From Ruania alkalisoli (GTDB taxonomy: Bacteria; Actinomycetota; Actinomycetes; Actinomycetales; Beutenbergiaceae): a stretch of 64,000 bases of DNA. Under the pieces are notes generated by a model, which searched no databases, was not told where the DNA came from, and was given only the letters and a program-made list of their open reading frames with translations. Each line of letters begins with the position of its first letter. Positions within the stretch are counted from its first letter, which is position 1. Shown here in pieces: positions 1 through 64,000 of the stretch. The stretch covers positions 4,249,581-4,313,580 of the forward strand of contig NZ_CP063169.1 of assembly GCF_014960965.1 (NCBI RefSeq), in the 5' to 3' direction. Made by a program: the position numbers and the translations under genes.

Positions 1-594
1 CCCGCCACGGAAGGCGTAGCCATAGGTGTTGCTGGAGGGATCCTGGATCGCGCTCGCCTGCTCGAGCAGGTCCTCCCAGCTGGACGGCGGCCCGTCGAAG
101 CCCGCCTCGGCCACCAGGTCGGTCCGGTAGAAGAGGGAGAGGCCGTAGAAGCCGTACGGGAGGAAGTAGCTCTCGCCATCCCCCTCGGCCACGGCGCGGG
201 CGTTGTCGGTGAGGGCGTCCCACCCGTCCCAGGACTCCAGGTCACCGCTGAGGTCGTAGAGCCAGCCGTTGTTGGCGAACGGACCGACGGTGATGTCGCG
301 GACTTCCAGCACGTCCACACCGGAGCCGGACTGCAGCATCTGCTGGATGGTCTGGTCCGCCTGCTCGGTCGGGGGCGAGACCAGTTCGACCTCAACCCCG
401 GGGTTCTCCGCCTCGAAATCGTCGAGCAGGCCGCGGATCAGCGTGGTGCGATCCGGGTTGGTCAGGGATTCCACCATCTGGAGGGTCACGGTGCCTTCGG
501 AGTCTCCGGCATCACCGGAGTCACCCGAGCACGCCGCCAGGGCGATCATCGAAAGGCCAGCCGTCGCGGCGACGGCGGAACGTAGGTGTCTCAT
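1..594 (-). CDS. ABC transporter solute-binding lipoprotein, 3' end outside window
   Basis: Family 1 extracellular solute-binding protein, the ligand-capturing part of a carbohydrate ABC importer, anchored to the outer face of the membrane. The 198 visible codons begin with a lipoprotein signal peptide (basic start, hydrophobic stretch, lipobox ending at Cys22) followed by a Ser/Gly/Asp-rich linker and the typical N-lobe pattern (a DDFEAENPGV segment, later FYRTDLVAEAGF). The start ATG has a strong AAAGGAGAG site and overlaps the stop of the upstream aminotransferase gene as ATGA, so the two are translationally coupled. Permease genes are expected beyond the left edge. The ligand cannot be read from the sequence. 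Confidence 0.9.
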   Translation of the reverse strand, partial: MRHLRSAVAATAGLSMIALAACSGDSGDAGDSEGTVTLQMVESLTNPDRTTLIRGLLDDFEAENPGVEVELVSPPTEQADQTIQQMLQSGSGVDVLEVRDITVGPFANNGWLYDLSGDLESWDGWDALTDNARAVAEGDGESYFLPYGFYGLSLFYRTDLVAEAGFDGPPSSWEDLLEQASAIQDPSSNTYGYAFRGG

Positions 595-1889
595 GTGTTC
601 TCTCCTTTGAGGGGGGACGGGTAGCGAGAAGATGGTGCGTGAGGTGCGGAGCGGACCCGCCCAGGCGAGGCGGCCAGTCCGCTGGCTTCGAGCACGAGCG
701 GGATGGCCCGCTCGATGAACTGGTGGAAGTCGGACTCCTCGGTGTACAAGTGCGCCGAGAGGCGCAGGTAGGGCCGAGAGTCGAAGGTGGTGAACGCGGC
801 CTCCACGCCGGCGCGCTGGAACAGCACGTCACGCAGCCGGTCTGCGGCTTCGCGGCGGTCGGCGAGGGTGTCCGGTATCCGCACCAGACGCATCGACGGC
901 ACCTGCGCGGCACTGACGACCACCGGATCGGAGTCGAGGTAGGGCGCGATGGCCTCGCCGATGATCTCGGCGCCATGGTCGACGAGCTCGGCCATCGTCT
1001 CGCGGGCCGCCGACCAGCCGTACTCGCGCTCGATCCAGGAGATCGCGTGGGGTGCGGCGAGATAGCTGGTGGCGTCGATCGTGCCCTGCGTGTCGAAGCG
1101 TGCCGGGAACGGCTCCTCGGCGGCCCAGGAGTCGATGAGGGGCCAGAGGTCGTCACGGTCGGCTGCGGTGCTCACGAGCACGGCCGCACCTCGAGGCGCG
1201 CACGGCCACTTGTGCAGGTTGCCGAACCACCAGTCCGGCTCGCCGCACTGGGCCGGGGCATCGATCAGGCCGGGTGCGTGGGCACCATCGACGAGCACAC
1301 GAACGCCGGAGCGGCGCGCCTGCGCCGTGATCTGCTCCACCGGGAAGCGACGGGCAGTGGGTGAGGTGATCTGGTCGACCACGATCAGCCGCGTCCGGTC
1401 GGTGGTGGCTGCGGCGAACTGGGTGAGCACCTCGTCATCACTGGCGAGCAGGGGGATCGCGACCGTGCGCACGCGAGCACCGAAGCGCCGGGCGAGCCGG
1501 CGAGCACCCATCGTGATGGCGCCGTACCCGTGGTCGGTTACGAGAATCTCGTCACCGGCCGCCAGCTGCAGGCTGTTGTAGATCACCGTCGCGGCGGCGG
1601 AGGCATTGGGGACGAAGACCATGTCCTCGGCGCGAGCGCCGATGAACGGTGCGATCTCCCGGCGCGCCTGGGCCACCAGTGCGGGAACCTGCGGGAACCA
1701 CCCGACCGGGTTGCGATCGGCCTGGGCCCGGAGCCCGTCCTGGTGGCGCACCACCTCGATGGGGACGGCACCGAACGAGCCATGGTTGAGGTGCACGACA
1801 TCCGGGTCAAGCGGCCAGGCGTCCCGTGCCCGGTCGTATCCGCGCAGGCTCACACCTGTCACGGCGTCCCGACCGACCGTCTGCTGCAT
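591..1889 (-). CDS. Class V aminotransferase, isopenicillin-N-epimerase-like
   Basis: PLP-dependent fold-type I enzyme. The motif HLNHGSFG at residues 33-40 is typical of the isopenicillin N epimerase/cysteine desulfurase-like branch, and the PLP lysine is Lys227 in NLHKWPCAPRG. I start it at 1889 (432 aa) because GGAGAG lies 6 bases upstream; an in-frame ATG at 1913 would add 8 residues but has no ribosome site. The stop overlaps the next gene (ATGA), placing it first in a sugar-type ABC operon divergent from a GntR regulator. Such enzymes act on amino-bearing substrates as epimerases, aminotransferases or lyases, so the transported compound may be an amino sugar or amino-acid conjugate; that is inference. 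Confidence 0.85.
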   Translation of the reverse strand: MQQTVGRDAVTGVSLRGYDRARDAWPLDPDVVHLNHGSFGAVPIEVVRHQDGLRAQADRNPVGWFPQVPALVAQARREIAPFIGARAEDMVFVPNASAAATVIYNSLQLAAGDEILVTDHGYGAITMGARRLARRFGARVRTVAIPLLASDDEVLTQFAAATTDRTRLIVVDQITSPTARRFPVEQITAQARRSGVRVLVDGAHAPGLIDAPAQCGEPDWWFGNLHKWPCAPRGAAVLVSTAADRDDLWPLIDSWAAEEPFPARFDTQGTIDATSYLAAPHAISWIEREYGWSAARETMAELVDHGAEIIGEAIAPYLDSDPVVVSAAQVPSMRLVRIPDTLADRREAADRLRDVLFQRAGVEAAFTTFDSRPYLRLSAHLYTEESDFHQFIERAIPLVLEASGLAASPGRVRSAPHAPSSRYPSPLKGENT

Positions 1890-1914
1890 CACGTCTCTCC
1901 ACTCTGCACCCATG

Positions 1915-2019
1915 TTGTTCGATGACTTATCGTCATCTCGGGCTGTTGGCGCACCATGAGACCATCTTTCACGCTACTTGTCGAACAACTCGTGACGCTC
2001 TAGCGTGGTCCAGACCACG
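1915..2019. promoter_or_regulatory. Divergent control region of GntR regulator and aminotransferase operon
   Basis: Between the divergent starts lie nested inverted repeats: TTGTTCGA (1915-1922) with TCGAACAA (1981-1988); GATGAC-N5-GTCATC (1921-1937); and CGTGGTC-CA-GACCACG (2004-2019). The last contains TGGTnnnnACCA, resembling the GT...AC core bound by FadR-type GntR proteins, and overlaps a possible promoter for the regulator (TTGTCG 1979-1984, 16-bp gap, TAGCGT 2001-2006). Autorepression by the adjacent regulator is the simplest reading. Confidence 0.65.
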
Positions 2020-2030
2020 AAGGGGCAAGG

Positions 2031-2774
2031 ATGCGAGCACTTGAGACAGCACTGGACGGACTGCGTGCCCTGATCGCCGGAGGTGATCTACAGCCGCGGG
2101 ACCGGCTACCGAGCGAGTCGGAACTGTGCGAACGATTCGGGGTCTCGCGCGGTTCGTTGCGCGAAGCGATCCGCATGCTCTCGGCACTGGGCGTCCTGGA
2201 TACCCGGCACGGTTCCGGCACCTACGTCGGTGATCTGCGAGCGGCGCCGATCCTGGAGAACCTCTCCCTCACCGTGGGACTCCTGCCCCTGGACTCACTA
2301 CTGGAGCTGACCGAGTTGCGGCGCGCCCTGGAGTCACACGCAGCATCGCTGGCCGCGGCACGCATCGACGACGCCGATCTGGCGGCGCTCGACGCCCTGC
2401 TCACCGAGCTCGAGGTGACCACCGACGATACCGACCAGTCCCGACTCGATCATGAGTTCCACATGCGGATCGTCGAAGTCGGGGCCAACAGCGCCTTCGC
2501 GGCGATGGTTGCCGTGCTGCGTTCCCGCTCGCGCGCCTACCACTTGTTCAGCACCAACGACGGCGCCGCAGTCAAGGAACTCTCCGACGCCGGGCATCGC
2601 GCCATCTGGCACGCCCTGCAGACCAGGGATCCCATGGCCGCGGCCGCGGCCGCGGCCGCCCACGTCACCCAGACCGAGGTCTGGTTGCGCAAGCACCGCC
2701 CGCCGGCCGTGGTCGGCAGTCATGCGCATCCCGCCGGCCGGTCCGCAAGGGTCAGGTCAGCACCCGGCCGCTGA
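2031..2774 (+). CDS. FadR-family GntR transcriptional regulator
   Basis: 247 aa. The N-terminal winged helix-turn-helix (about residues 5-70, with LPSESELCERFGVSRGSLRE) is the GntR signature, and the C-terminal all-helical FCD ligand domain (about 90-220) contains the expected Asp/His positions in the DHEFHMRI segment. It is divergent from the aminotransferase/ABC operon and is probably its regulator, responding to a carboxylate or sugar acid as FadR-type proteins usually do. An eight-alanine run at about 204-211 comes from a GC-only codon stretch. Its 3' end overlaps the convergent SDR gene by 23 bp. Confidence 0.9.
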   Translation: MRALETALDGLRALIAGGDLQPRDRLPSESELCERFGVSRGSLREAIRMLSALGVLDTRHGSGTYVGDLRAAPILENLSLTVGLLPLDSLLELTELRRALESHAASLAAARIDDADLAALDALLTELEVTTDDTDQSRLDHEFHMRIVEVGANSAFAAMVAVLRSRSRAYHLFSTNDGAAVKELSDAGHRAIWHALQTRDPMAAAAAAAAHVTQTEVWLRKHRPPAVVGSHAHPAGRSARVRSAPGR

Positions 2775-3528
2775 TAGCAAGGAGCGCGCGCCGGGGCAGG
2801 AGCCTCGTCAGGGCCGCCGTGGCCGCGTTCGACCAGCCGGACACCACACTCGGGGGCCGCGAACCGGACTCAAGGGCCCGGAAGGTGCGGGAGACGACCT
2901 GGGCGGAGGACTGGAAGCGCCCGACGGCAGCGGACGCATCGCCGACCACGTCGAAGAACTCGGTGCGGGTGGCCCCCGGGCTGATCGCGAGCACCCGCGC
3001 ACCCGTGCCTCGGACCTCGTGTGCCACGGCCTCGGTGAAGTTGAGTACGAACGACTTGCTGGCACCATAGGCGGCCATCGTCGGGCACGGCTGGAATGCG
3101 GCGGTACTGGCCACATTCACCAGCAGACCATCGGCCGCGAGGATGTCGGGGAGGAACTCCCGGGTCATGGCCACGACGGCGCCCACGTTGAGGCGCACCA
3201 TCTCGTCGAGGCGGGCGGGGTCCGCCTCGACCAAGGCCCCTTTGAGTCCGAAGCCGGCATTGTTGACCAGACCTCCGATCCGTACCTCGCGCTCCCGCAC
3301 CTGCTGGCGCAGGGCCCGGGCGGCCCCATCCACCGCCAGGTCGGCACCGATCGGGTACGCACACACGCCGTACTCACGCCGGAGGCAATCAGAGAGCTCC
3401 TGCAGGCGTTCCGCACGGCGGGCCACAAGCACGAGGTCATGTCCACGGCGCGCGAACTGTGTGGCGAACTCCGCGCCGAGGCCCGAGCTTGCGCCGGTGA
3501 TGAGGACGGATGCATCGGTGAGGGTCAT
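2752..3528 (-). CDS. Short-chain dehydrogenase/reductase
   Basis: 258 aa classical SDR: dinucleotide-binding TGASSGLG (11-18), NNAG (89-92), catalytic Ser141, Tyr154 and Lys158. Arg residues after the second beta strand (VARRAE) favour NADP(H). An upstream ATG at 3564 is rejected because it lies inside the operator. The ATG at 3528 sits 7 bases after a -10 (TACATT 3536-3541), which is 17 bp from a perfect TTGACA (minus strand, 3559-3564), so the mRNA is probably leaderless. Divergent from a TetR-type gene with a shared operator; likely substrates are ketones or aldehydes, unidentified. Confidence 0.92.
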   Translation of the reverse strand: MTLTDASVLITGASSGLGAEFATQFARRGHDLVLVARRAERLQELSDCLRREYGVCAYPIGADLAVDGAARALRQQVREREVRIGGLVNNAGFGLKGALVEADPARLDEMVRLNVGAVVAMTREFLPDILAADGLLVNVASTAAFQPCPTMAAYGASKSFVLNFTEAVAHEVRGTGARVLAISPGATRTEFFDVVGDASAAVGRFQSSAQVVSRTFRALESGSRPPSVVSGWSNAATAALTRLLPRRALLAISGRVLT

Positions 3529-3535
3529 AGCACGC

Positions 3536-3574
3536 AATGTAGACAATGACAGCATTGTTGTCAATGTCTACATT
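3536..3574. promoter_or_regulatory. TetR-type operator overlapping divergent promoters
   Basis: A 39-bp inverted repeat with 16-bp arms: AATGTAGACAATGACA (3536-3551) and TGTCAATGTCTACATT (3559-3574), one mismatch, 7-bp centre. On the minus strand it contains the complete SDR promoter TTGACA-N17-TACATT; on the plus strand TTGTTG (3555-3560) lies 18 bp before TAGGAT (3579-3584) ahead of the regulator. A repressor bound here would block both promoters. Confidence 0.85.
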
Positions 3575-3590
3575 GGGCTAGGATGGAGCG

Positions 3591-4199
3591 ATGACAGCGC
3601 GCCCGTACCACCATGGCGGTCTGCGCGAGGCGCTGCTGGAAGGCGCCGTACGGGAGATCGAGGTCCGCGGCGTCGACGGACTCTCCGTGCGCGGCCTCGC
3701 ACGCGATCTAGGTGTCAGCCACGGCGCTTCGGCACGGCACTTCCGGGACCGGGCTGCACTGCTGGACGCCGTCGCGGTCGAGGGCTTCGGACAGTTGCTG
3801 GAAGCAATGCGGGCGGGCGGCAGCGACGAACTGCTCACCGCCGCCCACGGATACGTCCGGTTCGCCGTCGACCATCCGCGCTTGCTCGCGGCCACCTTCG
3901 CCGCGAAGCGCGCCCAGACACCGAGTGAGGAGCTGCTTGCGGCCGGGGAGCGCGCCTACGACTTTGTCGTCGAGCTGCTCGTCCGCGGACAGGGCGAGGG
4001 CCGCGTCCGGCCCGGCGATCCGCGTGCACAGGCCCGCGTGACATTCGCGGCGGTCCACGGTGTCGCGATGCTCGCGGTCGACGATCTGCTCGACGGCGCA
4101 CCCTGGGAGCAGGCCACCGATGAGATTATCGAGTTGCTCAGCGCGGGCCTGGGATCGCCGTCGCAAGCAACCACGGTCCCATCGACCACGCGAGACTAG
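3591..4199 (+). CDS. TetR-family transcriptional regulator
   Basis: 202 aa. N-terminal HTH at about 12-58 (HHGGLREALLEGAV, then LARDLGVSHGASARHFRDR), followed by an all-helical ligand domain with a TetR_C-like shape. The ATG is 6 bases after TAGGAT, so it is probably leaderless. It faces the SDR gene across a long palindrome and is followed after 4 bp by a CPBP membrane protein gene, so it probably controls all three. In established TetR systems with this layout the ligand is often the substrate of the divergent enzyme; that is inference here. Confidence 0.92.
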   Translation: MTARPYHHGGLREALLEGAVREIEVRGVDGLSVRGLARDLGVSHGASARHFRDRAALLDAVAVEGFGQLLEAMRAGGSDELLTAAHGYVRFAVDHPRLLAATFAAKRAQTPSEELLAAGERAYDFVVELLVRGQGEGRVRPGDPRAQARVTFAAVHGVAMLAVDDLLDGAPWEQATDEIIELLSAGLGSPSQATTVPSTTRD

Positions 4200-4203
4200 G
4201 AGC

Positions 4204-5025
4204 ATGGACAGCGCTCGGGCCGCCTCACACCGCCCCGCCACTGCACCGCCCACCGTGCGCGCCCGCTCCCGGCGCCTGACCGCGGAGATCTGGATCGTCC
4301 TCGGCCTGAGCCTGGGCAAATCAGCCGTGTACGCCATCGTGGCGATCATCGCGGCCCTCACCCGCGGGCCGCTCGGCGAGCAGACCACCGCACTGAACAC
4401 CTCTCAGTCGCCGCGCCCGTACCTCGACCTCACCTACCAAGTGCTCTCCGTGGCCTTCGCGCTCGTGCCGGTCGCCCTTGTGCTCTACCTGCTCAGTGAA
4501 TCCGGCCGTAGCGCCTTCCGGCGGATCGGCCTGGACCTGCGCCGTCCGGTCCGCGATCTCGGCTGGGGGCTCGCACTCGGCGCCCTCATCGGGATCCCCG
4601 GACTCGGGCTCTACCTGGCCGGCCGCGCCCTTGGTATCACGGTGGCGGTGCAGGCTTCCGGGCTGGACCCGTACTGGTGGACGGTGCCCGTGCTCCTGCT
4701 CGCGGCGCTGAAGAACGCGCTGGTGGAGGAGGTGATCGTCGTGGGGTACCTGATCGAGCGCCTGGGTGAGAAGCGCTGGGGGCTGCCGGCGATCGTCGCC
4801 ACCTCGGCCCTGCTGCGCGGCGCGTATCACCTGTACCAGGGGTGGGGACCGTTCGCGGCGAACGCGATCATGGGCGTCACCTTCGCCCTGTTCTACCTCT
4901 CCCGGTTCGGCCGACGGCGGGTGATGCCTCTCGTGGTCGCCCACACCGTGCTCGATGTGGTCGCCTTCGTGGGCTACCAGTACCTGCCCGAGGCCTGGCT
5001 CGCGGCGCTTGGCGTGGACGTCTGA
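4204..5025 (+). CDS. CPBP-family intramembrane protease-like protein
   Basis: 273 aa with about seven hydrophobic segments. The CPBP (Abi) motifs are visible: Glu175-Glu176 in VEEVIVVGYL, His209 in RGAYHLYQGWG, and His247 in VVAHTVLDV, together resembling the active site of Rce1-type intramembrane glutamic proteases. The usual Arg of EExxxR is replaced by a hydrophobic residue. The gene follows the TetR gene after 4 bp and is probably cotranscribed. Its start has AGGAG unusually close to the ATG. Bacterial members are implicated in self-immunity or maturation of secreted peptides, but no peptide gene is seen nearby. Confidence 0.85.
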   Translation: MDSARAASHRPATAPPTVRARSRRLTAEIWIVLGLSLGKSAVYAIVAIIAALTRGPLGEQTTALNTSQSPRPYLDLTYQVLSVAFALVPVALVLYLLSESGRSAFRRIGLDLRRPVRDLGWGLALGALIGIPGLGLYLAGRALGITVAVQASGLDPYWWTVPVLLLAALKNALVEEVIVVGYLIERLGEKRWGLPAIVATSALLRGAYHLYQGWGPFAANAIMGVTFALFYLSRFGRRRVMPLVVAHTVLDVVAFVGYQYLPEAWLAALGVDV

Positions 5026-5061
5026 GGGTCGCCGGCCCTCTGACCCACCTATACACGCCAC

Positions 5062-5083
5062 CGGCGGTGGTTCTCCACCGCCG
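5062..5083 (+). terminator. Hairpin after CPBP gene
   Basis: Perfect 9-bp stem CGGCGGTGG / CCACCGCCG with a TTCT loop, 37 bp after the CPBP stop. No T-run follows, so it is a possible intrinsic terminator or RNA-end stabiliser. Confidence 0.6.
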
Positions 5084-5194
5084 ATGCTGTATCAGCCGCC
5101 GGAGCGTGAACGGTGAGGCCCGTCACACGCGAAGGCCTGCACGAACCCGGAAATGACCAGGGTTGCCGAGCGCACCTCGCCTACCATCGGGAGC

Positions 5195-7876
5195 ATGGCC
5201 GTCGAGAACCCGCAGACGCCGGAGCCGCCGCGCGGTCCGGTGCAGACGGTCTCTCTCGTGGATCTGCCGGTCGCCAGGGTGCGACGCCCGATCGACCTGG
5301 TGCTGATGCTGGTGACCCTCACCGCGGTGGTCGCGGTGCTCGCGCTGTCGGTCTACGCCTACCGCACGACCACCGGCGTCACTGCCGATGTCCGTTCGGT
5401 GTTCTCCGAGGTGATCCGCAACATCCTGCTGGTGCCGGTCAACGCGATCGAGGGTTTCCTCACCCTCATCCTGCCGGTGGTGGTGATCGTCGATCAGCTC
5501 GTACGCCGCCAGCCGCGCAACATCCTGGACGCCCTCGGCGCTGCGTTCACGGCCGTCCTCGTGACGGCGGGGGTCGCCTGGCTGCTGGAAAGTTACGCCC
5601 CGATCGAGGTGCTCCGGGCGTTGCGCATCCTCGCCGATGAGGGCTGGGTGATGACGGTGACACCGATGGTGGCGGGGCTGGCCGCGTTCCTCACCGCTAT
5701 CGGTACCCGCTCACGACGGCGCCTGGTGGCGATCTCGTGGAACCTGCTGTGGATCGTGTTGGTCGTCTCCGTGATCTCCGGTGACGCCACGCTCGTCGGT
5801 GCGCTGGTCTCGGTACTGATGGGGCGCGCCGTCGGGCTGGGGATGCGGTACGCCTCGGGCGTGCGGTCGGAGCGTGCCCACGGTCAGGTACTGGTAGACG
5901 GTGTGCGCCGGGCCGGGGTGGACGCCGTCAGCGTGATCCGGATCGGGGACTCCAAGGACGTCAGCCGGATGCCACGGGAGACCATCGCCGTCTCCGGCCC
6001 CATCGGCTACGTCCCCGGCCGCGCGGGCCGCACCGCAGCACGTGCCACGACCTCCCCGACCGGCAGTGGCAACCGGGCCGGGATCAGTGACGATGCCGGC
6101 GGTGGGCTCGCCGTCGGCGCCCCGGAGGCCACCACCGCTGGGCCCGCGGGCCAGCACGAGCCGCCTGCCGACCATGTGCAGGACTCGGCCACGGTCGCCA
6201 CCGAACGCGAGGGTGCCAACCGCGTCTACGCCGTCACCGATGCTGACGGGGTGCGCTGGGATGCGGTGGTGCTCGACTCCGACAGGCAGGTGATCGGCTG
6301 GCTCAACGCCGTCATCTCGACGTTGGCACGCCGGGGCCTGGACCGGCGGGCCACAGTCTCGCTGCGGCAGGCAGCCGAACGCGCCTCGCTGATGTACTAC
6401 GCGGCCGCGGCCGCCGGGGTGAACTGCCCCCGTCTGCAGGGTATTGCCGAGGCGGGCGACTCCGTCCTCCTCCTGGGTGAACATGTTCCCGGTGCACGTC
6501 AGCTCAGCGACGTGGCCGTCGACGTGGTGACCGACGACGTGATGTTGGCAGCGTGGGAGCAGATCACCAAGGCTCACCAGGCGGGACTGGCCCACCGGAA
6601 TATCTCCGCGGACACGGTGCACGTGGTCACCAGCGGTGAACGGGCAGGCCAGGTCTGGTTGAACGGCTGGGAGGAGGGCGAGATCGCCTCCGGCTCTCTG
6701 GCACGGCGCGTCGATCTCATGCAGCTGCTGACGCTGTTCGCGCTCCGCGTCGGTGCCCACCGCGCGGTGGCTGCCGCATCCCGGGTGCTGTCGATCAACC
6801 GGCTCGCCGAGATCGCCCCGCTGTTGCAGCCGATCGCCCTGCCCGCACAGACCCGCGCCGAAGCTCGCCGGCAGAAGGAGCAGATGGCCGAGCTGCGTGC
6901 GCACCTGGTGGAGTTCATCCCGACGGCCGAAGAAGTGCAGCCGATCCAGATCGCGCGCTTCACCGCCAAGACGGCGATCACGCTCACGATCGCGGTCGTG
7001 GCCGGCTGGGTGGTGCTGACCACCCTCAACTTCGAGCAGCTCACCGACGTCATGGCCGATGCGAACCCGGCCTGGATGGTGGTGGCGTTCGGTATGGGCC
7101 TGCTGACCTACCTCGGCTCGGCGATGGGCCTGGTGGCACTCTCCCCGGAGCGGCTCGGCCTGTGGCGCACGATCTTGGTGCAGGTCGCCGCTTCAGTCGT
7201 CACTCTCGTGGCACCAGCGGGCGTCGGCCCGGCCGCCCTGAACCTGCGCTTCATGCAACGGCGCGGACTCGCCACCCCGATGGCGCTGGCCACTGTGGCA
7301 CTCCTCCAGCTCTCACAGTTCGTCACCACGGTGCTGCTCCTGCTCGCCATCGCCCTGCTCACCGGCAGCTCCAGCGCCCTGCAGCAGCTTCCCTCCGGCG
7401 CCGTCCTCGTGGTGCTGGGAGTGCTGCTGGTGCTCGGGGGTGCCGTGTTCGCGATCGGCTCTCTGCGCCGCTGGGTCATCGCCAAGACGAAGCCGACGCT
7501 GCAGCAGGTCTGGCCCCGGCTGGTGTGGGTGATCGGCCAGCCGCACCGGCTGCTGATGGCGATCGGTGGCAACCTCATCATGACCCTTGGCTTCCTCGCG
7601 GCCTTCGCAGCCTCGCTCGCGGCGTTCGGCCAGTCCTTGCCGCTGACCTCGCTGGCGATCGTCTTCCTCACCGGCACCGCTGTCGGTTCGGCCATCCCCA
7701 CGCCGGGCGGCATCGGGACGGTCGAGCTCGCCCTCTCCACCGGCCTGACGACGGCCGGGATCGCCGCCGCGGCCGCTGCATCTGCCGCCGTGCTGTTCCG
7801 GGTGCTGACGTTCTGGATCCGCGCTCCGCTCGGGTGGTGGGCACTGCGCTACATGCAACGGCGCAACCTGCTGTGA
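5195..7876 (+). CDS. Flippase-like membrane protein with embedded pseudokinase
   Basis: 893 aa. N-terminal block of about five membrane helices (roughly 35-210), a soluble middle (about 240-590), then an eight-helix C-terminal block (about 590-890) of the UPF0104/lysylphosphatidylglycerol-synthase transmembrane type, with VGSAIPTPGGIGTVE typical of that family. The soluble part has kinase-like order (NRVYAVTD...LRQAAERASLMYYAA...) but lacks catalytic residues: HRD reads HRN (467-469), the DFG position reads NGW (490-492), and no VAIK lysine is visible. Start 5195 is chosen because TACCAT ends 7 bases before it; an in-frame ATG exists at 5153. A PP2C phosphatase gene follows. Role in lipid translocation or envelope signalling is inferred. 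Confidence 0.82.
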   Translation: MAVENPQTPEPPRGPVQTVSLVDLPVARVRRPIDLVLMLVTLTAVVAVLALSVYAYRTTTGVTADVRSVFSEVIRNILLVPVNAIEGFLTLILPVVVIVDQLVRRQPRNILDALGAAFTAVLVTAGVAWLLESYAPIEVLRALRILADEGWVMTVTPMVAGLAAFLTAIGTRSRRRLVAISWNLLWIVLVVSVISGDATLVGALVSVLMGRAVGLGMRYASGVRSERAHGQVLVDGVRRAGVDAVSVIRIGDSKDVSRMPRETIAVSGPIGYVPGRAGRTAARATTSPTGSGNRAGISDDAGGGLAVGAPEATTAGPAGQHEPPADHVQDSATVATEREGANRVYAVTDADGVRWDAVVLDSDRQVIGWLNAVISTLARRGLDRRATVSLRQAAERASLMYYAAAAAGVNCPRLQGIAEAGDSVLLLGEHVPGARQLSDVAVDVVTDDVMLAAWEQITKAHQAGLAHRNISADTVHVVTSGERAGQVWLNGWEEGEIASGSLARRVDLMQLLTLFALRVGAHRAVAAASRVLSINRLAEIAPLLQPIALPAQTRAEARRQKEQMAELRAHLVEFIPTAEEVQPIQIARFTAKTAITLTIAVVAGWVVLTTLNFEQLTDVMADANPAWMVVAFGMGLLTYLGSAMGLVALSPERLGLWRTILVQVAASVVTLVAPAGVGPAALNLRFMQRRGLATPMALATVALLQLSQFVTTVLLLLAIALLTGSSSALQQLPSGAVLVVLGVLLVLGGAVFAIGSLRRWVIAKTKPTLQQVWPRLVWVIGQPHRLLMAIGGNLIMTLGFLAAFAASLAAFGQSLPLTSLAIVFLTGTAVGSAIPTPGGIGTVELALSTGLTTAGIAAAAAASAAVLFRVLTFWIRAPLGWWALRYMQRRNLL

Positions 7877-7938
7877 CAGGTAGGGTGGGTGACAACGGAT
7901 CAGTATCCTGGGGCACCAGATCTCGAAGGCGGTGAAGG

Positions 7939-9126
7939 ATGGCGGTGAGGTTCCGCTACGCCCTGGGGACCGACCTCGGTACCGTCCGCACGAACAATGA
8001 GGACTCCGCCTTCGGCAGCGGCCGACTGCTGATCCTCGCGGACGGGATGGGCGGCCATGCGGCCGGTGAGGTCGCGTCCGCGGTGGCGCTGCGCGTCTTC
8101 GGTGGGCTGGTCGGCGAGCCAGGCGGTTCCGCGGGGGACCCGGCCGGATCGGCGGACGCGATCCTGCAGGCGGGTCGCCGCACCCGGCGCGCGCTGCACG
8201 CGATGTCCGAGGCCGACCCGAAGCTCGAATCGATGGGGACCACGCTCATCGCGGTCGCCTGTGATGGTGAACAGGTCACGGTCGGTCACATCGGCGACTC
8301 GCGTCTGTATGCGCTGCGCCAAGGAGCGCTGTACCAGGTGACGACCGATCACACCCACGTCCAGCGGCTGGTCGACACCGGCCAGCTCACCCCGGAGCGT
8401 GCCCGCACCCACCCCTATCGGTCGATGCTGCTGAAGTCTCTCGATGACCAGCCGGCCGGTGCCGACCTGGACATCATCGAATGCGAGCTTCAGCCCGGTG
8501 ACCGGCTGCTGCTGTGCTCCGACGGCCTCTCGGACTACCTCTCCCCCGAGCACATCGGCACGCTGCTGGCCGGACCGGACCGGACCGAGGCCGCCCACGC
8601 CCTCATGGATGCTGCGCTCGAGGTCGGCACACGTGACAACGTCACCGTGATCGTGGCCGATCTGATCGACGACGGCGCAGCCTCGGTCTCCCCCGAACCC
8701 GCCGTGGTGGTGGGTGCGGCGAGCGAACCCATCGACCTCTCCCCGGACGCCGCCGCGGCGCTGCGCGCCAGCCTGCCCGACCTTCCGCTGGACACGACCG
8801 CACCGATGGCCGGGGTGGCCCGGGCGCTCTCGCCGGACAGATACGACACAGCCGGCACAGGCGACACAAGCGACAGCAGCGACACAGACCACAAGGACCA
8901 CACACGTGCGGCCCCGGCGGACGACGCACCCGCTCTCCCCGCCGAGGAGGCACCTGCAGCCCCGCCAGCGGCGGAGCCGGAGGACGACTCGGGCTCCCGC
9001 ACGGAGCCGGATCGCCGAGGTGAGGTGCCGGTACCAGGGGGTGTGACGCCGTCCCGGGTTCCCGCATTGCTTGCGGCCGTGGCCGTGCTAGCGGTGGCGA
9101 TCGCCCTGGGGATCATTCTGGGCTGA
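7939..9126 (+). CDS. PP2C-type Ser/Thr protein phosphatase, membrane-anchored
   Basis: 395 aa. Metal-binding motifs are intact: NNED (19-22), DGMGGH (35-40), GDSR (119-122), SDGLSD (194-199) and RDNVTV (232-237). The catalytic domain is followed by an acidic, Pro/Ala/Asp/Ser/Thr-rich linker (about 250-365) and one C-terminal membrane helix with a very short tail, as in PstP-like phosphatases that reverse Ser/Thr kinase signalling at the membrane. It lies 62 bp after the pseudokinase-flippase gene and has its own TATCCT (7904-7909) and a GGTGAAGG site. No active Ser/Thr kinase is present in this window, so its partner kinase is elsewhere or the adjacent pseudokinase is a docking partner. Confidence 0.92.
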   Translation: MAVRFRYALGTDLGTVRTNNEDSAFGSGRLLILADGMGGHAAGEVASAVALRVFGGLVGEPGGSAGDPAGSADAILQAGRRTRRALHAMSEADPKLESMGTTLIAVACDGEQVTVGHIGDSRLYALRQGALYQVTTDHTHVQRLVDTGQLTPERARTHPYRSMLLKSLDDQPAGADLDIIECELQPGDRLLLCSDGLSDYLSPEHIGTLLAGPDRTEAAHALMDAALEVGTRDNVTVIVADLIDDGAASVSPEPAVVVGAASEPIDLSPDAAAALRASLPDLPLDTTAPMAGVARALSPDRYDTAGTGDTSDSSDTDHKDHTRAAPADDAPALPAEEAPAAPPAAEPEDDSGSRTEPDRRGEVPVPGGVTPSRVPALLAAVAVLAVAIALGIILG

Positions 9127-9198
9127 GGCTCCGCGCTACGTCGAGGCTGAGTTCGACGGGCTGGGCTCGACGGGGCTGGACCTGTCCGCCCAGTTCAC

Positions 9199-10551
9199 CT
9201 ACGCCGTCGCACCCTCTTGGGACTGCCCGTGCGTGAAAACTCGTGCGGTCTCGCTCGAGAGCGCCAGCAGCACCAGGATCTCCACGGAGGTTCCCACGAG
9301 CTGACTGGCCAGCGCCGCCTCGGGCGCCCCGCTGATCCACAGCACGGCGTAGGTCAGCACCCCCACCGCACCGAGCGTGAGCGTCGCCATCCGCGCCCAG
9401 TTCACCCGCCGGTACAGGAGCACCGTCAGCACCAGGTAGGCGAGCAGGTAAGCCATCAGTGAGACCCGGACCGCCAGCATGATCGTCTCGACCGGCACAC
9501 CGACCTCCACCAACGGGGTCACCACTTGCAAATCACCGGCCTGTGAGGCGGTGAGCTGGGTCAGCCACGCCAGCCCGAGCACTCCGGTCGCCACCCGCAG
9601 AACCATCATCAGCATCCCGAACGCCACGGTCAGCGGGATCGCGCGGCGTTGGTGACTGTCGGCGTCGTCAGCGGCGACCTCCTCGATGATCCGGGCCGAT
9701 GGTGGCGCCGTGGCGCGCAGGTCCACGATCGGGAGGTCCCCGTCGGTGCGGATCGCGTCACCACCGCCGTTGCGGTGGTGATAGCCGGTGGAGAAGTTGA
9801 GCAGATGCTTGACGGCGATCCCGTCGTTGCCGGTACCGGGCTCGGTGAGCGTATCGAGAATGTGGTCACGCTCAGCGTCGATGTCGGCGTCGATGCGGTG
9901 GGTCACCTGAAGGGTGAAGTGCGACAGACCGACCGATCGGTCGTAGGTCCCGGCAGCGAGCCAGTCGGCCTTCTTCCCACCCGGGAGCCGCCACCCGGCC
10001 GGGCAAGGCCAGAACCGGACGTGGTGGCGCTTGGCCGGGTTCCCCTCGACCTCCTGCTGGTAGGTGAACATCTGCCGGCGGCCGAACAGGAACAGCGGGC
10101 TGACCGGGGCGTCGGGGTAACTACGGCGTAGCAGCGTGGAGACGATCATCCGGCGGGAAGACTCGAGGTTGATCTCATCGGCTCGATGCCAGCCGGCGCG
10201 GAGCATCGCCGTGTGGATCTGCTCCTCGGTGCCGCGGAAGCCGAGGTTGACCGGGTCTCCCAGCAGGCCCTCACGGGTGCGGGACCTGCCGATGAAGTAG
10301 TTCGGCACATAGACGCGGGTCAGCAGCCTGTGCAGACGCGGCAGCAGCAGATAGGTGACGATCACCCAGAACGGCACGAACGCCCACAGATGCCGCCACC
10401 CGGCGGTGAGCAGCTGATGGATGAGCAGGAACGCCAGCCAGCCGGAGGCGACCGTACCGAGCACGAAGAACACGTGATCGGCGAACCTGATCGGGTTCTC
10501 CTGGACAACCTCGACGGCTGCGTGCGCCCGCTCGGTGAGCGTACGTGCCAT
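9199..10551 (-). CDS. LssY C-terminal-domain membrane protein
   Basis: 450 aa: two membrane helices near residues 25-75, a soluble LssY_C domain (about 80-300) with the pattern PVSPLFLFGRRQ then KRHHVRFW, and four helices in the last 150 residues. LssY_C domains accompany DedA or PAP2 phosphatase modules in other bacteria; here it stands alone between its own membrane segments. Start 10551 is preceded by TACCGT (10559-10564) with a 7-base gap, fitting a leaderless mRNA; earlier in-frame codons would run into the neighbouring divergent gene. Function unknown, probably envelope or lipid related. Confidence 0.8.
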   Translation of the reverse strand: MARTLTERAHAAVEVVQENPIRFADHVFFVLGTVASGWLAFLLIHQLLTAGWRHLWAFVPFWVIVTYLLLPRLHRLLTRVYVPNYFIGRSRTREGLLGDPVNLGFRGTEEQIHTAMLRAGWHRADEINLESSRRMIVSTLLRRSYPDAPVSPLFLFGRRQMFTYQQEVEGNPAKRHHVRFWPCPAGWRLPGGKKADWLAAGTYDRSVGLSHFTLQVTHRIDADIDAERDHILDTLTEPGTGNDGIAVKHLLNFSTGYHHRNGGGDAIRTDGDLPIVDLRATAPPSARIIEEVAADDADSHQRRAIPLTVAFGMLMMVLRVATGVLGLAWLTQLTASQAGDLQVVTPLVEVGVPVETIMLAVRVSLMAYLLAYLVLTVLLYRRVNWARMATLTLGAVGVLTYAVLWISGAPEAALASQLVGTSVEILVLLALSSETARVFTHGQSQEGATA

Positions 10552-10619
10552 GAGTCCAACGGTAACCGGGATCGGTGACAATAGGGCGTCCGCCACGTAG
10601 GGATGAGGGGAGCCATCCG

Positions 10620-11690
10620 ATGAACGAGCCTTCGACCGGGCCCGCACGGCCCGAACTGACTGAGCCGTCTATGCCATCTGAACCACCTGAGCCGTCTGAG
10701 CCGTCTGCTCAGGCCCCACCGGCTCAGGGTCATCGTCGCCGCCTTGCCTCCTGGATCGAGTCTGGCCCGGTGCAACGGATCGTGGTCGCCGTGATCGTCG
10801 TCAACGCGATCACGCTCGGTTTGGAGACGTTCCAGAACGTGCCGCGGGAGGTGCTGCACGCCGTCGATCTCGCCTGCCTGAGCGTTTTCGTGGTCGAGCT
10901 GACGTTGAAGCTGTACGCCCACGGCCTGCGGTTCTTCCGCAGTTCCTGGAACGTCTTCGATCTGCTCGTCGTGGTGGTGGCGCTGGTGCCCGGCAGCGGC
11001 GCCTTCGCCGTGCTGCGTGCCTTGCGGGTGCTGCGCGTGCTGCGGCTGATCTCAGCGGTGCCTCGCCTGCGGCAGGTGGTGGGTGCGTTGATGGCGGCGG
11101 TACCCGGGATGCTCTCCATCGGCGCCCTGCTGGGGCTGCTGTTCTACGTGAGCGCGGTGATGGCGACGATGCTGTTCGCGGGCACGGACCCAGAGCGGTT
11201 CGGCACGTTGTGGGCGTCGCTGTTCAGCCTGTTCCAGGTGATGACGCTGGACAGCTGGTCGGCGTTGGTGCTGCCGATCATGGCCGAGCACTCGTGGGCA
11301 TGGGCGTTCTTCGTGCCGTTCGTGCTGATCAGCGCGTTCGCCGTACTGAACCTGTTCATCGCCGTGATCGTGGACTCCATGCAGCACCTCAAGCCACCCG
11401 AGGACGATGCTGGCGGCAGCTCATCGGCGCCGGCCGGATCGCAGGCCGAGGACCTGCCGGACGACCCATTCGAGGAGGGAGTGCTGGTGCCCGCCGAGGA
11501 ACTCGGGCAGCTGCGAACAGAACTGGCCGCCCTGCGCGGGGAGGTGAGCACGCTGACCCAGGCGCTGCGCAACGGTGCCTCAAGTGGTGCCACCACGGCA
11601 TCGACAGCGACCAGCGCGGCACCACTGTCGGCGGCGGATGGCAGAGTGCCTGAGGGAGGCGACGATGACACATCCACGCATGTTCGATGA
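10620..11690 (+). CDS. Voltage-gated sodium-channel-like protein (NaChBac type)
   Basis: 356 aa single-domain six-helix cation channel. The N-terminus is Pro/Ser/Glu-rich (1-36). S4 carries Arg at 133, 136, 139 and 142, then Arg149 and Arg151. The pore helix FSLFQVMTL leads into a filter TLDSWS (209-214), where characterised bacterial sodium channels usually have TLESWS, so the field-site Glu is Asp211. After S6 comes an acidic linker and a probable coiled coil (about 290-322), as in the tetramerising tail of NaChBac relatives. The start uses GAGGGGAG; the 3' end overlaps the next gene by 26 bp. Confidence 0.88.
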   Translation: MNEPSTGPARPELTEPSMPSEPPEPSEPSAQAPPAQGHRRRLASWIESGPVQRIVVAVIVVNAITLGLETFQNVPREVLHAVDLACLSVFVVELTLKLYAHGLRFFRSSWNVFDLLVVVVALVPGSGAFAVLRALRVLRVLRLISAVPRLRQVVGALMAAVPGMLSIGALLGLLFYVSAVMATMLFAGTDPERFGTLWASLFSLFQVMTLDSWSALVLPIMAEHSWAWAFFVPFVLISAFAVLNLFIAVIVDSMQHLKPPEDDAGGSSSAPAGSQAEDLPDDPFEEGVLVPAEELGQLRTELAALRGEVSTLTQALRNGASSGATTASTATSAAPLSAADGRVPEGGDDDTSTHVR

Positions 11691-12150
11691 CGGCGACCCC
11701 TACCTCGCGCGGGTTCGGCACCTATGCCTGGCCTTCCCGGAGGCCGAGGAGAAGGAGAGTCACGGCCGACCCACGTTCCGGGCGGCGAAGGTGTTCACCG
11801 TGTACGGCGGCGGCACCAAGGGCAGCGCCCGCGAGCGCACCAGGTACGACCAGTCGCTGCTGCTGCTGCCGGACGCGGGTGAGCGCATCGCCCTGGAGCA
11901 GGACCCTCGCAGCTTCGTGCCCGCCTACTACGGCCCCGCCGGGTGGATCGGCTGGAACCTGGCCCACGATGGCACCACCGCGAACGAGGTCGACTGGGCG
12001 GAAGTGTTCGAGCTGGTCGATGCGTCCTACCGCGCGCTGGCTCCACCCCGGCTGCTCCGCGAGCTTGAACTGGCCGCGCTGAGTCCGTCCGCGTTCGCCG
12101 CCGGCCCGGACGGTTCGGATGGCCCAGACGGTCCCGAGACGTTCAGCTGA
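11665..12150 (+). CDS. MmcQ/YjbR family protein
   Basis: 161 aa. CyaY-like fold family (formerly DUF419): the core has FPEAEEKESHGRPTFR, then KVFTVYGGG and GPAGWIGWNL, which match YjbR-type proteins presumed to bind nucleic acid or small molecules. The start has GAGGGAGG and lies inside the end of the channel gene, implying coupling. The last 20 residues are a low-complexity Gly/Asp/Pro run. The 3' end overlaps the convergent response-regulator gene by 8 bp. No specific function is established. Confidence 0.82.
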   Translation: MTHPRMFDDGDPYLARVRHLCLAFPEAEEKESHGRPTFRAAKVFTVYGGGTKGSARERTRYDQSLLLLPDAGERIALEQDPRSFVPAYYGPAGWIGWNLAHDGTTANEVDWAEVFELVDASYRALAPPRLLRELELAALSPSAFAAGPDGSDGPDGPETFS

Positions 12151-12811
12151 GCGCTCGTGGTGAGCCCCCACCGGGAGTGACCAGGCCCGATTCGTAGGCC
12201 ACCACCACCGCTTGGGCGCGATCACGCAGCTGCAGTTTCTGCAGCATCGCGCTCACATGCCCCTTCACGGTCTGCTCGGCGAGGGAGAGCCGATCAGCGA
12301 TCTCCGCGTTCGACAACCCTGCGGCCACCAGCACCAGCACGTCCCGTTCCCGCGGGGTCAGCACATCAAGATCCCTGCTCGGCGCCTCAGGCCGGCCCAC
12401 CAAGTCAACGACGAGACGCTTGAGGATGGCGGGGGCGAGCAACGCGTCCCCGTCGGCGACGGTCCGCACGCCATGGGTCAGCTCGGCGGCCGTTGCATCC
12501 TTGAGGAGGAAGCCCGCGGCACCGGCACGCAGCGCATCGAGGACGTACTCGTCGAGGTCGAAGGTCGTGAGGACCAGGACGTGCGCAGCCGTGGCACGGG
12601 TGATCTCTTCGGTGGCGGCGATCCCATCCATCCCGGGCATCCGCACATCCATGAGCACCACATCCGGGTGCATCTGCATCGCCAGCGCCACAGCCGCGGC
12701 ACCATCGCTGGCATCGGCGACCACCTCGATACCCGGCTGCGCGTCGAGCAACGCGGAGAAGCCCGCCCGCACCATGGACTGGTCATCCACCACCAGCACC
12801 CGGATCGTCAT
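12143..12811 (-). CDS. NarL/LuxR-family response regulator
   Basis: 222 aa. Receiver domain with acidic pair Asp9-Asp10, phospho-acceptor Asp55 in LMDVRMPGMDG, LTTF and the conserved Lys in FLLKDAT; C-terminal LuxR helix-turn-helix (about 150-212) with LTPRERDVLVLVAAGLSN. The ATG overlaps the stop of the kinase gene (ATGA), so the pair is made together. The phosphorylated protein would bind DNA as a dimer. Target genes are not obvious; the divergent hydrolase/UbiB unit starting at 14144 is the nearest candidate. Confidence 0.95.
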   Translation of the reverse strand: MTIRVLVVDDQSMVRAGFSALLDAQPGIEVVADASDGAAAVALAMQMHPDVVLMDVRMPGMDGIAATEEITRATAAHVLVLTTFDLDEYVLDALRAGAAGFLLKDATAAELTHGVRTVADGDALLAPAILKRLVVDLVGRPEAPSRDLDVLTPRERDVLVLVAAGLSNAEIADRLSLAEQTVKGHVSAMLQKLQLRDRAQAVVVAYESGLVTPGGGSPRALS

Positions 12812-14073
12812 CGCTGCACCGTGCGTGCGAGCGGGAGGTCGAGCTGCAGCAGGAAGCCCTCCGGGACGGGCGCGACCGCCAGGTCTCCTCCGGCGGCACG
12901 CACACGCTCGGCCACACCTCGCAACCCGTGCCCATGCCAGGACGCTTCTCCTGCCGGCGGAACCTGCGCCGTCGGGGGTGGCGTGTGCTCGGCCCGCGGG
13001 CCGCTGACCACAGTGGCTCTGACGCGTCCCGGCGGTACGTCGCCGGGTGGGCGCGCCGTCACGGTCACCCGCACCGGGGCACCAGCGGCATGCCGACGTG
13101 CGTTGGAGAGTCCCTCCTGAATGCCGCGATAGAGGGCGAGCTGCGCTGCGCCACTGAGCTCCGGCCACACGTCGGGCCAGTCGGCGTATACGGTCACCCC
13201 GGCCGTACGCGCTACCTCCACCAGCTCCGCGATGTCGTCCGCCCCCGGCTGAGGGACCCGGGGGGCATCGGAATCACGCAGCACGGTGAGCACCCCACGC
13301 ACGTCCTGCAGGGCACCACGGGCAAGGCCGGCGATCTCGGCGAGCTCTTCGGTGGCCGCGGGTGGCAGCTCCGGCAGCCGGTAGCGCGCCGTCTCGGCGC
13401 GGACGGCAACCAATGACATGTGATGGGCGATGACATCGTGCAAGTCCCGCGCGATCCGTGCCCGTTCCGCGCCGGCTCGCTCCTGCTCCTGGGCCTGCCG
13501 GGCCTCCTCGCGGGCCTGCAGCTCCGCACGCTGGGCGGCGCGACGACTCCGGGTAGCGTCGATCACGAGCACTCCGGCTGCTAGGAGGAGCAGCCACACC
13601 GGCCGCTCGAGACCGTACGGTCCCAGCGCGATCAGGAGGAACGACCACGCCGCCGCCCCCCGGCGTTCGGGCGCCTCGTGACGCGAGGCCACCCACAGGC
13701 AGGAGACCACCAGCGCACTGCTGGGCCAGGTGGAGGGATCCACCACGGGCTGGCCGATCAAGGCGGTCACCGCAAGCGCGAGGTTCAGCGCCGCAGCGAG
13801 CCGCCAGCCGAGCAATGGCAGGAACGGTGCGAGGATCCAGCTCACGGCGGCCAGGGAGAGCAGGAACGTCGGCCACGCGGGTGTGCTGGGCTGCCGTCCG
13901 GCGACGGTGAACACCAGGACAAGAACGCCGATCGAGGCGCTCAGGATCTGCAACCATCGGCGCGTCGGGGAAGGCGCAGCCATGGACGTCACTGCCGCGC
14001 CCAGGGCACGAGCGCCAGCGATCACCCGGTGCCGGGCCACGTCGGCCCACCCGGGCAGTGCGCTGGTCGCCAT
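12808..14073 (-). CDS. NarL-type sensor histidine kinase
   Basis: 421 aa. Four to six hydrophobic segments (about 40-175) without a large extracellular loop, then a coiled linker, a HisKA_3 dimerisation domain with phospho-His212 in DLHDVIAHH, and a HATPase domain with an N-box (EGLSNARRH) and a glycine loop (GHGLRGVAERV). The HATPase region is interrupted by a Pro-rich insertion near PRAEHTPPPT, where the first glycine box would be, and it is degenerate. The start at 14073 lies 6 bases from TATCGT (14080-14085), suggesting leaderless expression. The stimulus is unknown; the layout resembles DesK/LiaS-type envelope sensors. Confidence 0.93.
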   Translation of the reverse strand: MATSALPGWADVARHRVIAGARALGAAVTSMAAPSPTRRWLQILSASIGVLVLVFTVAGRQPSTPAWPTFLLSLAAVSWILAPFLPLLGWRLAAALNLALAVTALIGQPVVDPSTWPSSALVVSCLWVASRHEAPERRGAAAWSFLLIALGPYGLERPVWLLLLAAGVLVIDATRSRRAAQRAELQAREEARQAQEQERAGAERARIARDLHDVIAHHMSLVAVRAETARYRLPELPPAATEELAEIAGLARGALQDVRGVLTVLRDSDAPRVPQPGADDIAELVEVARTAGVTVYADWPDVWPELSGAAQLALYRGIQEGLSNARRHAAGAPVRVTVTARPPGDVPPGRVRATVVSGPRAEHTPPPTAQVPPAGEASWHGHGLRGVAERVRAAGGDLAVAPVPEGFLLQLDLPLARTVQR

Positions 14074-14143
14074 CCGTCGACGATAGACACCGGGGGGCGC
14101 CGTTGTCGCCCACCTACCGGCTGAGAGCTCCCCCTACCGGGGT

Positions 14144-15622
14144 ATGGGTCGCCGTGGCGCCCGGCTCCGTGGTCGGGGCTGTGATTCAGTAGTCAGGGCG
14201 ATCCCCGACGGCGGTCGTGTGCCTACCGTCGAACAGGTGCTCTTCCGGATCGCTCGCCTCGCCCGTCACGTGCTCCTCGGCGTCATCGCCGCCGTCTCCC
14301 TGACGCTGAGCTCACCCGTGGTGCTGACGCTGGCACTCGACGCCGTCGGCGCTGCGCCCGCACACGAGCTGGCCGAAGGCGGGCGACTGGGTTACCAGCC
14401 CGCAACGCGCGATCGAGACGGACTCCGGGAGCGGTTCCGCCCGGACGGCGAATGCTCGGTGCCGGCAGCAATTCCGGTCCCATTCGGGTTGCGGGCCGCA
14501 TGCCAGGTTCATGACCTCGCCTACGACGAGCTGCGACTGGCGCGCGAATCCGGTCAACACGGTGACTGGACGACCGGGCTTGCGCGCTGGGTGGCCGATG
14601 TCGAGTTCGTCCTGCGGGGGCATCGGCAGTGCCGCGGGGCAGCACCGCTGGGACGACCGGTGTGCCATGGCGTGGTGGCGCTCATGGGGACCGCCGTCAC
14701 GCTGAACTCGATCCGGCAGGTCTACGGGCCCACGCCCCACGAGACGCCAGCCCAGCTCGCGCTCTGGGTCGGGGGGCTGGCAGCACTGATCGGCGTACCG
14801 CGTATACCGCGGACCGCTGGTCGGCACGAGCGGGAGTTCCTCGAGAGTGTCTCCTCCCACCAGGTCGCCGGGATCTACCTGGGACTGCGACCTGCCAGGA
14901 CGTTCCGCGAGCGCCTGGACCGCCTGCGCAGTGACGTGGAGCGAGCGGCACAGGCGGGTGATGTCGTCCTGGTGGTGACCACCGGCTCGGGCTGGGTCAA
15001 CCCCTATGCCGTCCACGGACTAGCGCGCGCGAGGAACGGGCCGGTGACCGTCATCGCGTTCCAGTACTCCCGGCTGCCGAGCTGGGCGGTCGCCATCCTG
15101 CGGCCACACCTGCCCGCTCGTGTGGCTCGGTCGGCCCTCTCGGCCGCAGTCGACGGAGTGCGTAGCGTACGTCACCACGGTGCGCAGGGCCGGCTCTGGG
15201 TTCATGGGGAGAGCCTCGGCGCGGCCGGGATCCGCGCCGCGCTCGCCCAGCGGCCGAGGCTGGCTGATCTCGTCGACGGTGGCCTGCTGGTCAGCCCGCC
15301 GGGGAGTGTGGAGTGGCGCGGTCCTGAGCACATCGACGTCGTCCGCCACCACGACGACGCCGTCGTCTGGTTCACGCCGCGTCTGCTGGTCAGGCCGCTG
15401 CGCTGGCACCACGCCCCCGGTGACGGTCGCCCGGCCCCTCCTCCCTACAGGCAGCCCTGGCGACCTGTGCTCTCGTACCTGCGGGTGGTCGCAGCATTGC
15501 CACGCGCCGGAGACCTCCCATATGGCCACGGACACCGCTACGGACCCGAGCTGGCGAGCGCCTGGGCGCGTGTGCTGAGCGGGTCGCACCGCGTAGCGGT
15601 CCAGCCGCGTGGGGCAGGATGA
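14144..15622 (+). CDS. Phospholipase A2-motif / alpha-beta-hydrolase fusion protein
   Basis: 492 aa from ATG 14144; GTG 14219 (467 aa) is an alternative that removes an Arg-rich leader and starts directly before a membrane segment (about 36-70). Residues 100-195 contain CSVPAAIPVPF and ACQVHDLAYD, with His123-Asp124 next to Cys120, matching the CxxHD helix of prokaryotic secreted phospholipase A2; Cys104, Cys120, Cys163 and Cys174 could form disulfides. After a second hydrophobic segment (about 203-218), residues 240-480 look like the abhydrolase_9 family, with nucleophile Ser357 in HGESLG. It heads a tightly packed unit with UbiB-like and MarR genes. Lipid hydrolysis is inferred. Confidence 0.72.
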   Translation: MGRRGARLRGRGCDSVVRAIPDGGRVPTVEQVLFRIARLARHVLLGVIAAVSLTLSSPVVLTLALDAVGAAPAHELAEGGRLGYQPATRDRDGLRERFRPDGECSVPAAIPVPFGLRAACQVHDLAYDELRLARESGQHGDWTTGLARWVADVEFVLRGHRQCRGAAPLGRPVCHGVVALMGTAVTLNSIRQVYGPTPHETPAQLALWVGGLAALIGVPRIPRTAGRHEREFLESVSSHQVAGIYLGLRPARTFRERLDRLRSDVERAAQAGDVVLVVTTGSGWVNPYAVHGLARARNGPVTVIAFQYSRLPSWAVAILRPHLPARVARSALSAAVDGVRSVRHHGAQGRLWVHGESLGAAGIRAALAQRPRLADLVDGGLLVSPPGSVEWRGPEHIDVVRHHDDAVVWFTPRLLVRPLRWHHAPGDGRPAPPPYRQPWRPVLSYLRVVAALPRAGDLPYGHGHRYGPELASAWARVLSGSHRVAVQPRGAG

Positions 15623-15626
15623 GGTC

Positions 15627-17651
15627 ATGATGGACTTCCTCGGGGCACAGTTGTACCTCTGGTCGGTCCTGCTCACCGTGTTGCTGTTCGGCCTGTTCGT
15701 CCGGCGGGTGATGGGCGTACGGCTCGGCCTGCTGCGCACGTTCGTCGCCGCACTCATCGGCGGGGCCGCGGGGCCAGCTCTCCTCGGGGCGCTGCTCCCA
15801 CCGCCGTCCCCGGGCGCCGACCTGCTCACCCTGGTGCTCTACACCGTGCTGATGGCGGCTGTCGCTCTCGTGGTGGCCATGTTCGCGCTTGCGGTGATCG
15901 AGATGCTCATACCCGACGGGTCCCTGCCCGGCCCGGTGACGGCAGCGCGATCACTGCGGGGCCGCATGCGCCGCAGCGGCCGGTACGTGCGGTTGCTGCG
16001 GATCGTGGTGCGGCACGGCCTGGTCCGCTTCCTGCGGGGGCGCTCGCACCGGGCAGTCCGTACCCAGGAGGAGCGGCACGCCCTGGCGCGATCGCTACGT
16101 CGCGCGCTGGAGGACGGCGGTGTCACGTTCGTCAAGCTCGGCCAGCAGCTCTCCACCCGCCGCGATCTGCTCCCCCCGGAAATCACCGCCGAACTGGCGC
16201 GACTGCAGGACGATGCCGCACAGCTGGAGTGGGGCGTGGTCGAGCAGGCAATCGAGAGCGAGCTCGGGCAGCCGTGGCGAGAGGTGTTCGCCTCCGTGGA
16301 TCCGGTGCCTGTGGCGGCCGCATCGATCGCACAGGTGCATGCGGCCACCACGCCCGACGGCGACGCTGTCGTGGTCAAGGTGCAGCGGCCGGGGATAGCG
16401 GAGCAGGTGGCACGGGACGTGGAGATCCTGCGGCACCTGGCCACGACGCTCACCGCCCGCGCCGCCTGGGCGGCGGACCTCGGCCTGGCCGATCTGGTGG
16501 AGGGTTTCGCTACGGCTCTCACCGAGGAGCTGGACTTTCGCATCGAACGCGACAATCTGCAGGCCGTGGCAGCCGGGCTCGCCGAGTCCGGAGCGGAGGA
16601 CGTCGTGACCGCGACCGTGTGGCAGAACCTGTGCACCCGCCGGCTCCTGGTGATGGGGCGTCTGGAAGGAGTCCCCCTCGGTGAGGCAAGCGGGCTGCTG
16701 ACTGCCCTCGGCGCCTCGCGGCGCCAGCACCTGGCGAGCGAGTTGTTGCGGGTGGTGCTCGACCAGGTGACCCGGCAGGGGGTCTTCCACGTCGATTTGC
16801 ACCCGGGCAACCTGCTCGTCCGCAGCGATGGCACCCTGGGGATGCTCGATCTGGGATCGGTGGGGCGCCTCGGTTCTCAGTCACGTTCCGGTGTGGCCCG
16901 CCTGCTCGCTGCGCTCGGAACCGGTGATTCCGTCGCGGCGACCGATGCGCTCCTGGAGGTGGTGGAGCGGCCGGACCGGGTGAATGAGCGAGTGCTGGAG
17001 CAGGAACTCGGGGAGATCCTGCTCCGCTTCGCCCCGCCCGTTGCCACTGGCACGGCAAGCACGGCAACACACCCCACCCCGGCGGCACCGGCGAACATCG
17101 CCGGTGCCGTGGCCGCCCTGTTCCGCCTCCTGGCCCGGCACCGGCTCGGGATCCCGCCGCAGCTGGCGGCGGCGTTCCGGGCGATCGCGACGCTGGAGGG
17201 AACACTCGACCTGATCTGCCCTGGGTTCGACCTTGTCGGCGGAGCACGGGAGGCGAGCAGGGCACGGCTCCAGGCCGACCTGGACCCGGCGCAGTTGCGC
17301 CGCCGGGCGGAGTCCGAACTGGTGACGGCGCTACCGGTGCTGCGTCGTCTCCCCCGCCGGCTCGACCGGATCGCCGACGCTGCCGAGCACGGCCGGCTGC
17401 AGGTGAACGCACGGCTGCTGGCACATCCGGAAGACCGCCGGTTCGTCACCCGCTTGTGGCATCAGGCCCTGCTGACGATCCTGGCGGCGACCGCAGGACT
17501 GATGGCCACGGTGCTCTACCTGGTGGCACCCGGTCCGATGGTGACCGATGAGGTCGGCCTGTTTCATGTGATCGCCACAGCCCTGCTCGCTGGCTCGGTG
17601 ATCCTGGTCCTGCGGCTCCTGGTGGTCTTCTTCCGACGAGAGGAGGGCTGA
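15627..17651 (+). CDS. ABC1/AarF/UbiB-family atypical kinase
   Basis: 674 aa. Three hydrophobic N-terminal segments (about 5-95), a UbiB-type kinase-like core and two C-terminal membrane helices. Core motifs: KxGQ with Lys170, the Ala-rich nucleotide loop AAASIAQVH, ATP-binding Lys251 in VVKVQRPG, catalytic Asp390 in HVDLHPGN, and metal-binding Asp408 in DLG, so it looks catalytically intact. UbiB proteins are membrane ATPases involved in isoprenoid-lipid handling. It begins 4 bp after the hydrolase fusion gene with a GGATGAGG site, and one base separates it from the MarR gene. ATG 15630 is an equally possible start. Confidence 0.92.
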   Translation: MMDFLGAQLYLWSVLLTVLLFGLFVRRVMGVRLGLLRTFVAALIGGAAGPALLGALLPPPSPGADLLTLVLYTVLMAAVALVVAMFALAVIEMLIPDGSLPGPVTAARSLRGRMRRSGRYVRLLRIVVRHGLVRFLRGRSHRAVRTQEERHALARSLRRALEDGGVTFVKLGQQLSTRRDLLPPEITAELARLQDDAAQLEWGVVEQAIESELGQPWREVFASVDPVPVAAASIAQVHAATTPDGDAVVVKVQRPGIAEQVARDVEILRHLATTLTARAAWAADLGLADLVEGFATALTEELDFRIERDNLQAVAAGLAESGAEDVVTATVWQNLCTRRLLVMGRLEGVPLGEASGLLTALGASRRQHLASELLRVVLDQVTRQGVFHVDLHPGNLLVRSDGTLGMLDLGSVGRLGSQSRSGVARLLAALGTGDSVAATDALLEVVERPDRVNERVLEQELGEILLRFAPPVATGTASTATHPTPAAPANIAGAVAALFRLLARHRLGIPPQLAAAFRAIATLEGTLDLICPGFDLVGGAREASRARLQADLDPAQLRRRAESELVTALPVLRRLPRRLDRIADAAEHGRLQVNARLLAHPEDRRFVTRLWHQALLTILAATAGLMATVLYLVAPGPMVTDEVGLFHVIATALLAGSVILVLRLLVVFFRREEG

Positions 17652-17652
17652 G

Positions 17653-18204
17653 ATGTCCGACCAGACCGCGAGCCCGAACACTGGCACTGGCACTGGCACT
17701 GGCACTGGCACTGGCACTGACGAAGGTGATGTGACGGCGTCGGACCCGCAATGGCTCAGCGACGCCGAACGCAACGCATGGCTCGACCTGGCGGGTTTGC
17801 TGCTGCGCCTGCCGGGCACCCTGGACGCGCAGTTGGAGCGAGACTCCGGGCTGAGTTTCTTCGAGTACATGGTGCTGGGGATGCTGGCCGAGCAGGAAGG
17901 CGGCGAGCTGCAGATGAGCAAGCTGGCCATCCTCACCAACGGCTCACTCTCCCGGCTCTCGCACGTGGTGCAGCGGCTCGAGCGACAGGGTCTGGTTCGC
18001 CGCACGCCGTGCCCGCAGGACCGTCGTGCCCGGCATGCAGTACTCACCGACGAGGGACTGGCGCGGGTGGAGGCAGCTGCTCCCGGGCACGTGGCGCATG
18101 CGCGGGCCCTGGTCGTGGACGCCGTCGATGCAGCGGATCTGGAGGCGTTCGGCCGAGTCGCTGCCACGATCCTGGACCGGGTCGACGCTTGGCAGCGGGG
18201 CTGA
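17653..18204 (+). CDS. MarR-family transcriptional regulator
   Basis: 183 aa. An N-terminal low-complexity tail of Thr-Gly repeats (about 10-22) precedes a MarR winged helix (about 35-180) with FFEYMVLGMLAE, then LTNGSLSRLSHVVQRLERQGLV and a wing with DRRARHAVLTDEG. It follows the UbiB-like gene by one base with an AGGAGGG site, so it is likely the operon's own regulator. The paralogue at 41511 shares its style (FEYxxL, SLSRLSxxVxRLE). No operator could be assigned upstream of 14144. Confidence 0.92.
   Translation: MSDQTASPNTGTGTGTGTGTGTDEGDVTASDPQWLSDAERNAWLDLAGLLLRLPGTLDAQLERDSGLSFFEYMVLGMLAEQEGGELQMSKLAILTNGSLSRLSHVVQRLERQGLVRRTPCPQDRRARHAVLTDEGLARVEAAAPGHVAHARALVVDAVDAADLEAFGRVAATILDRVDAWQRG
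17680..17719 (+). repeat. Hexanucleotide repeat ACTGGC
   Basis: Six full tandem copies of ACTGGC (17680-17715) plus a partial ACTG, encoding a Thr-Gly dipeptide run at the start of the MarR-like protein. The unit is six bases, so copy-number change would alter tail length without breaking the frame. Confidence 0.95.
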
Positions 18205-18296
18205 GCGAGCTGAGGGCGATCGGCGCCGACGGAGTCACACGTGCGGTGATCCACGTGGGGTGATCCACTGGGCCGGGCTCCTGATGATCGTGGCCG

Positions 18297-18647
18297 TCAG
18301 TGCGACCCTGCTGCGGCGACGCAGAACACGTTCTGCTGCGGGTCGGCCAGGATCACCCACCGGAAGTCACCCATCGCATGCTCGTCGACCGGCTCTGCAC
18401 CGGCCTTCTTCAACCGCTCGACCTCGGCATCCAGATCGGGTGCGAGCAGATCGAGATGAACGCGGTTCTTCCCGGGTGTCGGGTCGTCGACCTTCTGGAA
18501 CGCCATCAGGAGCTTGGGTGATTCGACCACGTAGAACCAGCCATCGTTCTCCTCGACGATCGAGCCGCCGAGCTGCTCAGCCCACCAGGCGGCAAGCGGG
18601 CCGGGATCGGTGCTGTCGACGGTCACCATTGCCATTGTGAGTGTCAT
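18297..18647 (-). CDS. VOC/glyoxalase-like protein
   Basis: 116 aa, one vicinal-oxygen-chelate module with two beta-alpha-beta-beta-beta halves: MAMVTVDSTDPGPLAAWWAE opens the first half, RVHLDLLAPDLDAEV the second, and it ends with LADPQQNVFCV. The small size and the DPxxNxF motif fit glyoxalase/bleomycin-resistance relatives of unknown substrate. ATG 18647 is chosen over 18677 because TAGCCT (18655-18660) lies 7 bases upstream. Divergent from cutC. Confidence 0.85.
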   Translation of the reverse strand: MTLTMAMVTVDSTDPGPLAAWWAEQLGGSIVEENDGWFYVVESPKLLMAFQKVDDPTPGKNRVHLDLLAPDLDAEVERLKKAGAEPVDEHAMGDFRWVILADPQQNVFCVAAAGSH

Positions 18648-18730
18648 GCGTGTCAGGCTACGACCCGGCACCGACATTCACTCAGCATCCCCGTCATGGC
18701 CCGCACCCGGGCAGGAAAGGACCCTCCACG

Positions 18731-19498
18731 ATGACCGCACTCGAGGTCGAGCTCTCCGTCCAGGATCCGGCAGGCGTCGCTGCGGCCGCCCAGCTGCGCC
18801 CTGACCGGATCGAGCTGTGCACCGCACTCGACCTGGGTGGTCTCACCCCGTCTGCCGCGCTGATCGACGCCGCTGTCGCTGCCCGCGCCGCCGGTGGCCC
18901 CGAGGTCCATGTGCTCGTGCGCCCGCGGGCAGGGCACTTCCACTATGACCAGGCAGAACTGGACGTCATCCTCGCCGACTGCAGGGACGCCGTCGAGCGT
19001 GGTGCGGACGGCGTGGTGGTGGGGGCAGCCACCGCCGACGGGACCAGGCTGGACCTGCCGGCGATCGAGGCGATGATCACCGCGGCGGGCGGTGCGCAGG
19101 TGACCGTGCACCGGGTGATCGACACGATGCCCGATCCTGCCGGCGCGGCCAGGCAGCTGCGCGGGCTCGGCGTGACCCGCATCCTCACCTCCGGCGGCGC
19201 ACCGGCGGCCATCGAGGCGCTCGACGTGCTGCGGTCGATGGTGCTGGCCTGCGGCGACGAGATCGCTGTGATGGCCGGGTCGGGCGTGCGACCGGAGACG
19301 GTGCCCGCACTCGCCCAGACCGGGGTGGCCGCGGTGCACGGCTCAGCCAGTCGGCGCCTGCTGCCGGCCAACGCGGCCCTCGCGCTGGGCAGCACGGACG
19401 ACGGGTCCTATGCCACCACCGATCCGGATCTGGCGCGGCGGTTCATCGCAGCCGCTCGTTCGGCGCGCCCGGCCCCGGCAGCGGGCGCTACGCCGTGA
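18731..19498 (+). CDS. cutC: CutC family protein
   Basis: 255 aa TIM-barrel protein of the CutC family: ELCTALDLGGLTPS near the N-terminus, VHVLVRPRAGHFHY, GADGVVVGAA, VTVHRVIDTM and RILTSGGAPAAIEAL follow in the order seen in CutC proteins. CutC was linked to copper tolerance in early E. coli work, but a direct copper role is disputed. The start has AGGAAAGGA. The 3' end overlaps the convergent ogt gene by 11 bp. Confidence 0.93.
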   Translation: MTALEVELSVQDPAGVAAAAQLRPDRIELCTALDLGGLTPSAALIDAAVAARAAGGPEVHVLVRPRAGHFHYDQAELDVILADCRDAVERGADGVVVGAATADGTRLDLPAIEAMITAAGGAQVTVHRVIDTMPDPAGAARQLRGLGVTRILTSGGAPAAIEALDVLRSMVLACGDEIAVMAGSGVRPETVPALAQTGVAAVHGSASRRLLPANAALALGSTDDGSYATTDPDLARRFIAAARSARPAPAAGATP

Positions 19499-20204
19499 CG
19501 CCCTCGAGTCCGAGGAGCAGCCGCTTGGCCTCCACCCCGCCGCGGTAGCCACCGAAGGTTCCGTCGCTGCGCACCACCCGGTGGCAGGGCACCAGCACGG
19601 GCACCGGGTTGGTCGCACACGCACTACCGACCGCCCGCACGGCACGCTCAGAGCCCGCCGCGCGGGCGACTTCCGCGTAGCTGGCGGTGCGGCCGTAGGC
19701 GATCGTCGGCAGTGTCTGCAGTGTCTGCAGTACCTGGCGGCGGAACCCGGCCGCCAGGGTGAGGTCGATCGGGACGTCGAACCGCCGTCGGGAGCCTGCA
19801 AAATACTCCTCGAGCTGGCGAGCGGCAGCATCCAGGCGCCTCGGGGCGGCGAGCACCCGTGGGCTCAGGCGCGCGGCCAACTCGGTCAGGACCACGTCGA
19901 AGTCCTCCTGCGCGAACGCCACACGCACCACGCCCGCGGGCGTGGCGGCCAGCAGCAGATCCCCGACGGCGGAGCTCACCGTCCGGTAGGCCACGTCCAG
20001 CTGGCCGTGTTCTTCTGCCTCGCGGACGAGACGGGTGTGCAGGTCGCGCAGGTGAGCGTCGTCGTCGGGAGTGGTCAGGGTGGGCAGGGCGGTCAAGGCG
20101 GGCAGGGCAGTCAGGGGGCTCAGGTGCCGCGGCTCATGCTGGGCAGGCAGGGGGGTGAATTCACGCGCGGCGTGGTGGGCAGACGGTGCGGTAGATGCGC
20201 TCAT
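19488..20204 (-). CDS. ogt: Methylated-DNA--protein-cysteine methyltransferase
   Basis: 238 aa suicide enzyme that removes O6-alkyl groups from guanine. The active site PCHRV (Cys207) and the helix-turn-helix region (IAYGRTASYAEVARAAG) are intact. The N-terminal 75 residues are unusual: a Leu/Thr/Pro-rich run of near repeats (LTALPALTALPTLT) encoded by a GC-rich quasi-repeat. The ATG overlaps the stop of an upstream sigma factor gene (ATGA), so DNA-repair enzyme and sigma factor are cotranslated. Confidence 0.95.
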   Translation of the reverse strand: MSASTAPSAHHAAREFTPLPAQHEPRHLSPLTALPALTALPTLTTPDDDAHLRDLHTRLVREAEEHGQLDVAYRTVSSAVGDLLLAATPAGVVRVAFAQEDFDVVLTELAARLSPRVLAAPRRLDAAARQLEEYFAGSRRRFDVPIDLTLAAGFRRQVLQTLQTLPTIAYGRTASYAEVARAAGSERAVRAVGSACATNPVPVLVPCHRVVRSDGTFGGYRGGVEAKRLLLGLEGVTA

Positions 20205-20671
20205 CGGACTTCTTCCAGGTAGGTGCGGCGCAGGCGGGCGATGCCGTCGGCGGCGGCGCGGCGGGCGGCGGCCGGGGTGCCACCGAGCAGGGCTGCCACC
20301 TCGGCGTGCGGGAGACCAGCCACATGGTGGTAGACGACGGCGGACTGCTGCTTGGCCGGGAGGTCTCCGATCGCCTCCCACAGGTCGCGCTCCCATCCAC
20401 CGGGCTGACCGTGGGTGCTCGGACGTTCGGGCACCTGGTCGGTGGGGTGGGTCCGGGAACGGGCGCGGTGGGTGTCGATGGACTTGCGCCGGGCGATGGT
20501 CACCAGCCAGGCCTGCACGTTGGTCTCGGCCGGGAGGTCCGGGTAGGCGCGCATGGCGGCAAGGAACGTCTCGGACCACGCATCGTCGGCATGGTCAGGC
20601 CCGGCCACGGCACGGCAGACCCGGAGCACGGTGGCGCCGTGCTCGGCGACGACTTGTTCGAACGGTCTCAC
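20201..20671 (-). CDS. ECF-like RNA polymerase sigma factor
   Basis: 156 aa from GTG 20671; the open frame runs further upstream but would overlap the next gene. Region 2 (about 3-70) has HADDAWSETFLAAMRAYP and an AWLVTIARRKSIDTHR helix; region 4 (about 100-152) has LPAKQQSAVVYHHVAGLPHAEVA. It is directly coupled to ogt. No anti-sigma gene with a recognisable domain is adjacent; the membrane protein at 20715-21173 upstream is the only candidate and has no zinc-finger motif. The exact start is uncertain. Confidence 0.85.
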   Translation of the reverse strand: MRPFEQVVAEHGATVLRVCRAVAGPDHADDAWSETFLAAMRAYPDLPAETNVQAWLVTIARRKSIDTHRARSRTHPTDQVPERPSTHGQPGGWERDLWEAIGDLPAKQQSAVVYHHVAGLPHAEVAALLGGTPAAARRAAADGIARLRRTYLEEVR

Positions 20672-20714
20672 GCTAGGTAGACGCGCGGGGGCGGTCCGAT
20701 GTGAGGTGCCGATG

Positions 20715-21173
20715 TCACGTGTCCTCCGCGAGCCCGAGCACCTGGGCCTGGTCGACCGGTTCGAGCTCAGTGCCGTCGGGCCGGACGATGCGCCGGTCGC
20801 CGAGCGGGTCGTCCAGGCGCACGGTCTCGACGGCGCTGAGCAGATCGTCGGTGCACCCCTTGCCGATGATGCGGGTTCCGGTCGGATCCACCCGGGTGCC
20901 CTGCAGCTCCACAGTCTCCTCGGTCTCGAGCACCTCGACACCGTTCGGGTCGTGGCAACTCGAGGAGCCGACCTGGTAACGCACGAGCAGATCGCGCTCG
21001 CCCGCGATCGCGACCGCCTCCACCGGGGTCGCGGAGACGACGGGGAACCCGATGGCGAGGGCGTACACGGCAGCGATGGCCGCGATCACTGTCAGAGCGC
21101 CGAAGGTCGAGAGCATCGCAGCCCGAAGACGCGTGCGCCGCTCTTCCGGCAGCCCTGACTCCTCGCGTCCCAT
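20715..21173 (-). CDS. Membrane-anchored protein of unknown function
   Basis: 152 aa. A short charged cytoplasmic N-terminus, one membrane helix (about residues 20-42), then an extracytoplasmic domain with two cysteines (in SSSCHDPNG and IIGKGCTDD) that could pair, and many acidic residues. I do not recognise the domain. It lies 43 bp upstream of the sigma factor gene on the same strand, so it may be cotranscribed and act as a sensor or anti-sigma partner; that is speculation from position. ATG 21173 is taken because upstream codons lie in the repeat region. Confidence 0.6.
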   Translation of the reverse strand: MGREESGLPEERRTRLRAAMLSTFGALTVIAAIAAVYALAIGFPVVSATPVEAVAIAGERDLLVRYQVGSSSCHDPNGVEVLETEETVELQGTRVDPTGTRIIGKGCTDDLLSAVETVRLDDPLGDRRIVRPDGTELEPVDQAQVLGLAEDT

Positions 21174-21281
21174 GCAGGCATCATCTCGCGCGCCGCGCCC
21201 CGCGGCACAGCGATCGGGATTCGTCGGGCTCCCTCGACGACCGCCAACCGACCTCTCCGACGGCGCCACCTGCCCGCTCAC

Positions 21282-21374
21282 GGGCCGAAAGTTCGGCCCA
21301 TGAGGGGTGAAAGGGTCGAAAGTTCGGCCCATGAGGGGCGAAGGTGCCGAACTTTCGGCCCATGGGCGGCGGGT
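21282..21374. repeat. Three-copy 31-bp tandem repeat with palindromic cores
   Basis: Three units at 21282, 21313 and 21344, exact 31-bp period. Each starts with an 18-bp palindrome of the form GGGCCGAA-AG-TTCGGCCC (perfect in unit 1; one arm mismatch in unit 2; arm-end changes and a CT centre in unit 3), followed by ATGAGGGG(T/C)GAA in units 1-2. It lies between the 5' end of a membrane protein gene and the 3' end of the TauE-like gene. Possible roles are protein binding, transcript end formation or an intergenic repeat family. Confidence 0.9.
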
Positions 21375-21386
21375 CAGAACAGCGGG

Positions 21387-22271
21387 TCAGAACAGCAGGT
21401 AGCCAGCGCCGACGATCGTCAGGGCGATCACCAGGCGCTCGAACAGCGCCTGGTTCATCCGGGCGACGAGCCAGCGGCCGACGAAGGCGCCCAGCACCAC
21501 CGTGGGCACCAGCACGAGGTCCATCAGGAGCGTCGGGACGGTGATGAGCCCGATCCCGACCGAGAAGGGCAGCTTGACCAGGTTCACAACGGCGAAGAAC
21601 CAGGCAGCGGTGCCGAGGAAGGTCTTCACGGAGAACTTCGAGGCAAGGAAGTACATGGACATCACCGGTCCGGCGGCATTGGCCACCATCGTGGTGAAGC
21701 CACCGAGGGTGCCGTAGATCCCGGCCTGGACGTGCTGGGCGGCCCGTCCGGCCACAGGGGCGTGTGGAGATGGCGGGGCGTGCGGAGATGACTGAGAGCC
21801 GAGGGTTGTCCCCTGACCTACCCCAGCCGCCTCATGGGCATCTTCCTCCCGCGCAGCCGCCTCCCACGCAGCGGCCTCCCGCGCAGCTCGGACGTCCCGG
21901 CGCCGTTCTGCCTGTCGTCGCCAGATGGTGATGCCGATGACCAGGAGCAGGATCACACCGATCACACGGCGCACCTCAGCGTCATCGGCGAGGGCAAGGA
22001 AGACAGCCCCGAGCACCAGGCCCGCGAGGACCGTCGGAACCAGGCGGCGCAGTACTGCCCAGTCTGCGTGCTTGCGATAGGTCCAGATCGCGAACGCGTC
22101 TGCGACGATCAGCAACAGGAGCAGCGCTCCCGTGGACTCCCGGGCCGGTAGCAGCGCCGCGAAGATCGCGATCGAGATGGTGTTGGCGCCCGGAAGCGCC
22201 GTCTTGGAGATGCCGACCAGAACGGCGGAGATGCCGAGCAGCACCCACGCGATAGCGGTCAGTTCTGGCAC
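21387..22271 (-). CDS. TauE/SafE-family anion permease
   Basis: 294 aa with seven to eight hydrophobic segments. The opening AVLVGISKTALPG and the mid-protein GTLGGFTTMVANAAGP are the duplicated motif of the sulfite/sulfonate exporter family. A charged, Ala/Glu/His-rich loop (about 120-175) separates the halves. The GTG start at 22271 lies 6 bases after TACGGT (22278-22283), so translation probably begins at the 5' end of the mRNA. No sulfur-metabolism gene is adjacent, so the transported anion is unknown. Confidence 0.88.
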   Translation of the reverse strand: MPELTAIAWVLLGISAVLVGISKTALPGANTISIAIFAALLPARESTGALLLLLIVADAFAIWTYRKHADWAVLRRLVPTVLAGLVLGAVFLALADDAEVRRVIGVILLLVIGITIWRRQAERRRDVRAAREAAAWEAAAREEDAHEAAGVGQGTTLGSQSSPHAPPSPHAPVAGRAAQHVQAGIYGTLGGFTTMVANAAGPVMSMYFLASKFSVKTFLGTAAWFFAVVNLVKLPFSVGIGLITVPTLLMDLVLVPTVVLGAFVGRWLVARMNQALFERLVIALTIVGAGYLLF

Positions 22272-22292
22272 GGTGCCACCGTACTGGCGCGC

Positions 22293-24233
22293 CTACATCG
22301 GCGCCCAATCCGAGCAGCCCGTAGATCCGTCCCACCCGCGGTCAGCACCTCTCACCCCAAGTCCATCCCACTGGCGGTCAACGCCGTCCTCCCCGGGCTC
22401 GTACCGCTCCGGTCTGTCCTCCTCAAACTCGTCCCAGCCGCGCTCCGGCCGGTCCTCCTCGACCTCAGGCTCCACCCCCGTCCAGATGGCGGCAGCGTCC
22501 TCACGCAGCTGTGCACTCAACACGCTCAGGTCAGCGTGCTCCGGAAGTCGCATGTACACGTGACCGGTGCGAGTACGCCACGTCGTGATCCCGGTTCGGG
22601 CATCCCGCTCCACCTCGAAGGCACGCTCGGTCTTGGCCTGGTGATGTCGGCGGCAGAGTGCGTGCAGGTTGGAATCCACCGTCTGCGCCCACGCCGCGAG
22701 AGCCGGATCGAAGGGCACGATGTGGTCGATCTGGCAACGCCATGCGGGCACGAGGCAACCAGGAAAGCGGCACGTCAGGTCTCGCTCGAGGATCGCGTCC
22801 CGCACATACTGCGCAGGCAGATAGGAGTCGGAGGCGAGCAGGCCCAGTCCGCTGGCCAGCAACGAGCACGGATCGTGACCACTGCGCCCACGCTGGTGGA
22901 CCCAACCGATCAAGTGCCGGGCATCGGTTCCGTCAGGTGTGCCCGGTGGACGACCACGAGGAAGGACGCTGTTCATCGGGTCATACCGCCACCAGGGGTC
23001 ATCAGAGGGACCAGCTGGAGGGCCAGGACCGTCGCGTCCCTGCTGCACACAGCAGTCGAGCAGGCCATCGGGCGTATACCTACCCGAATCCTCATCGCCT
23101 CTGCTCATACCCGGCACACTCGCTGCGCCGGAAGCGCGCGGCACAGAAGCGCTCGGCACGCCGGGAGAACCCGAGGCACGCAGCGCAGGTCCACTGGCAA
23201 ACCGCCACTCGAGGGTCGCGTCCACGGCGAGGCGGCGCGCAGTCTTCGCGCTGATGGGCCCGTAGCCATGCAGCACCGCAGGGCTCTCGTCATCCCCCGC
23301 GAGCACCGCCTCGGTCACGGTGATGCGAATCGCTGGAGCCCGACCGTGCCTGCTCGGAATCCGCCCACCTCCTGGTGTGTACCCCGAGGTGAGAACGTCC
23401 CGGAAGAGATCGGCGAAAGCGTCGGCACGCCGCTGATCAAGTGTGCGGGTGTCATCGGCAGCGCAGTCGGCTGCCAGCCCGTCGACCACGGTGTAGGCCA
23501 TGGCCGCCGCCTCGGCCGAGACCAGGGCACTGAACCACTCCATCTGGTGAGGTGCAGGCTCACGCACGACCCGCCGTCGGCTCATGGCCTTCTCACGGGC
23601 ACGCTCGGCGCCCTCCGGGTCGACGGCGAGCACCGCGGCATCGAGCTCGCGTCGCAATTGTGGTGCCGTGTGCTGCTCACCGAAGGCCACCCCGTGCTGC
23701 TGAATCGCTCGCGCTTGCTGGAGCTTCAGATCGCGAGTGGCGTCGGTAATGAGTTCTGCCTTGCGCGGCGTGAGCACACCACGATGGAGCGCATCGCGGA
23801 CATCGGGCGCTTCGACCAACGCCTCGGCCCGGCCCACCAAAGTCTCCGCGCCATAGCCCGTGGTGGCGAGGCGGGCCGCCAGCTCATCCACCGTACGGGT
23901 GGTTCCAATCGAGCCTCGACGGCGCTCCATCAGTTCCACCACGAACTGGCCTTGCAGCGAGGCGACGTGGTTGAGGAGCCGATCGCCTGCGGCGATCAGC
24001 TCGACGAGCAGTGCCTCATCCGGCGTGGAAAAGCCGTCGCACTCCTGCTCCAGGAGACCGAGCAGCCCGGCATCAGGTGCAGCCTCGGCCACGACGGAGG
24101 CCGTCTGCGAGGACAGTGCATCAACGGACCACGACGGCGCCGACCGATCCTCGGCCCGGGCAGCCGCGAAGCGTTCACGCAAGGCCGGTGCGGCAGCGGG
24201 CGCACCACCGGAGCCAGATGTGTCTGCGGCCAT
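22293..24233 (-). CDS. DUF222 / HNH endonuclease-domain protein
   Basis: 646 aa. N-terminal DUF222 region (about 50-330) as in the 13E12 family abundant in actinobacteria, a variable Ser/Gly/Pro-rich middle (about 350-440) and a C-terminal HNH module (about 485-545): CRFPGC, then the DH pair in CQIDHIVPFD (His504), an Asn in SNLHALC and CRRHHQAKTE. The zinc-binding cysteines and HNH residues are present, so nuclease activity is plausible. The last 60 residues hold acidic near-repeats (EEDRPERGWDEF, EEDRPERYE). Start has GAGGAGGTGG. Members occur in several copies per genome and may be mobile-element relics or nucleases; no flanking repeat marks a mobile unit here. Confidence 0.9.
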   Translation of the reverse strand: MAADTSGSGGAPAAAPALRERFAAARAEDRSAPSWSVDALSSQTASVVAEAAPDAGLLGLLEQECDGFSTPDEALLVELIAAGDRLLNHVASLQGQFVVELMERRRGSIGTTRTVDELAARLATTGYGAETLVGRAEALVEAPDVRDALHRGVLTPRKAELITDATRDLKLQQARAIQQHGVAFGEQHTAPQLRRELDAAVLAVDPEGAERAREKAMSRRRVVREPAPHQMEWFSALVSAEAAAMAYTVVDGLAADCAADDTRTLDQRRADAFADLFRDVLTSGYTPGGGRIPSRHGRAPAIRITVTEAVLAGDDESPAVLHGYGPISAKTARRLAVDATLEWRFASGPALRASGSPGVPSASVPRASGAASVPGMSRGDEDSGRYTPDGLLDCCVQQGRDGPGPPAGPSDDPWWRYDPMNSVLPRGRPPGTPDGTDARHLIGWVHQRGRSGHDPCSLLASGLGLLASDSYLPAQYVRDAILERDLTCRFPGCLVPAWRCQIDHIVPFDPALAAWAQTVDSNLHALCRRHHQAKTERAFEVERDARTGITTWRTRTGHVYMRLPEHADLSVLSAQLREDAAAIWTGVEPEVEEDRPERGWDEFEEDRPERYEPGEDGVDRQWDGLGVRGADRGWDGSTGCSDWAPM

Positions 24234-24552
24234 CGTGAACCACCTCCTCAGCTACCCTTCGCGCGGTATCTGAAGTAGATCATCGACCACCGACATCGAA
24301 CGGATGTCGCACACGGCACCCGCGTTCCTGGGCCCAAAGCACGGGCTACGGAGCTGGTGAATAGGGTCCGGTCCAGCCGTGGCCACGCCAAGCGTCAGGT
24401 GCCCGCAAAGGCGGCACCTGCCAACCACATCAGCGAGGGTGACATCGGCCCGCCATGTGGTTGCACGCCCATGCGATCAGAACGGACATCCAAGTATCGG
24501 CTTGCGAGGCAAGACCTCCCCCGCGTCCGTACTGCCGCGTATCCTGCACCGC
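24234..24552. other. 319-bp intergenic region between divergent genes
   Basis: Holds the ribosome site of the DUF222-HNH gene, a perfect inverted repeat CGACATC-N5-GATGTCG (24291-24309), and a -10-like TATCCT (24540-24545) exactly 7 bases before the GH43-like start. I see no convincing small gene, RNA or terminator in the rest. Confidence 0.6.
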
Positions 24553-25452
24553 ATGCCCCGCCTGGCCGAGATCCAGATCCGCGACCCCTTCGTGCTCCCA
24601 ACCCCTGACGGCGAGTACTACCTCTACGGCAGTACCGACGCGAACATCTGGTCCGGTCCGGGCACCGGATTCGACACCTATCGCTCCACGGACCTCGAAC
24701 ACTGGGAAGGCCCGATCCCGGCCTTCCGGCCGCCGCCCGGGTTCGTGGGGACCACCCAGTTCTGGGCTCCTGAGGTGTACGCCTATCGCGGTCGCTACGT
24801 CATGTTCGCCACGGTGAACGGCCCGGAGGTGATGCGGGGAACGCACGCACTCATCGCCGATACGCCCGCCGGCCCGTTCCAGCCGCACAGCGACGGTGCG
24901 CTGACGCCGCCAGCATGGCAGTGCCTGGACGGCACGCTGTTTGTGGATGCCGACGGCGACCCGTGGATGGTCTTCTGCCAGGAGTGGCAGCAGGTGCACG
25001 ACGGGGGGATGCACGCGGTACGCCTGACGCCGGATCTGCGTGCAGCCGCCGGCCGCCCACAGTTCCTCTTCAACGCGTCCGAGGCGCCGTGGGCACGTGA
25101 CCTGCGGCCCAGCATGACGGCGGAGAAGGCGGCCACGTACCGGTTCGCGTGCTACGTCACCGACGGCCCTTTCCTGCACCGCACGCCGGATGGGACTCTG
25201 CTGATGCTGTGGTCCACGATGGGCGCGACCGGGTACACGATGGGACTGGCCCGTTCGAGCAGTGGGCACGTGACCGGGCCGTGGGAACAGCTCGCCGAGC
25301 CCCTGTGGGACCGCGACGGCGGGCACGGCATGGTGCTGCGCACCCACGACGGGCGCCTGCTCGTCACCTGGCACGAGCCGAATGACACGCCGAACGAGCG
25401 CGCCGTGCTCCGCGAGATCGTCGAGGACGGCGGCCGGTTCCGCCTGGTGTGA
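24553..25452 (+). CDS. GH43-like glycosidase
   Basis: 299 aa five-bladed propeller-type protein of the GH43/GH62/GH117-like clan. The opening RDPFVL supplies the presumed general base (Asp11), DGTLFVDADGDPW carries the modulator Asp126, and the third key position, usually Glu in an EGP motif, reads TDGPFLHR (Asp204). No signal peptide is seen, so it would act inside the cell on imported oligosaccharides such as arabinosides or xylosides; the substrate is unproven. ATG 24553 lies 7 bases after TATCCT, which supports this start over longer upstream reading. Confidence 0.82.
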   Translation: MPRLAEIQIRDPFVLPTPDGEYYLYGSTDANIWSGPGTGFDTYRSTDLEHWEGPIPAFRPPPGFVGTTQFWAPEVYAYRGRYVMFATVNGPEVMRGTHALIADTPAGPFQPHSDGALTPPAWQCLDGTLFVDADGDPWMVFCQEWQQVHDGGMHAVRLTPDLRAAAGRPQFLFNASEAPWARDLRPSMTAEKAATYRFACYVTDGPFLHRTPDGTLLMLWSTMGATGYTMGLARSSSGHVTGPWEQLAEPLWDRDGGHGMVLRTHDGRLLVTWHEPNDTPNERAVLREIVEDGGRFRLV

Positions 25453-25556
25453 GAGGACCGCCTCCCTCGCCGGCGGCCATCTGCACATCCCGCACACCCG
25501 CGCACATCCTGACGCGCCCCTGCACACCTCCGTACGCCGCCGCATCCGTGATGCAC

Positions 25557-25587
25557 TTGACTTTGACGCAACGTCAACGTCGAGACT
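25557..25587 (+). promoter_or_regulatory. MerR-type promoter/operator of TipA-like gene
   Basis: TTGACT (25557-25562) is followed at once by the perfect palindrome TTGACG-CAA-CGTCAA (25563-25577); a weak -10 GAGACT (25582-25587) gives a 19-bp spacer, the stretched spacing typical of MerR-activated promoters. It precedes the MerR gene by 28 bp, suggesting autoactivation. Confidence 0.7.
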
Positions 25588-25615
25588 CATGTGCGTTCGA
25601 ACCGAAGGGAGCATC

Positions 25616-26374
25616 ATGACCGAGATGACCGAGTGGTCCATGCACGAGATCACCCGTGCCACCGGCACAACGAGCCGCACGCTGCGCCACTACGACCAGA
25701 TCGGCCTGCTCCCCCCGGCGCGGATCGGTGCCAACGGGTACCGGTACTACGACACCGACGCGCTCGTGCGGCTGCAGCGCATTCTGCTGCTGCGCGAGCT
25801 CGGGCTCTCGCTGCCCGCCATCGCCGAGGTGCTGGCGGGAGATCAGAGTGAGGCCGAGGCCCTGCGTACCCATCTGGAGCTGCTCGAACTCGAGCGCAGC
25901 CGGCTGGAACGCCGGATCGCGTCGGTGCGCACCACGTTGACCAAGAGAGAAGGAGGTGAACATCTCATGGCATCAGAGATGTTCGACGGTTTCGACCATA
26001 CCCAGTACGAGAACGAAGTCACCGAGCGCTGGGGGCGCGAGGCCTGGCAGTCCAGCGACACCTGGTGGCGATCGCTCTCCGCTCAGGAGAAGGCTGCGTT
26101 CCAGGCCGAGCAGGAGCAGATCGCCGCCGGCTTCATCGCTGCTCACGAGGCCGGTACTGCACCGGACTCGGCCGAGGTCGCCGAGCTGTGCCGGCGTCAT
26201 CACCTGTGGCTGGGTCAGTCAGTGAGCACAGTGAGCAAGGCGTATTACCTCGGCTTGGCCGACATGTACGTCGCCGACCCACGGTTCGGGAAGAACTACG
26301 GGGGCTCTGACGGCGCGGAGTACGTGCGCGAGGCGATGCGTGCGTACGCCACAACCGCCGAGTTCACGCCGTAG
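25616..26374 (+). CDS. MerR regulator with TipAS antibiotic-recognition domain
   Basis: 252 aa. N-terminal MerR helix-turn-helix (about 8-75; HEITRATGTTSRTLRHYDQIGLL), a coiled-coil dimerisation helix (about 80-115), and a C-terminal TipAS domain (about 120-252) with YGGSDGAEYVREAM at its end. In TipA-type proteins this helical domain binds thiopeptides or other ligands and switches on the regulator's own promoter. The start has AAGGGAG. A MerR-style operator with a 19-bp spacer lies just upstream. No transporter or resistance gene sits beside it, so only autoregulation is supported. Confidence 0.93.
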   Translation: MTEMTEWSMHEITRATGTTSRTLRHYDQIGLLPPARIGANGYRYYDTDALVRLQRILLLRELGLSLPAIAEVLAGDQSEAEALRTHLELLELERSRLERRIASVRTTLTKREGGEHLMASEMFDGFDHTQYENEVTERWGREAWQSSDTWWRSLSAQEKAAFQAEQEQIAAGFIAAHEAGTAPDSAEVAELCRRHHLWLGQSVSTVSKAYYLGLADMYVADPRFGKNYGGSDGAEYVREAMRAYATTAEFTP

Positions 26375-26397
26375 CCGGACTCATCCCGCCATCCACC

Positions 26398-26458
26398 GCC
26401 GAACGCCGACGTGTGCGGCATCTTCTGAGCGCAGGACGTCGCACACGTCGCGTTCGGC
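26398..26458. repeat. Long inverted repeat after MerR gene
   Basis: Left arm 26398-26417 and right arm 26440-26458 pair over 19 bp with one bulged base, across a 22-base loop. It starts 24 bp after the MerR stop and could end its transcript, though no T-run follows. Confidence 0.75.
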
Positions 26459-26548
26459 AGCGGCGCGGCCGCGCGCGTGGATATCACGGCGGGTATGACT
26501 CGACCCGGCCGATCATCGAATCGTCCAGCCTCAGCACCGGATCATCCC

Positions 26549-26577
26549 TTCACTACCTCCACGGGGCTCCCTAGCAT
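26549..26577 (+). promoter_or_regulatory. Putative promoter of GH2 gene
   Basis: TTCACT (26549-26554), 17-bp spacer, TAGCAT (26572-26577), about 87 bp before the start codon. Four of six bases match consensus in each box. Confidence 0.5.
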
Positions 26578-26663
26578 CGACAGTGCCTCCTCGAGATGCC
26601 CCGGCACGGGTCATCGCTGCGCCTACATCTGGCCCTGACCTCCACCGCTGAAGGACGTGCTCC

Positions 26664-29525
26664 ATGCCTGACCACTCCCGCGCTCCCGAGCTCACCAGCG
26701 ACACCGAACCCATCGATCGGATCCTCGATCTGGCCGGTCGATGGGAATGCGCCCTCGACCGCGACGGCGTCGGCGAGCTCGAGCAGTGGTTCCGTCGCGA
26801 TCTTCCCGGCGAGTCCACAACGATCACCCTTCCCGGATCCGTCCAGCACCAGGGTCTCGGAGATCCCGTCACCGTCGACACCCCGTGGACCGGCGGCATC
26901 GTCGACCGCTCCTACTTCACGGACGACGTCTACGCCCCCTATCGCGAGCCTGGCAACATCGCCGTGCCGTTCTGGCTGCAGCCGCAGGTGTACTACCAGG
27001 GCGCAGCATGGTTCCAGCGTGAGATCCACGTGCCCGAGGACTGGCAGGACAGCCGGGTCGAGCTTGCGCTGGAACGCGTGCACTGGGAATCGACCGTCTG
27101 GGTCGACGACGACCGCATCGGTTCCGAACGAAGCCTGACGACGGCGCACCGGTTTGACCTGGGCGTGCTCTCCCCGGGCACCCACCGCCTCACGATCCGC
27201 GTCGACAACCGGGCCGTGGTCGACGTCGGCCCGAACGCGCACAGCGTTTCCGATCACACGCAGGGCAACTGGAACGGCGTTGTCGGGGCGCTGACCCTCA
27301 CCGCCCAGCCCGAGGCGAGGATCAGCCAGGTGCGGGTGTTCCCCGAACTCGCCACTCGCTCCGCCCTGGTGAAGGTGGACATCACCGCAGGCAGCCGCAG
27401 TGCTGGCACCGGGCGCGTCGAGGTCACCGCGCGTTGTCACCGCGCCACCGGCGCCACCGGCACCACCGACGTCGGCCCGGTCACCGCCGAGTTCGAGGCC
27501 GAATATGGCCGCGACCTGAGCGAGCGCGGTCTGACCGCCAGCGGCGCGCACGTGGACGTCCACCTGCCGCTCGGTGAGGACGCAGCCACCTGGGACGAGT
27601 TCGACCCGGCGTTGTACGAGGTCACAGTGCGACTCACCACCGAGATCCACGGCACCGAAAGCCGCGACACGGTCCGCACCACCTTCGGGCTGCGGGAGAT
27701 GGCGACCGACGGTACTCAGGTGACGATCAACGGCCGCCGGACCTTCATCCGCGGCACGCTCGAGTCTTGCGTCTTCCCGCTCACGGGCTACCCGCCCACC
27801 GACGTCGACTCGTGGCGCGAGATCGTCGCCACCGTGCAGGCGCACGGGCTCAACCTGCTGCGATTCCACTCCTGGTGCCCACCCGAGGCTGCCTTCGTCG
27901 CCGCCGACGAGGCAGGGCTCTACCTGCAGGTCGAGGGCCCGATCTGGGCGAACCAGGGCGCGGCCATCGGTGAGGGACGGCCCGTGGACGCCTTCCTGGC
28001 CGAGGAGACCCGGCGGATCCTGCGCGAGTACGGCAACCATCCCTCGTTCGTGATGATGGCGCACGGCAACGAGCCGGGCGGCCGTGACGTCGAGCACCTC
28101 GCCGCGTGGGTCGCCGGATGGCGCGCGCACGACCCGCGCCGTCTCTACACCTCCGGCGCGGGGTGGCCGGCGATTCCCGAGAACGACTTCGACAACATCC
28201 CCCACCCCCGAGCGCACCGCTGGGGCGAGGGGCTGCAGTCGCGCCTGAACGGCCGCCCACCGGAGACCGAGTCCGACTACACCGAATGGGTGCGTGATCG
28301 GCCCGTGATCAGTCACGAGATCGGGCAGTGGTGTGCCTACCCGGACTTCTCCGAGGTCGAGCGCTACACGGGCCTGATGCAGCCGAGGAACTTCGGCATC
28401 TTCGCCGACTTCCTGCGCGAGGCGGGGATGGCCGATCAGGCGGAGGAGTTCCTCCACGCCTCCGGCAAGCTGCAGGCGCTCTGCTACAAGGAGGACATCG
28501 AGGCGGCGCTGCGCACCGAGGGCTTCGGCGGCTTCCACCTGCTCGGACTGTCCGACTTCCCCGGCCAGGGCACTGCGCTGGTTGGGGTGCTCAACCCGTT
28601 CTGGGAGTCCAAGGGGTACTGCACCGCCGAGGAGTTCTCCCGCTTCTGCGGGCCGACCGTGCCGCTGGCACGCCTTCCCCGCCGCATCTGGGCCGCCGAC
28701 GAGCAGATCACCTTCGATGTTCAGGTAGCCCACTTCGGTCCCGCTCCCCTGCATGCGCAGGTGCGCTGGAGCCTGCGAGCCGACGACGGCGCGCCCCTGC
28801 TGGACGGTGTCGTCGCCGAGCAGGAGATCACTGTGGGCAACGGCACCCGGCTGGGGCCGGTGGTCGCGCCGGCCACTGGCCTGACCGCGCCTGCCAGGGT
28901 CACGCTGGTGGTCACGATCGCGGACTCCTCCGGTGCCGTGCACGAGAACGACTGGGACCTGTGGGTCTACCCTGCTGTCGACGTCGAACCGTCCGGGCTG
29001 GTGACCACGTCCGATGTGCAGCACGCCATCGACCGGGCTACAGCGGGCGAGGATGTGCTGCTCGAACTCACCCCGGAGAGCATCGGCAACGACATCGCGC
29101 TCGGGTTCACCCCGGTGTTCTGGAATACGGCGTGGACGAAGGGGCAGGCTCCCCACACCCTCGGCATCACCCACGATCCGACGCACCCGGTGTTCGGCGC
29201 TTTCCCGAGCGAGGGCCACACGTCCTGGCAGTGGTGGGAGCCGCTGCACGGCGCTCGTGCGATGCTGCTCGACGGCTTGCCAGGCTCGCTGCGCCCGCTC
29301 GTGCAGCCGATCGACACGTGGTTCGAGGCGCGCCGCCTGGGCTGCCTGGTCGAGGCCCGGCTCGGCGAGGGCAGGATCGTTGTCAGCTCGCTCAACCTCG
29401 ATCCGGGCGCCGACCGGCTCGCGGCCCGGCAACTGCGGGCCAGCCTCCTGGCCTACATCGGCGGGCCTGCGTTCGCGCCGACGGAGACCATCGACGCCGG
29501 TCAGCTCCGCAGTCTGCTGCGTTGA
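26664..29525 (+). CDS. Glycoside hydrolase family 2 enzyme
   Basis: 953 aa. GH2 layout: sugar-binding jelly-roll (about 20-215, with YYQGAAWFQREI and HWESTVWVD), an immunoglobulin-like domain (about 220-350), a TIM barrel (about 355-650) and C-terminal extra domains (to 953). The acid/base is Glu470 in HGNEPGG and the nucleophile Glu552 in SHEIGQW. No signal peptide, so it is probably cytoplasmic and handles oligosaccharides brought in by the convergent ABC system. GH2 covers beta-galactosidase, beta-glucuronidase, beta-mannosidase and others; specificity cannot be read here. A convergent importer operon lies beyond a perfect hairpin. Confidence 0.93.
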   Translation: MPDHSRAPELTSDTEPIDRILDLAGRWECALDRDGVGELEQWFRRDLPGESTTITLPGSVQHQGLGDPVTVDTPWTGGIVDRSYFTDDVYAPYREPGNIAVPFWLQPQVYYQGAAWFQREIHVPEDWQDSRVELALERVHWESTVWVDDDRIGSERSLTTAHRFDLGVLSPGTHRLTIRVDNRAVVDVGPNAHSVSDHTQGNWNGVVGALTLTAQPEARISQVRVFPELATRSALVKVDITAGSRSAGTGRVEVTARCHRATGATGTTDVGPVTAEFEAEYGRDLSERGLTASGAHVDVHLPLGEDAATWDEFDPALYEVTVRLTTEIHGTESRDTVRTTFGLREMATDGTQVTINGRRTFIRGTLESCVFPLTGYPPTDVDSWREIVATVQAHGLNLLRFHSWCPPEAAFVAADEAGLYLQVEGPIWANQGAAIGEGRPVDAFLAEETRRILREYGNHPSFVMMAHGNEPGGRDVEHLAAWVAGWRAHDPRRLYTSGAGWPAIPENDFDNIPHPRAHRWGEGLQSRLNGRPPETESDYTEWVRDRPVISHEIGQWCAYPDFSEVERYTGLMQPRNFGIFADFLREAGMADQAEEFLHASGKLQALCYKEDIEAALRTEGFGGFHLLGLSDFPGQGTALVGVLNPFWESKGYCTAEEFSRFCGPTVPLARLPRRIWAADEQITFDVQVAHFGPAPLHAQVRWSLRADDGAPLLDGVVAEQEITVGNGTRLGPVVAPATGLTAPARVTLVVTIADSSGAVHENDWDLWVYPAVDVEPSGLVTTSDVQHAIDRATAGEDVLLELTPESIGNDIALGFTPVFWNTAWTKGQAPHTLGITHDPTHPVFGAFPSEGHTSWQWWEPLHGARAMLLDGLPGSLRPLVQPIDTWFEARRLGCLVEARLGEGRIVVSSLNLDPGADRLAARQLRASLLAYIGGPAFAPTETIDAGQLRSLLR

Positions 29526-29526
29526 C

Positions 29527-29590
29527 GCAGCGAAATCCCTCGTCGTTCTGGTTGCTGCGCCGTGACCAGAACGACGAGGGATTTCGCTGC
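29527..29590. terminator. Bidirectional terminator, perfect 26-bp inverted repeat
   Basis: Arms 29527-29552 and 29565-29590 are exact reverse complements over 26 bp with a 12-base loop. It starts 2 bp after the GH2 stop and ends 15 bp before the stop of the convergent permease gene. The symmetric stem would form in both transcripts. Confidence 0.88.
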
Positions 29591-29605
29591 TGGGGGTGTT
29601 GCGGC

Positions 29606-30511
29606 CTAACCCTTCACCGAACCCGAAGTCAGGCCACGGACGAAGAACCGCTGCAGGAAGAAGAACACCAGGATCGGCAAGGCCATCGAGAAGAAGGCGC
29701 CGGCCGAGAGGAGTTCCTCGCCCTGGCCTTGGGTACCGAGCAGCTGCTGTAGCTGCACGATGACCGTGGCGTTCGAGGGGGCCAGGAACAACTTGGCGAT
29801 GAGCAGGTCGTTCCACACCCACAGGAACTGCAGCGTCGCGAACGCAGCGATCGCCGGCATCGCCATCGGCGCCACCAGCAGCCAGAAGGTCTGATAATGG
29901 CTGGCGCCGTCGATCTTGGCCGACTCGACTACCGAATACGGCAGCGTCGACATGTAGTTGCGCAAGGTGTACACGCACAGCGGCATCCCGAACCCGGTGT
30001 GCAGCAGCCACGTGGCCACGAACTCACCCGAGATCCCGATCCCGTTCGGCCCGAGCATGTTCAGCATCGGCTGGAATGCCACCTGGATCGGCACCACCAT
30101 CACGCCAACGATGATCACGAACAGCGTCTCCTTGAACCTGAAGTCCAGGAAGGTGAACGCATAGGCGGCGAATGCAGCGAACATGATCGGCAGGATCGTC
30201 GCCGGCACGGCCACGACGACGGTGTTGAGGAAACCGACGCCCATATCTGCCGCACCGGTGAAGACCCCGACGTAGTTGTCCCAGGTCCACCCCTGGCCGA
30301 ACGGGTCGGTGAAGACCGTCCACCAGCCGCTGCTGACGATGTCATCCCGGCTGCGCAGCGAATTGATCAGCAGCCCGAGAGTGGGGATCGACCAGAGGAT
30401 CGCCAGCAGGACCGTGACGATGATGGAGGTCCAACTGCGGGGACGACCGTCCTTCATGTAGGAGGGCTGACGCTTGGGCTTGGCCCTGGAGACCTGAGCG
30501 GTGGCGGTCAT
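29606..30511 (-). CDS. Carbohydrate ABC transporter permease, MalG type
   Basis: 301 aa, six membrane helices. The EAA loop that contacts the ATPase reads SAKIDGASHYQTFW (about residues 197-210). Third gene of an importer operon after a lipoprotein and a MalF-type permease; its ATG overlaps the previous stop (ATGA). The operon contains no ATPase gene; in actinobacteria a shared MsiK-type ATPase often serves such importers (established for Streptomyces). Confidence 0.94.
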   Translation of the reverse strand: MTATAQVSRAKPKRQPSYMKDGRPRSWTSIIVTVLLAILWSIPTLGLLINSLRSRDDIVSSGWWTVFTDPFGQGWTWDNYVGVFTGAADMGVGFLNTVVVAVPATILPIMFAAFAAYAFTFLDFRFKETLFVIIVGVMVVPIQVAFQPMLNMLGPNGIGISGEFVATWLLHTGFGMPLCVYTLRNYMSTLPYSVVESAKIDGASHYQTFWLLVAPMAMPAIAAFATLQFLWVWNDLLIAKLFLAPSNATVIVQLQQLLGTQGQGEELLSAGAFFSMALPILVFFFLQRFFVRGLTSGSVKG

Positions 30512-31632
30512 CGCGCCGCCTCCTTCCGGTAGTGCCGCACCTGATAGATCAGGATCGGCGTCACAAGGATCAGCAGCACCACCACGATCGCGGACGCCCG
30601 GCCGGCGCGCTGGAAGGTGAACAACTCCTGGAAGAAGAGGTTGGCGATCACGTTCGTGCTGGCCTGACCGTTGGTGAGCACGTAGATGATGTCGAAGACC
30701 TTCAGCACCAGGATCGTCACGGTGATGAAGACGGTGATCATCGTGCCCTTGATCTGCGGGACGATCACGCGGAAGAACACCTGCGCCTCGTTCGCACCAT
30801 CCATACGGGCCGCTTCCAGCGTCTCCTCCGGAACGCCCTTGATCCCCCCGGAAAGCAGGATCATGGCGAATCCGGCCTGCATCCAGATGAGGATCACCAT
30901 CATCAGGAACGAGTTCAACCGCAGTGTGTCCACCCGGATCCAGTTCTGCGCGTCCCCGCCCAGACCTGTGACGATCGAGTTCAGCAGCCCGACGTCAGGA
31001 TTGGGGCTGTAGATCTGGATTGCCCAGATCGTCGACGCCGCCACGAACGAGATAGCCATCGGCAGGAAGATGAAGCTCTTGGCAACCTTCTCTCCCTGCG
31101 CCGAGAGCCGGTCCGCGAACAAGGCGACGACTAGACCGACAACGACCGTGACAGCTGGCACGACGATCAACCACAGAGCGTTGTTGGTCAGCGACAGCCA
31201 GAACTCGCCGCTGCCGAAGATCGCGACGTAATTGTCGAATCCGACATAGGCGGTGCTGTCGTTGTTCGCGAAACTGTAGTTGACGGTCTGCACCGTCGGG
31301 TAGACCAGCACCAAACCCAGCAGGAAGAAGGAGGGGAATACGAAGACGTAGGGGATGACACCCTCGGAGAAGCGCTGCGGAAGCCCCTCGATGAAGACGT
31401 TCACGAAGTAGAACAGCAGTGCTGCTCCCCCGACACCGGCGATCATGCCGATCACGGCCATCAGGAGCCGGTTGTCGAAGAACCACTCCGGGTAGTACGC
31501 CAGCGCGAGGAAGACGTTCGCGGCGGCCCACGCGACGACGACCGCGCCGATGACACCTACGACGATTCGCGCCGGACGGGCCCCACCAACCTTGCGCGGA
31601 GGCGACTCCGCCGGCGCGACGGTGGCGGTCAC
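30508..31632 (-). CDS. Carbohydrate ABC transporter permease, MalF type
   Basis: 374 aa, about eight membrane helices, with an extended N-terminus carrying two extra helices (about 20-85) before the MalF-type core beginning near VIPYVFVFPSFF. The EAA loop reads ETLEAARMDGANEAQ. The start overlaps the lipoprotein stop and the end overlaps the MalG-type start, both by 4 bp, so the three genes form one coupled operon. It should pair with the next permease to form the membrane channel. Confidence 0.94.
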   Translation of the reverse strand: MTATVAPAESPPRKVGGARPARIVVGVIGAVVVAWAAANVFLALAYYPEWFFDNRLLMAVIGMIAGVGGAALLFYFVNVFIEGLPQRFSEGVIPYVFVFPSFFLLGLVLVYPTVQTVNYSFANNDSTAYVGFDNYVAIFGSGEFWLSLTNNALWLIVVPAVTVVVGLVVALFADRLSAQGEKVAKSFIFLPMAISFVAASTIWAIQIYSPNPDVGLLNSIVTGLGGDAQNWIRVDTLRLNSFLMMVILIWMQAGFAMILLSGGIKGVPEETLEAARMDGANEAQVFFRVIVPQIKGTMITVFITVTILVLKVFDIIYVLTNGQASTNVIANLFFQELFTFQRAGRASAIVVVLLILVTPILIYQVRHYRKEAAR

Positions 31633-32987
31633 GAGTCCTCTCCCTCGCCTACCGGCCAGCTCTCCTCGATCGCGGTCGTGACATCCTCGGCCGAGGCACC
31701 GTTCACCCAGTCGACCATGCCCGTCCAGAAGGTCCCGCCACCGACGGCGTTCGGCATCAGGTCCGATCCGTCGAAGCGGAAGACATCCGCGTCAGCGACG
31801 ATCTCAGCGGTTCGCCGGGTGAGCTCGTCCGGGTAGAGGCTGGCATCGAAGGTGGAGTGCGGGGAGAGCCACCCGCCGGCCTGCGCCCACGGACCACCGA
31901 ACGAGTCCGACGTGAGGAACTGCATGACGGAGATCGAGTCAGGGTCGTCACCGTTCATCAGAGCGGCGAGGTCGCCACCACCGAGGATCGGCTGGTCGGT
32001 GTAGTCACCGGATGCCGACCGCGGGAACACGAACAGACCCACCTCGGAGTCCAGGTTCGCCTGAATCTCCGAGGGCATGAAGCCGGTGATGAAATTGCCC
32101 TGTCGCTCCATCAGGCACTCGGCCGGCTCCTCGAACGCGGGCAGGATCGCCTCACTGAACGGCACGGCGAGCACGTTCGACGGCCCACCCAGCACGTTCC
32201 CGTCCTCGAAGATCAGATCGCCGTAGGCATCGAAGGCCTCGATCACCCGGGGGTCGTTGAACGGGATCTCGTGCGAGGTCCACTGGTCATACACCTCCGG
32301 ACCGTGCAGCCGGAGCATGTACTCCTCGATCCAGTCCGTACCGACCCATCCGGTGGCCTGGTCCGACTCCCACCCCATGCACCACGGCGCCACGCCGTCG
32401 TCGCGGATCTGCTGGGCGATATCGGCGAGGTCGTCCAGGGTCTCCGGCTCGGTGCTGTAACCGCCTGCCGCGTACGCATCCTGCGGATACCAGACGAGCG
32501 ACTTCACCGCCATGCGCATCGGAGCCCCGTAGACACGCCCGTCCTCGTCGGTCGCTGCGTCCAGGAATCCCGGGACCAGCGTCTCCTCGAGCGAGGCCAT
32601 GTCGAGATAGAGGTCAACCGGCTGGACTGCGTCTGCCGCAGCCTGTTCCATCAGGCCACCCGGCTGCGGGAAGATCGCGACGTCCGGCGCCTGGCCGGAG
32701 CCGGTCCGAGCCCGGATGGTGTTCGTGAAGTCCTGGTCCGAGGTGTATTCGACGTCGATACCGGTCCGTTCTTCGAACTCTTCGAGCGAGGCGTTGAATG
32801 CCTCAGCCTCCGCGCCGCCGAACGCTCCCAGGATCGTCACGACCCCGTCGCTGTCCGTCTCAGCATTGTCCGGTCCGAATCCGCTGCCACTGCCACTGCC
32901 GGGCTGCTGCAGGCACCCAGCAAGCAGCAGCGCTCCCGTCGCGGCGAGACTGGTCGCCGCAACCTTCCGGCGCATGCACTGCGTCAT
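31629..32987 (-). CDS. ABC transporter sugar-binding lipoprotein
   Basis: 452 aa. Signal peptide with lipobox LLLAGC (Cys25), a Gly/Ser-rich linker, then a family 1 solute-binding fold (EEFEERTGIDVEYTSDQDFTN; APDVAIFPQPGGL). ATG 32987 is preceded by AAGGAG with a 7-base gap; an earlier in-frame codon at 33068 has no such site. First gene of the importer. The segment ALMNGDDPDSISVMQFL and later WAQAGGWLSPH resemble alpha-glucoside-type binding proteins, but the ligand is unproven. Confidence 0.93.
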   Translation of the reverse strand: MTQCMRRKVAATSLAATGALLLAGCLQQPGSGSGSGFGPDNAETDSDGVVTILGAFGGAEAEAFNASLEEFEERTGIDVEYTSDQDFTNTIRARTGSGQAPDVAIFPQPGGLMEQAAADAVQPVDLYLDMASLEETLVPGFLDAATDEDGRVYGAPMRMAVKSLVWYPQDAYAAGGYSTEPETLDDLADIAQQIRDDGVAPWCMGWESDQATGWVGTDWIEEYMLRLHGPEVYDQWTSHEIPFNDPRVIEAFDAYGDLIFEDGNVLGGPSNVLAVPFSEAILPAFEEPAECLMERQGNFITGFMPSEIQANLDSEVGLFVFPRSASGDYTDQPILGGGDLAALMNGDDPDSISVMQFLTSDSFGGPWAQAGGWLSPHSTFDASLYPDELTRRTAEIVADADVFRFDGSDLMPNAVGGGTFWTGMVDWVNGASAEDVTTAIEESWPVGEGEDS

Positions 32988-33093
32988 CTGCAGACTCCTT
33001 CGTCCGATTCGGTAGGCCACCATGGCCCACCTGTGCTGCAGGCTAACCCCGACACAGCCGATCGGCATGGTGAATGCGGCAGACGGTAGGGCC

Positions 33094-33126
33094 GTTGCAC
33101 AATCGCAACATTCCCCCGATTGCGAT
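33094..33126. promoter_or_regulatory. Inverted repeats upstream of importer operon
   Basis: GTTGC-N6-GCAAC (33094-33109) overlaps ATCGCAA (33102-33108), which is inverted as TTGCGAT (33120-33126). They lie 107-139 bp upstream of the lipoprotein start and are a candidate operator; no regulator gene for this operon is in the window. Confidence 0.5.
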
Positions 33127-33164
33127 GTTCGCGCTCACATTCAGGGTGATGCGCACACACGAAA

Positions 33165-33200
33165 CGGGCGACGGCGGAAGGTGAGTTCCGCCGTCGCCCG
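33165..33200 (-). terminator. Terminator of lpd
   Basis: Perfect 15-bp stem (33165-33179 with 33186-33200) and a 6-base loop, 46 bp after the lpd stop on the minus strand, followed there by GTTTCGT. A good intrinsic terminator for this strand. Confidence 0.85.
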
Positions 33201-33246
33201 CCTGCGTTGACATGAGGGCGCGTGAGCGCCCGACTGACCGGACTGA

Positions 33247-34647
33247 TCAGAGGTTGAGCATGTGCCCGGCGATGCCGTGCACGGCCTCCTTGACCGACTC
33301 GCCCAGGGTCGGGTGGGCGAACACGTTCCGGGAGACCTCGTCCGCGGTGAGGTCCCAGCGCTGCGCGAGGGTCAGCACCGGGAGCAGTTCGGTGACGTCC
33401 GGGCCAATCAGGTGCGCACCGATGATCTCGTTGTACTGCGCATCGGCCACCACCTTGACGAAGCCGACCGGCTCGCCCAGGCCCATGGCCTTGCCGTTCG
33501 CGGAGAACGGGAACTTCGCGACCTTGACGTCGTAGCCCTTCTCCTTCGCCTGCTCCTCGGTATACCCGAAGGAAGCGATCTGCGGCTGGCAGTACGTGGC
33601 GCGCGGGATGAAGTCGAACTCGATCTCCTGCGTCTCGGCGCCTCCGATGGTCTCGGCGGCCACCACGCCCATCGCCTCGGCGGTGTGCGCGAGCATGAGC
33701 TTGCCGGTCACGTCGCCGATGGCGAAGACGTTCTCCACGCTGGTGCGCCCGCGGGAGTCGATCTCGATGGCACCGCGCTCGGTGGTCTTGACGCCGAGGT
33801 TCTCCAGGCCATAACCCTCCAGCCGCGGGGCGAACCCGATCGCGGAGAGCAGCTTGTCAGCCTCGATCACCTGCTGGTCGCCACCGGCGGCCGGGCTCAC
33901 GGTGACCTTCACACCGGAGCCGGTGTCCTCAACGGCCTCGACCTTGGTGGAGGTCATCACCTTCACACCGAGCTTCTTGTAGTGCTTGGCAAGCTCCTTG
34001 GAGATCTCCGGGTCCTCGGTGGGCACCATGCGGTCCAGGTACTCCACGATGGTCACGTCCACGCCGAAGTTCTTCATCACGTACGCGAACTCCACGCCGA
34101 TGGCGCCGGAGCCGGCGATGATGATCGAGTTCGGCAGGTTCTCGTCGAGGATCTGCTCCTCGTAGGTGACGACGTTCTGGCTCACCTGCACGCCCGGCAG
34201 CATCTTGGTGACGGCACCGGTGGCGATGATCAGGTGGTCGAAGGTGAGCTCGCTGGTGGAGCCGTCCTCGGCGGCCACCGACATCGAGGTGTTCGAGGTG
34301 ATCGTGCCCCACCCGTCGACCTCGGTGATCTTGTTCTTCTTCATCAGGAAGTGCACGCCCTTGACGATGCCGGCGGAGACCTTCCGGCTGCGGGCATGCG
34401 TAGGACCGTAGGCCATCGACGCGTCGCCGGTGATGCCGTACTTGTCCTTCTCGTGGTTGAGCGTGTGCGCCAGTTCGGCATTGCGCAGCAAGGCCTTGGA
34501 CGGGATGCAGCCGACGTTCAGGCACACCCCACCCCAGTACTTGCGCTCCACCACAGCCACATTGAGCCCCTGCTGAGCCGCGCGGATCGCGGCGATGTAA
34601 CCACCGGGGCCTGCTCCGAGAACAACGACGTCATAGTGTGAAGTCAC
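33247..34647 (-). CDS. lpd: Dihydrolipoamide dehydrogenase
   Basis: 466 aa flavoprotein, the E3 part of pyruvate and 2-oxoacid dehydrogenase complexes, which reoxidises dihydrolipoyl groups with NAD+. FAD-binding GAGPGG (11-16), redox disulfide in CLNVGC (Cys42, Cys47), second dinucleotide fold GSGAIG, and the C-terminal HPTLGE carrying the catalytic His. The GTG at 34647 is the start: TACAGT (34655-34660) ends 7 bases before it, implying a leaderless transcript, and upstream sequence in frame has no start support. It is monocistronic and ends in a strong hairpin. Confidence 0.96.
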
Positions 34648-34906
34648 AGTTCCGACTGTACTGGCGCAGCGCGGGTGGTGCGATCCCCCGGCGGTGAGCC
34701 CTGCATCACACCGACTCGAACACCGGAGCGGGATTCCTCCGTGGCGGCCGCTGGACCTGGCGCTCGGCCTCCCAGGGCAGCCATGACAGACTGGTTCTGC
34801 CGGGGGCGCCTCGATGCTGGTGTCACCACGGTGGGCTACCGTGTGATGCGCAGCCCTCAAACTCGCCAAGTAAGCGTAAAACCCGCTTCACTCTCCTGGA
34901 GGTGCC

Positions 34907-35380
34907 ATGGTCGCCATGGAACGTGTGGATTGGACCGATCCTGACCTGCAGCGGCTCGTGGCCGACCAGGAGCGGGAGATCGACGCCCGCTACGGCGACA
35001 GTGAGCACGCCAGCCACCTCGACGCCGAGACTGTCACCGTTGCCGTTCTCGCCCGCGATGTCGAGTCCAAGGAAGCCATCGCCTGCGGCGTGCTGCGCGA
35101 CCCGGCCCCCGGCTTCGAGGCCGGCACCGGTGAGCTGAACCGGATGTACGTCCACCCCGACCACCGCCGCCGGGGAATCGGCAAGGAGATCCTGCGCGCC
35201 CTCGAAGCCGTGGCGAAGGAACGTCAGCTCGGCCAGCTGGTGCTCGAGACGGGTATCCAGCAACCCGAGGCGATCGGCCTGTACACCTCGGAGGGGTACC
35301 GGATCATCGACAACTACCCCCCATACGAGGACGACCTCGATTCCCGCTGCTTCGCGAAGGCCATCGGCGAAGAAGGCTGA
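34907..35380 (+). CDS. GNAT-family N-acetyltransferase
   Basis: 157 aa. Acetyl-CoA-binding motif A is clear: LNRMYVHPDHRRRGIGKEIL (about residues 77-96), followed by QLVLETGIQQPEAIGLYTSEGY. Substrate unknown; the strongly acidic N-terminal half (DWTDPDLQ, DARYGDSE) is common in GNATs acting on small amines or polyamines, but that is only suggestive. Start has GGAGGTG two bases before the ATG; ATG 34916 is an alternative. Convergent with the following membrane-protein gene, 9 bp apart. Confidence 0.92.
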   Translation: MVAMERVDWTDPDLQRLVADQEREIDARYGDSEHASHLDAETVTVAVLARDVESKEAIACGVLRDPAPGFEAGTGELNRMYVHPDHRRRGIGKEILRALEAVAKERQLGQLVLETGIQQPEAIGLYTSEGYRIIDNYPPYEDDLDSRCFAKAIGEEG

Positions 35381-35389
35381 CCTGCCCCC

Positions 35390-36010
35390 TCAGTGCCGCT
35401 GGTCCGCATACGCCCACTGGTGCGCGGCGAACGCCAGCCACACCAGCAGTCCCAGCAGCGCAACACCCGCGAAAGGAACGAGGTCCGCGGCCACGAGCGT
35501 GAGGAGGGTCCCGACGGCGGCCCACCCCACGATCGCACCCGTCACCCTGAGTCCGGGTGTCCACCCGTAGGACCGGGCGAGCACCGTCACCACGAGTCCG
35601 AGCGTCACCACGTGCAGGACCCCGCCACCCAGAGCGGCGACCAGGTGCAGGGCATGTACCGCCGTCGCCGGTAGGACCGGCGCCAGCACACCCAGTGCCA
35701 GGTGCGCCAGGCCGGCGGCCCCCAGCACGAGGACGGCCCCTGACACGATCGGGCCGGCCCGCCGCGCGTGGCGGGTCAGCTCACGGTAGGCGGTCGCGAG
35801 TACGGCGAGTGCGCCCGCCGCCACCAGCGCCATCGCACCGGCCACCAGGGTCGCCACCGGGGAGTCGAGGAAGTACTCCCGCGCGTCAGCCGAACCCGGC
35901 AGCGGCATCGCCCGGCCTGCCACGCCGGTGCGAGCCAGGGCGCCAGCCAGGTCGGCGACCACCAGCACGGCGGTCGCCGCCACGGCCGCTCCACCGGTGC
36001 GGGCTCCCAT
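35390..36010 (-). CDS. Membrane protein of unknown function
   Basis: 206 aa, five to six hydrophobic helices rich in Ala, Val, Leu and Gly, with His residues in two helices (AVHALHLVAALGGGVLH). I do not recognise a family. The ATG at 36010 lies 6 bases after TACCGT (36017-36022), supporting it over GTG 36016. Confidence 0.65.
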   Translation of the reverse strand: MGARTGGAAVAATAVLVVADLAGALARTGVAGRAMPLPGSADAREYFLDSPVATLVAGAMALVAAGALAVLATAYRELTRHARRAGPIVSGAVLVLGAAGLAHLALGVLAPVLPATAVHALHLVAALGGGVLHVVTLGLVVTVLARSYGWTPGLRVTGAIVGWAAVGTLLTLVAADLVPFAGVALLGLLVWLAFAAHQWAYADQRH

Positions 36011-36146
36011 GGGCACACGGTAGAGCGTCCGGGCGGTGGGCGCCGGTCAGTCCGCGGTCAGGGCGCGGGCAGTCTGTGCAACAAACTGACGGATCGGATC
36101 CAGATCGGCGAGCCGAGCGATAACGATGGCATTGTCGACGTCCGCG

Positions 36147-37205
36147 CTACCCCACGTCTGGAGCGGAGCCGGCCAGCACCGCCACGGCCCGCCCCACGTC
36201 GTCGGCCCTCGTGTGCACATGGAAGGAGAAGCGCACCTTCCCCGCCCTCCCGGCCGTGACGATGCCGGCATCAGCAAGTGCTGCTGCGCCGCTCTCGGTC
36301 ACCGGGAGCGAGACGATGGCCGAGTCGGTCGGCGCCAGCCCCAGCCCAGCAGTGAACTGGTTCGCGAGCCCGACGGCATGTCCATGCAGCGCCGCGATCC
36401 CGATCTCGGTCAACAGCTCCAGCGCAGGTTCCGCGCCCACCCAGGCGGGCCACGCGGGTGAGACGTCGAACCGGCGGGCGCTCTGAGCCAGCCGCAGCGG
36501 CCCGCCATAGATCGAAGACCACCGGTCCTCGCCCGCGTACCACCCGGCCTGCGAGGGGACCACGGCGTCGATCAGGTCCTCGCGCACACTCAGGTAGCCG
36601 GTTCCCCGCGGTGCCAGCAGCCACTTGTACCCCGCGCACACGGTGAACGCGACGTCGTCGAGGTCCATCGGGAGCCAGCCTGCGGCCTGGGTGAGGTCGA
36701 GCAGGATCTCGGCGCCGTGAGCAGCGCACGCATCCCGCAGCGCCGGAAGGTCGAGGATCGCCCCGTCGGCGGACTGCACCATCGCCACGGCGACGAGCGC
36801 GGTCTGGGGGCCCACCGCCGTCGGCAGATCCGCCAGCGGCACCTCCCGCACCCGCACCCCGCGCGCCTGCTGGGCGAAGAACGGGAAGCTGACGGAGGTG
36901 AACTCGCCGCGGGCCACGAGCACCTCGGCACCGTCGGGGACCCACGCGGCGAGCGGGGCGATCATCGCCGACGCCTGGCTCCCGATCGCGACGGTACGGA
37001 AGTCGAGGCCCACCAGCCCGGCATACAGCTCTCGGCACCGGGCGACCACGGCATCCAGATCCTGTGGCTGCACCCGGCCGTCCGTCCACGCCTGCACGTG
37101 AGCGGCCAGTGCCTCCCGGGTGCCACGGCACGGCAGGCCCATCGAGGCCGCGTTCAGGTAGATGCCGGTCGGAGCGAACTGATCGGCCCAGCGCCAGTGG
37201 TTCAT
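36147..37205 (-). CDS. Class V aminotransferase-like PLP enzyme
   Basis: 352 aa fold-type I enzyme: YLNAASMGLP near the N-terminus, GEFTSVSFPF, LLDLTQAAGWLP, and the PLP Lys194 in AGYKWLLAPRGTG. It differs from the enzyme at 591-1889 in having a shorter N-terminus and the kynureninase-like AGYKW motif. The ATG at 37205 follows TACGAT (37212-37217) by 6 bases and faces a small membrane protein gene whose -10 is 15 bp away, so the two promoters are back to back. Reaction unknown: aminotransferase, lyase or desulfurase are all possible. Confidence 0.87.
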   Translation of the reverse strand: MNHWRWADQFAPTGIYLNAASMGLPCRGTREALAAHVQAWTDGRVQPQDLDAVVARCRELYAGLVGLDFRTVAIGSQASAMIAPLAAWVPDGAEVLVARGEFTSVSFPFFAQQARGVRVREVPLADLPTAVGPQTALVAVAMVQSADGAILDLPALRDACAAHGAEILLDLTQAAGWLPMDLDDVAFTVCAGYKWLLAPRGTGYLSVREDLIDAVVPSQAGWYAGEDRWSSIYGGPLRLAQSARRFDVSPAWPAWVGAEPALELLTEIGIAALHGHAVGLANQFTAGLGLAPTDSAIVSLPVTESGAAALADAGIVTAGRAGKVRFSFHVHTRADDVGRAVAVLAGSAPDVG

Positions 37206-37211
37206 CCGCTG

Positions 37212-37238
37212 ATCGTAGGAGAAGGGTGCTGCTAGCGT
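37212..37238. promoter_or_regulatory. Back-to-back leaderless promoters
   Basis: Minus-strand -10 TACGAT (37212-37217) is 6 bases from the ATG at 37205; plus-strand -10 TAGCGT (37233-37238) is 7 bases from the ATG at 37246. Both genes are probably transcribed from their first codon. Confidence 0.65.
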
Positions 37239-37245
37239 CGCTTCC

Positions 37246-37446
37246 ATGACCGACGAGAAGCAGCAGGAACCGTCGCGACCTGGGGCGTCAGGGGACGGGA
37301 ATCGGTGGCTGGGCCTGGGCCTCGCCCTCGGCGCCGGGATCGGTGCCGCGATCGGTGTGGCGATCGACAACCTAGCCATGGGCATCGCGATCGGGGTCGC
37401 GATCGGTCTCGCGGTGGGCCTGGGCTTGGGCAGGACGAAGAGGTGA
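37246..37446 (+). CDS. Small glycine-zipper membrane protein
   Basis: 66 aa: a polar N-terminus (1-20) and two membrane helices rich in Gly at regular spacing (LGLGLALGAGIGAAIGVA; MGIAIGVAIGLAVGLGLG), ending in Arg-Thr-Lys-Arg. Gly-zipper patterns favour tight helix packing. Leaderless start supported by TAGCGT 7 bases upstream. No function known. Confidence 0.75.
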   Translation: MTDEKQQEPSRPGASGDGNRWLGLGLALGAGIGAAIGVAIDNLAMGIAIGVAIGLAVGLGLGRTKR

Positions 37447-37450
37447 GCTC

Positions 37451-38119
37451 CTACGAGCCAGGGCGGACCAACCCGCTCTCGTAGGCGAGCACCACCAGCT
37501 GGGACCGGTCACGCGCGTCGAGCTTGGCGAGCAGGCGGCTGACATAGGTGCGCGCGGTGGCCGGGCTGAGGAAGAGAGTGGCGGCGATCTCGTCGTTCGA
37601 CTGACCGCGCCCCACGCAGGCGAGGACATCCCGTTCCCGGGCGGTCAGATCGGCGAGCCGGGCGAGCGCTGAGTCGTCGGGGTCGGCGGGGCGGTGGTCG
37701 CTGACGGCCTGCACGAGCGCCCGCAGCGCCGCGGCACCCAGGGCACGATCCCCCGCTGCCACCGTCCGGATCGCCTCGCGCAGTTCCTCCGGCGCGACGT
37801 CCTTGAGCAGATAGCCGCTCGCCCCGGCCCGGACCGCCGCGAGGATCTCAGCGTCCTCGTCGAAGGTGGTCAGCACCAGCACCCGCACCTGATCCAACTC
37901 CGGGTCCGCGCAGATCGCCTGCGTGGCCTCGATGCCGTCCACCTCGGGCATCCGCAGATCCATCAGCACCACGTCCGGGCGGGTGCGGCGCACCTCGGCC
38001 ACCCCGGCGCGCCCGGTACCGGCCTCGGCCACTACGTCGATGTCACCATCATGGGTGGCGAGGGTGCGCAAACCCGCGCGCACCAGGGCGGAGTCGTCCA
38101 CGAGCGCCAGCGAGATCAT
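37451..38119 (-). CDS. NarL/LuxR-family response regulator
   Basis: 222 aa. Receiver with Asp8-Asp9, phospho-acceptor Asp54 in LMDLRMPEVDG, LTTF and LLKDVAPEE; LuxR helix-turn-helix (about 150-215) with LTARERDVLACVGRGQSN. The start overlaps the kinase stop (ATGA). Ends 4 bp from the stop of the convergent small membrane protein gene. Probable target: the divergent membrane protein/multicopper oxidase pair upstream of the kinase. Confidence 0.95.
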   Translation of the reverse strand: MISLALVDDSALVRAGLRTLATHDGDIDVVAEAGTGRAGVAEVRRTRPDVVLMDLRMPEVDGIEATQAICADPELDQVRVLVLTTFDEDAEILAAVRAGASGYLLKDVAPEELREAIRTVAAGDRALGAAALRALVQAVSDHRPADPDDSALARLADLTARERDVLACVGRGQSNDEIAATLFLSPATARTYVSRLLAKLDARDRSQLVVLAYESGLVRPGS

Positions 38120-39333
38120 GGTTCAAGCCTGCCAGGCAGCTCAGCCCGGACGGCAAAACCCCGGTCCTCGGCGCTCCCCACGGTGAGAGTTCCGCCCAGG
38201 AGGGTGGCCCGCTCCCGCATACCGATGATTCCCGACGGCGGAGCGTGCGTTCTGGAGGTGTCTGCACCGTCGGCTACCTCGAGTGCGCCGTGGGCGCCCT
38301 GGGCGGTGGTGGCGCCCCGGCCGTCGTCGCGGACCTCCAGCACCAACCAAGCGTCGACCAGGGTGGCGGTGACTGCGACCTGGGTGGCACCGGAGTGCCG
38401 GATGACGTTCGTGAGGGACTCCTGCACGATGCGGTAGGCGGCCGCATCGATCGGCCCGGACAGGGAACCGTCCGGCACCCGCACGTCCACCTCCACCTGC
38501 AGACCGGTGCCGCGGGCCGCCTCCAGGAGCGGTGCGATGCTGGCGAGGCCGGGCGCGGTGATCGGCTCGCGCGCATCCGGAGCAGACCGCAGCAACCGCA
38601 CCGTGGCGCGCAGTTCGCGCAACGTCTGGCCCGCGGACTCGCGGATCTGCGCCAGGGCGCGTTCCGCCGTCGGGCGATCCTGCTCGAGCGCCTCGGCGGC
38701 GACACCGGCATTCATCGACACCACGGAAAGGCTGTGCCCGATGGAGTCGTGCAGGTCGCGCGCGATCTGTACGCGTTCGTCCTGCAGGCGGGCAGCGGCG
38801 CGGCGTTCCTGCTCGGCTGTGGTGAGCTCGAGGATCCGGGCCTGTTGCACGCGGGCCTGCCGGCGGGTGCGCACGCTCACGCCCAGCGCGATGGCGGCAG
38901 CGAGCAGGGCCACATTGGTGAACATCTCGTAGGAGATGAGATACGCCGTCGGGAGGCCCTCGTCGATCCGGAAGAATGCCGCCACGGCCACCAGCACCGC
39001 ACCGGCAATGATCGCCGTGCGGGTGCGACCCTGCTCGGCAGCCGAGTACGTCGCGGCCACGGCCGGCCAGGCGATCCCGATGGGCGGGTAGCCGAGCGCG
39101 TAGTAGGTGAAGATCCCCAGCACCGTCAGCGCGAGGACCAGGCGGGGGGCGCGGCGCCGCCACACCATCAGAGCGCCGAACGCGACGGCGAACAGGTAGG
39201 CGGCGGGCGGCTGGCCCGACCCGGTGTCGGCCTCGGCGGCGATCACCAGGGCCACCCCGAGGGCGACCCCGATGCCGAGCAGCGCGTCGAGCACGCGCGG
39301 GCTCACGCCGAAGGGGTGCGGAGTGTCGGTCAC
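38116..39333 (-). CDS. NarL-type sensor histidine kinase
   Basis: 405 aa. Five to six membrane helices (about 13-155), HisKA_3 domain with phospho-His195 in RDLHDSIGHS, then a HATPase domain with QESLTNVIRHSG, DDGRG and GIIGMRERA, all intact, unlike the kinase at 12808. Starts with GTG 39333: TACGCT (39340-39345) is 6 bases away and GGAGGT is present as well. Divergent from the oxidase unit, so a redox or metal signal at the membrane is possible but unproven. Confidence 0.94.
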   Translation of the reverse strand: MTDTPHPFGVSPRVLDALLGIGVALGVALVIAAEADTGSGQPPAAYLFAVAFGALMVWRRRAPRLVLALTVLGIFTYYALGYPPIGIAWPAVAATYSAAEQGRTRTAIIAGAVLVAVAAFFRIDEGLPTAYLISYEMFTNVALLAAAIALGVSVRTRRQARVQQARILELTTAEQERRAAARLQDERVQIARDLHDSIGHSLSVVSMNAGVAAEALEQDRPTAERALAQIRESAGQTLRELRATVRLLRSAPDAREPITAPGLASIAPLLEAARGTGLQVEVDVRVPDGSLSGPIDAAAYRIVQESLTNVIRHSGATQVAVTATLVDAWLVLEVRDDGRGATTAQGAHGALEVADGADTSRTHAPPSGIIGMRERATLLGGTLTVGSAEDRGFAVRAELPGRLEP

Positions 39334-39498
39334 ACCTCCAGCGTAGGAAGAGCCACCGACGGCGCACATCCACCGCAGGGGGCACGTCCCCTGAGTGCGG
39401 TGTCGCCTGCAAGCGACACCTCCTGTCCACACGGGGCGAGTGCAGGAGACCACAGGGGGTGGATGTGGCGAGGGTGCATGATTCCTAGCGTCATTGTC

Positions 39499-39957
39499 AT
39501 GACGAATCACTCGACACATCCCTCTCGGTCCGGCCCGTCCGGCCCCCGTCCACCGATCGCCTGGCCGCTGGTGTTCGGCCTCGCCGCCCTGACGTTGCTG
39601 TGGCCGTTGACCAGCGTGACCGGGCTCGCCGATGCGATCGGCAACCCGGCTCGCGCCCTGCTCCTGATCGCGGGAATCGGTGGCGCCTGGATCGGTGTGG
39701 TCGGTCTGGGTCACGTGGCCCGGCCGATCGCCACCCTGACCCTGACCGGACTGGTGGCCGGGGTGATCACCGTGGTGGCGTCCGTGGTGGTGACCGGGCT
39801 CGGCGCCGAGAGCGGGGGACTGAGTGGGACGCCGGCGTTCGCGGTCCCGCTTGTGGCAGTGGAGATGATCGGGAGCCAGACGCTGCTCGGGTTCCTCGCG
39901 GGGTTGGTGGCGGCAGGGGTGCAGCGGCTGCGCGGCCCGGGAGCGGGTACCCGATGA
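39499..39957 (+). CDS. Four-helix membrane protein before multicopper oxidase
   Basis: 152 aa: Pro/Ser-rich N-terminus (1-18), then about four hydrophobic helices with short loops (WPLVFGLAALTLLWPL; ALLLIAGIGGAWIGVVGLG; LTGLVAGVITVVASVVV; FLAGLVAAGVQ). No known domain recognised. ATG 39499 lies 7 bases after TAGCGT (39486-39491), so leaderless. Its stop overlaps the oxidase start (ATGA), so the two proteins are produced together and it may support export or electron transfer. Confidence 0.75.
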   Translation: MTNHSTHPSRSGPSGPRPPIAWPLVFGLAALTLLWPLTSVTGLADAIGNPARALLLIAGIGGAWIGVVGLGHVARPIATLTLTGLVAGVITVVASVVVTGLGAESGGLSGTPAFAVPLVAVEMIGSQTLLGFLAGLVAAGVQRLRGPGAGTR

Positions 39958-41456
39958 GCGGCCTCTCGCGGCGCGGATTTCTCGCGGCGGCCGGCGCTGG
40001 AGCCGCGGCGGTGGGCCTCACGGGGTGCAACTCGGCGAGCACGAGTGCGGTAAGTGAGCCGGAGCAGTTCGACACACCACTGCCGATCCCGCCTCTGGCC
40101 GAGTCGGAGATGATCGACGGTATCCGCACCTTCTGGATCACAGCACAGCCGGGCAGGCATGAGTTCCGTCCGGGCCAGAGCACCTCGACATGGGGCTTCG
40201 ACGGTTCCTACGGCGGGCCCACGGTGCGGGCCGCGGTGGGCGAGCGGGTCGCCGTCGAGGTGACGAATGATCTGGACGAGGCGACCAGCGCGCACTGGCA
40301 CGGGATGCACCTGCCGCCGGATATGGACGGCGGCCCGCACCAGATGATCGAGCCTGGCGACACCTGGCGGGCGGAGTGGCTGATCGATCAGGCACCGTGC
40401 ACCCTCTGGTATCACCCGCACCCGCACGGGGCCACGGAACGGCATGTGTACCGCGGGCTGACCGGGCTGTTCTACCTGGACCCGGCGCCCGGGTCTGCGG
40501 AGGAAGCGGTGCACGAGCAACTGCCGCACACCTACGGGGTGGACGACATCCCGGTGGTGATCGGTGACAAGAGCTTCTCCGACGGCGGGGAGTTGGTGAT
40601 CGACGACGGTGGCAACGAGGTCGGACTGCTGGGGGACGTCGTCACCGTGAACGGAGTGGTGGGTCCATTGCTCCCGGTGAGGACGGAGCGGGTGCGGCTA
40701 CGGCTGCTGAACGCCTCCACCGCCCGTACCTACTCGCTCGGGCTTCCCGGCCGCACGGTCACGCTGGTGGCAACCGACGGCGGACTGGTGCGCGAGCCGG
40801 TCGCGCTGGAGCAGGTGCGCCTCTCACCCGGTGAGCGTGCGGAGGTGGTGGTGCAGCTGGAGCCGGGTGAGGAGGTGATGCTGCACTCCTTCGAACCGGA
40901 CCTGGGCAACGTGGTCGTGCCCTTCGCCGTGGGGGCCAATGACGCATTCGACGTGCTGCGGATCGTGGCCGGGAGTGAGCTGGCGCCGTCGGAGGACGTG
41001 CCAGGTGAGCTGACCTCGTTCGGGCTGGATGCCGCGAGCGCGACGGTGCGCCGGGAGTTCCGGCTCTCGGACCGGGAGATCAATGGTGCAGAGATGGACA
41101 TGGCCCGCATTGACGAGACCGTCGAGGTGGGCACCACCGAGATCTGGACTGTGATCAACGACGACCTCTCACCGCACAACTTCCACGTGCACGACGTGCA
41201 GTTCGAGGTGCTCAGCGTGGGCGGGTCACCGCCGCCGCCGGAGCTGCGCGGCCACAAGGACACGGTGTACCTGGAGCCCGGGCGGGCGGTGGAGCTGATC
41301 ATGAGGTTCGAGGACTATGCGGACCCGCAGTGGCCGTATATGTACCACTGTCACCTGCTACGGCATGAGGACGAGGGCCTGATGGGGCAGTTCGTGGTGG
41401 TGAATCCGGGCGAAGCGGCGGACCCGTCGATGATCGCCGGGCACGGGCACCATTGA
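39954..41456 (+). CDS. Multicopper oxidase, Tat lipoprotein
   Basis: 500 aa. Tat signal with SRRGFLAAAG and a lipobox GLTGC (Cys23), so exported folded and membrane-anchored. Copper motifs: HWHGMH from His114, HPHPHG near His154, HNFHVHD near the C-terminus and HCHLLRHEDEGLM last. All T1, T2 and T3 ligand positions appear present, with Met as the axial T1 candidate. Family members oxidise phenols, bilirubin or Cu(I)/Mn(II) and reduce oxygen to water. Translationally coupled to a small membrane protein and divergent from a two-component pair. Confidence 0.93.
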   Translation: MSGLSRRGFLAAAGAGAAAVGLTGCNSASTSAVSEPEQFDTPLPIPPLAESEMIDGIRTFWITAQPGRHEFRPGQSTSTWGFDGSYGGPTVRAAVGERVAVEVTNDLDEATSAHWHGMHLPPDMDGGPHQMIEPGDTWRAEWLIDQAPCTLWYHPHPHGATERHVYRGLTGLFYLDPAPGSAEEAVHEQLPHTYGVDDIPVVIGDKSFSDGGELVIDDGGNEVGLLGDVVTVNGVVGPLLPVRTERVRLRLLNASTARTYSLGLPGRTVTLVATDGGLVREPVALEQVRLSPGERAEVVVQLEPGEEVMLHSFEPDLGNVVVPFAVGANDAFDVLRIVAGSELAPSEDVPGELTSFGLDAASATVRREFRLSDREINGAEMDMARIDETVEVGTTEIWTVINDDLSPHNFHVHDVQFEVLSVGGSPPPPELRGHKDTVYLEPGRAVELIMRFEDYADPQWPYMYHCHLLRHEDEGLMGQFVVVNPGEAADPSMIAGHGHH

Positions 41457-41460
41457 GTCC

Positions 41461-41501
41461 CCGAACGTATCCCGCTGAGCCCCCAGCCGCTGAGCGTTCG
41501 G
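41461..41501 (+). terminator. Possible hairpin after multicopper oxidase
   Basis: CCGAACG (41461-41467) pairs with CGTTCGG (41495-41501) across a 27-base loop containing two CCGCTGAG-like repeats. Weak candidate, located between convergent genes. Confidence 0.4.
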
Positions 41502-41510
41502 CCCACTGAT

Positions 41511-41996
41511 TCAGGCCGGGGACCACCCCTCCTCGCTCCGGATCCCGCCCATGATGCGCTCGGAGATCTCGCGAAGCTGCCGACGTTGCGGCTTCGTCAG
41601 GCGGTCGAGCACCAGTCGCCGAACCGTGAGGACGTGCCCCGGCATCGCTTCGGTCACCTTCACCGAACCCGCGTCAGTGAGCGTGGCCAACGTGTACCGG
41701 CCATCGGAGGGATCCGGCCTCCGGTTCACCCACTCCTTCGACTCGAGGCGACCGACCGCGCGTGAGAGCCGGGAGAGCGAGCTGTTCGCGTATCCCGCCA
41801 GCACGCTCATCCGCAGTGTCTGCTGCGGCGCGTGGGCGAGGGCGTAGAGGATCCCGTACTCGAAGTGGGTGAGTTGGGAGTCGCGCTGGAGCTGATCGTC
41901 GAGAGCCGCGGGCAGCCACTCCAGCACCGTCGCCAAGGCCGCCCACGTCTGGAGATCCTCACCGGTGAGCACCGGCGGTGAGCTGGGATTCGTCAT
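41511..41996 (-). CDS. MarR-family transcriptional regulator
   Basis: 161 aa winged helix protein: THFEYGILYALAHAP, then YANSSLSRLSRAVGRLESKEWV and a wing with DPSDGRYTLATLTDAG. It is divergent from an SDR gene; two palindromes with the same half-site lie between them and are its likely operators. The ATG is 6 bases from TAGGCT (42003-42008), so probably leaderless. MarR proteins of this layout usually repress themselves and the divergent enzyme until a phenolic or lipophilic ligand binds; ligand unknown. Confidence 0.93.
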   Translation of the reverse strand: MTNPSSPPVLTGEDLQTWAALATVLEWLPAALDDQLQRDSQLTHFEYGILYALAHAPQQTLRMSVLAGYANSSLSRLSRAVGRLESKEWVNRRPDPSDGRYTLATLTDAGSVKVTEAMPGHVLTVRRLVLDRLTKPQRRQLREISERIMGGIRSEEGWSPA

Positions 41997-42027
41997 CCGG
42001 CAAGCCTACTGGCAGGCGAGCGAATTG

Positions 42028-42078
42028 ACTTGCTCAGTCAAGTGGCACGACGTAGCATTCACTTGACTGAGCAAGTGA
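42028..42078. promoter_or_regulatory. Two MarR operators and SDR promoter
   Basis: O1 is ACTTG-CTCAGT-CAAGT (42028-42043); O2 is TCACTTG-ACTGAG-CAAGTGA (42059-42078), with the same half-site and the reverse-complement centre. The SDR promoter TTGCTC (42030-42035), 17-bp spacer, TAGCAT (42053-42058) overlaps O1 and abuts O2, so repressor binding at either site would exclude polymerase. Confidence 0.85.
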
Positions 42079-42114
42079 AGTGGCGGACATCGCGACAGTG
42101 AGGAAGCGGGCAGT

Positions 42115-42906
42115 ATGGATCTCGGACTGGCAGGCAAGAGAGCATTCGTGAGCGGCTCGACACAAGGGATCGGCTATGCGATCGCAGAGGCGCTGCTCCG
42201 AGAGGGGGCGTCGGTGATCGTCAACGGACGCGAGGAGGAGCGCGTGCGGGCGACAGTCGACGCACTTGGCGGCATCTTCCCTGGTGCGGACGTCACGGGC
42301 GTCGCAGCAGACTTCAGCGATCCGGACCAGGTCCGGCTATTGCTCGACCGTCTGGGCGCCATCGACATCCTCGTCAACAACGTCGGGGTGTTCGAGGTCA
42401 AGGAGTTCGCAGACATCTCCGACCAGGAGTGGCAACGCTACGTCGATATCAACGTGATGAGCGGCGTCCGGCTCTCCCGGCACGCCCTGGGCGGCATGCT
42501 CGACAGGGGCTGGGGGCGCATCCTCTTCATTGCCAGCGAATCGGGTGTGAACGTCCCCGCCGGGATGATCCACTACGGCACCACCAAGGCAGCGACCCTC
42601 GCACTGAGCAACGGCCTGGCCAAGCTCACCCGTGGCACCGAGGTCACGGTGAACACCATCCTCGGCGGGCCGACCTACTCCGACGGCGTCGCCGGAGTAG
42701 TCGAGCAGATCGCCCAAGCCCAGGGCGCGTCAACCGACGACGTCAAACGCACCATCGCCGCGGGCAACCAGACCTCGCTCGTGCAGCGCTTCCTCGATCC
42801 CGCCGAGATCGCCCATCTCGCGGTCTATCTCACGAGTCCCCTCTCCTCGGCCACCAACGGAGCCGCACTGCGCGCTGACGGGGGAACGCTCACGAGCACA
42901 CTGTAA
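42115..42906 (+). CDS. Short-chain dehydrogenase/reductase under MarR control
   Basis: 263 aa. Cofactor motif SGSTQGIG (about 13-20), NNVG at about 88-91 in place of NNAG, catalytic Ser, Tyr and Lys in IASESGVNVP and HYGTTKAA. The C-terminus GAALRADGGT is standard for classical SDRs. An Arg in VNGREEE favours NADP(H). Start uses GAGGAAGC. It is divergent from a MarR regulator with paired operators, so its substrate is probably the ligand of that regulator, perhaps an aldehyde or quinone; not established. Confidence 0.92.
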   Translation: MDLGLAGKRAFVSGSTQGIGYAIAEALLREGASVIVNGREEERVRATVDALGGIFPGADVTGVAADFSDPDQVRLLLDRLGAIDILVNNVGVFEVKEFADISDQEWQRYVDINVMSGVRLSRHALGGMLDRGWGRILFIASESGVNVPAGMIHYGTTKAATLALSNGLAKLTRGTEVTVNTILGGPTYSDGVAGVVEQIAQAQGASTDDVKRTIAAGNQTSLVQRFLDPAEIAHLAVYLTSPLSSATNGAALRADGGTLTSTL

Positions 42907-42963
42907 GGAGCGTGCGACACCGGAGCGGGCCGCGGGGAGGGCGCGTCGAGTGGATAACGGCGC

Positions 42964-43437
42964 TCAGGCGCCGGACTTCTCCCGCACCTGCCGCTTGATC
43001 CGCGCCAGCATCCCGCCCATCCCGCGCAGGCGCAGCGGGGTGATGGCGCGAGACAGGCCGAGCCGGTCGGAGACGTCGTCGGGCACCGCAAGCACCTCGG
43101 CAGCGGTCAGCCCGTCCAGGCCCTCGTGCAGGATGCCAGCGAACCCACGCGTGGTCGGGGCCTCCGCGGGAGCGGAGAAGAACAGGCGCACGACGGCGTC
43201 CGTTCCGTTCCCGCCGCCGTCGCCTTCCAGCTCGGTCACCAAGAAGATCGGCGACTGGCACTCCGGCACCGGCTCCAGCAGCTCCGGGTGCTCGGCGTAC
43301 CGCTCCGGGAGTTCGGGCAGCCCCTCGCTGAACTCCAGCAGAAGCTGCAGCCGGTCCGGTTCGCCGAGGGCGTTGAAGTCCTCAACGATCGCCGCGAGCG
43401 CCTCCGGGAGCGGCGCGGGTGCTGCGCTTTGGCTCAT
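42964..43437 (-). CDS. sufE: SufE family sulfur acceptor
   Basis: 157 aa. SufE fold with the acceptor Cys60 in [10 protein letters not shown], followed by [21 protein letters not shown] and the Leu/Gly-rich C-terminal [11 protein letters not shown]. SufE proteins take persulfide sulfur from a cysteine desulfurase and hand it on for Fe-S assembly. Its start overlaps the stop of a rhodanese-type sulfurtransferase gene (ATGA), so the two sulfur carriers are coupled. This pairing without sufS is common in actinobacteria. Confidence 0.93.
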
Positions 43438-44345
43438 CGAGCAGGCACCTCGCTGGGCACCTCACCAGGCTGCTCCCCACGCACGATCGGCACGCGCACC
43501 GCGTTGCCCCACTCGGTCCAGGAGCCGTCGTAGTTGCGGACGTGGGGGAACCCGAGCAGGTGGGAGAGCACGAACCAGGTGTGACTGGAACGCTCACCGA
43601 TCCGGCAGTACGCGATCACCGGTTCCTGCGGGCTCAGGCCCTTCTCGTGCCGGTAGATCTCCTCCAGCTCCGTGCGGGACTTGAACGTACCGTCCTCGTT
43701 CGCCGCTCGAGCCCACGGCACGGACTGCGCACCGGGGATGTGACCGCCGCGCAGGCTGCCCTCGTCGGGGTAGTCCGGCATGTGGGTGCGCTCGCCGGTG
43801 TACTCCGGCAATGAGCGCACGTCGACGAGCTGGCCGCCGAGGAAGCCGAGCACGTCCTCCTTGAAGGCACGGACCACCGTGTCCTCGCGCTCCACCACGG
43901 GGTAGTCCGTGGGCTGTGGGCTCGGCACCTCCTTGGTGAAGTCGCGACCCTCGGCCACCCACAGGGCGCGGCCGCCGTCGAGCAGGCGTACGTCCGGGTG
44001 CCCGAACAGGGTGAACACCCACAGGGCGTAGGCCGCCCACCAGTTGTTCTTGTCGCCGTAGATCACCACGGTGGTGTCGCGGCTGATCCCCTTGGCCGCC
44101 ATCAGGGCGGCAAATCCCTCACCGTCGACGTAGTCGCGGGTGACGGGGTCATTGAGGTCGGTGTGCCAGTCGATCTTCACTGCGCCGGGGATGTGACCGG
44201 TGTCGTAGAGCAGCACGTCCTCATCCGACTCGACCACGACCAGGCCCGGGTCACCGAGGTGCTCGGCGAGCCAGTCGGTGCTGACCAGGCGCTCGGGGTG
44301 GGCGTAGGCGGTGAACTTCTCGGCGTCGTCGTACGGGAGCGGCAT
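43434..44345 (-). CDS. Two-domain rhodanese-type sulfurtransferase
   Basis: 303 aa tandem rhodanese. The first domain (about 20-135) lacks a catalytic Cys and carries GDKNNWWAA at the loop; the second (about 170-290) has the active loop CRIGERS (Cys247). CRxGxRS-type loops belong to thiosulfate or mercaptopyruvate sulfurtransferases; Gly and Arg here suggest thiosulfate use, but loop-based assignment is weak. Start 44345 has AGGAGGAAC. First gene of the pair with sufE. Confidence 0.93.
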
Positions 44346-44565
44346 GAGCGGTTCCTCCTGGCGGGTTGCTCCGATGGGCACTGGTTCGATCTTCTCACCG
44401 CCCTCCGGGCTGCTCCAAAGCCTCCGCCCGGGTCCACATCGTGGTCACTGGCACACACTGCTTTCCATCTGAACCATCTCCGGCAGACATGACACATGTC
44501 CGGCCCCGCCGACGGTGCCTCACACTGCCGCAGGTGTGTCAGTCAGACGGCTGCGGCGGAGGAAG

Positions 44566-45057
44566 ATGGCGGACATGATCACCACAACGGATCGGCGCCA
44601 CCTGCGCCGCTGCGTGGACCTGGCCCGCACCGCCCTGGAAGCCGGGGACGAGCCGTTCGGCTCCGTACTCGTCGCGGCCGACGGGCGCGAGCTGTTCGCC
44701 GACCACAACCACGTGGCCGGTGGCGACCATACGCAGCACCCCGAGTTCGCCATCGCCCGGTGGGCGGCCCAGAATCTTGGCTCCGCGGACCGCGCGAGCG
44801 CCACCGTCTACACCTCGGGCGAGCACTGCCCAATGTGCGCGGCCGCGCACGGATGGGTCGGCCTGGGCCGGATCGTCTACGCCAGCAGCTCGGCACAACT
44901 GACCGCCTGGCACACCGAGTGGGGCATCCCGCCCGGCCCCGTACGGGCGCTACCCATCACGCACGTGGTACCGGGCGCCGTCGTGGATGGGCCCGACCCG
45001 CACCTCGCGGACGAGGTGCGGAACCTGCACCGACGGCTCCTCGGCCTCACGCCATAG
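44566..45057 (+). CDS. Nucleoside/tRNA-type deaminase (CDA fold)
   Basis: 163 aa zinc deaminase: HPE (His58, Glu60) replaces the usual HAE, and the zinc cysteines are Cys88 and Cys91 in CPMC. DEPFGSVLV is the normal substrate-pocket strand. Length and motifs fit guanine, cytosine or tRNA-adenosine deaminase relatives; the TadA anchor is not clear, so a small-molecule substrate is likelier. GGAGG lies only 3 bases before ATG 44566; ATG 44575 is equally possible. The last codons and stop belong to the first copy of a 91-bp tandem duplication. Confidence 0.85.
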   Translation: MADMITTTDRRHLRRCVDLARTALEAGDEPFGSVLVAADGRELFADHNHVAGGDHTQHPEFAIARWAAQNLGSADRASATVYTSGEHCPMCAAAHGWVGLGRIVYASSSAQLTAWHTEWGIPPGPVRALPITHVVPGAVVDGPDPHLADEVRNLHRRLLGLTP

Positions 45058-45238
45058 CCTTCTTCGCGCGATCCCTGCGGTGCCTCGCTCCACCGCACCT
45101 CCTGGCGTCGGCACGCCTCCGCGGGGGCTCCTCGGCCTCACGCCATAGCCCTCTTCGCGCGATCCCTGCGGTGCCTCGCTCCACCGCACCTCCTGGCGTC
45201 GGCACGCCTCCGCGGGGGCTCCTCGGCCTCACGCCATA
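45036..45238. repeat. 91-bp tandem duplication between convergent genes
   Basis: Unit 1 (45036-45126) and unit 2 (45127-45217) differ at one base; a third partial copy (45218-45238) follows. Unit 1 starts inside the deaminase 3' end, and the partial third copy covers the 3' end of ktrA. Each full unit contains a hairpin TGCGGTG-N8-CACCGCA (45076-45097 and 45167-45188) and a smaller GGCGT-N4-ACGCC, so a terminator has been duplicated. Confidence 0.95.
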
Positions 45239-45924
45239 TCGATGAAGCGCTCGGCCTTCTCCGCCGGTCCCACCACGATCACCTTGTCGCCCCAGTCCAG
45301 CACCGTGTCGCCATCGGCGTGCGCCCACCCGGCGTCCCGCTTGCGGACGGCGGTCACGTTCAGGTTGTGCTTGGAGCGCAGCCCGATCGTGGCGATCGAG
45401 GAGCCCACCAGCGACGGCGGCACCGTGGCGGTGATCATCGCGAAACCTCCCCCGAGATCCTGGTAGTCGGCGATCGACCCGCGGAGCAAGTGCGCCACCC
45501 GCCGACCCATGTCCGACTCCGGGTAGACCACATGGTGCACCCCGATCTGCTCAAGGATCTGACCGTGCGGGTCGGTGATCGCCTTCGCCCACACCTTGCC
45601 GATGCCGAAGCGAACGAACCACGAGGCGGTCAGGATGGAGGCCTCAAGGTCGCTGCCGATCCCCACGACCGCATGCGTGAAGTCCGGCACGGCGAGCTGG
45701 TCGAGCACTTCCTTCTTGGTGGAGTCAGCGCGCACCACGTGCGTCAGCACCCCGCTGAGCTCCTGGACGATCTCCGGGTTGGTGTCGATGCCGAGCACGT
45801 CCACGCCCGCCTGCGCGAGCTCGATCGCCAGGGCTCTGCCGAAGCGGCCGAGCCCGGCCACCACCACCGAGTCCGAAGGGCTCAGGGACGTGCGGGGAGC
45901 TCCCCCGCGAATGTTCTCAGCCAA
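45229..45924 (-). CDS. ktrA: Potassium uptake regulatory subunit KtrA
   Basis: 231 aa: N-terminal RCK/NAD-binding fold with VVAGLGRFGRALA (about 20-32) and the acidic residue after strand two (GIDTNPE), followed by an RCK_C domain (about 145-231). A single RCK unit of this length is KtrA rather than the doubled TrkA. It binds nucleotides and gates KtrB. Its start overlaps the ktrB stop by 8 bp. The 3' end extends into the tandem duplication. Confidence 0.93.
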   Translation of the reverse strand: MAENIRGGAPRTSLSPSDSVVVAGLGRFGRALAIELAQAGVDVLGIDTNPEIVQELSGVLTHVVRADSTKKEVLDQLAVPDFTHAVVGIGSDLEASILTASWFVRFGIGKVWAKAITDPHGQILEQIGVHHVVYPESDMGRRVAHLLRGSIADYQDLGGGFAMITATVPPSLVGSSIATIGLRSKHNLNVTAVRKRDAGWAHADGDTVLDWGDKVIVVGPAEKAERFIDMA

Positions 45925-47308
45925 CGATCGGCCTTTCCTTAGGAAGTTCGAACATGAGCTTGCGGGTCCGCAAAGCCAACGCGGAACCGATGGTGATCGG
46001 CCCGAGCCGGCCCACGAACATGATCGCGACCAGGAGCAGGTGGGCGCCGGTGGGCAGATCGGCCGTAATACCTGTGGACAGGCCCACGGTGCCGAACGCC
46101 GAGACCACCTCGAACAGGATCTGATCCAGGCTGAACGACGTGGCGATCAGCAGGATCCAGGTGCCCAGCACCACCACCGCCACCGCCAGCAGCGCCACCG
46201 TGATCGCTTCCCGGTGCACCGCACGGGAGAGCCTGCGGCCGAAGATGTTCACCGCCGTCTCCCCGCGCAGCTCGGTGACGATGATGAAGAACAGCACGAG
46301 GAAGGTCGTCACCTTCACACCACCCGCCGTGCCGGCCGGGCCGCCGCCGATGAACATCAGCAGATCCTGAGTGAACAATGCCTGCGTACTCATCGCACCG
46401 GTGTCGATGGCATTGAAACCCGCCGTCCGCGTCATGACGGCGGAGAAGAAGCCGAGCAGCAGCTTGCCGCCCACCTCGTGCGCGCCGAGAGTGTCCGGGT
46501 TGTCCCACTCCAGCGCCGTCAGAGTGATCGTGCCGAGCACGAGCAGCGCGACGCTGCCAAGGATGACCAGCTTGGTGTGCATGCTCCACTGTTCCGGCAC
46601 CCGGATGTGCTTGCGCAACTCGAACAGCACCGGGAAACCGAGGCCGCCGATGATCACCGCGCAGGCCACCGGAATCAGCACCCAGGGGTCGGTCGCGTAG
46701 CCCATCAGCGAGTCGCTGTCGAGCGCGAAGCCGGCGTTGTTGAACGCCGAGATGGCAGTGAATACGCCCTTCCAGACGGCGGCCGGCCCATTCATCTCGT
46801 ACGTCACCAGGAAGCGGGTGACCAGGATGAGGGCGACCAGCCCCTCGATGGCGATGCTCATCTTGGCCACACCGAGCACCACGCTACGCACATCACCGAT
46901 GCCGACGGCGCGCACCGACGCACTGGCCACGAGGCGACTGCGCAGACCGAGCCTGCGGGCCATCAGGATCGCCAGCAGGGAGGCCGCCGTCATGATGCCC
47001 AACCCGCCGATCTGGATCAGGACGGCGATCACCGCCTCCCCGAAACCGCTCCAGTAGACCGGGGTGTCCACCACGATCAGCCCCGTCACGCAGACGGCGG
47101 ACGTCGCCGTGAACAGCGCCTCTTCCCACGTCGGCAGACCCGCCGCGGGATCGGCCACGGACACCGGAAGCATGAGGAGCCCGGTACCGATGGCGATCGC
47201 CGCCGCGAACCCGAGCGCGAGCACCTTGGCAGGGTGCTGGGGCACCGGGAGGGCGCGTATGGCGCTCCGGACCGCGCGGCGAGCGCGCGACGGGCCTGCA
47301 GTAGACAC
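45917..47308 (-). CDS. ktrB: Potassium uptake membrane subunit KtrB
   Basis: 463 aa TrkH/KtrB-type translocator with four repeated helix-pore-helix units, each with a filter Gly: TSAVCVTGL, ISAFNNAGF, TRTAGFN and FGTVGLSTG. Works with KtrA for Na+-driven K+ uptake. GTG 47308 is chosen because TACGTT (47316-47321) lies 7 bases upstream; a TTG at 47317 is the alternative. With the nearby NhaA gene this makes a K+/Na+ homeostasis block. Confidence 0.93.
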   Translation of the reverse strand: MSTAGPSRARRAVRSAIRALPVPQHPAKVLALGFAAAIAIGTGLLMLPVSVADPAAGLPTWEEALFTATSAVCVTGLIVVDTPVYWSGFGEAVIAVLIQIGGLGIMTAASLLAILMARRLGLRSRLVASASVRAVGIGDVRSVVLGVAKMSIAIEGLVALILVTRFLVTYEMNGPAAVWKGVFTAISAFNNAGFALDSDSLMGYATDPWVLIPVACAVIIGGLGFPVLFELRKHIRVPEQWSMHTKLVILGSVALLVLGTITLTALEWDNPDTLGAHEVGGKLLLGFFSAVMTRTAGFNAIDTGAMSTQALFTQDLLMFIGGGPAGTAGGVKVTTFLVLFFIIVTELRGETAVNIFGRRLSRAVHREAITVALLAVAVVVLGTWILLIATSFSLDQILFEVVSAFGTVGLSTGITADLPTGAHLLLVAIMFVGRLGPITIGSALALRTRKLMFELPKERPIVG

Positions 47309-47430
47309 GAGTGGCAACGTAGACCTGACTGCGTGCGGGCGCCAACCGCTGGGCGCAGGAGGTGGCCGGAGTCACACCGACCGCGCACCGACTGACACAG
47401 CGGGACCAGTGTGGACGGCGGACTCGCCGA

Positions 47431-48762
47431 TCAGTCCCCGCTGTCCTGGCGCCGCGTCTCCGTCGGGATGGGACCCGGGTCGGGGTCGATCAGGCCGGTC
47501 TCCTCGTCCGGGTCACCGATGTCGGTGCCCTCGGAGTCGAGCACACCGTCCTCATTCATGTCCCGGCTGCGCTTCTCGCCGGCATCCCAGCGCAGCGTGA
47601 TCGCGGCCAACACGGCAGCCACCAGCGATGCGGCGAGGATCGCTGCTTTCGCCCCGGAGGTGTGCTCGGAGTCGGTGAAGGAGAGCTCGGCGATCAGCAA
47701 CGCCACCGTGAACCCGATCCCTGCCAGCAGACCCACCGGGAGCAGGTCGCGCACACCGATCCGGTCCGGAAGCCGCAGCGGCGTGATCTTGGTGACCACC
47801 CAGGTCACACCGAGCACACCGAGCACCTTCCCGACCACCAGGCCCAGCACGATCGCCAGTACCACCGGCTGGCCAAGGATGGTGCCAACGCCGCCACCGT
47901 CGACCACGGAGACCCCGGCGGAGAAGAACGCGAAGACCGGCAGCGCGATCCCGGCGGAGATCGGCTTGATGTGGTGCTCGAGCTCGTGCGTGCGGGTGTG
48001 CTCTTCCCCGTGCCGGATGATCGCCGGCACTGTCAGGCCCAGCAGTACGCCCGCGATCGTGGCGTGGATACCCGCTTCGTGCATGAACGCCCAGGCCACC
48101 AGTGCCAGCGGTAGCAGCAGGTACCAGCGCATCACCTTCATCCGCACCAGCACAGCGAAGACGGCCACCGCGGCGAGTGCCACGGCCAGGTACTGCAGGT
48201 GGAGCTCGTCGGTGTAGAACACGGCGATCACCACGATGGCGAGCAGGTCGTCCACCACGGCGAGGGTGAGCAAGAAGGTTCGCAGGGCAGAGGGCAGGCC
48301 GCGGCCGAAGACAGCCAGCACGGCGAGCGCGAAAGCGATGTCGGTGGCGGCGGGGATCGCCCAGCCGCTCAGCGCGCCCGGGTCACCAGCGAGAACCACC
48401 ACGGCGGCGTAGATGGCGGCAGGGACGGCCATGCCACCCACGGCAGCAAGCATCGGCACCCCTGCCTGCTTCACATCACGCAGGCTTCCTGCCACGAACT
48501 CATGTTTGAGCTCGACGCCCACCACGAAGAAGAAGATGGCCAGCAGCCCATCGGCTGCCCAGGTGCCGAGTGAGAGATCCAGGTGGATCGCACTCGGACC
48601 CACCACGAGCTCGGTGAGCGAGAAATAGGACTCCCGGGCCGGGGAGTTCGCCCAGACCAAGGCGAGTACGGCGGCTCCGATGAGGAGGAAGCCCCCGGTG
48701 GTCTCCTGAGTCACCCAGGAACGGGCGCGGTCTCGACGTGACGGATTGCTGGTGGACGGCAT
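47431..48762 (-). CDS. nhaA: Na+/H+ antiporter NhaA with EF-hand-like tail
   Basis: 443 aa, about twelve membrane helices. Ion-binding Asp171-Asp172 in VVDD and TD (140-141) of the crossing assembly are conserved. After the last helix comes a 46-residue acidic cytoplasmic tail whose residues 401-412 (DMNEDGVLDSEG) match the calcium-loop pattern DxNxDGxxD..E. NhaA homologues usually end soon after the final helix, so the tail is unusual. Start has CAGGAG four bases before the ATG; a palindrome CCTGTACAGG (48766-48775) overlaps that region. Confidence 0.93.
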   Translation of the reverse strand: MPSTSNPSRRDRARSWVTQETTGGFLLIGAAVLALVWANSPARESYFSLTELVVGPSAIHLDLSLGTWAADGLLAIFFFVVGVELKHEFVAGSLRDVKQAGVPMLAAVGGMAVPAAIYAAVVVLAGDPGALSGWAIPAATDIAFALAVLAVFGRGLPSALRTFLLTLAVVDDLLAIVVIAVFYTDELHLQYLAVALAAVAVFAVLVRMKVMRWYLLLPLALVAWAFMHEAGIHATIAGVLLGLTVPAIIRHGEEHTRTHELEHHIKPISAGIALPVFAFFSAGVSVVDGGGVGTILGQPVVLAIVLGLVVGKVLGVLGVTWVVTKITPLRLPDRIGVRDLLPVGLLAGIGFTVALLIAELSFTDSEHTSGAKAAILAASLVAAVLAAITLRWDAGEKRSRDMNEDGVLDSEGTDIGDPDEETGLIDPDPGPIPTETRRQDSGD

Positions 48763-48935
48763 ATGGCTCCTGTACAGGGGTCGGGCGCTGCAGAGGGTCG
48801 CTGCGGCTCTGCCGACCAGACTTCCCGGCGCACCGCGTGACAGTCTACCGATCGGCGTGCGCGGGTGTCAGGCACGACGGGAACAACCGGTCTCGTCCGG
48901 ACGTTGGGCACCTGGCCGGATCGAAAGGGGAACCC

Positions 48936-51293
48936 GTGAAGCACGAGCTCGAGTCCGAACAGCAGTACCTCGATCTGCTCTACCGGCGCGTGGAGGCCCA
49001 GCGAGCCGAGGTCACCGACCAGCTGGCCCGGACCCGCCGCTCCGATGCCGACGGACCGGCTGACCTGCTGGACCGGGACACCCGGGTAGCGCGCCTGCAA
49101 GAGCGGGCGAGGGCGCTCGACCATGCCGAGCATGGCCTGTGCTTCGGTCGCCTGGACCGGCAGGACGGCAGCACCACGTACATCGGCCGGATGGGACTGC
49201 GGTCGGCGGACCTGGAGCCGTTGCTGGTGGACTGGCGCGCTCCGGCGGCGGCCGATTTCTATACCGCGACGGCGCGCAGCGGGTCCGGCGTCGTGCGGCG
49301 CCGCCACCTGCGCACCCGGGGGCGCACCGTCGTCGGACTCAACGATGAACTCCTGGGCGACGGCCACCAGGACTCGACCTTCGTCGGTGAGGGTGCCCTG
49401 ATGGAGGCCCTGACGGCGGAGCGAACCGGCCGTATGCACGAGATCGTGGCCACCTTGCAGGCCGAGCAGGACGAGATCATCCGATCCTCACCCGACGGGG
49501 TACTCGTCGTACAGGGCGGGCCAGGCACCGGCAAGACCGCGGTGGCACTGCATCGCACGGCCTACCTGCTCTACACCCACCCGACGATCGCCGAACGCGG
49601 AGTGCTCGTGCTCGGGCCGAGCCCCACGTTCCTCGACTACATCCACGACGTGCTGCCCTCGCTCGGTGAGACGCACGCGGTGCTGGCCACGGTGGACTCA
49701 CTGGTGCCGGGCATCATTGCCACCCGTGCCGAGCTTCCGGCCACGGCCACAGTGAAGGCACGACCGGTGATGGCCCAACTGGTGGCGGCCGCGGTGCGCG
49801 ACCGGCAGGGTCACCAGGGCAACCGGGCGGGCCAGGGCAGCCAGGGAGGTGTCACCTTCACCTATCAAGGCGACGACTACCGGCTCACGACGGCGGTGCT
49901 CGACCACGCCGTCGAACGCGCGCGGCACGTGGGGTACCCGCACAACGTCGCACGGCACACCTTCCGTACGACCGTGCTCGACCACGTGGTCGAACTGGTG
50001 CTTGCCCGCGAGCAGGCGCTGTACGACTCCACCGACTCCGGGTTCGAAGAGGAGATCAGCCGGCTCGATCGTGCCCTGGCGCGCGGCGAGGACCACCTGC
50101 CGGCGAAGGTGGAGGGCGCAGGCACCGAGGTGACCGGACTCGCGGCACGGCACGAGGCACCGAGACTGCGCCGCGAACTCACCGCGGACCCGGCCTTCGC
50201 ACGAGTACTGGACGACCTGTGGCCCGTCCTCACCCCGGAGTCATTGCTGGAAGACCTGTTGACCGATCGTTCCCGGCTCGCCAGGGCTGCAGCCGGACTG
50301 CTGGAAACCCACGAACAGCAAGCGCTGCTACGCCCCGCCGGAGCGGGGTGGACCAGCGGGGACGTGCCCTTGCTGGACGAGGCCGCCGAACTGCTCGGTG
50401 AGGACGAGTCCGTCCGGGAAGCCAACGCCCAGGCCCAGCGCGAGGCGGGGATTCGCTACGCGCAGCGCGTGATCGCCGCCAGCGGCGGTGGCATGGCACA
50501 GGCCGTCTCCGCTGAGGAGCTGGCGGGGCGGTTCGCCGAACGCGACACCCGCCCGTTGGCCGAGCGGGCTGCGGCCGACCGATCCTGGGCGTACGGGCAC
50601 GTGATCGTGGATGAGGCCCAAGAGTTGACGCACATGCAGTGGCGGATGGTGCTACGCCGGGTGCCGAGCGGGTCGATGACCGTGGTCGGGGATGTGCACC
50701 AGGCGTCGGCCGTCGCCGGGACGACCTCGTGGGCAGAGCTGGCCGATCAGTTCGGGCACCGTCGCTGGCGGCACACGGAACTGACGATCAGCTACCGCAC
50801 CCCGGAGCCGATCATGGCCGCTGCGCACGAGCTGCTGCGCACGCTCCATCCGGATGCCACCGCGCCGGTCTGCGCACGCAGCACCGGGGAGAAGCCGTGG
50901 GTGCGCACCACGAGAGGTGACCTTGCCGCCGAGGTGGGGGCCGCCGTCGTGAACGAGATGGCGCAGCTGGACGGGACGTTCGCTGTGATCGTGCCACCGG
51001 AGCGGCTGGTGGAGTACGCCATGGCGACCGAGCTCGCAGTTCCCGGCACCACGTTCGGGCCGGACGCGCGCACCGACGGTGCCTCCGGCTGTGTGGTGCT
51101 CACGCCGCTGCAGGCGAAGGGGCTGGAGTTCGACGGGGTGCTGGTGGTGGATCCGGCGGCGATCCTGGCCGGCGGGACCAGCAGCGGTCCGTCGAACTCC
51201 AGCGCCTTGTACGTGGCGATGACCCGGCCGACGACGCGTCTGGGGATACTCTGCGGGCCGCAGGTTCCCGAAGAACTGGTGCACCTGGTCTGA
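48936..51293 (+). CDS. helD: HelD-like UvrD-family helicase
   Basis: 785 aa. N-terminal antiparallel coiled coil (about 1-60; HELESEQQYLDLLYRRVEAQ) that in HelD inserts into RNA polymerase, Walker A GGPGTGKT (194-201), motif II VDEAQE in IVDEAQELTHMQ, and C-terminal superfamily 1 motifs including YVAMTRPT. HelD proteins use ATP to release stalled or inactive RNA polymerase; this matches the actinobacterial class. A Gly/Gln-rich stretch (QGHQGNRAGQGSQGG) is inserted in domain 1A. GTG 48936 has an AAAGGGGAA site. Confidence 0.88.
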   Translation: MKHELESEQQYLDLLYRRVEAQRAEVTDQLARTRRSDADGPADLLDRDTRVARLQERARALDHAEHGLCFGRLDRQDGSTTYIGRMGLRSADLEPLLVDWRAPAAADFYTATARSGSGVVRRRHLRTRGRTVVGLNDELLGDGHQDSTFVGEGALMEALTAERTGRMHEIVATLQAEQDEIIRSSPDGVLVVQGGPGTGKTAVALHRTAYLLYTHPTIAERGVLVLGPSPTFLDYIHDVLPSLGETHAVLATVDSLVPGIIATRAELPATATVKARPVMAQLVAAAVRDRQGHQGNRAGQGSQGGVTFTYQGDDYRLTTAVLDHAVERARHVGYPHNVARHTFRTTVLDHVVELVLAREQALYDSTDSGFEEEISRLDRALARGEDHLPAKVEGAGTEVTGLAARHEAPRLRRELTADPAFARVLDDLWPVLTPESLLEDLLTDRSRLARAAAGLLETHEQQALLRPAGAGWTSGDVPLLDEAAELLGEDESVREANAQAQREAGIRYAQRVIAASGGGMAQAVSAEELAGRFAERDTRPLAERAAADRSWAYGHVIVDEAQELTHMQWRMVLRRVPSGSMTVVGDVHQASAVAGTTSWAELADQFGHRRWRHTELTISYRTPEPIMAAAHELLRTLHPDATAPVCARSTGEKPWVRTTRGDLAAEVGAAVVNEMAQLDGTFAVIVPPERLVEYAMATELAVPGTTFGPDARTDGASGCVVLTPLQAKGLEFDGVLVVDPAAILAGGTSSGPSNSSALYVAMTRPTTRLGILCGPQVPEELVHLV

Positions 51294-51307
51294 TCAGCTG
51301 CCCCCGA

Positions 51308-52321
51308 TCAGCAACCGCAACTGCGCCGGCGCACCAGCTCGGGGACCAGCACGGTCTGCCCCGGAGCGGCGGTCAGCATGTCGAGCGCCCGCTGCACCAT
51401 CTGCTCCATCGGCTGCGTCACCGCGGACAGCGGCGGCCAGGTGTAGGCCGAGGCGGCCGACCCGTCGAAGGCGACCATCGCGATCTCCTCCGGAACCCGC
51501 ACCCCGGCCTCGTGGAAGGCGAGCAGCGCCCCCACCGCCTGCTCGTCGGAGGCGACGAACACGGCGGTGGGGCGTTCGGGCTCGGTCAGCAGTTGATGCC
51601 CGGCCCGGTAACCACCCTCCCGCGAGTAGGGCTGGCTCGCCAGCGGACCCTCGGCCAGCCCGGCCTCGGCGAGAGCATCCGCCCACCCGCGCTGCCGGTT
51701 CCCCGCGGCGTCACCGATGAAGGCGACCCGCTCGTGGCCGTGCTCGATCAGGTGCGTCACCGCGACGCGGGCGCCGCCGTACCGGTCCACTCCCACGCTC
51801 GCCACACCCTCGGGGGCGGTGGCGGCGTTGATCAGCACGACGGGCACACCTGACACCTTCGCCGCCGCGGCACCGCGGGCGTCCATCGGCCGGGCGACCA
51901 GCATCCCGTCCACCTGCCGCGCGGCGAGCTGCTCGATCGCCTCGGCCACGTCGCCTCCCGTGCGCACGAGCAACGCCAGACCCCGCGCGCCCGCGGCGTG
52001 CTCCACCTGGTCGGTGAGCTCACCGAAGTACGGATTGCCCACCGAGGCCACCACCAGCCCCACCTGGCCGGTGCTGCCCAGGCGCAGCGCCCGGGCGGTG
52101 GCGTTCGGACGGTATCCGAGCGTGCGGACGGCCTCCAGCACCCGGGCTCGGGTTGCCGGAGCCACGTTCTTCGGTCCGTCGTTGAGGGTGTAACTCACGA
52201 CGGCGGTGCTCACCCCGGCCAGAGCGGCCACGTCCGCACGGGTCACCCGCGCGGGGTTGGCCTCGGCACGGCCCGCACCGGCCGGCTGGGTAGGCCCGGG
52301 TGACCCGCCGCGCCGGTTCAC
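51308..52321 (-). CDS. LacI-family transcriptional regulator
   Basis: 337 aa. Helix-turn-helix (about 26-75: TRADVAALAGVSTAVVSYTLN) and hinge (ARALRLG), then a periplasmic-binding-protein-like ligand domain. Ends with an unusual CysGlyCys. The gene is second in an operon after a Gfo/Idh/MocA oxidoreductase, with ATGA coupling, and divergent from a FucP-like symporter. Probable repressor of both, sensing the transported sugar or its metabolite. The operator TACTCGAGTA lies in the operon promoter. Confidence 0.94.
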   Translation of the reverse strand: MNRRGGSPGPTQPAGAGRAEANPARVTRADVAALAGVSTAVVSYTLNDGPKNVAPATRARVLEAVRTLGYRPNATARALRLGSTGQVGLVVASVGNPYFGELTDQVEHAAGARGLALLVRTGGDVAEAIEQLAARQVDGMLVARPMDARGAAAAKVSGVPVVLINAATAPEGVASVGVDRYGGARVAVTHLIEHGHERVAFIGDAAGNRQRGWADALAEAGLAEGPLASQPYSREGGYRAGHQLLTEPERPTAVFVASDEQAVGALLAFHEAGVRVPEEIAMVAFDGSAASAYTWPPLSAVTQPMEQMVQRALDMLTAAPGQTVLVPELVRRRSCGC

Positions 52322-53523
52322 TGCGGGGCGTCGCCGAAGTCGTCGATCGGCAGCCGCTCACCGCCGCGCAGTGCGGACTCGTGTGCCACCAGGCCGGGCA
52401 GGGTGTAGCGGGCGGCCACCCAGGCGTTCACGGTGGGGAGGGTCTGGGTGTTGACCGCGGTGACGAAGTCGTGCACAAGCAGGTGATGGCTGCCCATGTG
52501 ACCGTTCCCCAGGCCGGTGAGCTCGGCCGGCAGCGCCGAGGTGTCGTGCACCGGGGCATGCCCGGAGACGAAAGAGTCGTGCAGCTTCTCGTCCACGTTC
52601 GCCAGTGTCGCATCACCGGTGTCCTGGTGTGCCGGCTCCCCGGGCCGGACCAGCTCGGAGAGGTCCTCCAGCACGCCGGACCGGTTGTGCCAGAGCGTGG
52701 ACAGTGAGTTCTGCTCGAGGATCCCCTCGGTGCCGTAGAAGGTGAACCGGGACTCAGGGACTGCACCGGCGAGGCCCACGCGGCGGAACTCGTTGGTGCG
52801 GAAGCTGCCGCCGTCGGCGGTCTCGAACAAGGCGGAAGCGTTGGAGAAGTCGTTGTCGAACATGCTCACCTCTTTGTCGAAGACGCCGTCGCCGCGCTGG
52901 TCCGGGACCCCGACGGCGCTGACGCTGACCGCGTGGGTGTTCCACGCGCCGAGCACCCCTCCGATGGCGTGGGTGGGGTACTTCATCGGCGGGTAGCTGG
53001 CGGTTCGCTTCCAGTCCGCGCCGCCGCTGTACTGGTAGGCGGCGTAGAAGCCGTGGTCCATATCGTGCACATAGTCGCCCTCGGCGTAGAAGACGCGACC
53101 GAAGGCGCCGTCGGCTGCCTTCTGCCGCCCGAGCACGGTGACCGGGTTGTACTGGCTGGTCTCGCCCATCATGTAGGTGAGGCCGGTCTCCTTGACCGCG
53201 TCGATGATCGCGGCGATCTCCTCACGCGTGAACGCCATGGGCACCGCAGAGTAGACGTGCTTGCCGGCGCGCAGCGCCTGCACCACCAGCGGGCCGTGGG
53301 TCCACCGCTGAGTGAAGATGGCCACCGCGTCCACATCGGAGGCGAGCATCGCTTCGAAGTCCGGCTCCACGCCGGCCAGGCCGAGGTCGCGGGCGAGGGT
53401 GGTAGCACGGTCGGCGATCGTGTCGGTCACGGTGACGCGGGAGACCCCGGGGTGGGCGTGGAACAGAGTCGCGAATCCGCCGGCGAACTGCCCGGCGCCT
53501 ACGATTCCCAGTGAGAACGGCAT
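52318..53523 (-). CDS. Gfo/Idh/MocA-family oxidoreductase
   Basis: 401 aa. Rossmann motif IVGAGQFAGG (about 6-15) and the Gfo/Idh/MocA C-terminal sheet domain. The usual EKP is replaced by SAVPMAF at the cofactor loop, while YMMGETSQYNP follows, so the catalytic Lys of EKP is missing. Start 53523 has GAAGGAG. Operon leader before lacI; expressed from a strong TTGACA/TAGATT promoter with a LacI-type palindrome. Likely a sugar or inositol dehydrogenase, though the lost EKP makes activity uncertain. Confidence 0.9.
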   Translation of the reverse strand: MPFSLGIVGAGQFAGGFATLFHAHPGVSRVTVTDTIADRATTLARDLGLAGVEPDFEAMLASDVDAVAIFTQRWTHGPLVVQALRAGKHVYSAVPMAFTREEIAAIIDAVKETGLTYMMGETSQYNPVTVLGRQKAADGAFGRVFYAEGDYVHDMDHGFYAAYQYSGGADWKRTASYPPMKYPTHAIGGVLGAWNTHAVSVSAVGVPDQRGDGVFDKEVSMFDNDFSNASALFETADGGSFRTNEFRRVGLAGAVPESRFTFYGTEGILEQNSLSTLWHNRSGVLEDLSELVRPGEPAHQDTGDATLANVDEKLHDSFVSGHAPVHDTSALPAELTGLGNGHMGSHHLLVHDFVTAVNTQTLPTVNAWVAARYTLPGLVAHESALRGGERLPIDDFGDAPQ

Positions 53524-53558
53524 GCGTGTAGCTCCTTCAGAGGCGTGTCGGTCACGCA

Positions 53559-53586
53559 AATCTACTCGAGTAACTCGATGTGTCAA
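53559..53586 (-). promoter_or_regulatory. Promoter and LacI operator of oxidoreductase operon
   Basis: Minus-strand TTGACA (53581-53586), 16-bp spacer, TAGATT (53559-53564). The palindrome TACTCGAGTA (53563-53572), with the central CpG typical of LacI operators, overlaps the -10 and spacer. Confidence 0.85.
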
Positions 53587-53712
53587 GAGCAGGTCCACGC
53601 AGGTGATCGGCACCGTCGGAATGAGCTCGCTACCGCCCGGAAGCCATTCACACGGCCGAGTCGGCGGTGGCGTGGTTGACTGCCCCCCACCGACCTCGGG
53701 CGAGGGAGCCTC

Positions 53713-55038
53713 ATGAGTTCACCGAATGACTTCGACACGGCGCTGCACCACGAGCACAACCGCTTCCTGCACCCGGGGATGCTGGTGCCGTTCGTGCTGC
53801 TGGTGGCGTGCTTCGCTGCCTGGGGCACGGCTGCGAACATGACCGACACCCTGGTCTCGACGTTCACCTCCGTCTTCGACGACATGTCCACCGTGCAGGC
53901 CACGCTCGTGCAGTCGGCGTACTACGGCGCCTACTTCCTGCTCGCGCTGCCGGCAGCATTCGTCAACCAACGCTTCAACTACAAGGTGGGGGTGCTGCTC
54001 GGGCTCGGTCTGGCTGCCTCGGGCGGGTTCCTGTTCCTGCCCGCCGCGCAGGCGCAGACGTTCGGCTTCTTCCTGGCGGCGATCTTCGCCCTGGCCGCCG
54101 GGTTGTCGATCCTGGAGACCTCGGCCAACCCGTATGTGATGAGCATGGGGCCGGAGTCCAACGCGACCCGCCGGCTGAACTTCGCCCAGGCCTTCAACCC
54201 GGTCGGCACCAACACCGGCGTACTCCTGGCGGCTCTGCTGATCGCACCGAACCTCAGTCCTCTGACCCAGGACGAGCGCGACACGCTTCCACCGGCCGAA
54301 CGGGACGCGCTGCTCACCACCGAGCTGGACGCCGTCATGACCCCGTACGTGGGCCTGGCGGTGGTGCTGGTGCTGATCTGGGTGGGGATCGCCGTCACGA
54401 AGGTGCCGGGATTGAAGGTCGGGGCCAGCCACGAGGTGGACACCCGTGGTTCCTCCTCACGGGTGAAGCGACTGCTGACGAACACCCACTACTCCTTCGG
54501 GGTGGTGGCCCAGTTCTTCAACGTGGCCGCGCAGACCTGCATCTGGACCTTCACGATCACCTACGCACGGGACCAGATCGGCGCCAGCCCCACGGCGGCG
54601 AACTGGTGGTTGCAGGCGAGCCTGATCGTGTTCCTGGTGGCGCGGTTCGCGATGGTGGCGCTGATGGGCAGGTTCGATTCGCGGGTGCTGATGCTCGTCA
54701 TGACCTGCCTTGGCGTGGTGGGTTGTCTCGTGGCCGTGGCGGCGCCGGGCATGGTGGGCCTGGTGGCCGTGGTGGCGCTCTCAGCCTGTCTGTCGCTGCT
54801 GTTCCCGACGATCTACGGGATCGCGCTGGAAGGCCTGGGCCACGACACCAAGTTCGGCGCCGCCGGCCTGGTGATGGCCATCGTGGGCGGTGCGACCGTA
54901 CCGCTGCTCCAGGGCCAGCTGGTGGACTCCGTCGGCTCCGCGTTCTCCTACATCGTGCCGGCCGGATGCTTCGTGGTGATCGTGGGGTATGCGATCTATA
55001 CGTTGCGGGCGCCGCGGCCGATCCACGAGACGGGGTGA
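53713..55038 (+). CDS. FucP-like sugar:H+ symporter (MFS)
   Basis: 441 aa, twelve membrane helices. The motif SILETSANPYV and NFAQAFNPVGTNTG are typical of the FucP/glucose-galactose porter family; the matched Asn and Glu positions line the FucP sugar site. Start has GGGAG. It is divergent from the Gfo/Idh/MocA-LacI operon, so the sugar it takes up, possibly L-fucose or a related hexose, is likely oxidised by that dehydrogenase; the sugar itself is inference. Confidence 0.9.
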   Translation: MSSPNDFDTALHHEHNRFLHPGMLVPFVLLVACFAAWGTAANMTDTLVSTFTSVFDDMSTVQATLVQSAYYGAYFLLALPAAFVNQRFNYKVGVLLGLGLAASGGFLFLPAAQAQTFGFFLAAIFALAAGLSILETSANPYVMSMGPESNATRRLNFAQAFNPVGTNTGVLLAALLIAPNLSPLTQDERDTLPPAERDALLTTELDAVMTPYVGLAVVLVLIWVGIAVTKVPGLKVGASHEVDTRGSSSRVKRLLTNTHYSFGVVAQFFNVAAQTCIWTFTITYARDQIGASPTAANWWLQASLIVFLVARFAMVALMGRFDSRVLMLVMTCLGVVGCLVAVAAPGMVGLVAVVALSACLSLLFPTIYGIALEGLGHDTKFGAAGLVMAIVGGATVPLLQGQLVDSVGSAFSYIVPAGCFVVIVGYAIYTLRAPRPIHETG

Positions 55039-55263
55039 GTACACGCTTGTGCCGTATGCGCACGAGAGGTGACATGCGCAGCACGGTGTTCCGGAACAAT
55101 CGCACGCTCCTCAGGCCCACGCGAGCTCCAGCAGGCGCCGGGCCCGGAGGTCGAGGAGTGGCTAGCCTGATCCGCGACGCGCGATCTCCTTCCGTAGCGG
55201 AATCGCACGTCGAAATGGTGCTGGCACCGCCGCCACAGCCGCCTATTCGACGTGTGATTCCAG

Positions 55264-55863
55264 TCAGCCGGGCGGCATGCGCTTCTGCGGATGCAACGTC
55301 TCGTGCCGGGCCAGCATGGCGACGAGTTCGGCGATCTTGCGCTCCCGGGTCTGCTGCCGCTTGACGTTCTCCACCCGGTAGATCATCGCGAACCGATTCG
55401 TCGAGGTGAGCACCTCGAACATCGCCTGGGCATCCGGGTTCGCCGCGATCGCTGCGGCCAGATCCTCCGGTACGACGGCGGTCGCCGGACCTGCGTAGGC
55501 CGCCTCCCAACGCCCGTCCGCCTTCGCCTCCTCGACGGCGGCACGCCCTGCGGGCAGCATCTTGCCTTCGGCTTCCAGGCGCTCCACACGCCCGACGTTC
55601 TTGGCCGACCACCGGCTGCGCGGCCGGCGCGGGGTGTAGCGCTGCAGCGAGGTGGCGTCATCGCGGGACTTCGCCTGGCCATCGATCCAGCCCACGCAGA
55701 GGGCCTCCAGCACGGCACCCTCGTAGGTCAGGGCCGTGACGTTGCCCCCCTTCTTGCCGAGCACCAGCCACACTCCCGGTGAGGTGTCGTGGTGGGCGAT
55801 CAGCCACTCGCGCCAGGCGGCGGCGTCGGGGAGCAGGAGCTCGGGCAGCGGTGGCGCAGGCAT
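55264..55863 (-). CDS. YdeI/OmpD-associated family protein
   Basis: 199 aa. The pattern AAWREWLIAHHDTSPGVWLVLGKKG, then GWIDGQAKSRD and QRYTPRRPRSRWSAKN, is typical of the YdeI-like family; YdeI has been linked to antimicrobial-peptide tolerance in enteric bacteria, but the biochemical role is unclear. Start 55863 follows TAGGCT (55870-55875) by 6 bases, fitting a leaderless mRNA. No partner gene is adjacent. Confidence 0.85.
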   Translation of the reverse strand: MPAPPLPELLLPDAAAWREWLIAHHDTSPGVWLVLGKKGGNVTALTYEGAVLEALCVGWIDGQAKSRDDATSLQRYTPRRPRSRWSAKNVGRVERLEAEGKMLPAGRAAVEEAKADGRWEAAYAGPATAVVPEDLAAAIAANPDAQAMFEVLTSTNRFAMIYRVENVKRQQTRERKIAELVAMLARHETLHPQKRMPPG

Positions 55864-55971
55864 GGCGGGAGCCTAGCCTTCAGCACTGACGAGGGTGGCC
55901 CTGGTGTCAAATCAGGGCGGCGCCCACGACACTCATGCCGCCCTCGTGAGTGCCACTCGAGCGACCCCGCG

Positions 55972-56679
55972 TCAGTCCCGCTTGGGGTCAGCCGGCGCAG
56001 CCGACCAGATGCCTACCAGCCGAGCCACCACCACCGTCAGGTACAGCGTCCCGACGACCGCCATGAAGGACCCCAGCGACCTCGCCCACGGCGATACGGG
56101 CAGCACATCCCCGTAGCCGAGCGTGGCAAGCGTGACATAGGAGTAGTACAACGTCTGGTGCCAACCCAGCGGCCCGCCATCACCCTGCGGATCGGTGAAG
56201 CTGCCAGGAGCGAAGACCTCGAGCAGCGCGAAGCTCGCACCGAAGAACCCGCCCAGCACCAGATAAGCGGTGACCGCCACCAGGACGAGGTCCAGTCCTG
56301 GTGCAGACCTGCGCCGGAACACGAAACGCAGCAGGCCGTAGATCAGGGCAGCCATCGAGAGGGCGACGGAGATCAGCATGGCGACGGTCGCCGTCGTACT
56401 GTCCTGCTTCACCGAGAACCACGCGCCACACACGAGGAAGATCCCGGTCACGGCCACCATCGGGCCCACATGCTGGCCCTCGTCGCGCACCGTGAGGATG
56501 CCGAATCCGAGCATCACGGCGTAGAGCACCATGTACAACACAGCCAGGCCCGGCCCGAGGGTAGTGACCGGGTAGCCGAACTGCAGCAGCACCACACAAC
56601 CGAGCAAGATCGCCACCCGGGCGCTACCAGATCGGCGGCCGGATGCCTCTCGCGGCGGGGAGGCGGGCATGTGCGACAT
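55972..56679 (-). CDS. Potassium channel family protein
   Basis: 235 aa. Six hydrophobic segments, the last two flanking a pore loop with the filter TLGYGD (186-191), so K+ selectivity is expected. S4 has no regular Arg ladder (only the FVFRRRSA boundary), so voltage gating is unlikely. No RCK or cyclic-nucleotide domain follows; the C-terminal tail is short. Start 56679 has AAAGGGA; divergent from an MBL protein gene. Adds to the ion-transport genes in the window. Confidence 0.9.
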   Translation of the reverse strand: MSHMPASPPREASGRRSGSARVAILLGCVVLLQFGYPVTTLGPGLAVLYMVLYAVMLGFGILTVRDEGQHVGPMVAVTGIFLVCGAWFSVKQDSTTATVAMLISVALSMAALIYGLLRFVFRRRSAPGLDLVLVAVTAYLVLGGFFGASFALLEVFAPGSFTDPQGDGGPLGWHQTLYYSYVTLATLGYGDVLPVSPWARSLGSFMAVVGTLYLTVVVARLVGIWSAAPADPKRD

Positions 56680-56796
56680 CGCGACGGTCCCTTTCGTGGG
56701 CGTGGTGGGCCAGGCGCCAATGTAGCGAGAAGGCCGATGCGGGACACGGAAACGTACATCAGTACTGTCTCGATCGTCTCGTGCCACGATCAGACC

Positions 56797-57606
56797 ATGC
56801 TGATCTGTGCCACGTGCGCGGTGGAATACGACGAACCCGCCCCCGAGGTCTGCCCCATCTGCGCAGACGAACGCCAGTACCTGCCCGTCGGTGGGCAACG
56901 CTGGACCACCCTGACCGAGCTGGCTGAGGCGGGCACCACGCTCACCTGGGCCGAGACTGAACCGGACGTGCATTGCATCAGCACACGGGACGCCGTCGGG
57001 ATCGGGCAGACCGCCCAGCTGGTGCGCACCTCGCAGGGTTCGCTGCTGTGGGACCCGCCCGGCTTCTTGGACGCCGACGGCGTTGCCCGGGTTCGCGCAC
57101 AGGGCCCGGTTCTCGCGGTGGCCGCCAGCCACCCGCACATGTTCGGCGTACAGGTGGAGTGGGCGCGGGCGCTCGATGCGCAGGTGCTGGTGGCCGAGGC
57201 GGATGCGATGTGGCTCGGCCGGACGGACGAGCGGGTGCAGGTCTGGTCCGGGACGCACGACGTGCTGCCCGGGCTCACGTTGCACCAGGTGGGCGGGCAC
57301 TTCGCCGGCTCGGCGGTGGCGTTGTGGACGCAGGGGGCCGAAGGCAGGGGGTTGCTACTCACCGGGGACACCATCTTCCCGAACCCGGACCGAGCGTCGG
57401 TGGGGTTCCTGCGCAGCTACCCGAACAAGATCCCCCTCTCCGCCGCAGTGGTGGAGCGGATCGCCGCCCAGCTGGAGACGCTGACCTTCGACCGGATCGT
57501 GGGGAACTTCGGCAACGTGATCGACTCCGGCGGGCAAGAAGTGCTGCGCCGCTCGGCCGAGCGGCACATCGCGTGGGTTCGCGGGGATTTCGACCACCTC
57601 ACGTGA
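56797..57606 (+). CDS. MBL-fold metallo-hydrolase with zinc ribbon
   Basis: 269 aa. An N-terminal rubredoxin/zinc-ribbon knuckle (Cys4, Cys7, Cys19, Cys22) precedes a metallo-beta-lactamase fold. The usual HxHxDH site reads SHPHMFG, with VGGHF and LTGDTIF supplying later ligands, so at least one metal site looks incomplete. The protein is probably cytoplasmic; substrate unknown. ATG 56797 is 6 bases after CACGAT (56785-56790). It ends 42 bp before the MerR start and just before the MerR operator. Confidence 0.8.
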   Translation: MLICATCAVEYDEPAPEVCPICADERQYLPVGGQRWTTLTELAEAGTTLTWAETEPDVHCISTRDAVGIGQTAQLVRTSQGSLLWDPPGFLDADGVARVRAQGPVLAVAASHPHMFGVQVEWARALDAQVLVAEADAMWLGRTDERVQVWSGTHDVLPGLTLHQVGGHFAGSAVALWTQGAEGRGLLLTGDTIFPNPDRASVGFLRSYPNKIPLSAAVVERIAAQLETLTFDRIVGNFGNVIDSGGQEVLRRSAERHIAWVRGDFDHLT

Positions 57607-57611
57607 GGCTC

Positions 57612-57642
57612 TTGCCCTGGAGTGCACTCCAGGAGTGACACT
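57612..57642 (+). promoter_or_regulatory. MerR promoter with perfect 18-bp operator
   Basis: TTGCCC (57612-57617), a 19-bp spacer holding the palindrome CCTGGAGTGCACTCCAGG (57616-57633), then GACACT (57637-57642), which is 6 bases from the MerR ATG. Confidence 0.88.
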
Positions 57643-57648
57643 GGGGCC

Positions 57649-58029
57649 ATGTCGCTCACCATCGCCGAGGCTGCCCAGCGGCTCGGGCTCGCCGTGGACA
57701 CGTTGCGCTACTACGAGAAGGACGGCCTGCTGCTACGGCCGGTGCCGCGCTCGAGTGCCGGGCACCGCCGCTTCCAAGCAGAGGATCTGCGCTGGATCGA
57801 GTTGATCACGCGACTGCGGGCCACCGGGATGCCGATCCGGGAGGTGCGCCGGTACGCGGACCTGGTGCGCGCAGGTAGCGGGAACGAACGCGAACGCCTG
57901 GAGCTGCTGCAGGGGCACCGGGAGGCGGTACTCGCCCAGCTCGCCGAGGCACAGACACACCTGGCCGCGATCGAGTACAAGATCGACCTCTACACCGATC
58001 GGCTCGGGGCGGAGTGCCTCTCTGCCTGA
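57649..58029 (+). CDS. MerR-family regulator of aldo/keto reductase gene
   Basis: 126 aa. Winged HTH (about 3-70: [25 protein letters not shown]) and a dimerisation helix, ending with [13 protein letters not shown]. It contains one Cys, near the end, and none in a SoxR- or MerR-type cluster. Start 57649 is chosen because GACACT lies 6 bases before it. The next gene, an aldo/keto reductase, starts 53 bp downstream behind a nearly identical operator, so the regulator probably activates both. YhdM/AdhR-type aldehyde sensors are the closest functional analogy. Confidence 0.92.
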
Positions 58030-58044
58030 GCCGGTACGTCGTAC

Positions 58045-58075
58045 TTGACCTGGAGCGCGCTCCAGCGGCTTCACT
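58045..58075 (+). promoter_or_regulatory. MerR-type promoter of aldo/keto reductase gene
   Basis: TTGACC (58045-58050), a 19-bp spacer with the palindrome CTGGAGCGCGCTCCAG (58050-58065), then TTCACT (58070-58075), 7 bases before the ATG. Only the central bases differ from the operator at 57616-57633. Confidence 0.88.
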
Positions 58076-58082
58076 CGATTCC

Positions 58083-59075
<993 letters not shown>

Positions 59076-59090
59076 ACGCGATCCGCCCTG

Positions 59091-59136
59091 TGCTTGGGCC
59101 GAACGCTGCTTGGCCGAACGCTGCTTGGCCGAACGC
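59091..59136. repeat. Short tandem repeat
   Basis: Three near-identical units of TGCTTGGCCGAACGC (first unit has one extra G), 16+15+15 bp, just after the aldo/keto reductase stop. Confidence 0.9.
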
Positions 59137-59192
59137 GATGACTCCGCCCCCGGTCGCACGACCTGGCGGTACCGGGACAACGCAGAGGTGAG

Positions 59193-59933
59193 CTACGCCG
59201 TCGGGCGCTCCGCATCGGCCTGGCCTCCGGCGTTGGTCTGCGGTGGTGATGGCGGCACGGATGGTGTACTGCCCAGGGCCCCCGCGATCCGCTGCTCGAT
59301 CGCGTCGGTGGCGGCATCGGGTAGGACCAGCAGGCCCTCCAGCTCCTTGGTGGCCCGACGGTAGGCCGACTGCCTCTCGGCGCGGGTGGCACCGGAATTG
59401 TCGGCGAGCGCGAGCATGGTCTTCGCGCGGGCGAGCGCGGCGCGTTCGGCCTCGGTGAAGTCCGAGGTGCGGCGGCGTTTGGCCTCCCGCTCGGCGATGT
59501 CGAAGGTGAGACCGAACTCGCGGACCGCCTCGCGGTAGCGCGCGAGTGTCCGGGCGTCGCGCAACGCGTCGGGGTCGTCCGGGCGCAGCCCGTCGGCGTC
59601 CCGCTTGGCCCGGTGGAAGTCGACCGTGACCTGCTCGCGCATGTCGGTCATCACAGGGAAGTCGATCAGCTTGGCGACGTCGAGCTCGTAGTCGAGCCAA
59701 CGCCGGTTGGTTTCGTCATGCTCGGCGATCACCCGCTCGATCTCGCTGGTGCGCGCCTCCTCGGCCTCTCCGGCGGCGAATCGCTCGGCGTTCTTGAGCT
59801 TCTGCAGCTCGATCCTGTCCCGGCGGCGACGCTCGTCCCACTTCTGGGCTCCCTTGATCCAGCCACCGACCACCCCGCCGAGAGGGAAGACCAGCCACCA
59901 GTAGCCGCCGACGAACTGCCAGAAGGAGTCCAC
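59193..59933 (-). CDS. Membrane-anchored coiled-coil protein of unknown function
   Basis: 246 aa: a short N-terminal membrane helix (about 10-25), a strongly charged coiled-coil stretch (about 30-85, KWDERRRRDRIELQKLK), a helical middle and a Gly/Pro/Ser-rich tail. No family recognised. GTG 59933 is the start: TACCCT (59940-59945) lies 6 bases upstream. Downstream repeats mark its convergent end with the aldo/keto reductase. Confidence 0.65.
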   Translation of the reverse strand: MDSFWQFVGGYWWLVFPLGGVVGGWIKGAQKWDERRRRDRIELQKLKNAERFAAGEAEEARTSEIERVIAEHDETNRRWLDYELDVAKLIDFPVMTDMREQVTVDFHRAKRDADGLRPDDPDALRDARTLARYREAVREFGLTFDIAEREAKRRRTSDFTEAERAALARAKTMLALADNSGATRAERQSAYRRATKELEGLLVLPDAATDAIEQRIAGALGSTPSVPPSPPQTNAGGQADAERPTA

Positions 59934-60099
59934 CCGTCCAGGGTAGTCACGAAATCGCACGTCGACTTGGCTGCCGGCACCGATCGAATCCGCGACAGGT
60001 GGCACCCAGACCTGGAATGCGGTTCGTCCGGCTGACGCTGACGCACCTGTACTTGCGCTGCCGACTACCCTCTGCTGAGCTCAGCACGTGGAGTCATCG

Positions 60100-60978
60100 A
60101 TGGAGCGCGCACTTCGCGAACACATCATCGGCTGGGTGGTCGAACGGGCCGAGGCGAACGGTGGGTTCGTGTTCCGCGAGGAGTTGCTCTCCTACCGCCA
60201 TCGCGGCGAGAAGCTTCCGGTGATCGACTACTCCCGCGGTATCCGCAATCCCCAGGCGCTGTCCGCCACGTTGTCGATCGTCAGCTCGACCTCCGGCCCG
60301 TACGACGACGTCGAGTCCGACGACGGACTTCTCCACTACGCCTACCGCTCCGGTGACCCGTGGTCCGGGGACAATCGAAAGCTCCGCGTCGCTTACGAGA
60401 CCGGCATGCCGCTACTGCTGTTCCGCAAAGAGGTGCCGAATGTCTACACACCGGTGGCCCCCGTGTTCGTCGTCGACGACCGCCCGGACGAACGCGCCTT
60501 CGTGATCGCGCTGGACGAATCATTCCGCTTCTTCGGTGACCTTGACACTCTCTCAGAAGAGAAACGCCGGTATGCCCGCCGCCTCGCCAGGCAACGCCTG
60601 CACCAGCCGGCATTCCGCACCCGGGTGCTGCTCGCGTACGAGACCCGCTGCACCGTCTGCCGACTCCACCACGGCTCTCTGCTGGACGCCGCGCACATCC
60701 TCCCCGACGGTCATCCCGACGGCGCCCCGACCGTGGACAACGGCCTGGCCATGTGCAAGATCCACCACGCCGCCTACGACCAGGACATGCTCGGTGTCAC
60801 GCCGGACTATCGGGTGCAGATCGCCTGGCGCCTGCTGGAGGAGAAGGACGGCCCGATGCTCCGGCATGGACTGCAGGAGATGCACGGCCAGACGCTGCAC
60901 CTGCCGTGCCGCCCCCGAGACCGCCCGCACCGCGACCATCTCGCCTATCGGTACGAGACATTCGTGCGGGGTGTCTGA
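60100..60978 (+). CDS. HNH endonuclease with N-terminal DNA-recognition-like domain
   Basis: 292 aa. C-terminal HNH: zinc Cys184 and Cys187, AAHI with catalytic His199, Asn214, Cys219 and His222/His223. The N-terminal part (about 20-140), with YDDVESDDGLLHY, NRKLRVAYE, LLLFRKE and FVVDD, resembles the base-recognition domains of modification-dependent (McrA/SRA-type) nucleases. Start 60100 has GGAG six bases upstream; GTG 60088 would add 4 residues. A standalone restriction nuclease against modified DNA is the best reading; the modification is unknown. Confidence 0.8.
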   Translation: MERALREHIIGWVVERAEANGGFVFREELLSYRHRGEKLPVIDYSRGIRNPQALSATLSIVSSTSGPYDDVESDDGLLHYAYRSGDPWSGDNRKLRVAYETGMPLLLFRKEVPNVYTPVAPVFVVDDRPDERAFVIALDESFRFFGDLDTLSEEKRRYARRLARQRLHQPAFRTRVLLAYETRCTVCRLHHGSLLDAAHILPDGHPDGAPTVDNGLAMCKIHHAAYDQDMLGVTPDYRVQIAWRLLEEKDGPMLRHGLQEMHGQTLHLPCRPRDRPHRDHLAYRYETFVRGV

Positions 60979-61010
60979 TCCCGCGGTGCCTACGGTGCGA
61001 TTCCGATTCA

Positions 61011-61079
61011 CCCGATGCATCGGGATCACATCACAGCAGCACCGGCCGCTTGACACCATCACGACACCGGTGATCGGCT
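61011..61079 (+). promoter_or_regulatory. Palindromes and promoter of oxidoreductase operon
   Basis: A perfect 14-bp palindrome CCCGATGCATCGGG (61011-61024) lies upstream of TTGACA (61050-61055), an inverted repeat ATCAC-N7-GTGAT (61058-61074) and a weak -10 TCGGCT (61074-61079), 6 bases before the GTG start. A perfect -35 with a poor -10 suits an activated promoter. Confidence 0.6.
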
Positions 61080-61085
61080 CACCCC

Positions 61086-62279
61086 GTGACCATCTCACCG
61101 TCAACACCCGAGGCGAGGGTCGCCGTCATCGGCTGCGGAGCACGCGCGGGTATCGCCGCGCACGTGGCCAGCACGGGTGCCGGCATCGTGACCGCTCTGG
61201 TCGACCCCAACCCTGCCGCCCGCGAGCGCACGGCGGCGCGACTCGCCGAGTCCCCCGCCCAGTTCGCCGGCGTCGGTGAGCTGCTGCAGGCCGGCGCCGA
61301 CGTCACTGCCGCTCTCGTGCTCACCCCGGACGACACGCACGCCGAGGTGGCGATCCCCCTCCTGGAGGCCGGCATCGCCGTCTTCTGCGAGAAGCCGATC
61401 ACTATCACGACGGCGGACGCGGACCAGGTGCTGGCCGCCGCCGCCCGTAGCGGCACACCCCTGTACGTGGGCCACAACATGCGGCACATGAGCGTGGTCA
61501 CCACGATGCGCGACATCATCCGCCGCGGGGAGATCGGCGCGGTGAAGGCCATCTGGTGCCGCCACTTCGTGGGCCACGGCGGCGACTACTACTTCAAAGA
61601 CTGGCACGCCGAGCGCGCCCGCGGCACCGGGCTGCTGCTGCAGAAGGGTGCCCACGACATCGACGTGATCCACTGGCTCGCCGGTGCCTACACCACCCGG
61701 GTGACCGGGATGGGCGGGCTCACCCTGTACGACCAGGTCACCGATCGCCGGGACAACTCCGACCGCACCATGGCCGACTGGTTCTCCGAGGACAACTGGC
61801 CGCCGCTGGCCCAGCGCGAGCTGAACCCGGTGATCGACGTGGAGGACCTGTCCATGGTGCAGATGCAGCTCGAGGGCGGGATCTTCGCCTCCTACCAGCA
61901 GTGCCACTACACCCCGGATTACTGGCGCAACTACACGGTGATCGGCACCGAGGGACGGATGGAGAACTTCGGCGACTCCGCCGGCGGCGTCGTGCGCGTC
62001 TGGAACCGGCGCTCCGGGTACCGCGCCGAGGGCGATGCCGAGTACCCGATCGTCGGTGACGCGGGTGGCCACGGGGATGCCGACCAGCGCACGATCGCCG
62101 AGTTCCTCGACTTCGCCGCCCACGGGGGCACCACTGCCACGTCGCCGGTGGCCGCACGGAACGCCGTCGCCACCGCGGTAGCCGCCACCGAGTCGCTCCG
62201 CGCGGGTTCCCTCCCGCGGGACGTCCCACCCCTGGATCCAGCCATCGCCTCCTTCTTCGACGGAAAGGCCACCTCGTGA
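61086..62279 (+). CDS. Gfo/Idh/MocA-family oxidoreductase
   Basis: 397 aa. N-terminal Rossmann fold (VAVIGCGARAG), EKP in FCEKPI, and the catalytic-type GAHDIDVIHWL; then the C-terminal sheet domain. Length and the long tail match sugar/inositol dehydrogenase relatives. GTG 61086 is 6 bases after TCGGCT. First gene of an operon of at least three members of the same superfamily, coupled by GTGA. Confidence 0.93.
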   Translation: MTISPSTPEARVAVIGCGARAGIAAHVASTGAGIVTALVDPNPAARERTAARLAESPAQFAGVGELLQAGADVTAALVLTPDDTHAEVAIPLLEAGIAVFCEKPITITTADADQVLAAAARSGTPLYVGHNMRHMSVVTTMRDIIRRGEIGAVKAIWCRHFVGHGGDYYFKDWHAERARGTGLLLQKGAHDIDVIHWLAGAYTTRVTGMGGLTLYDQVTDRRDNSDRTMADWFSEDNWPPLAQRELNPVIDVEDLSMVQMQLEGGIFASYQQCHYTPDYWRNYTVIGTEGRMENFGDSAGGVVRVWNRRSGYRAEGDAEYPIVGDAGGHGDADQRTIAEFLDFAAHGGTTATSPVAARNAVATAVAATESLRAGSLPRDVPPLDPAIASFFDGKATS

Positions 62280-63271
62280 ACCAACCCGACCCGCTGCGTG
62301 TGGGACTGATCGGCGCCGGAGGTATCGCCGGCGTGCACGCCCCCGCATGGCGCAGCCTCGGCGCCGACCTCGTGGTGTACTCCCTGCACGGAGCGACTGA
62401 GCTCGCAGACCGCTACGGCGCCACCGCCGCCGATTCCCTCGACGATCTGCTCGCGCAGGTGGACGTGGTGGGCATCCTCACCCCCACTGCCACGCACGCC
62501 GAGATCGCCCTGGCCGCGATCGCCGCAGGCAAGCACGTGGTGTGCGAGAAGCCGCTGGCCCGCACCGCCGACCTGGCGCAGCAGATCGTCGATGCCGCCG
62601 ATCAGGCCGGTGTGCGGCTGTTTCCGGCACATGTGGTGCGGTACTTCCCCGCCTATGCCGCCGCCCATGCGTCCGTGATGGCGGGGCGGATCGGACAGGT
62701 GGCGGTAAGCCGGTTCCGCCGCGCGAGCGCGGCCCCGGCCTCGCCGTGGTTCTTCGACGAGGCCGTCTCGGGAGGGATCGTCATGGATCAGATGATCCAC
62801 GATCTCGATCAGGCGGTCTGGTTCTCCGGCACAGTCACCCAGGTCTTTGCCCGCTCGGTCACGCGTACCGACGACGGCGTCCGGACTGCGAGCGCGACCG
62901 TCACCCTCACGCATGGTTCCGGTGCGATCAGCCATGTGCACGGGGTGTGGGGGCATGCGCACCTGCCGTTCTCCTCCTCGTTCGAGATCGCCGGCAGTGA
63001 GGGGCTGCTGCGGCACGACTCGGCCCGGGAGGATGCCGTGCGACTGCACCTGCCCCCGACGCCGGGAGGCGGGTATCTGCCGGAGGTGGATGTGATGGAC
63101 AGTCCGTACACGGCAGAGATCGTGGACTTCGCGGCTGCGCTTCGGGAGGGGCGTGAGGCAACGGTGACCGGTGCGGACGGGGTACATGCCGTGCGGTTGG
63201 CGGAGGCGGCGAACGAGTCGATCCGCACCGGCGCCGTGGTCGAGATCGAGACGCAGGAGGCACTCCGATGA
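62276..63271 (+). CDS. Gfo/Idh/MocA-family oxidoreductase
   Basis: 331 aa. Rossmann motif LIGAGGIAG, VVCEKPLA with the EKP Lys, and DQMIHDLDQAVW with a His/Asp pair in the catalytic helix. Shorter than its neighbours. Starts with GTG overlapping the preceding stop (GTGA) and its stop overlaps the next ATG (ATGA), so the three enzymes are translated as one unit. Substrates may be successive intermediates of one sugar or polyol. Confidence 0.93.
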   Translation: MNQPDPLRVGLIGAGGIAGVHAPAWRSLGADLVVYSLHGATELADRYGATAADSLDDLLAQVDVVGILTPTATHAEIALAAIAAGKHVVCEKPLARTADLAQQIVDAADQAGVRLFPAHVVRYFPAYAAAHASVMAGRIGQVAVSRFRRASAAPASPWFFDEAVSGGIVMDQMIHDLDQAVWFSGTVTQVFARSVTRTDDGVRTASATVTLTHGSGAISHVHGVWGHAHLPFSSSFEIAGSEGLLRHDSAREDAVRLHLPPTPGGGYLPEVDVMDSPYTAEIVDFAAALREGREATVTGADGVHAVRLAEAANESIRTGAVVEIETQEALR

Positions 63272-64000
63272 CGCTCACCGTGGGAATCCTCTCCTTCGCG
63301 CACCCGCACGTCCACGGCTACGCCGCCGCCCTCGCCGGGCAGGGCGTACGGGTGATCGGCACCGACACCGGCACGCCCGACCCGGGCACCATCCGCGGCG
63401 CGGACCTGGCCGCGCAGCTGGGCATCACCTACGCCGAGGACGTGGCGAGCCTGCTGGCCGAGGCGCCGGACGCCGTCGTGATCTGCTCGGAGAACTCACG
63501 CCATCGCGAGCTCACCGAACAGGCCCTGGCGGCCGGGGCGCACGTGCTGTGCGAGAAGCCGCTGGCCACCTCCGACGAGGATGCTGCGGCGATGGTGGCC
63601 GCGGCCGAACGGGCCGGGCGGATCCTGATGACGGCCTACCCGGTGCGGTTCGCGCCGACGTTCGCCGATCTGGTGGCGCGGTGCCGGGCGGGGCAGCTCG
63701 GGCAGATCCTCGCGGTGGTGGGCACGAACAACGGGAAGATGCCCCGGCCCGGCGAACGCTCCTGGTTCACCGACCCGGCGCGGTCCGGTGGTGGGGCGCT
63801 GATGGATCACGTGGTGCATGTGGCCGACCTGCTGGACGAGTTGCTCGGCGAACCGGCCGAGAATGTGCACGCGGTCACAAACCAGATTCTGCATGCGGGC
63901 ACCGGGGTGGAGACCGGTGGGGTGGTGTCGGTCGCCTACCCCAGCGGGGTGATCGCGCAGATCGACTGTTCCTGGTCGGTACCGGACTCAGCACCCACCT
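63268..64000 (+). CDS. Gfo/Idh/MocA-family oxidoreductase, 3' end outside window
   Basis: 244 codons visible. It begins MTLTVGILSFAHPHVHGY, where the first Gly of the usual Rossmann GxG is replaced by a Ser-Phe-Ala-His-Pro-His stretch, as in a divergent branch of the family; EKP is present in LCEKPLA and the catalytic-helix region reads MDHVVHVADLLDE. Coupled to the previous gene by ATGA. Continues beyond 64000. Confidence 0.9.
   Translation, partial: MTLTVGILSFAHPHVHGYAAALAGQGVRVIGTDTGTPDPGTIRGADLAAQLGITYAEDVASLLAEAPDAVVICSENSRHRELTEQALAAGAHVLCEKPLATSDEDAAAMVAAAERAGRILMTAYPVRFAPTFADLVARCRAGQLGQILAVVGTNNGKMPRPGERSWFTDPARSGGGALMDHVVHVADLLDELLGEPAENVHAVTNQILHAGTGVETGGVVSVAYPSGVIAQIDCSWSVPDSAPT

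Follow-up and report, generated by a model that had tools for sequence, protein, structure and literature searches.

A predicted self-regulated module of a MerR-family regulator and an aldo/keto reductase with twin operators and putatively leaderless genes in Ruania alkalisoli

The closest described relatives of the regulator studied here are NmlR and AdhR of Haemophilus influenzae, Neisseria and Bacillus subtilis, which likewise have a sensor-domain-less fold and control an adjoining oxidoreductase gene; their partner is adhC-estD, whereas the present regulator is paired with an aldo/keto reductase. As described in PMC4776306, Cys54 of H. influenzae NmlR (HiNmlR) and Cys52 of AdhR are needed and absolutely conserved in the NmlR clade, and the nmlR genes of Neisseria and Haemophilus are divergent, in contrast to the twin promoters of the present locus, which point in the same direction. 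The metal-sensing members of the family, ZntR, CueR, MerR and CadR, resemble the present regulator in that their operator lies in a long promoter spacer and that its arm varies together with a residue of the recognition helix, as it does here with residue 17. Unlike them, the present regulator has no metal-binding cysteine pair, and the gene under its predicted control encodes an aldo/keto reductase. At MerR promoters with 19–20 bp spacers, efficient use is reported to depend on kinking of the DNA by the regulator, and shortening these spacers abolishes the response (PMC9909328). Leaderless genes, whose start codon stands directly behind the promoter, make up 20% of the genes of C. diphtheriae, and in C. 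glutamicum the leaderless share of the transcripts is about 33% (PMC5784534). The same placement of the start codon is found at both genes of the present locus; here the leaderless state is a prediction from sequence, and each of the two genes also has a MerR-type operator. Among the titles and abstract openings listed, none gave an account of a MerR/aldo-keto reductase module with twin operators, though one could exist, and no paper was found with the sequence letters of operator 1.

The locus lies in a stretch of 64,000 nucleotides of the R. alkalisoli genome (contig NZ_CP063169.1, positions 4,249,581 to 4,313,580), here called the window, and its features are collected in Table 1. An earlier note on this DNA had placed a palindrome within the 19-bp spacer between the −35 and −10 boxes of each of two promoters, and both were indeed read there: each palindrome is perfect, is 16 bp long and has a first C that doubles as the final base of the −35 box. 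The regulator promoter has the layout TTGCCCTGGAGTGCACTCCAGGAGT-GACACT (spacer 57618–57636), followed after 6 nt by the ATG at 57649, and the reductase promoter the layout TTGACCTGGAGCGCGCTCCAGCGGC-TTCACT (spacer 58051–58069), followed after 7 nt by the ATG at 58083. Compared with TTGACA, the −35 boxes of the regulator and the reductase agree at 4/6 and 5/6 bases, respectively, and compared with TATAAT, both −10 boxes agree at 3/6. We consider it likely that the locus is a self-regulated two-gene module with a MerR switch at both promoters and leaderless mRNAs. The gene upstream of the regulator (56797–57606) has a cysteine-rich start and by eye resembles that of a metallo-beta-lactamase-fold hydrolase, although neither Pfam nor NCBIfam matched it at E 0.001; its membership of the module is unsupported, and by eye its end is absent before operator 1 in a relative (L015).

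Table 1. Coordinates of the promoter elements, putative operators and genes of the module in the window
Feature	Position	Strand	Basis
−35 box TTGCCC, regulator promoter	57612..57617	+	Read from sequence; register common to relatives
Operator 1 (putative), CTGGAGTGCACTCCAG	57617..57632	+	Arms retained in 4/4 genus genomes with a regulator match
−10 box GACACT, regulator promoter	57637..57642	+	19 bp past the −35 box, ATG 6 nt on
126-residue MerR-family regulator without effector domain; predicted leaderless	57649..58029	+	Pfam MerR_1, MerR-DNA-bind; HiNmlR-like
−35 box TTGACC, reductase promoter	58045..58050	+	Read from sequence
Operator 2 (putative), CTGGAGCGCGCTCCAG	58050..58065	+	Read from sequence; genus genomes
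−10 box TTCACT, reductase promoter	58070..58075	+	19 bp past the −35 box, ATG 7 nt on
Aldo/keto reductase, 330 aa, predicted leaderless	58083..59075	+	Pfam Aldo_ket_red 2.2e-73; perakine reductase 2.8e-96

The window contains two copies of TTGNNCTGGAGNNNNCTCCAG; 100 shuffles yielded none. With two mismatches allowed, the dyad shows no enrichment in the window, where 5.03 instances were expected and 3 were counted, so that the case for operators rests on the exact arms, the register and the conservation. Across the whole genome, exact CTGGAGN4CTCCAG was found at three places, namely the two promoter sites and position 1877273, where it forms the tip of a longer terminator-like hairpin (L001:1494-1523; G000:C1:1877273). 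A genome scan for TTG-N5-GAG-N4-CTC returned 14 places, below the backward control (24 + 17 = 41); besides operators 1 and 2, full arms were present at only one of the 14 (L157), which has no in-register start codon, and the 14 include none of the 10 places with one mismatch and not the third exact place either. The search of the genome for further CTGGAG-N4-CTCCAG sites, which the earlier note had proposed, brought out no third convincing site, and the circuit therefore looks local and self-regulating. Eight genomes of the genus, that of the window included, were scanned with a pattern of −35 box, arms, spacer and ATG. Exactly two such promoter-to-ATG units were present in each of the four genomes with a regulator match (E 1e-12), and none in the four genomes without one; the backward control gave 0. 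Thus, the relatives support the palindromes as operators of the MerR-family regulator, with binding as a prediction. Chance palindromes were ruled out by the absence from the 100 shuffles together with the co-occurrence in the genus, despite there being no excess of the loose dyad. The wider proposal that the palindromes arose by chance or have another role, such as that of RNA hairpins, could draw on the unenriched two-mismatch dyad and on the terminator-like hairpin at one of the three exact genomic places, but the presence of the sites tracks that of the regulator in the genus, and conservation extends to the register, the distance to the start codon and the residue-17 link. We regard this proposal as extremely improbable.

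The pairing of regulator and operator was analysed in 74 loci with a site score of at least 6, over 120 regulator positions. Residue 17, in the recognition helix, had the highest shuffle-corrected mutual information of the 120 positions with operator bases −6 (0.553 bits, Z 15.8) and −8 (0.412 bits, Z 16.6), and base −7 was almost invariant in these loci. By the commonest base per locus, G stood at −6 in all 19 loci with Asp or Glu at residue 17, as against 6/55 loci with His or Tyr. Some genomes with His17 carry TTCGAG arms at both operators (e.g., L019 and L044), and some His17 loci have arms that are mixed between the two sites (L054, L057, L060 and L129). On the best tree, residue 17 changed state 8 times, with a single independent pair on well-supported branches, which leaves the descent-corrected test underpowered. 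By our own alignment with family sequences, we take residue 17 to be position 14 of Korostelev et al. Their study describes recognition-helix residue 2 as the most correlated one in five metal-resistance MerR subfamilies, and an Asp-G pair is reported there for gammaproteobacterial HMRTR regulators (Korostelev et al., 2016, PMC5045206). The conserved twin sites, the residue-17 link and the co-occurrence in the genus uphold the idea, put forward earlier, of one regulator for both promoters in a compact two-gene module, and it is very probable from these sequence comparisons that a single regulator serves both.

The regulator has the features of the MerR family, that is, a winged-helix domain, a coiled-coil helix and a dyad in 19-bp spacers. 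Pfam MerR_1 matched at 63.9 bits (cut-off 21.6) and MerR-DNA-bind at 32.6 bits (cut-off 25.4), and in the structural model (mean pLDDT 94.7) a long C-terminal helix of residues 80–125 ends the chain. A fold search returned MerR structures at the top, the nearest of which was HiNmlR (5d8c, 5d90 and 5e01), titled in the PDB as a MerR regulator without a sensor domain, bound to promoter DNA. The best NCBIfam match was NmlR (NF041849), at 82 bits against a curated cut-off of 175, and the cysteine position that defines the NmlR clade is Arg55 in the window regulator. These two results ruled out filing the protein as NmlR; with the diagnostic cysteine absent, membership of this thiol-sensing clade fails a defining test, and sensing probably does not rely on a thiol. 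The regulator may still handle DNA as NmlR does. Among the 81 reductase-linked relatives, 58 have Arg at position 55, 13 have Lys, 4 have Cys and 6 have another residue; in 60 of the 81, no cysteine occurs within the matched part. The only cysteine of the window regulator, Cys123, is Tyr in a 92%-identical relative (L016). The statement that the regulator has no cysteine set of the metal- or cluster-binding type is correct as it was worded, this one cysteine notwithstanding.

The wider survey covered 122 loci: the family search supplied 13, that of the window among them, genome contigs 80 and the class search 29. The genome-contig loci were the best 80 of at least 581 confirmed places; the class-search loci were drawn from the best 30 matches. 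After removal of four loci whose regulator sequence was a repeat, 118 distinct regulators remained, and the closest named relative among the matches listed was Ruania rhizosphaerae (L041, 92%). Sites were called in the stretch from 130 nt before to 10 nt after the inferred start, on the basis of a GAG-N4-CTC dyad whose arms match and an in-register TTGAC-like box, at a score of 5 of 8, which passes some weak sites (e.g., L018, L059 and L134). The results showed a dyad in the same register before 60/118 regulators and 43/89 reductases of the sampled loci. As background, 180 places met the criterion in 1,282,420 positions on both strands, real and repeated loci included, which corresponds to a rate of at most about 0.02 matches per stretch searched. 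No operator was called by this criterion at 58/118 regulators, some of which belong to a sister clade with another dyad, while others may have wrongly inferred starts.

Nine regulators (L066, L067, L070, L071, L073, L074, L077, L080 and L089) carry Cys53 and have no reductase found nearby. The dyad that follows TTGACG in these loci is a different one, GATGGAGA-TGTCCATC or a variant with a single changed base, and one neighbouring gene in each of three loci encodes a glycosyltransferase (L067), a beta-lactamase-fold protein (L080) and an MFS transporter (L071). An operator of the same kind as those of the window, with TTAGAG or TTCGAG arms, stands before the regulator in eight records whose titles name cyanobacteria, Chloroflexi or Anaerolineae (L091, L095, L099, L102, L104, L110, L112 and L114). 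In another locus, a zinc-type alcohol dehydrogenase gene, divergent from the regulator, takes the place of the reductase, and the DNA between the two genes carries a pair of dyads with CTGGAG arms placed head to head (L026:1866-1978).

A reductase scoring above 250 bits was found near 81/118 distinct regulators, and in 77 of these 81 loci the two genes share a strand and the reductase follows the regulator within 700 nt. Both operators were present in 26 of the reductase-linked loci, only that of the regulator in 25, only that of the reductase in 17, and neither in 13. The distance from start to start was 402–490 nt in 25 of the 26 two-operator loci (648 nt in the remaining one) and 347–371 nt in 21 of the 25 loci with the regulator's operator only; in 32 of the 35 measurable reductase-linked loci that lack a reductase operator, the reductase starts within 4 nt of the regulator stop. 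The −10 boxes follow the type of promoter. For regulators in two-operator loci the box is GACACT in 13/26, with A at position 2 in 24/26; for regulators without a found reductase operator it is mostly TANNNT (T first in 24/34, A second in 33/34); and for reductases it is TTGRCT-like, with T at position 2 in 31/43 and a last T in 43/43. An A at position 2 of the −10 box is normally needed for promoter opening, and its absence from most reductase boxes counts against the proposed promoter reading. It is possible that the differing boxes would hold the regulator at a basal level and the reductase tightly off.

The position of the start codon behind these promoters is nearly fixed, a feature that goes beyond what the earlier note had observed. 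An in-frame start codon lies 5–8 nt past the −10 box in 57/60 regulator and 42/43 reductase promoters (99/103 in all), and 82 of these 99 codons are ATG; in the control slots of 9–12, 13–16 and 17–20 nt, a start codon was found in 2, 4 and 2 of the 103. The exceptions are L095 (a cyanobacterium by record title), L102 (an Anaerolineae bacterium), L118 (Exilibacterium) and L121. Transcription usually starts about 7 nt past the −10 box. Since the −10 boxes of the window stand 6 and 7 nt before the ATGs, transcription most likely begins at the start codon or within about one base of it, and both mRNAs are therefore predicted to be leaderless, in the sense of a 5′ untranslated region of 0–5 nt, with the 37–38 bp before each ATG holding promoter and operator. 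The AGGAG motif 13 nt 5′ of the regulator ATG lies inside the regulator promoter and would then be untranscribed. It could be argued instead that the genes are leadered, that transcription starts elsewhere and that the gap of 6–7 nt reflects an operator overlapping the start region. Several reductase ATGs are preceded by GG-rich sequence, four loci depart from the gap, and a Shine-Dalgarno likeness (anti-Shine-Dalgarno pairing at −6 kcal/mol or better) was found at 15/42 starts of reductases with their own operator, a modest excess over the 22% in shuffles. The regulator starts, however, show no excess (13/57 against 22%), reductase starts without their own operator do (22/35 over the 118 distinct loci), and the next slots are nearly empty compared with the filled 5–8 nt slot; we therefore consider leadered genes unlikely.

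For the self-regulated module that we prefer, the mechanism would be as follows. A dimer of the 126-residue MerR-type protein would bind both palindromes, each within its 19-bp promoter spacer. Without a signal, the bound dimer would keep both promoters hard for RNA polymerase to open; with the signal, it would realign the −35 and −10 boxes and so raise the expression of the regulator gene and the reductase. Within this module, we infer binding, twisting, the transcription start, the inducer and a detoxifying role, the twisting by analogy with the MerR family at large. Alternatively, the regulator might act as a repressor only, blocking polymerase at both promoters and leaving on induction with no twisting of the DNA. 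The dyads fill the space between the −35 and −10 boxes, and sequence alone accommodates either mode; spacers of 19–20 bp, by contrast, mark MerR-activated promoters (PMC9909328), and a pure repressor would have no need of them. The register is kept in the listed promoters, a list that was itself selected for an in-register −35 box. Simple repression is thus given a small probability beside activation by twisting. As for the signal, carbonyl stress is a fair guess that draws on the partner enzyme and on the AdhR/NmlR relatives, and it would act by a route other than the known cysteine one: aldehydes or methylglyoxal are suggested by relatives whose required cysteine is absent here.

Among solved structures, by far the best relative of the reductase is perakine reductase (2.8e-96 over residues 8–322), followed by IolS (2.2e-46) and AKR13B2 (3e-44). 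We take perakine reductase to be a member of AKR13, and Asp54, Tyr59, Lys84 and His127 of the window reductase presumably fill the roles of the AKR tetrad. AKR13B2 is no closer than IolS, and the assignment of the reductase to the AKR13 subfamily is therefore likely rather than settled. Just past its stop codon lie three tandem 15-bp units (59091–59136).

The reductase might itself be the sensor, relaying its substrate- or NADPH-bound state by direct contact to the sensor-less regulator. Such a role would suit a regulator that has no effector domain, the 60/81 reductase-linked regulators with no cysteine in the matched part, and the reductase gene near 81/118 distinct regulators. In two genomes of one genus (G095 and G165; L145, L164 and L165), moreover, a single open frame, 500 residues long in one and 494 in the other, spans both regulator and reductase, and these fusions are the main reason for keeping a sensing reductase under consideration. 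Before the G165 fusion, in a sequence with a few undetermined bases, the operator is followed by a TAGCTT box, and 6 nt separate this box from an in-frame ATG; a TAGCTT box also stands behind the operator of the G095 fusion (L145). The reductase part of the fusion could partly be translated from an inner ATG. Against sensing by the reductase, the fusion and the gene neighbourhood can be explained by co-expression alone, and HiNmlR likewise lacks a sensor domain and is not known to have a partner protein. We therefore judge a relay through the reductase to be rather doubtful. The same low weight applies to its full form, in which the reductase would sense aldehyde or NADPH for a sensor-less MerR activator by contact, permanent in the fusion, at leaderless twin promoters.

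The predicted arrangement of regulator, reductase and operators is common to many actinobacteria. The 60/81 reductase-linked relatives that are free of cysteine in the matched part offer a clean system for asking how sensor-domain-less MerR proteins detect their signal. The natural series of operators that goes with Asp or His at residue 17 makes part of the family's recognition code testable by a single swap between these two residues. Moreover, with promoter and operator held within 37–38 bp before the start codon, the regulated unit predicted here would be a very small one and a possible sensor cassette.
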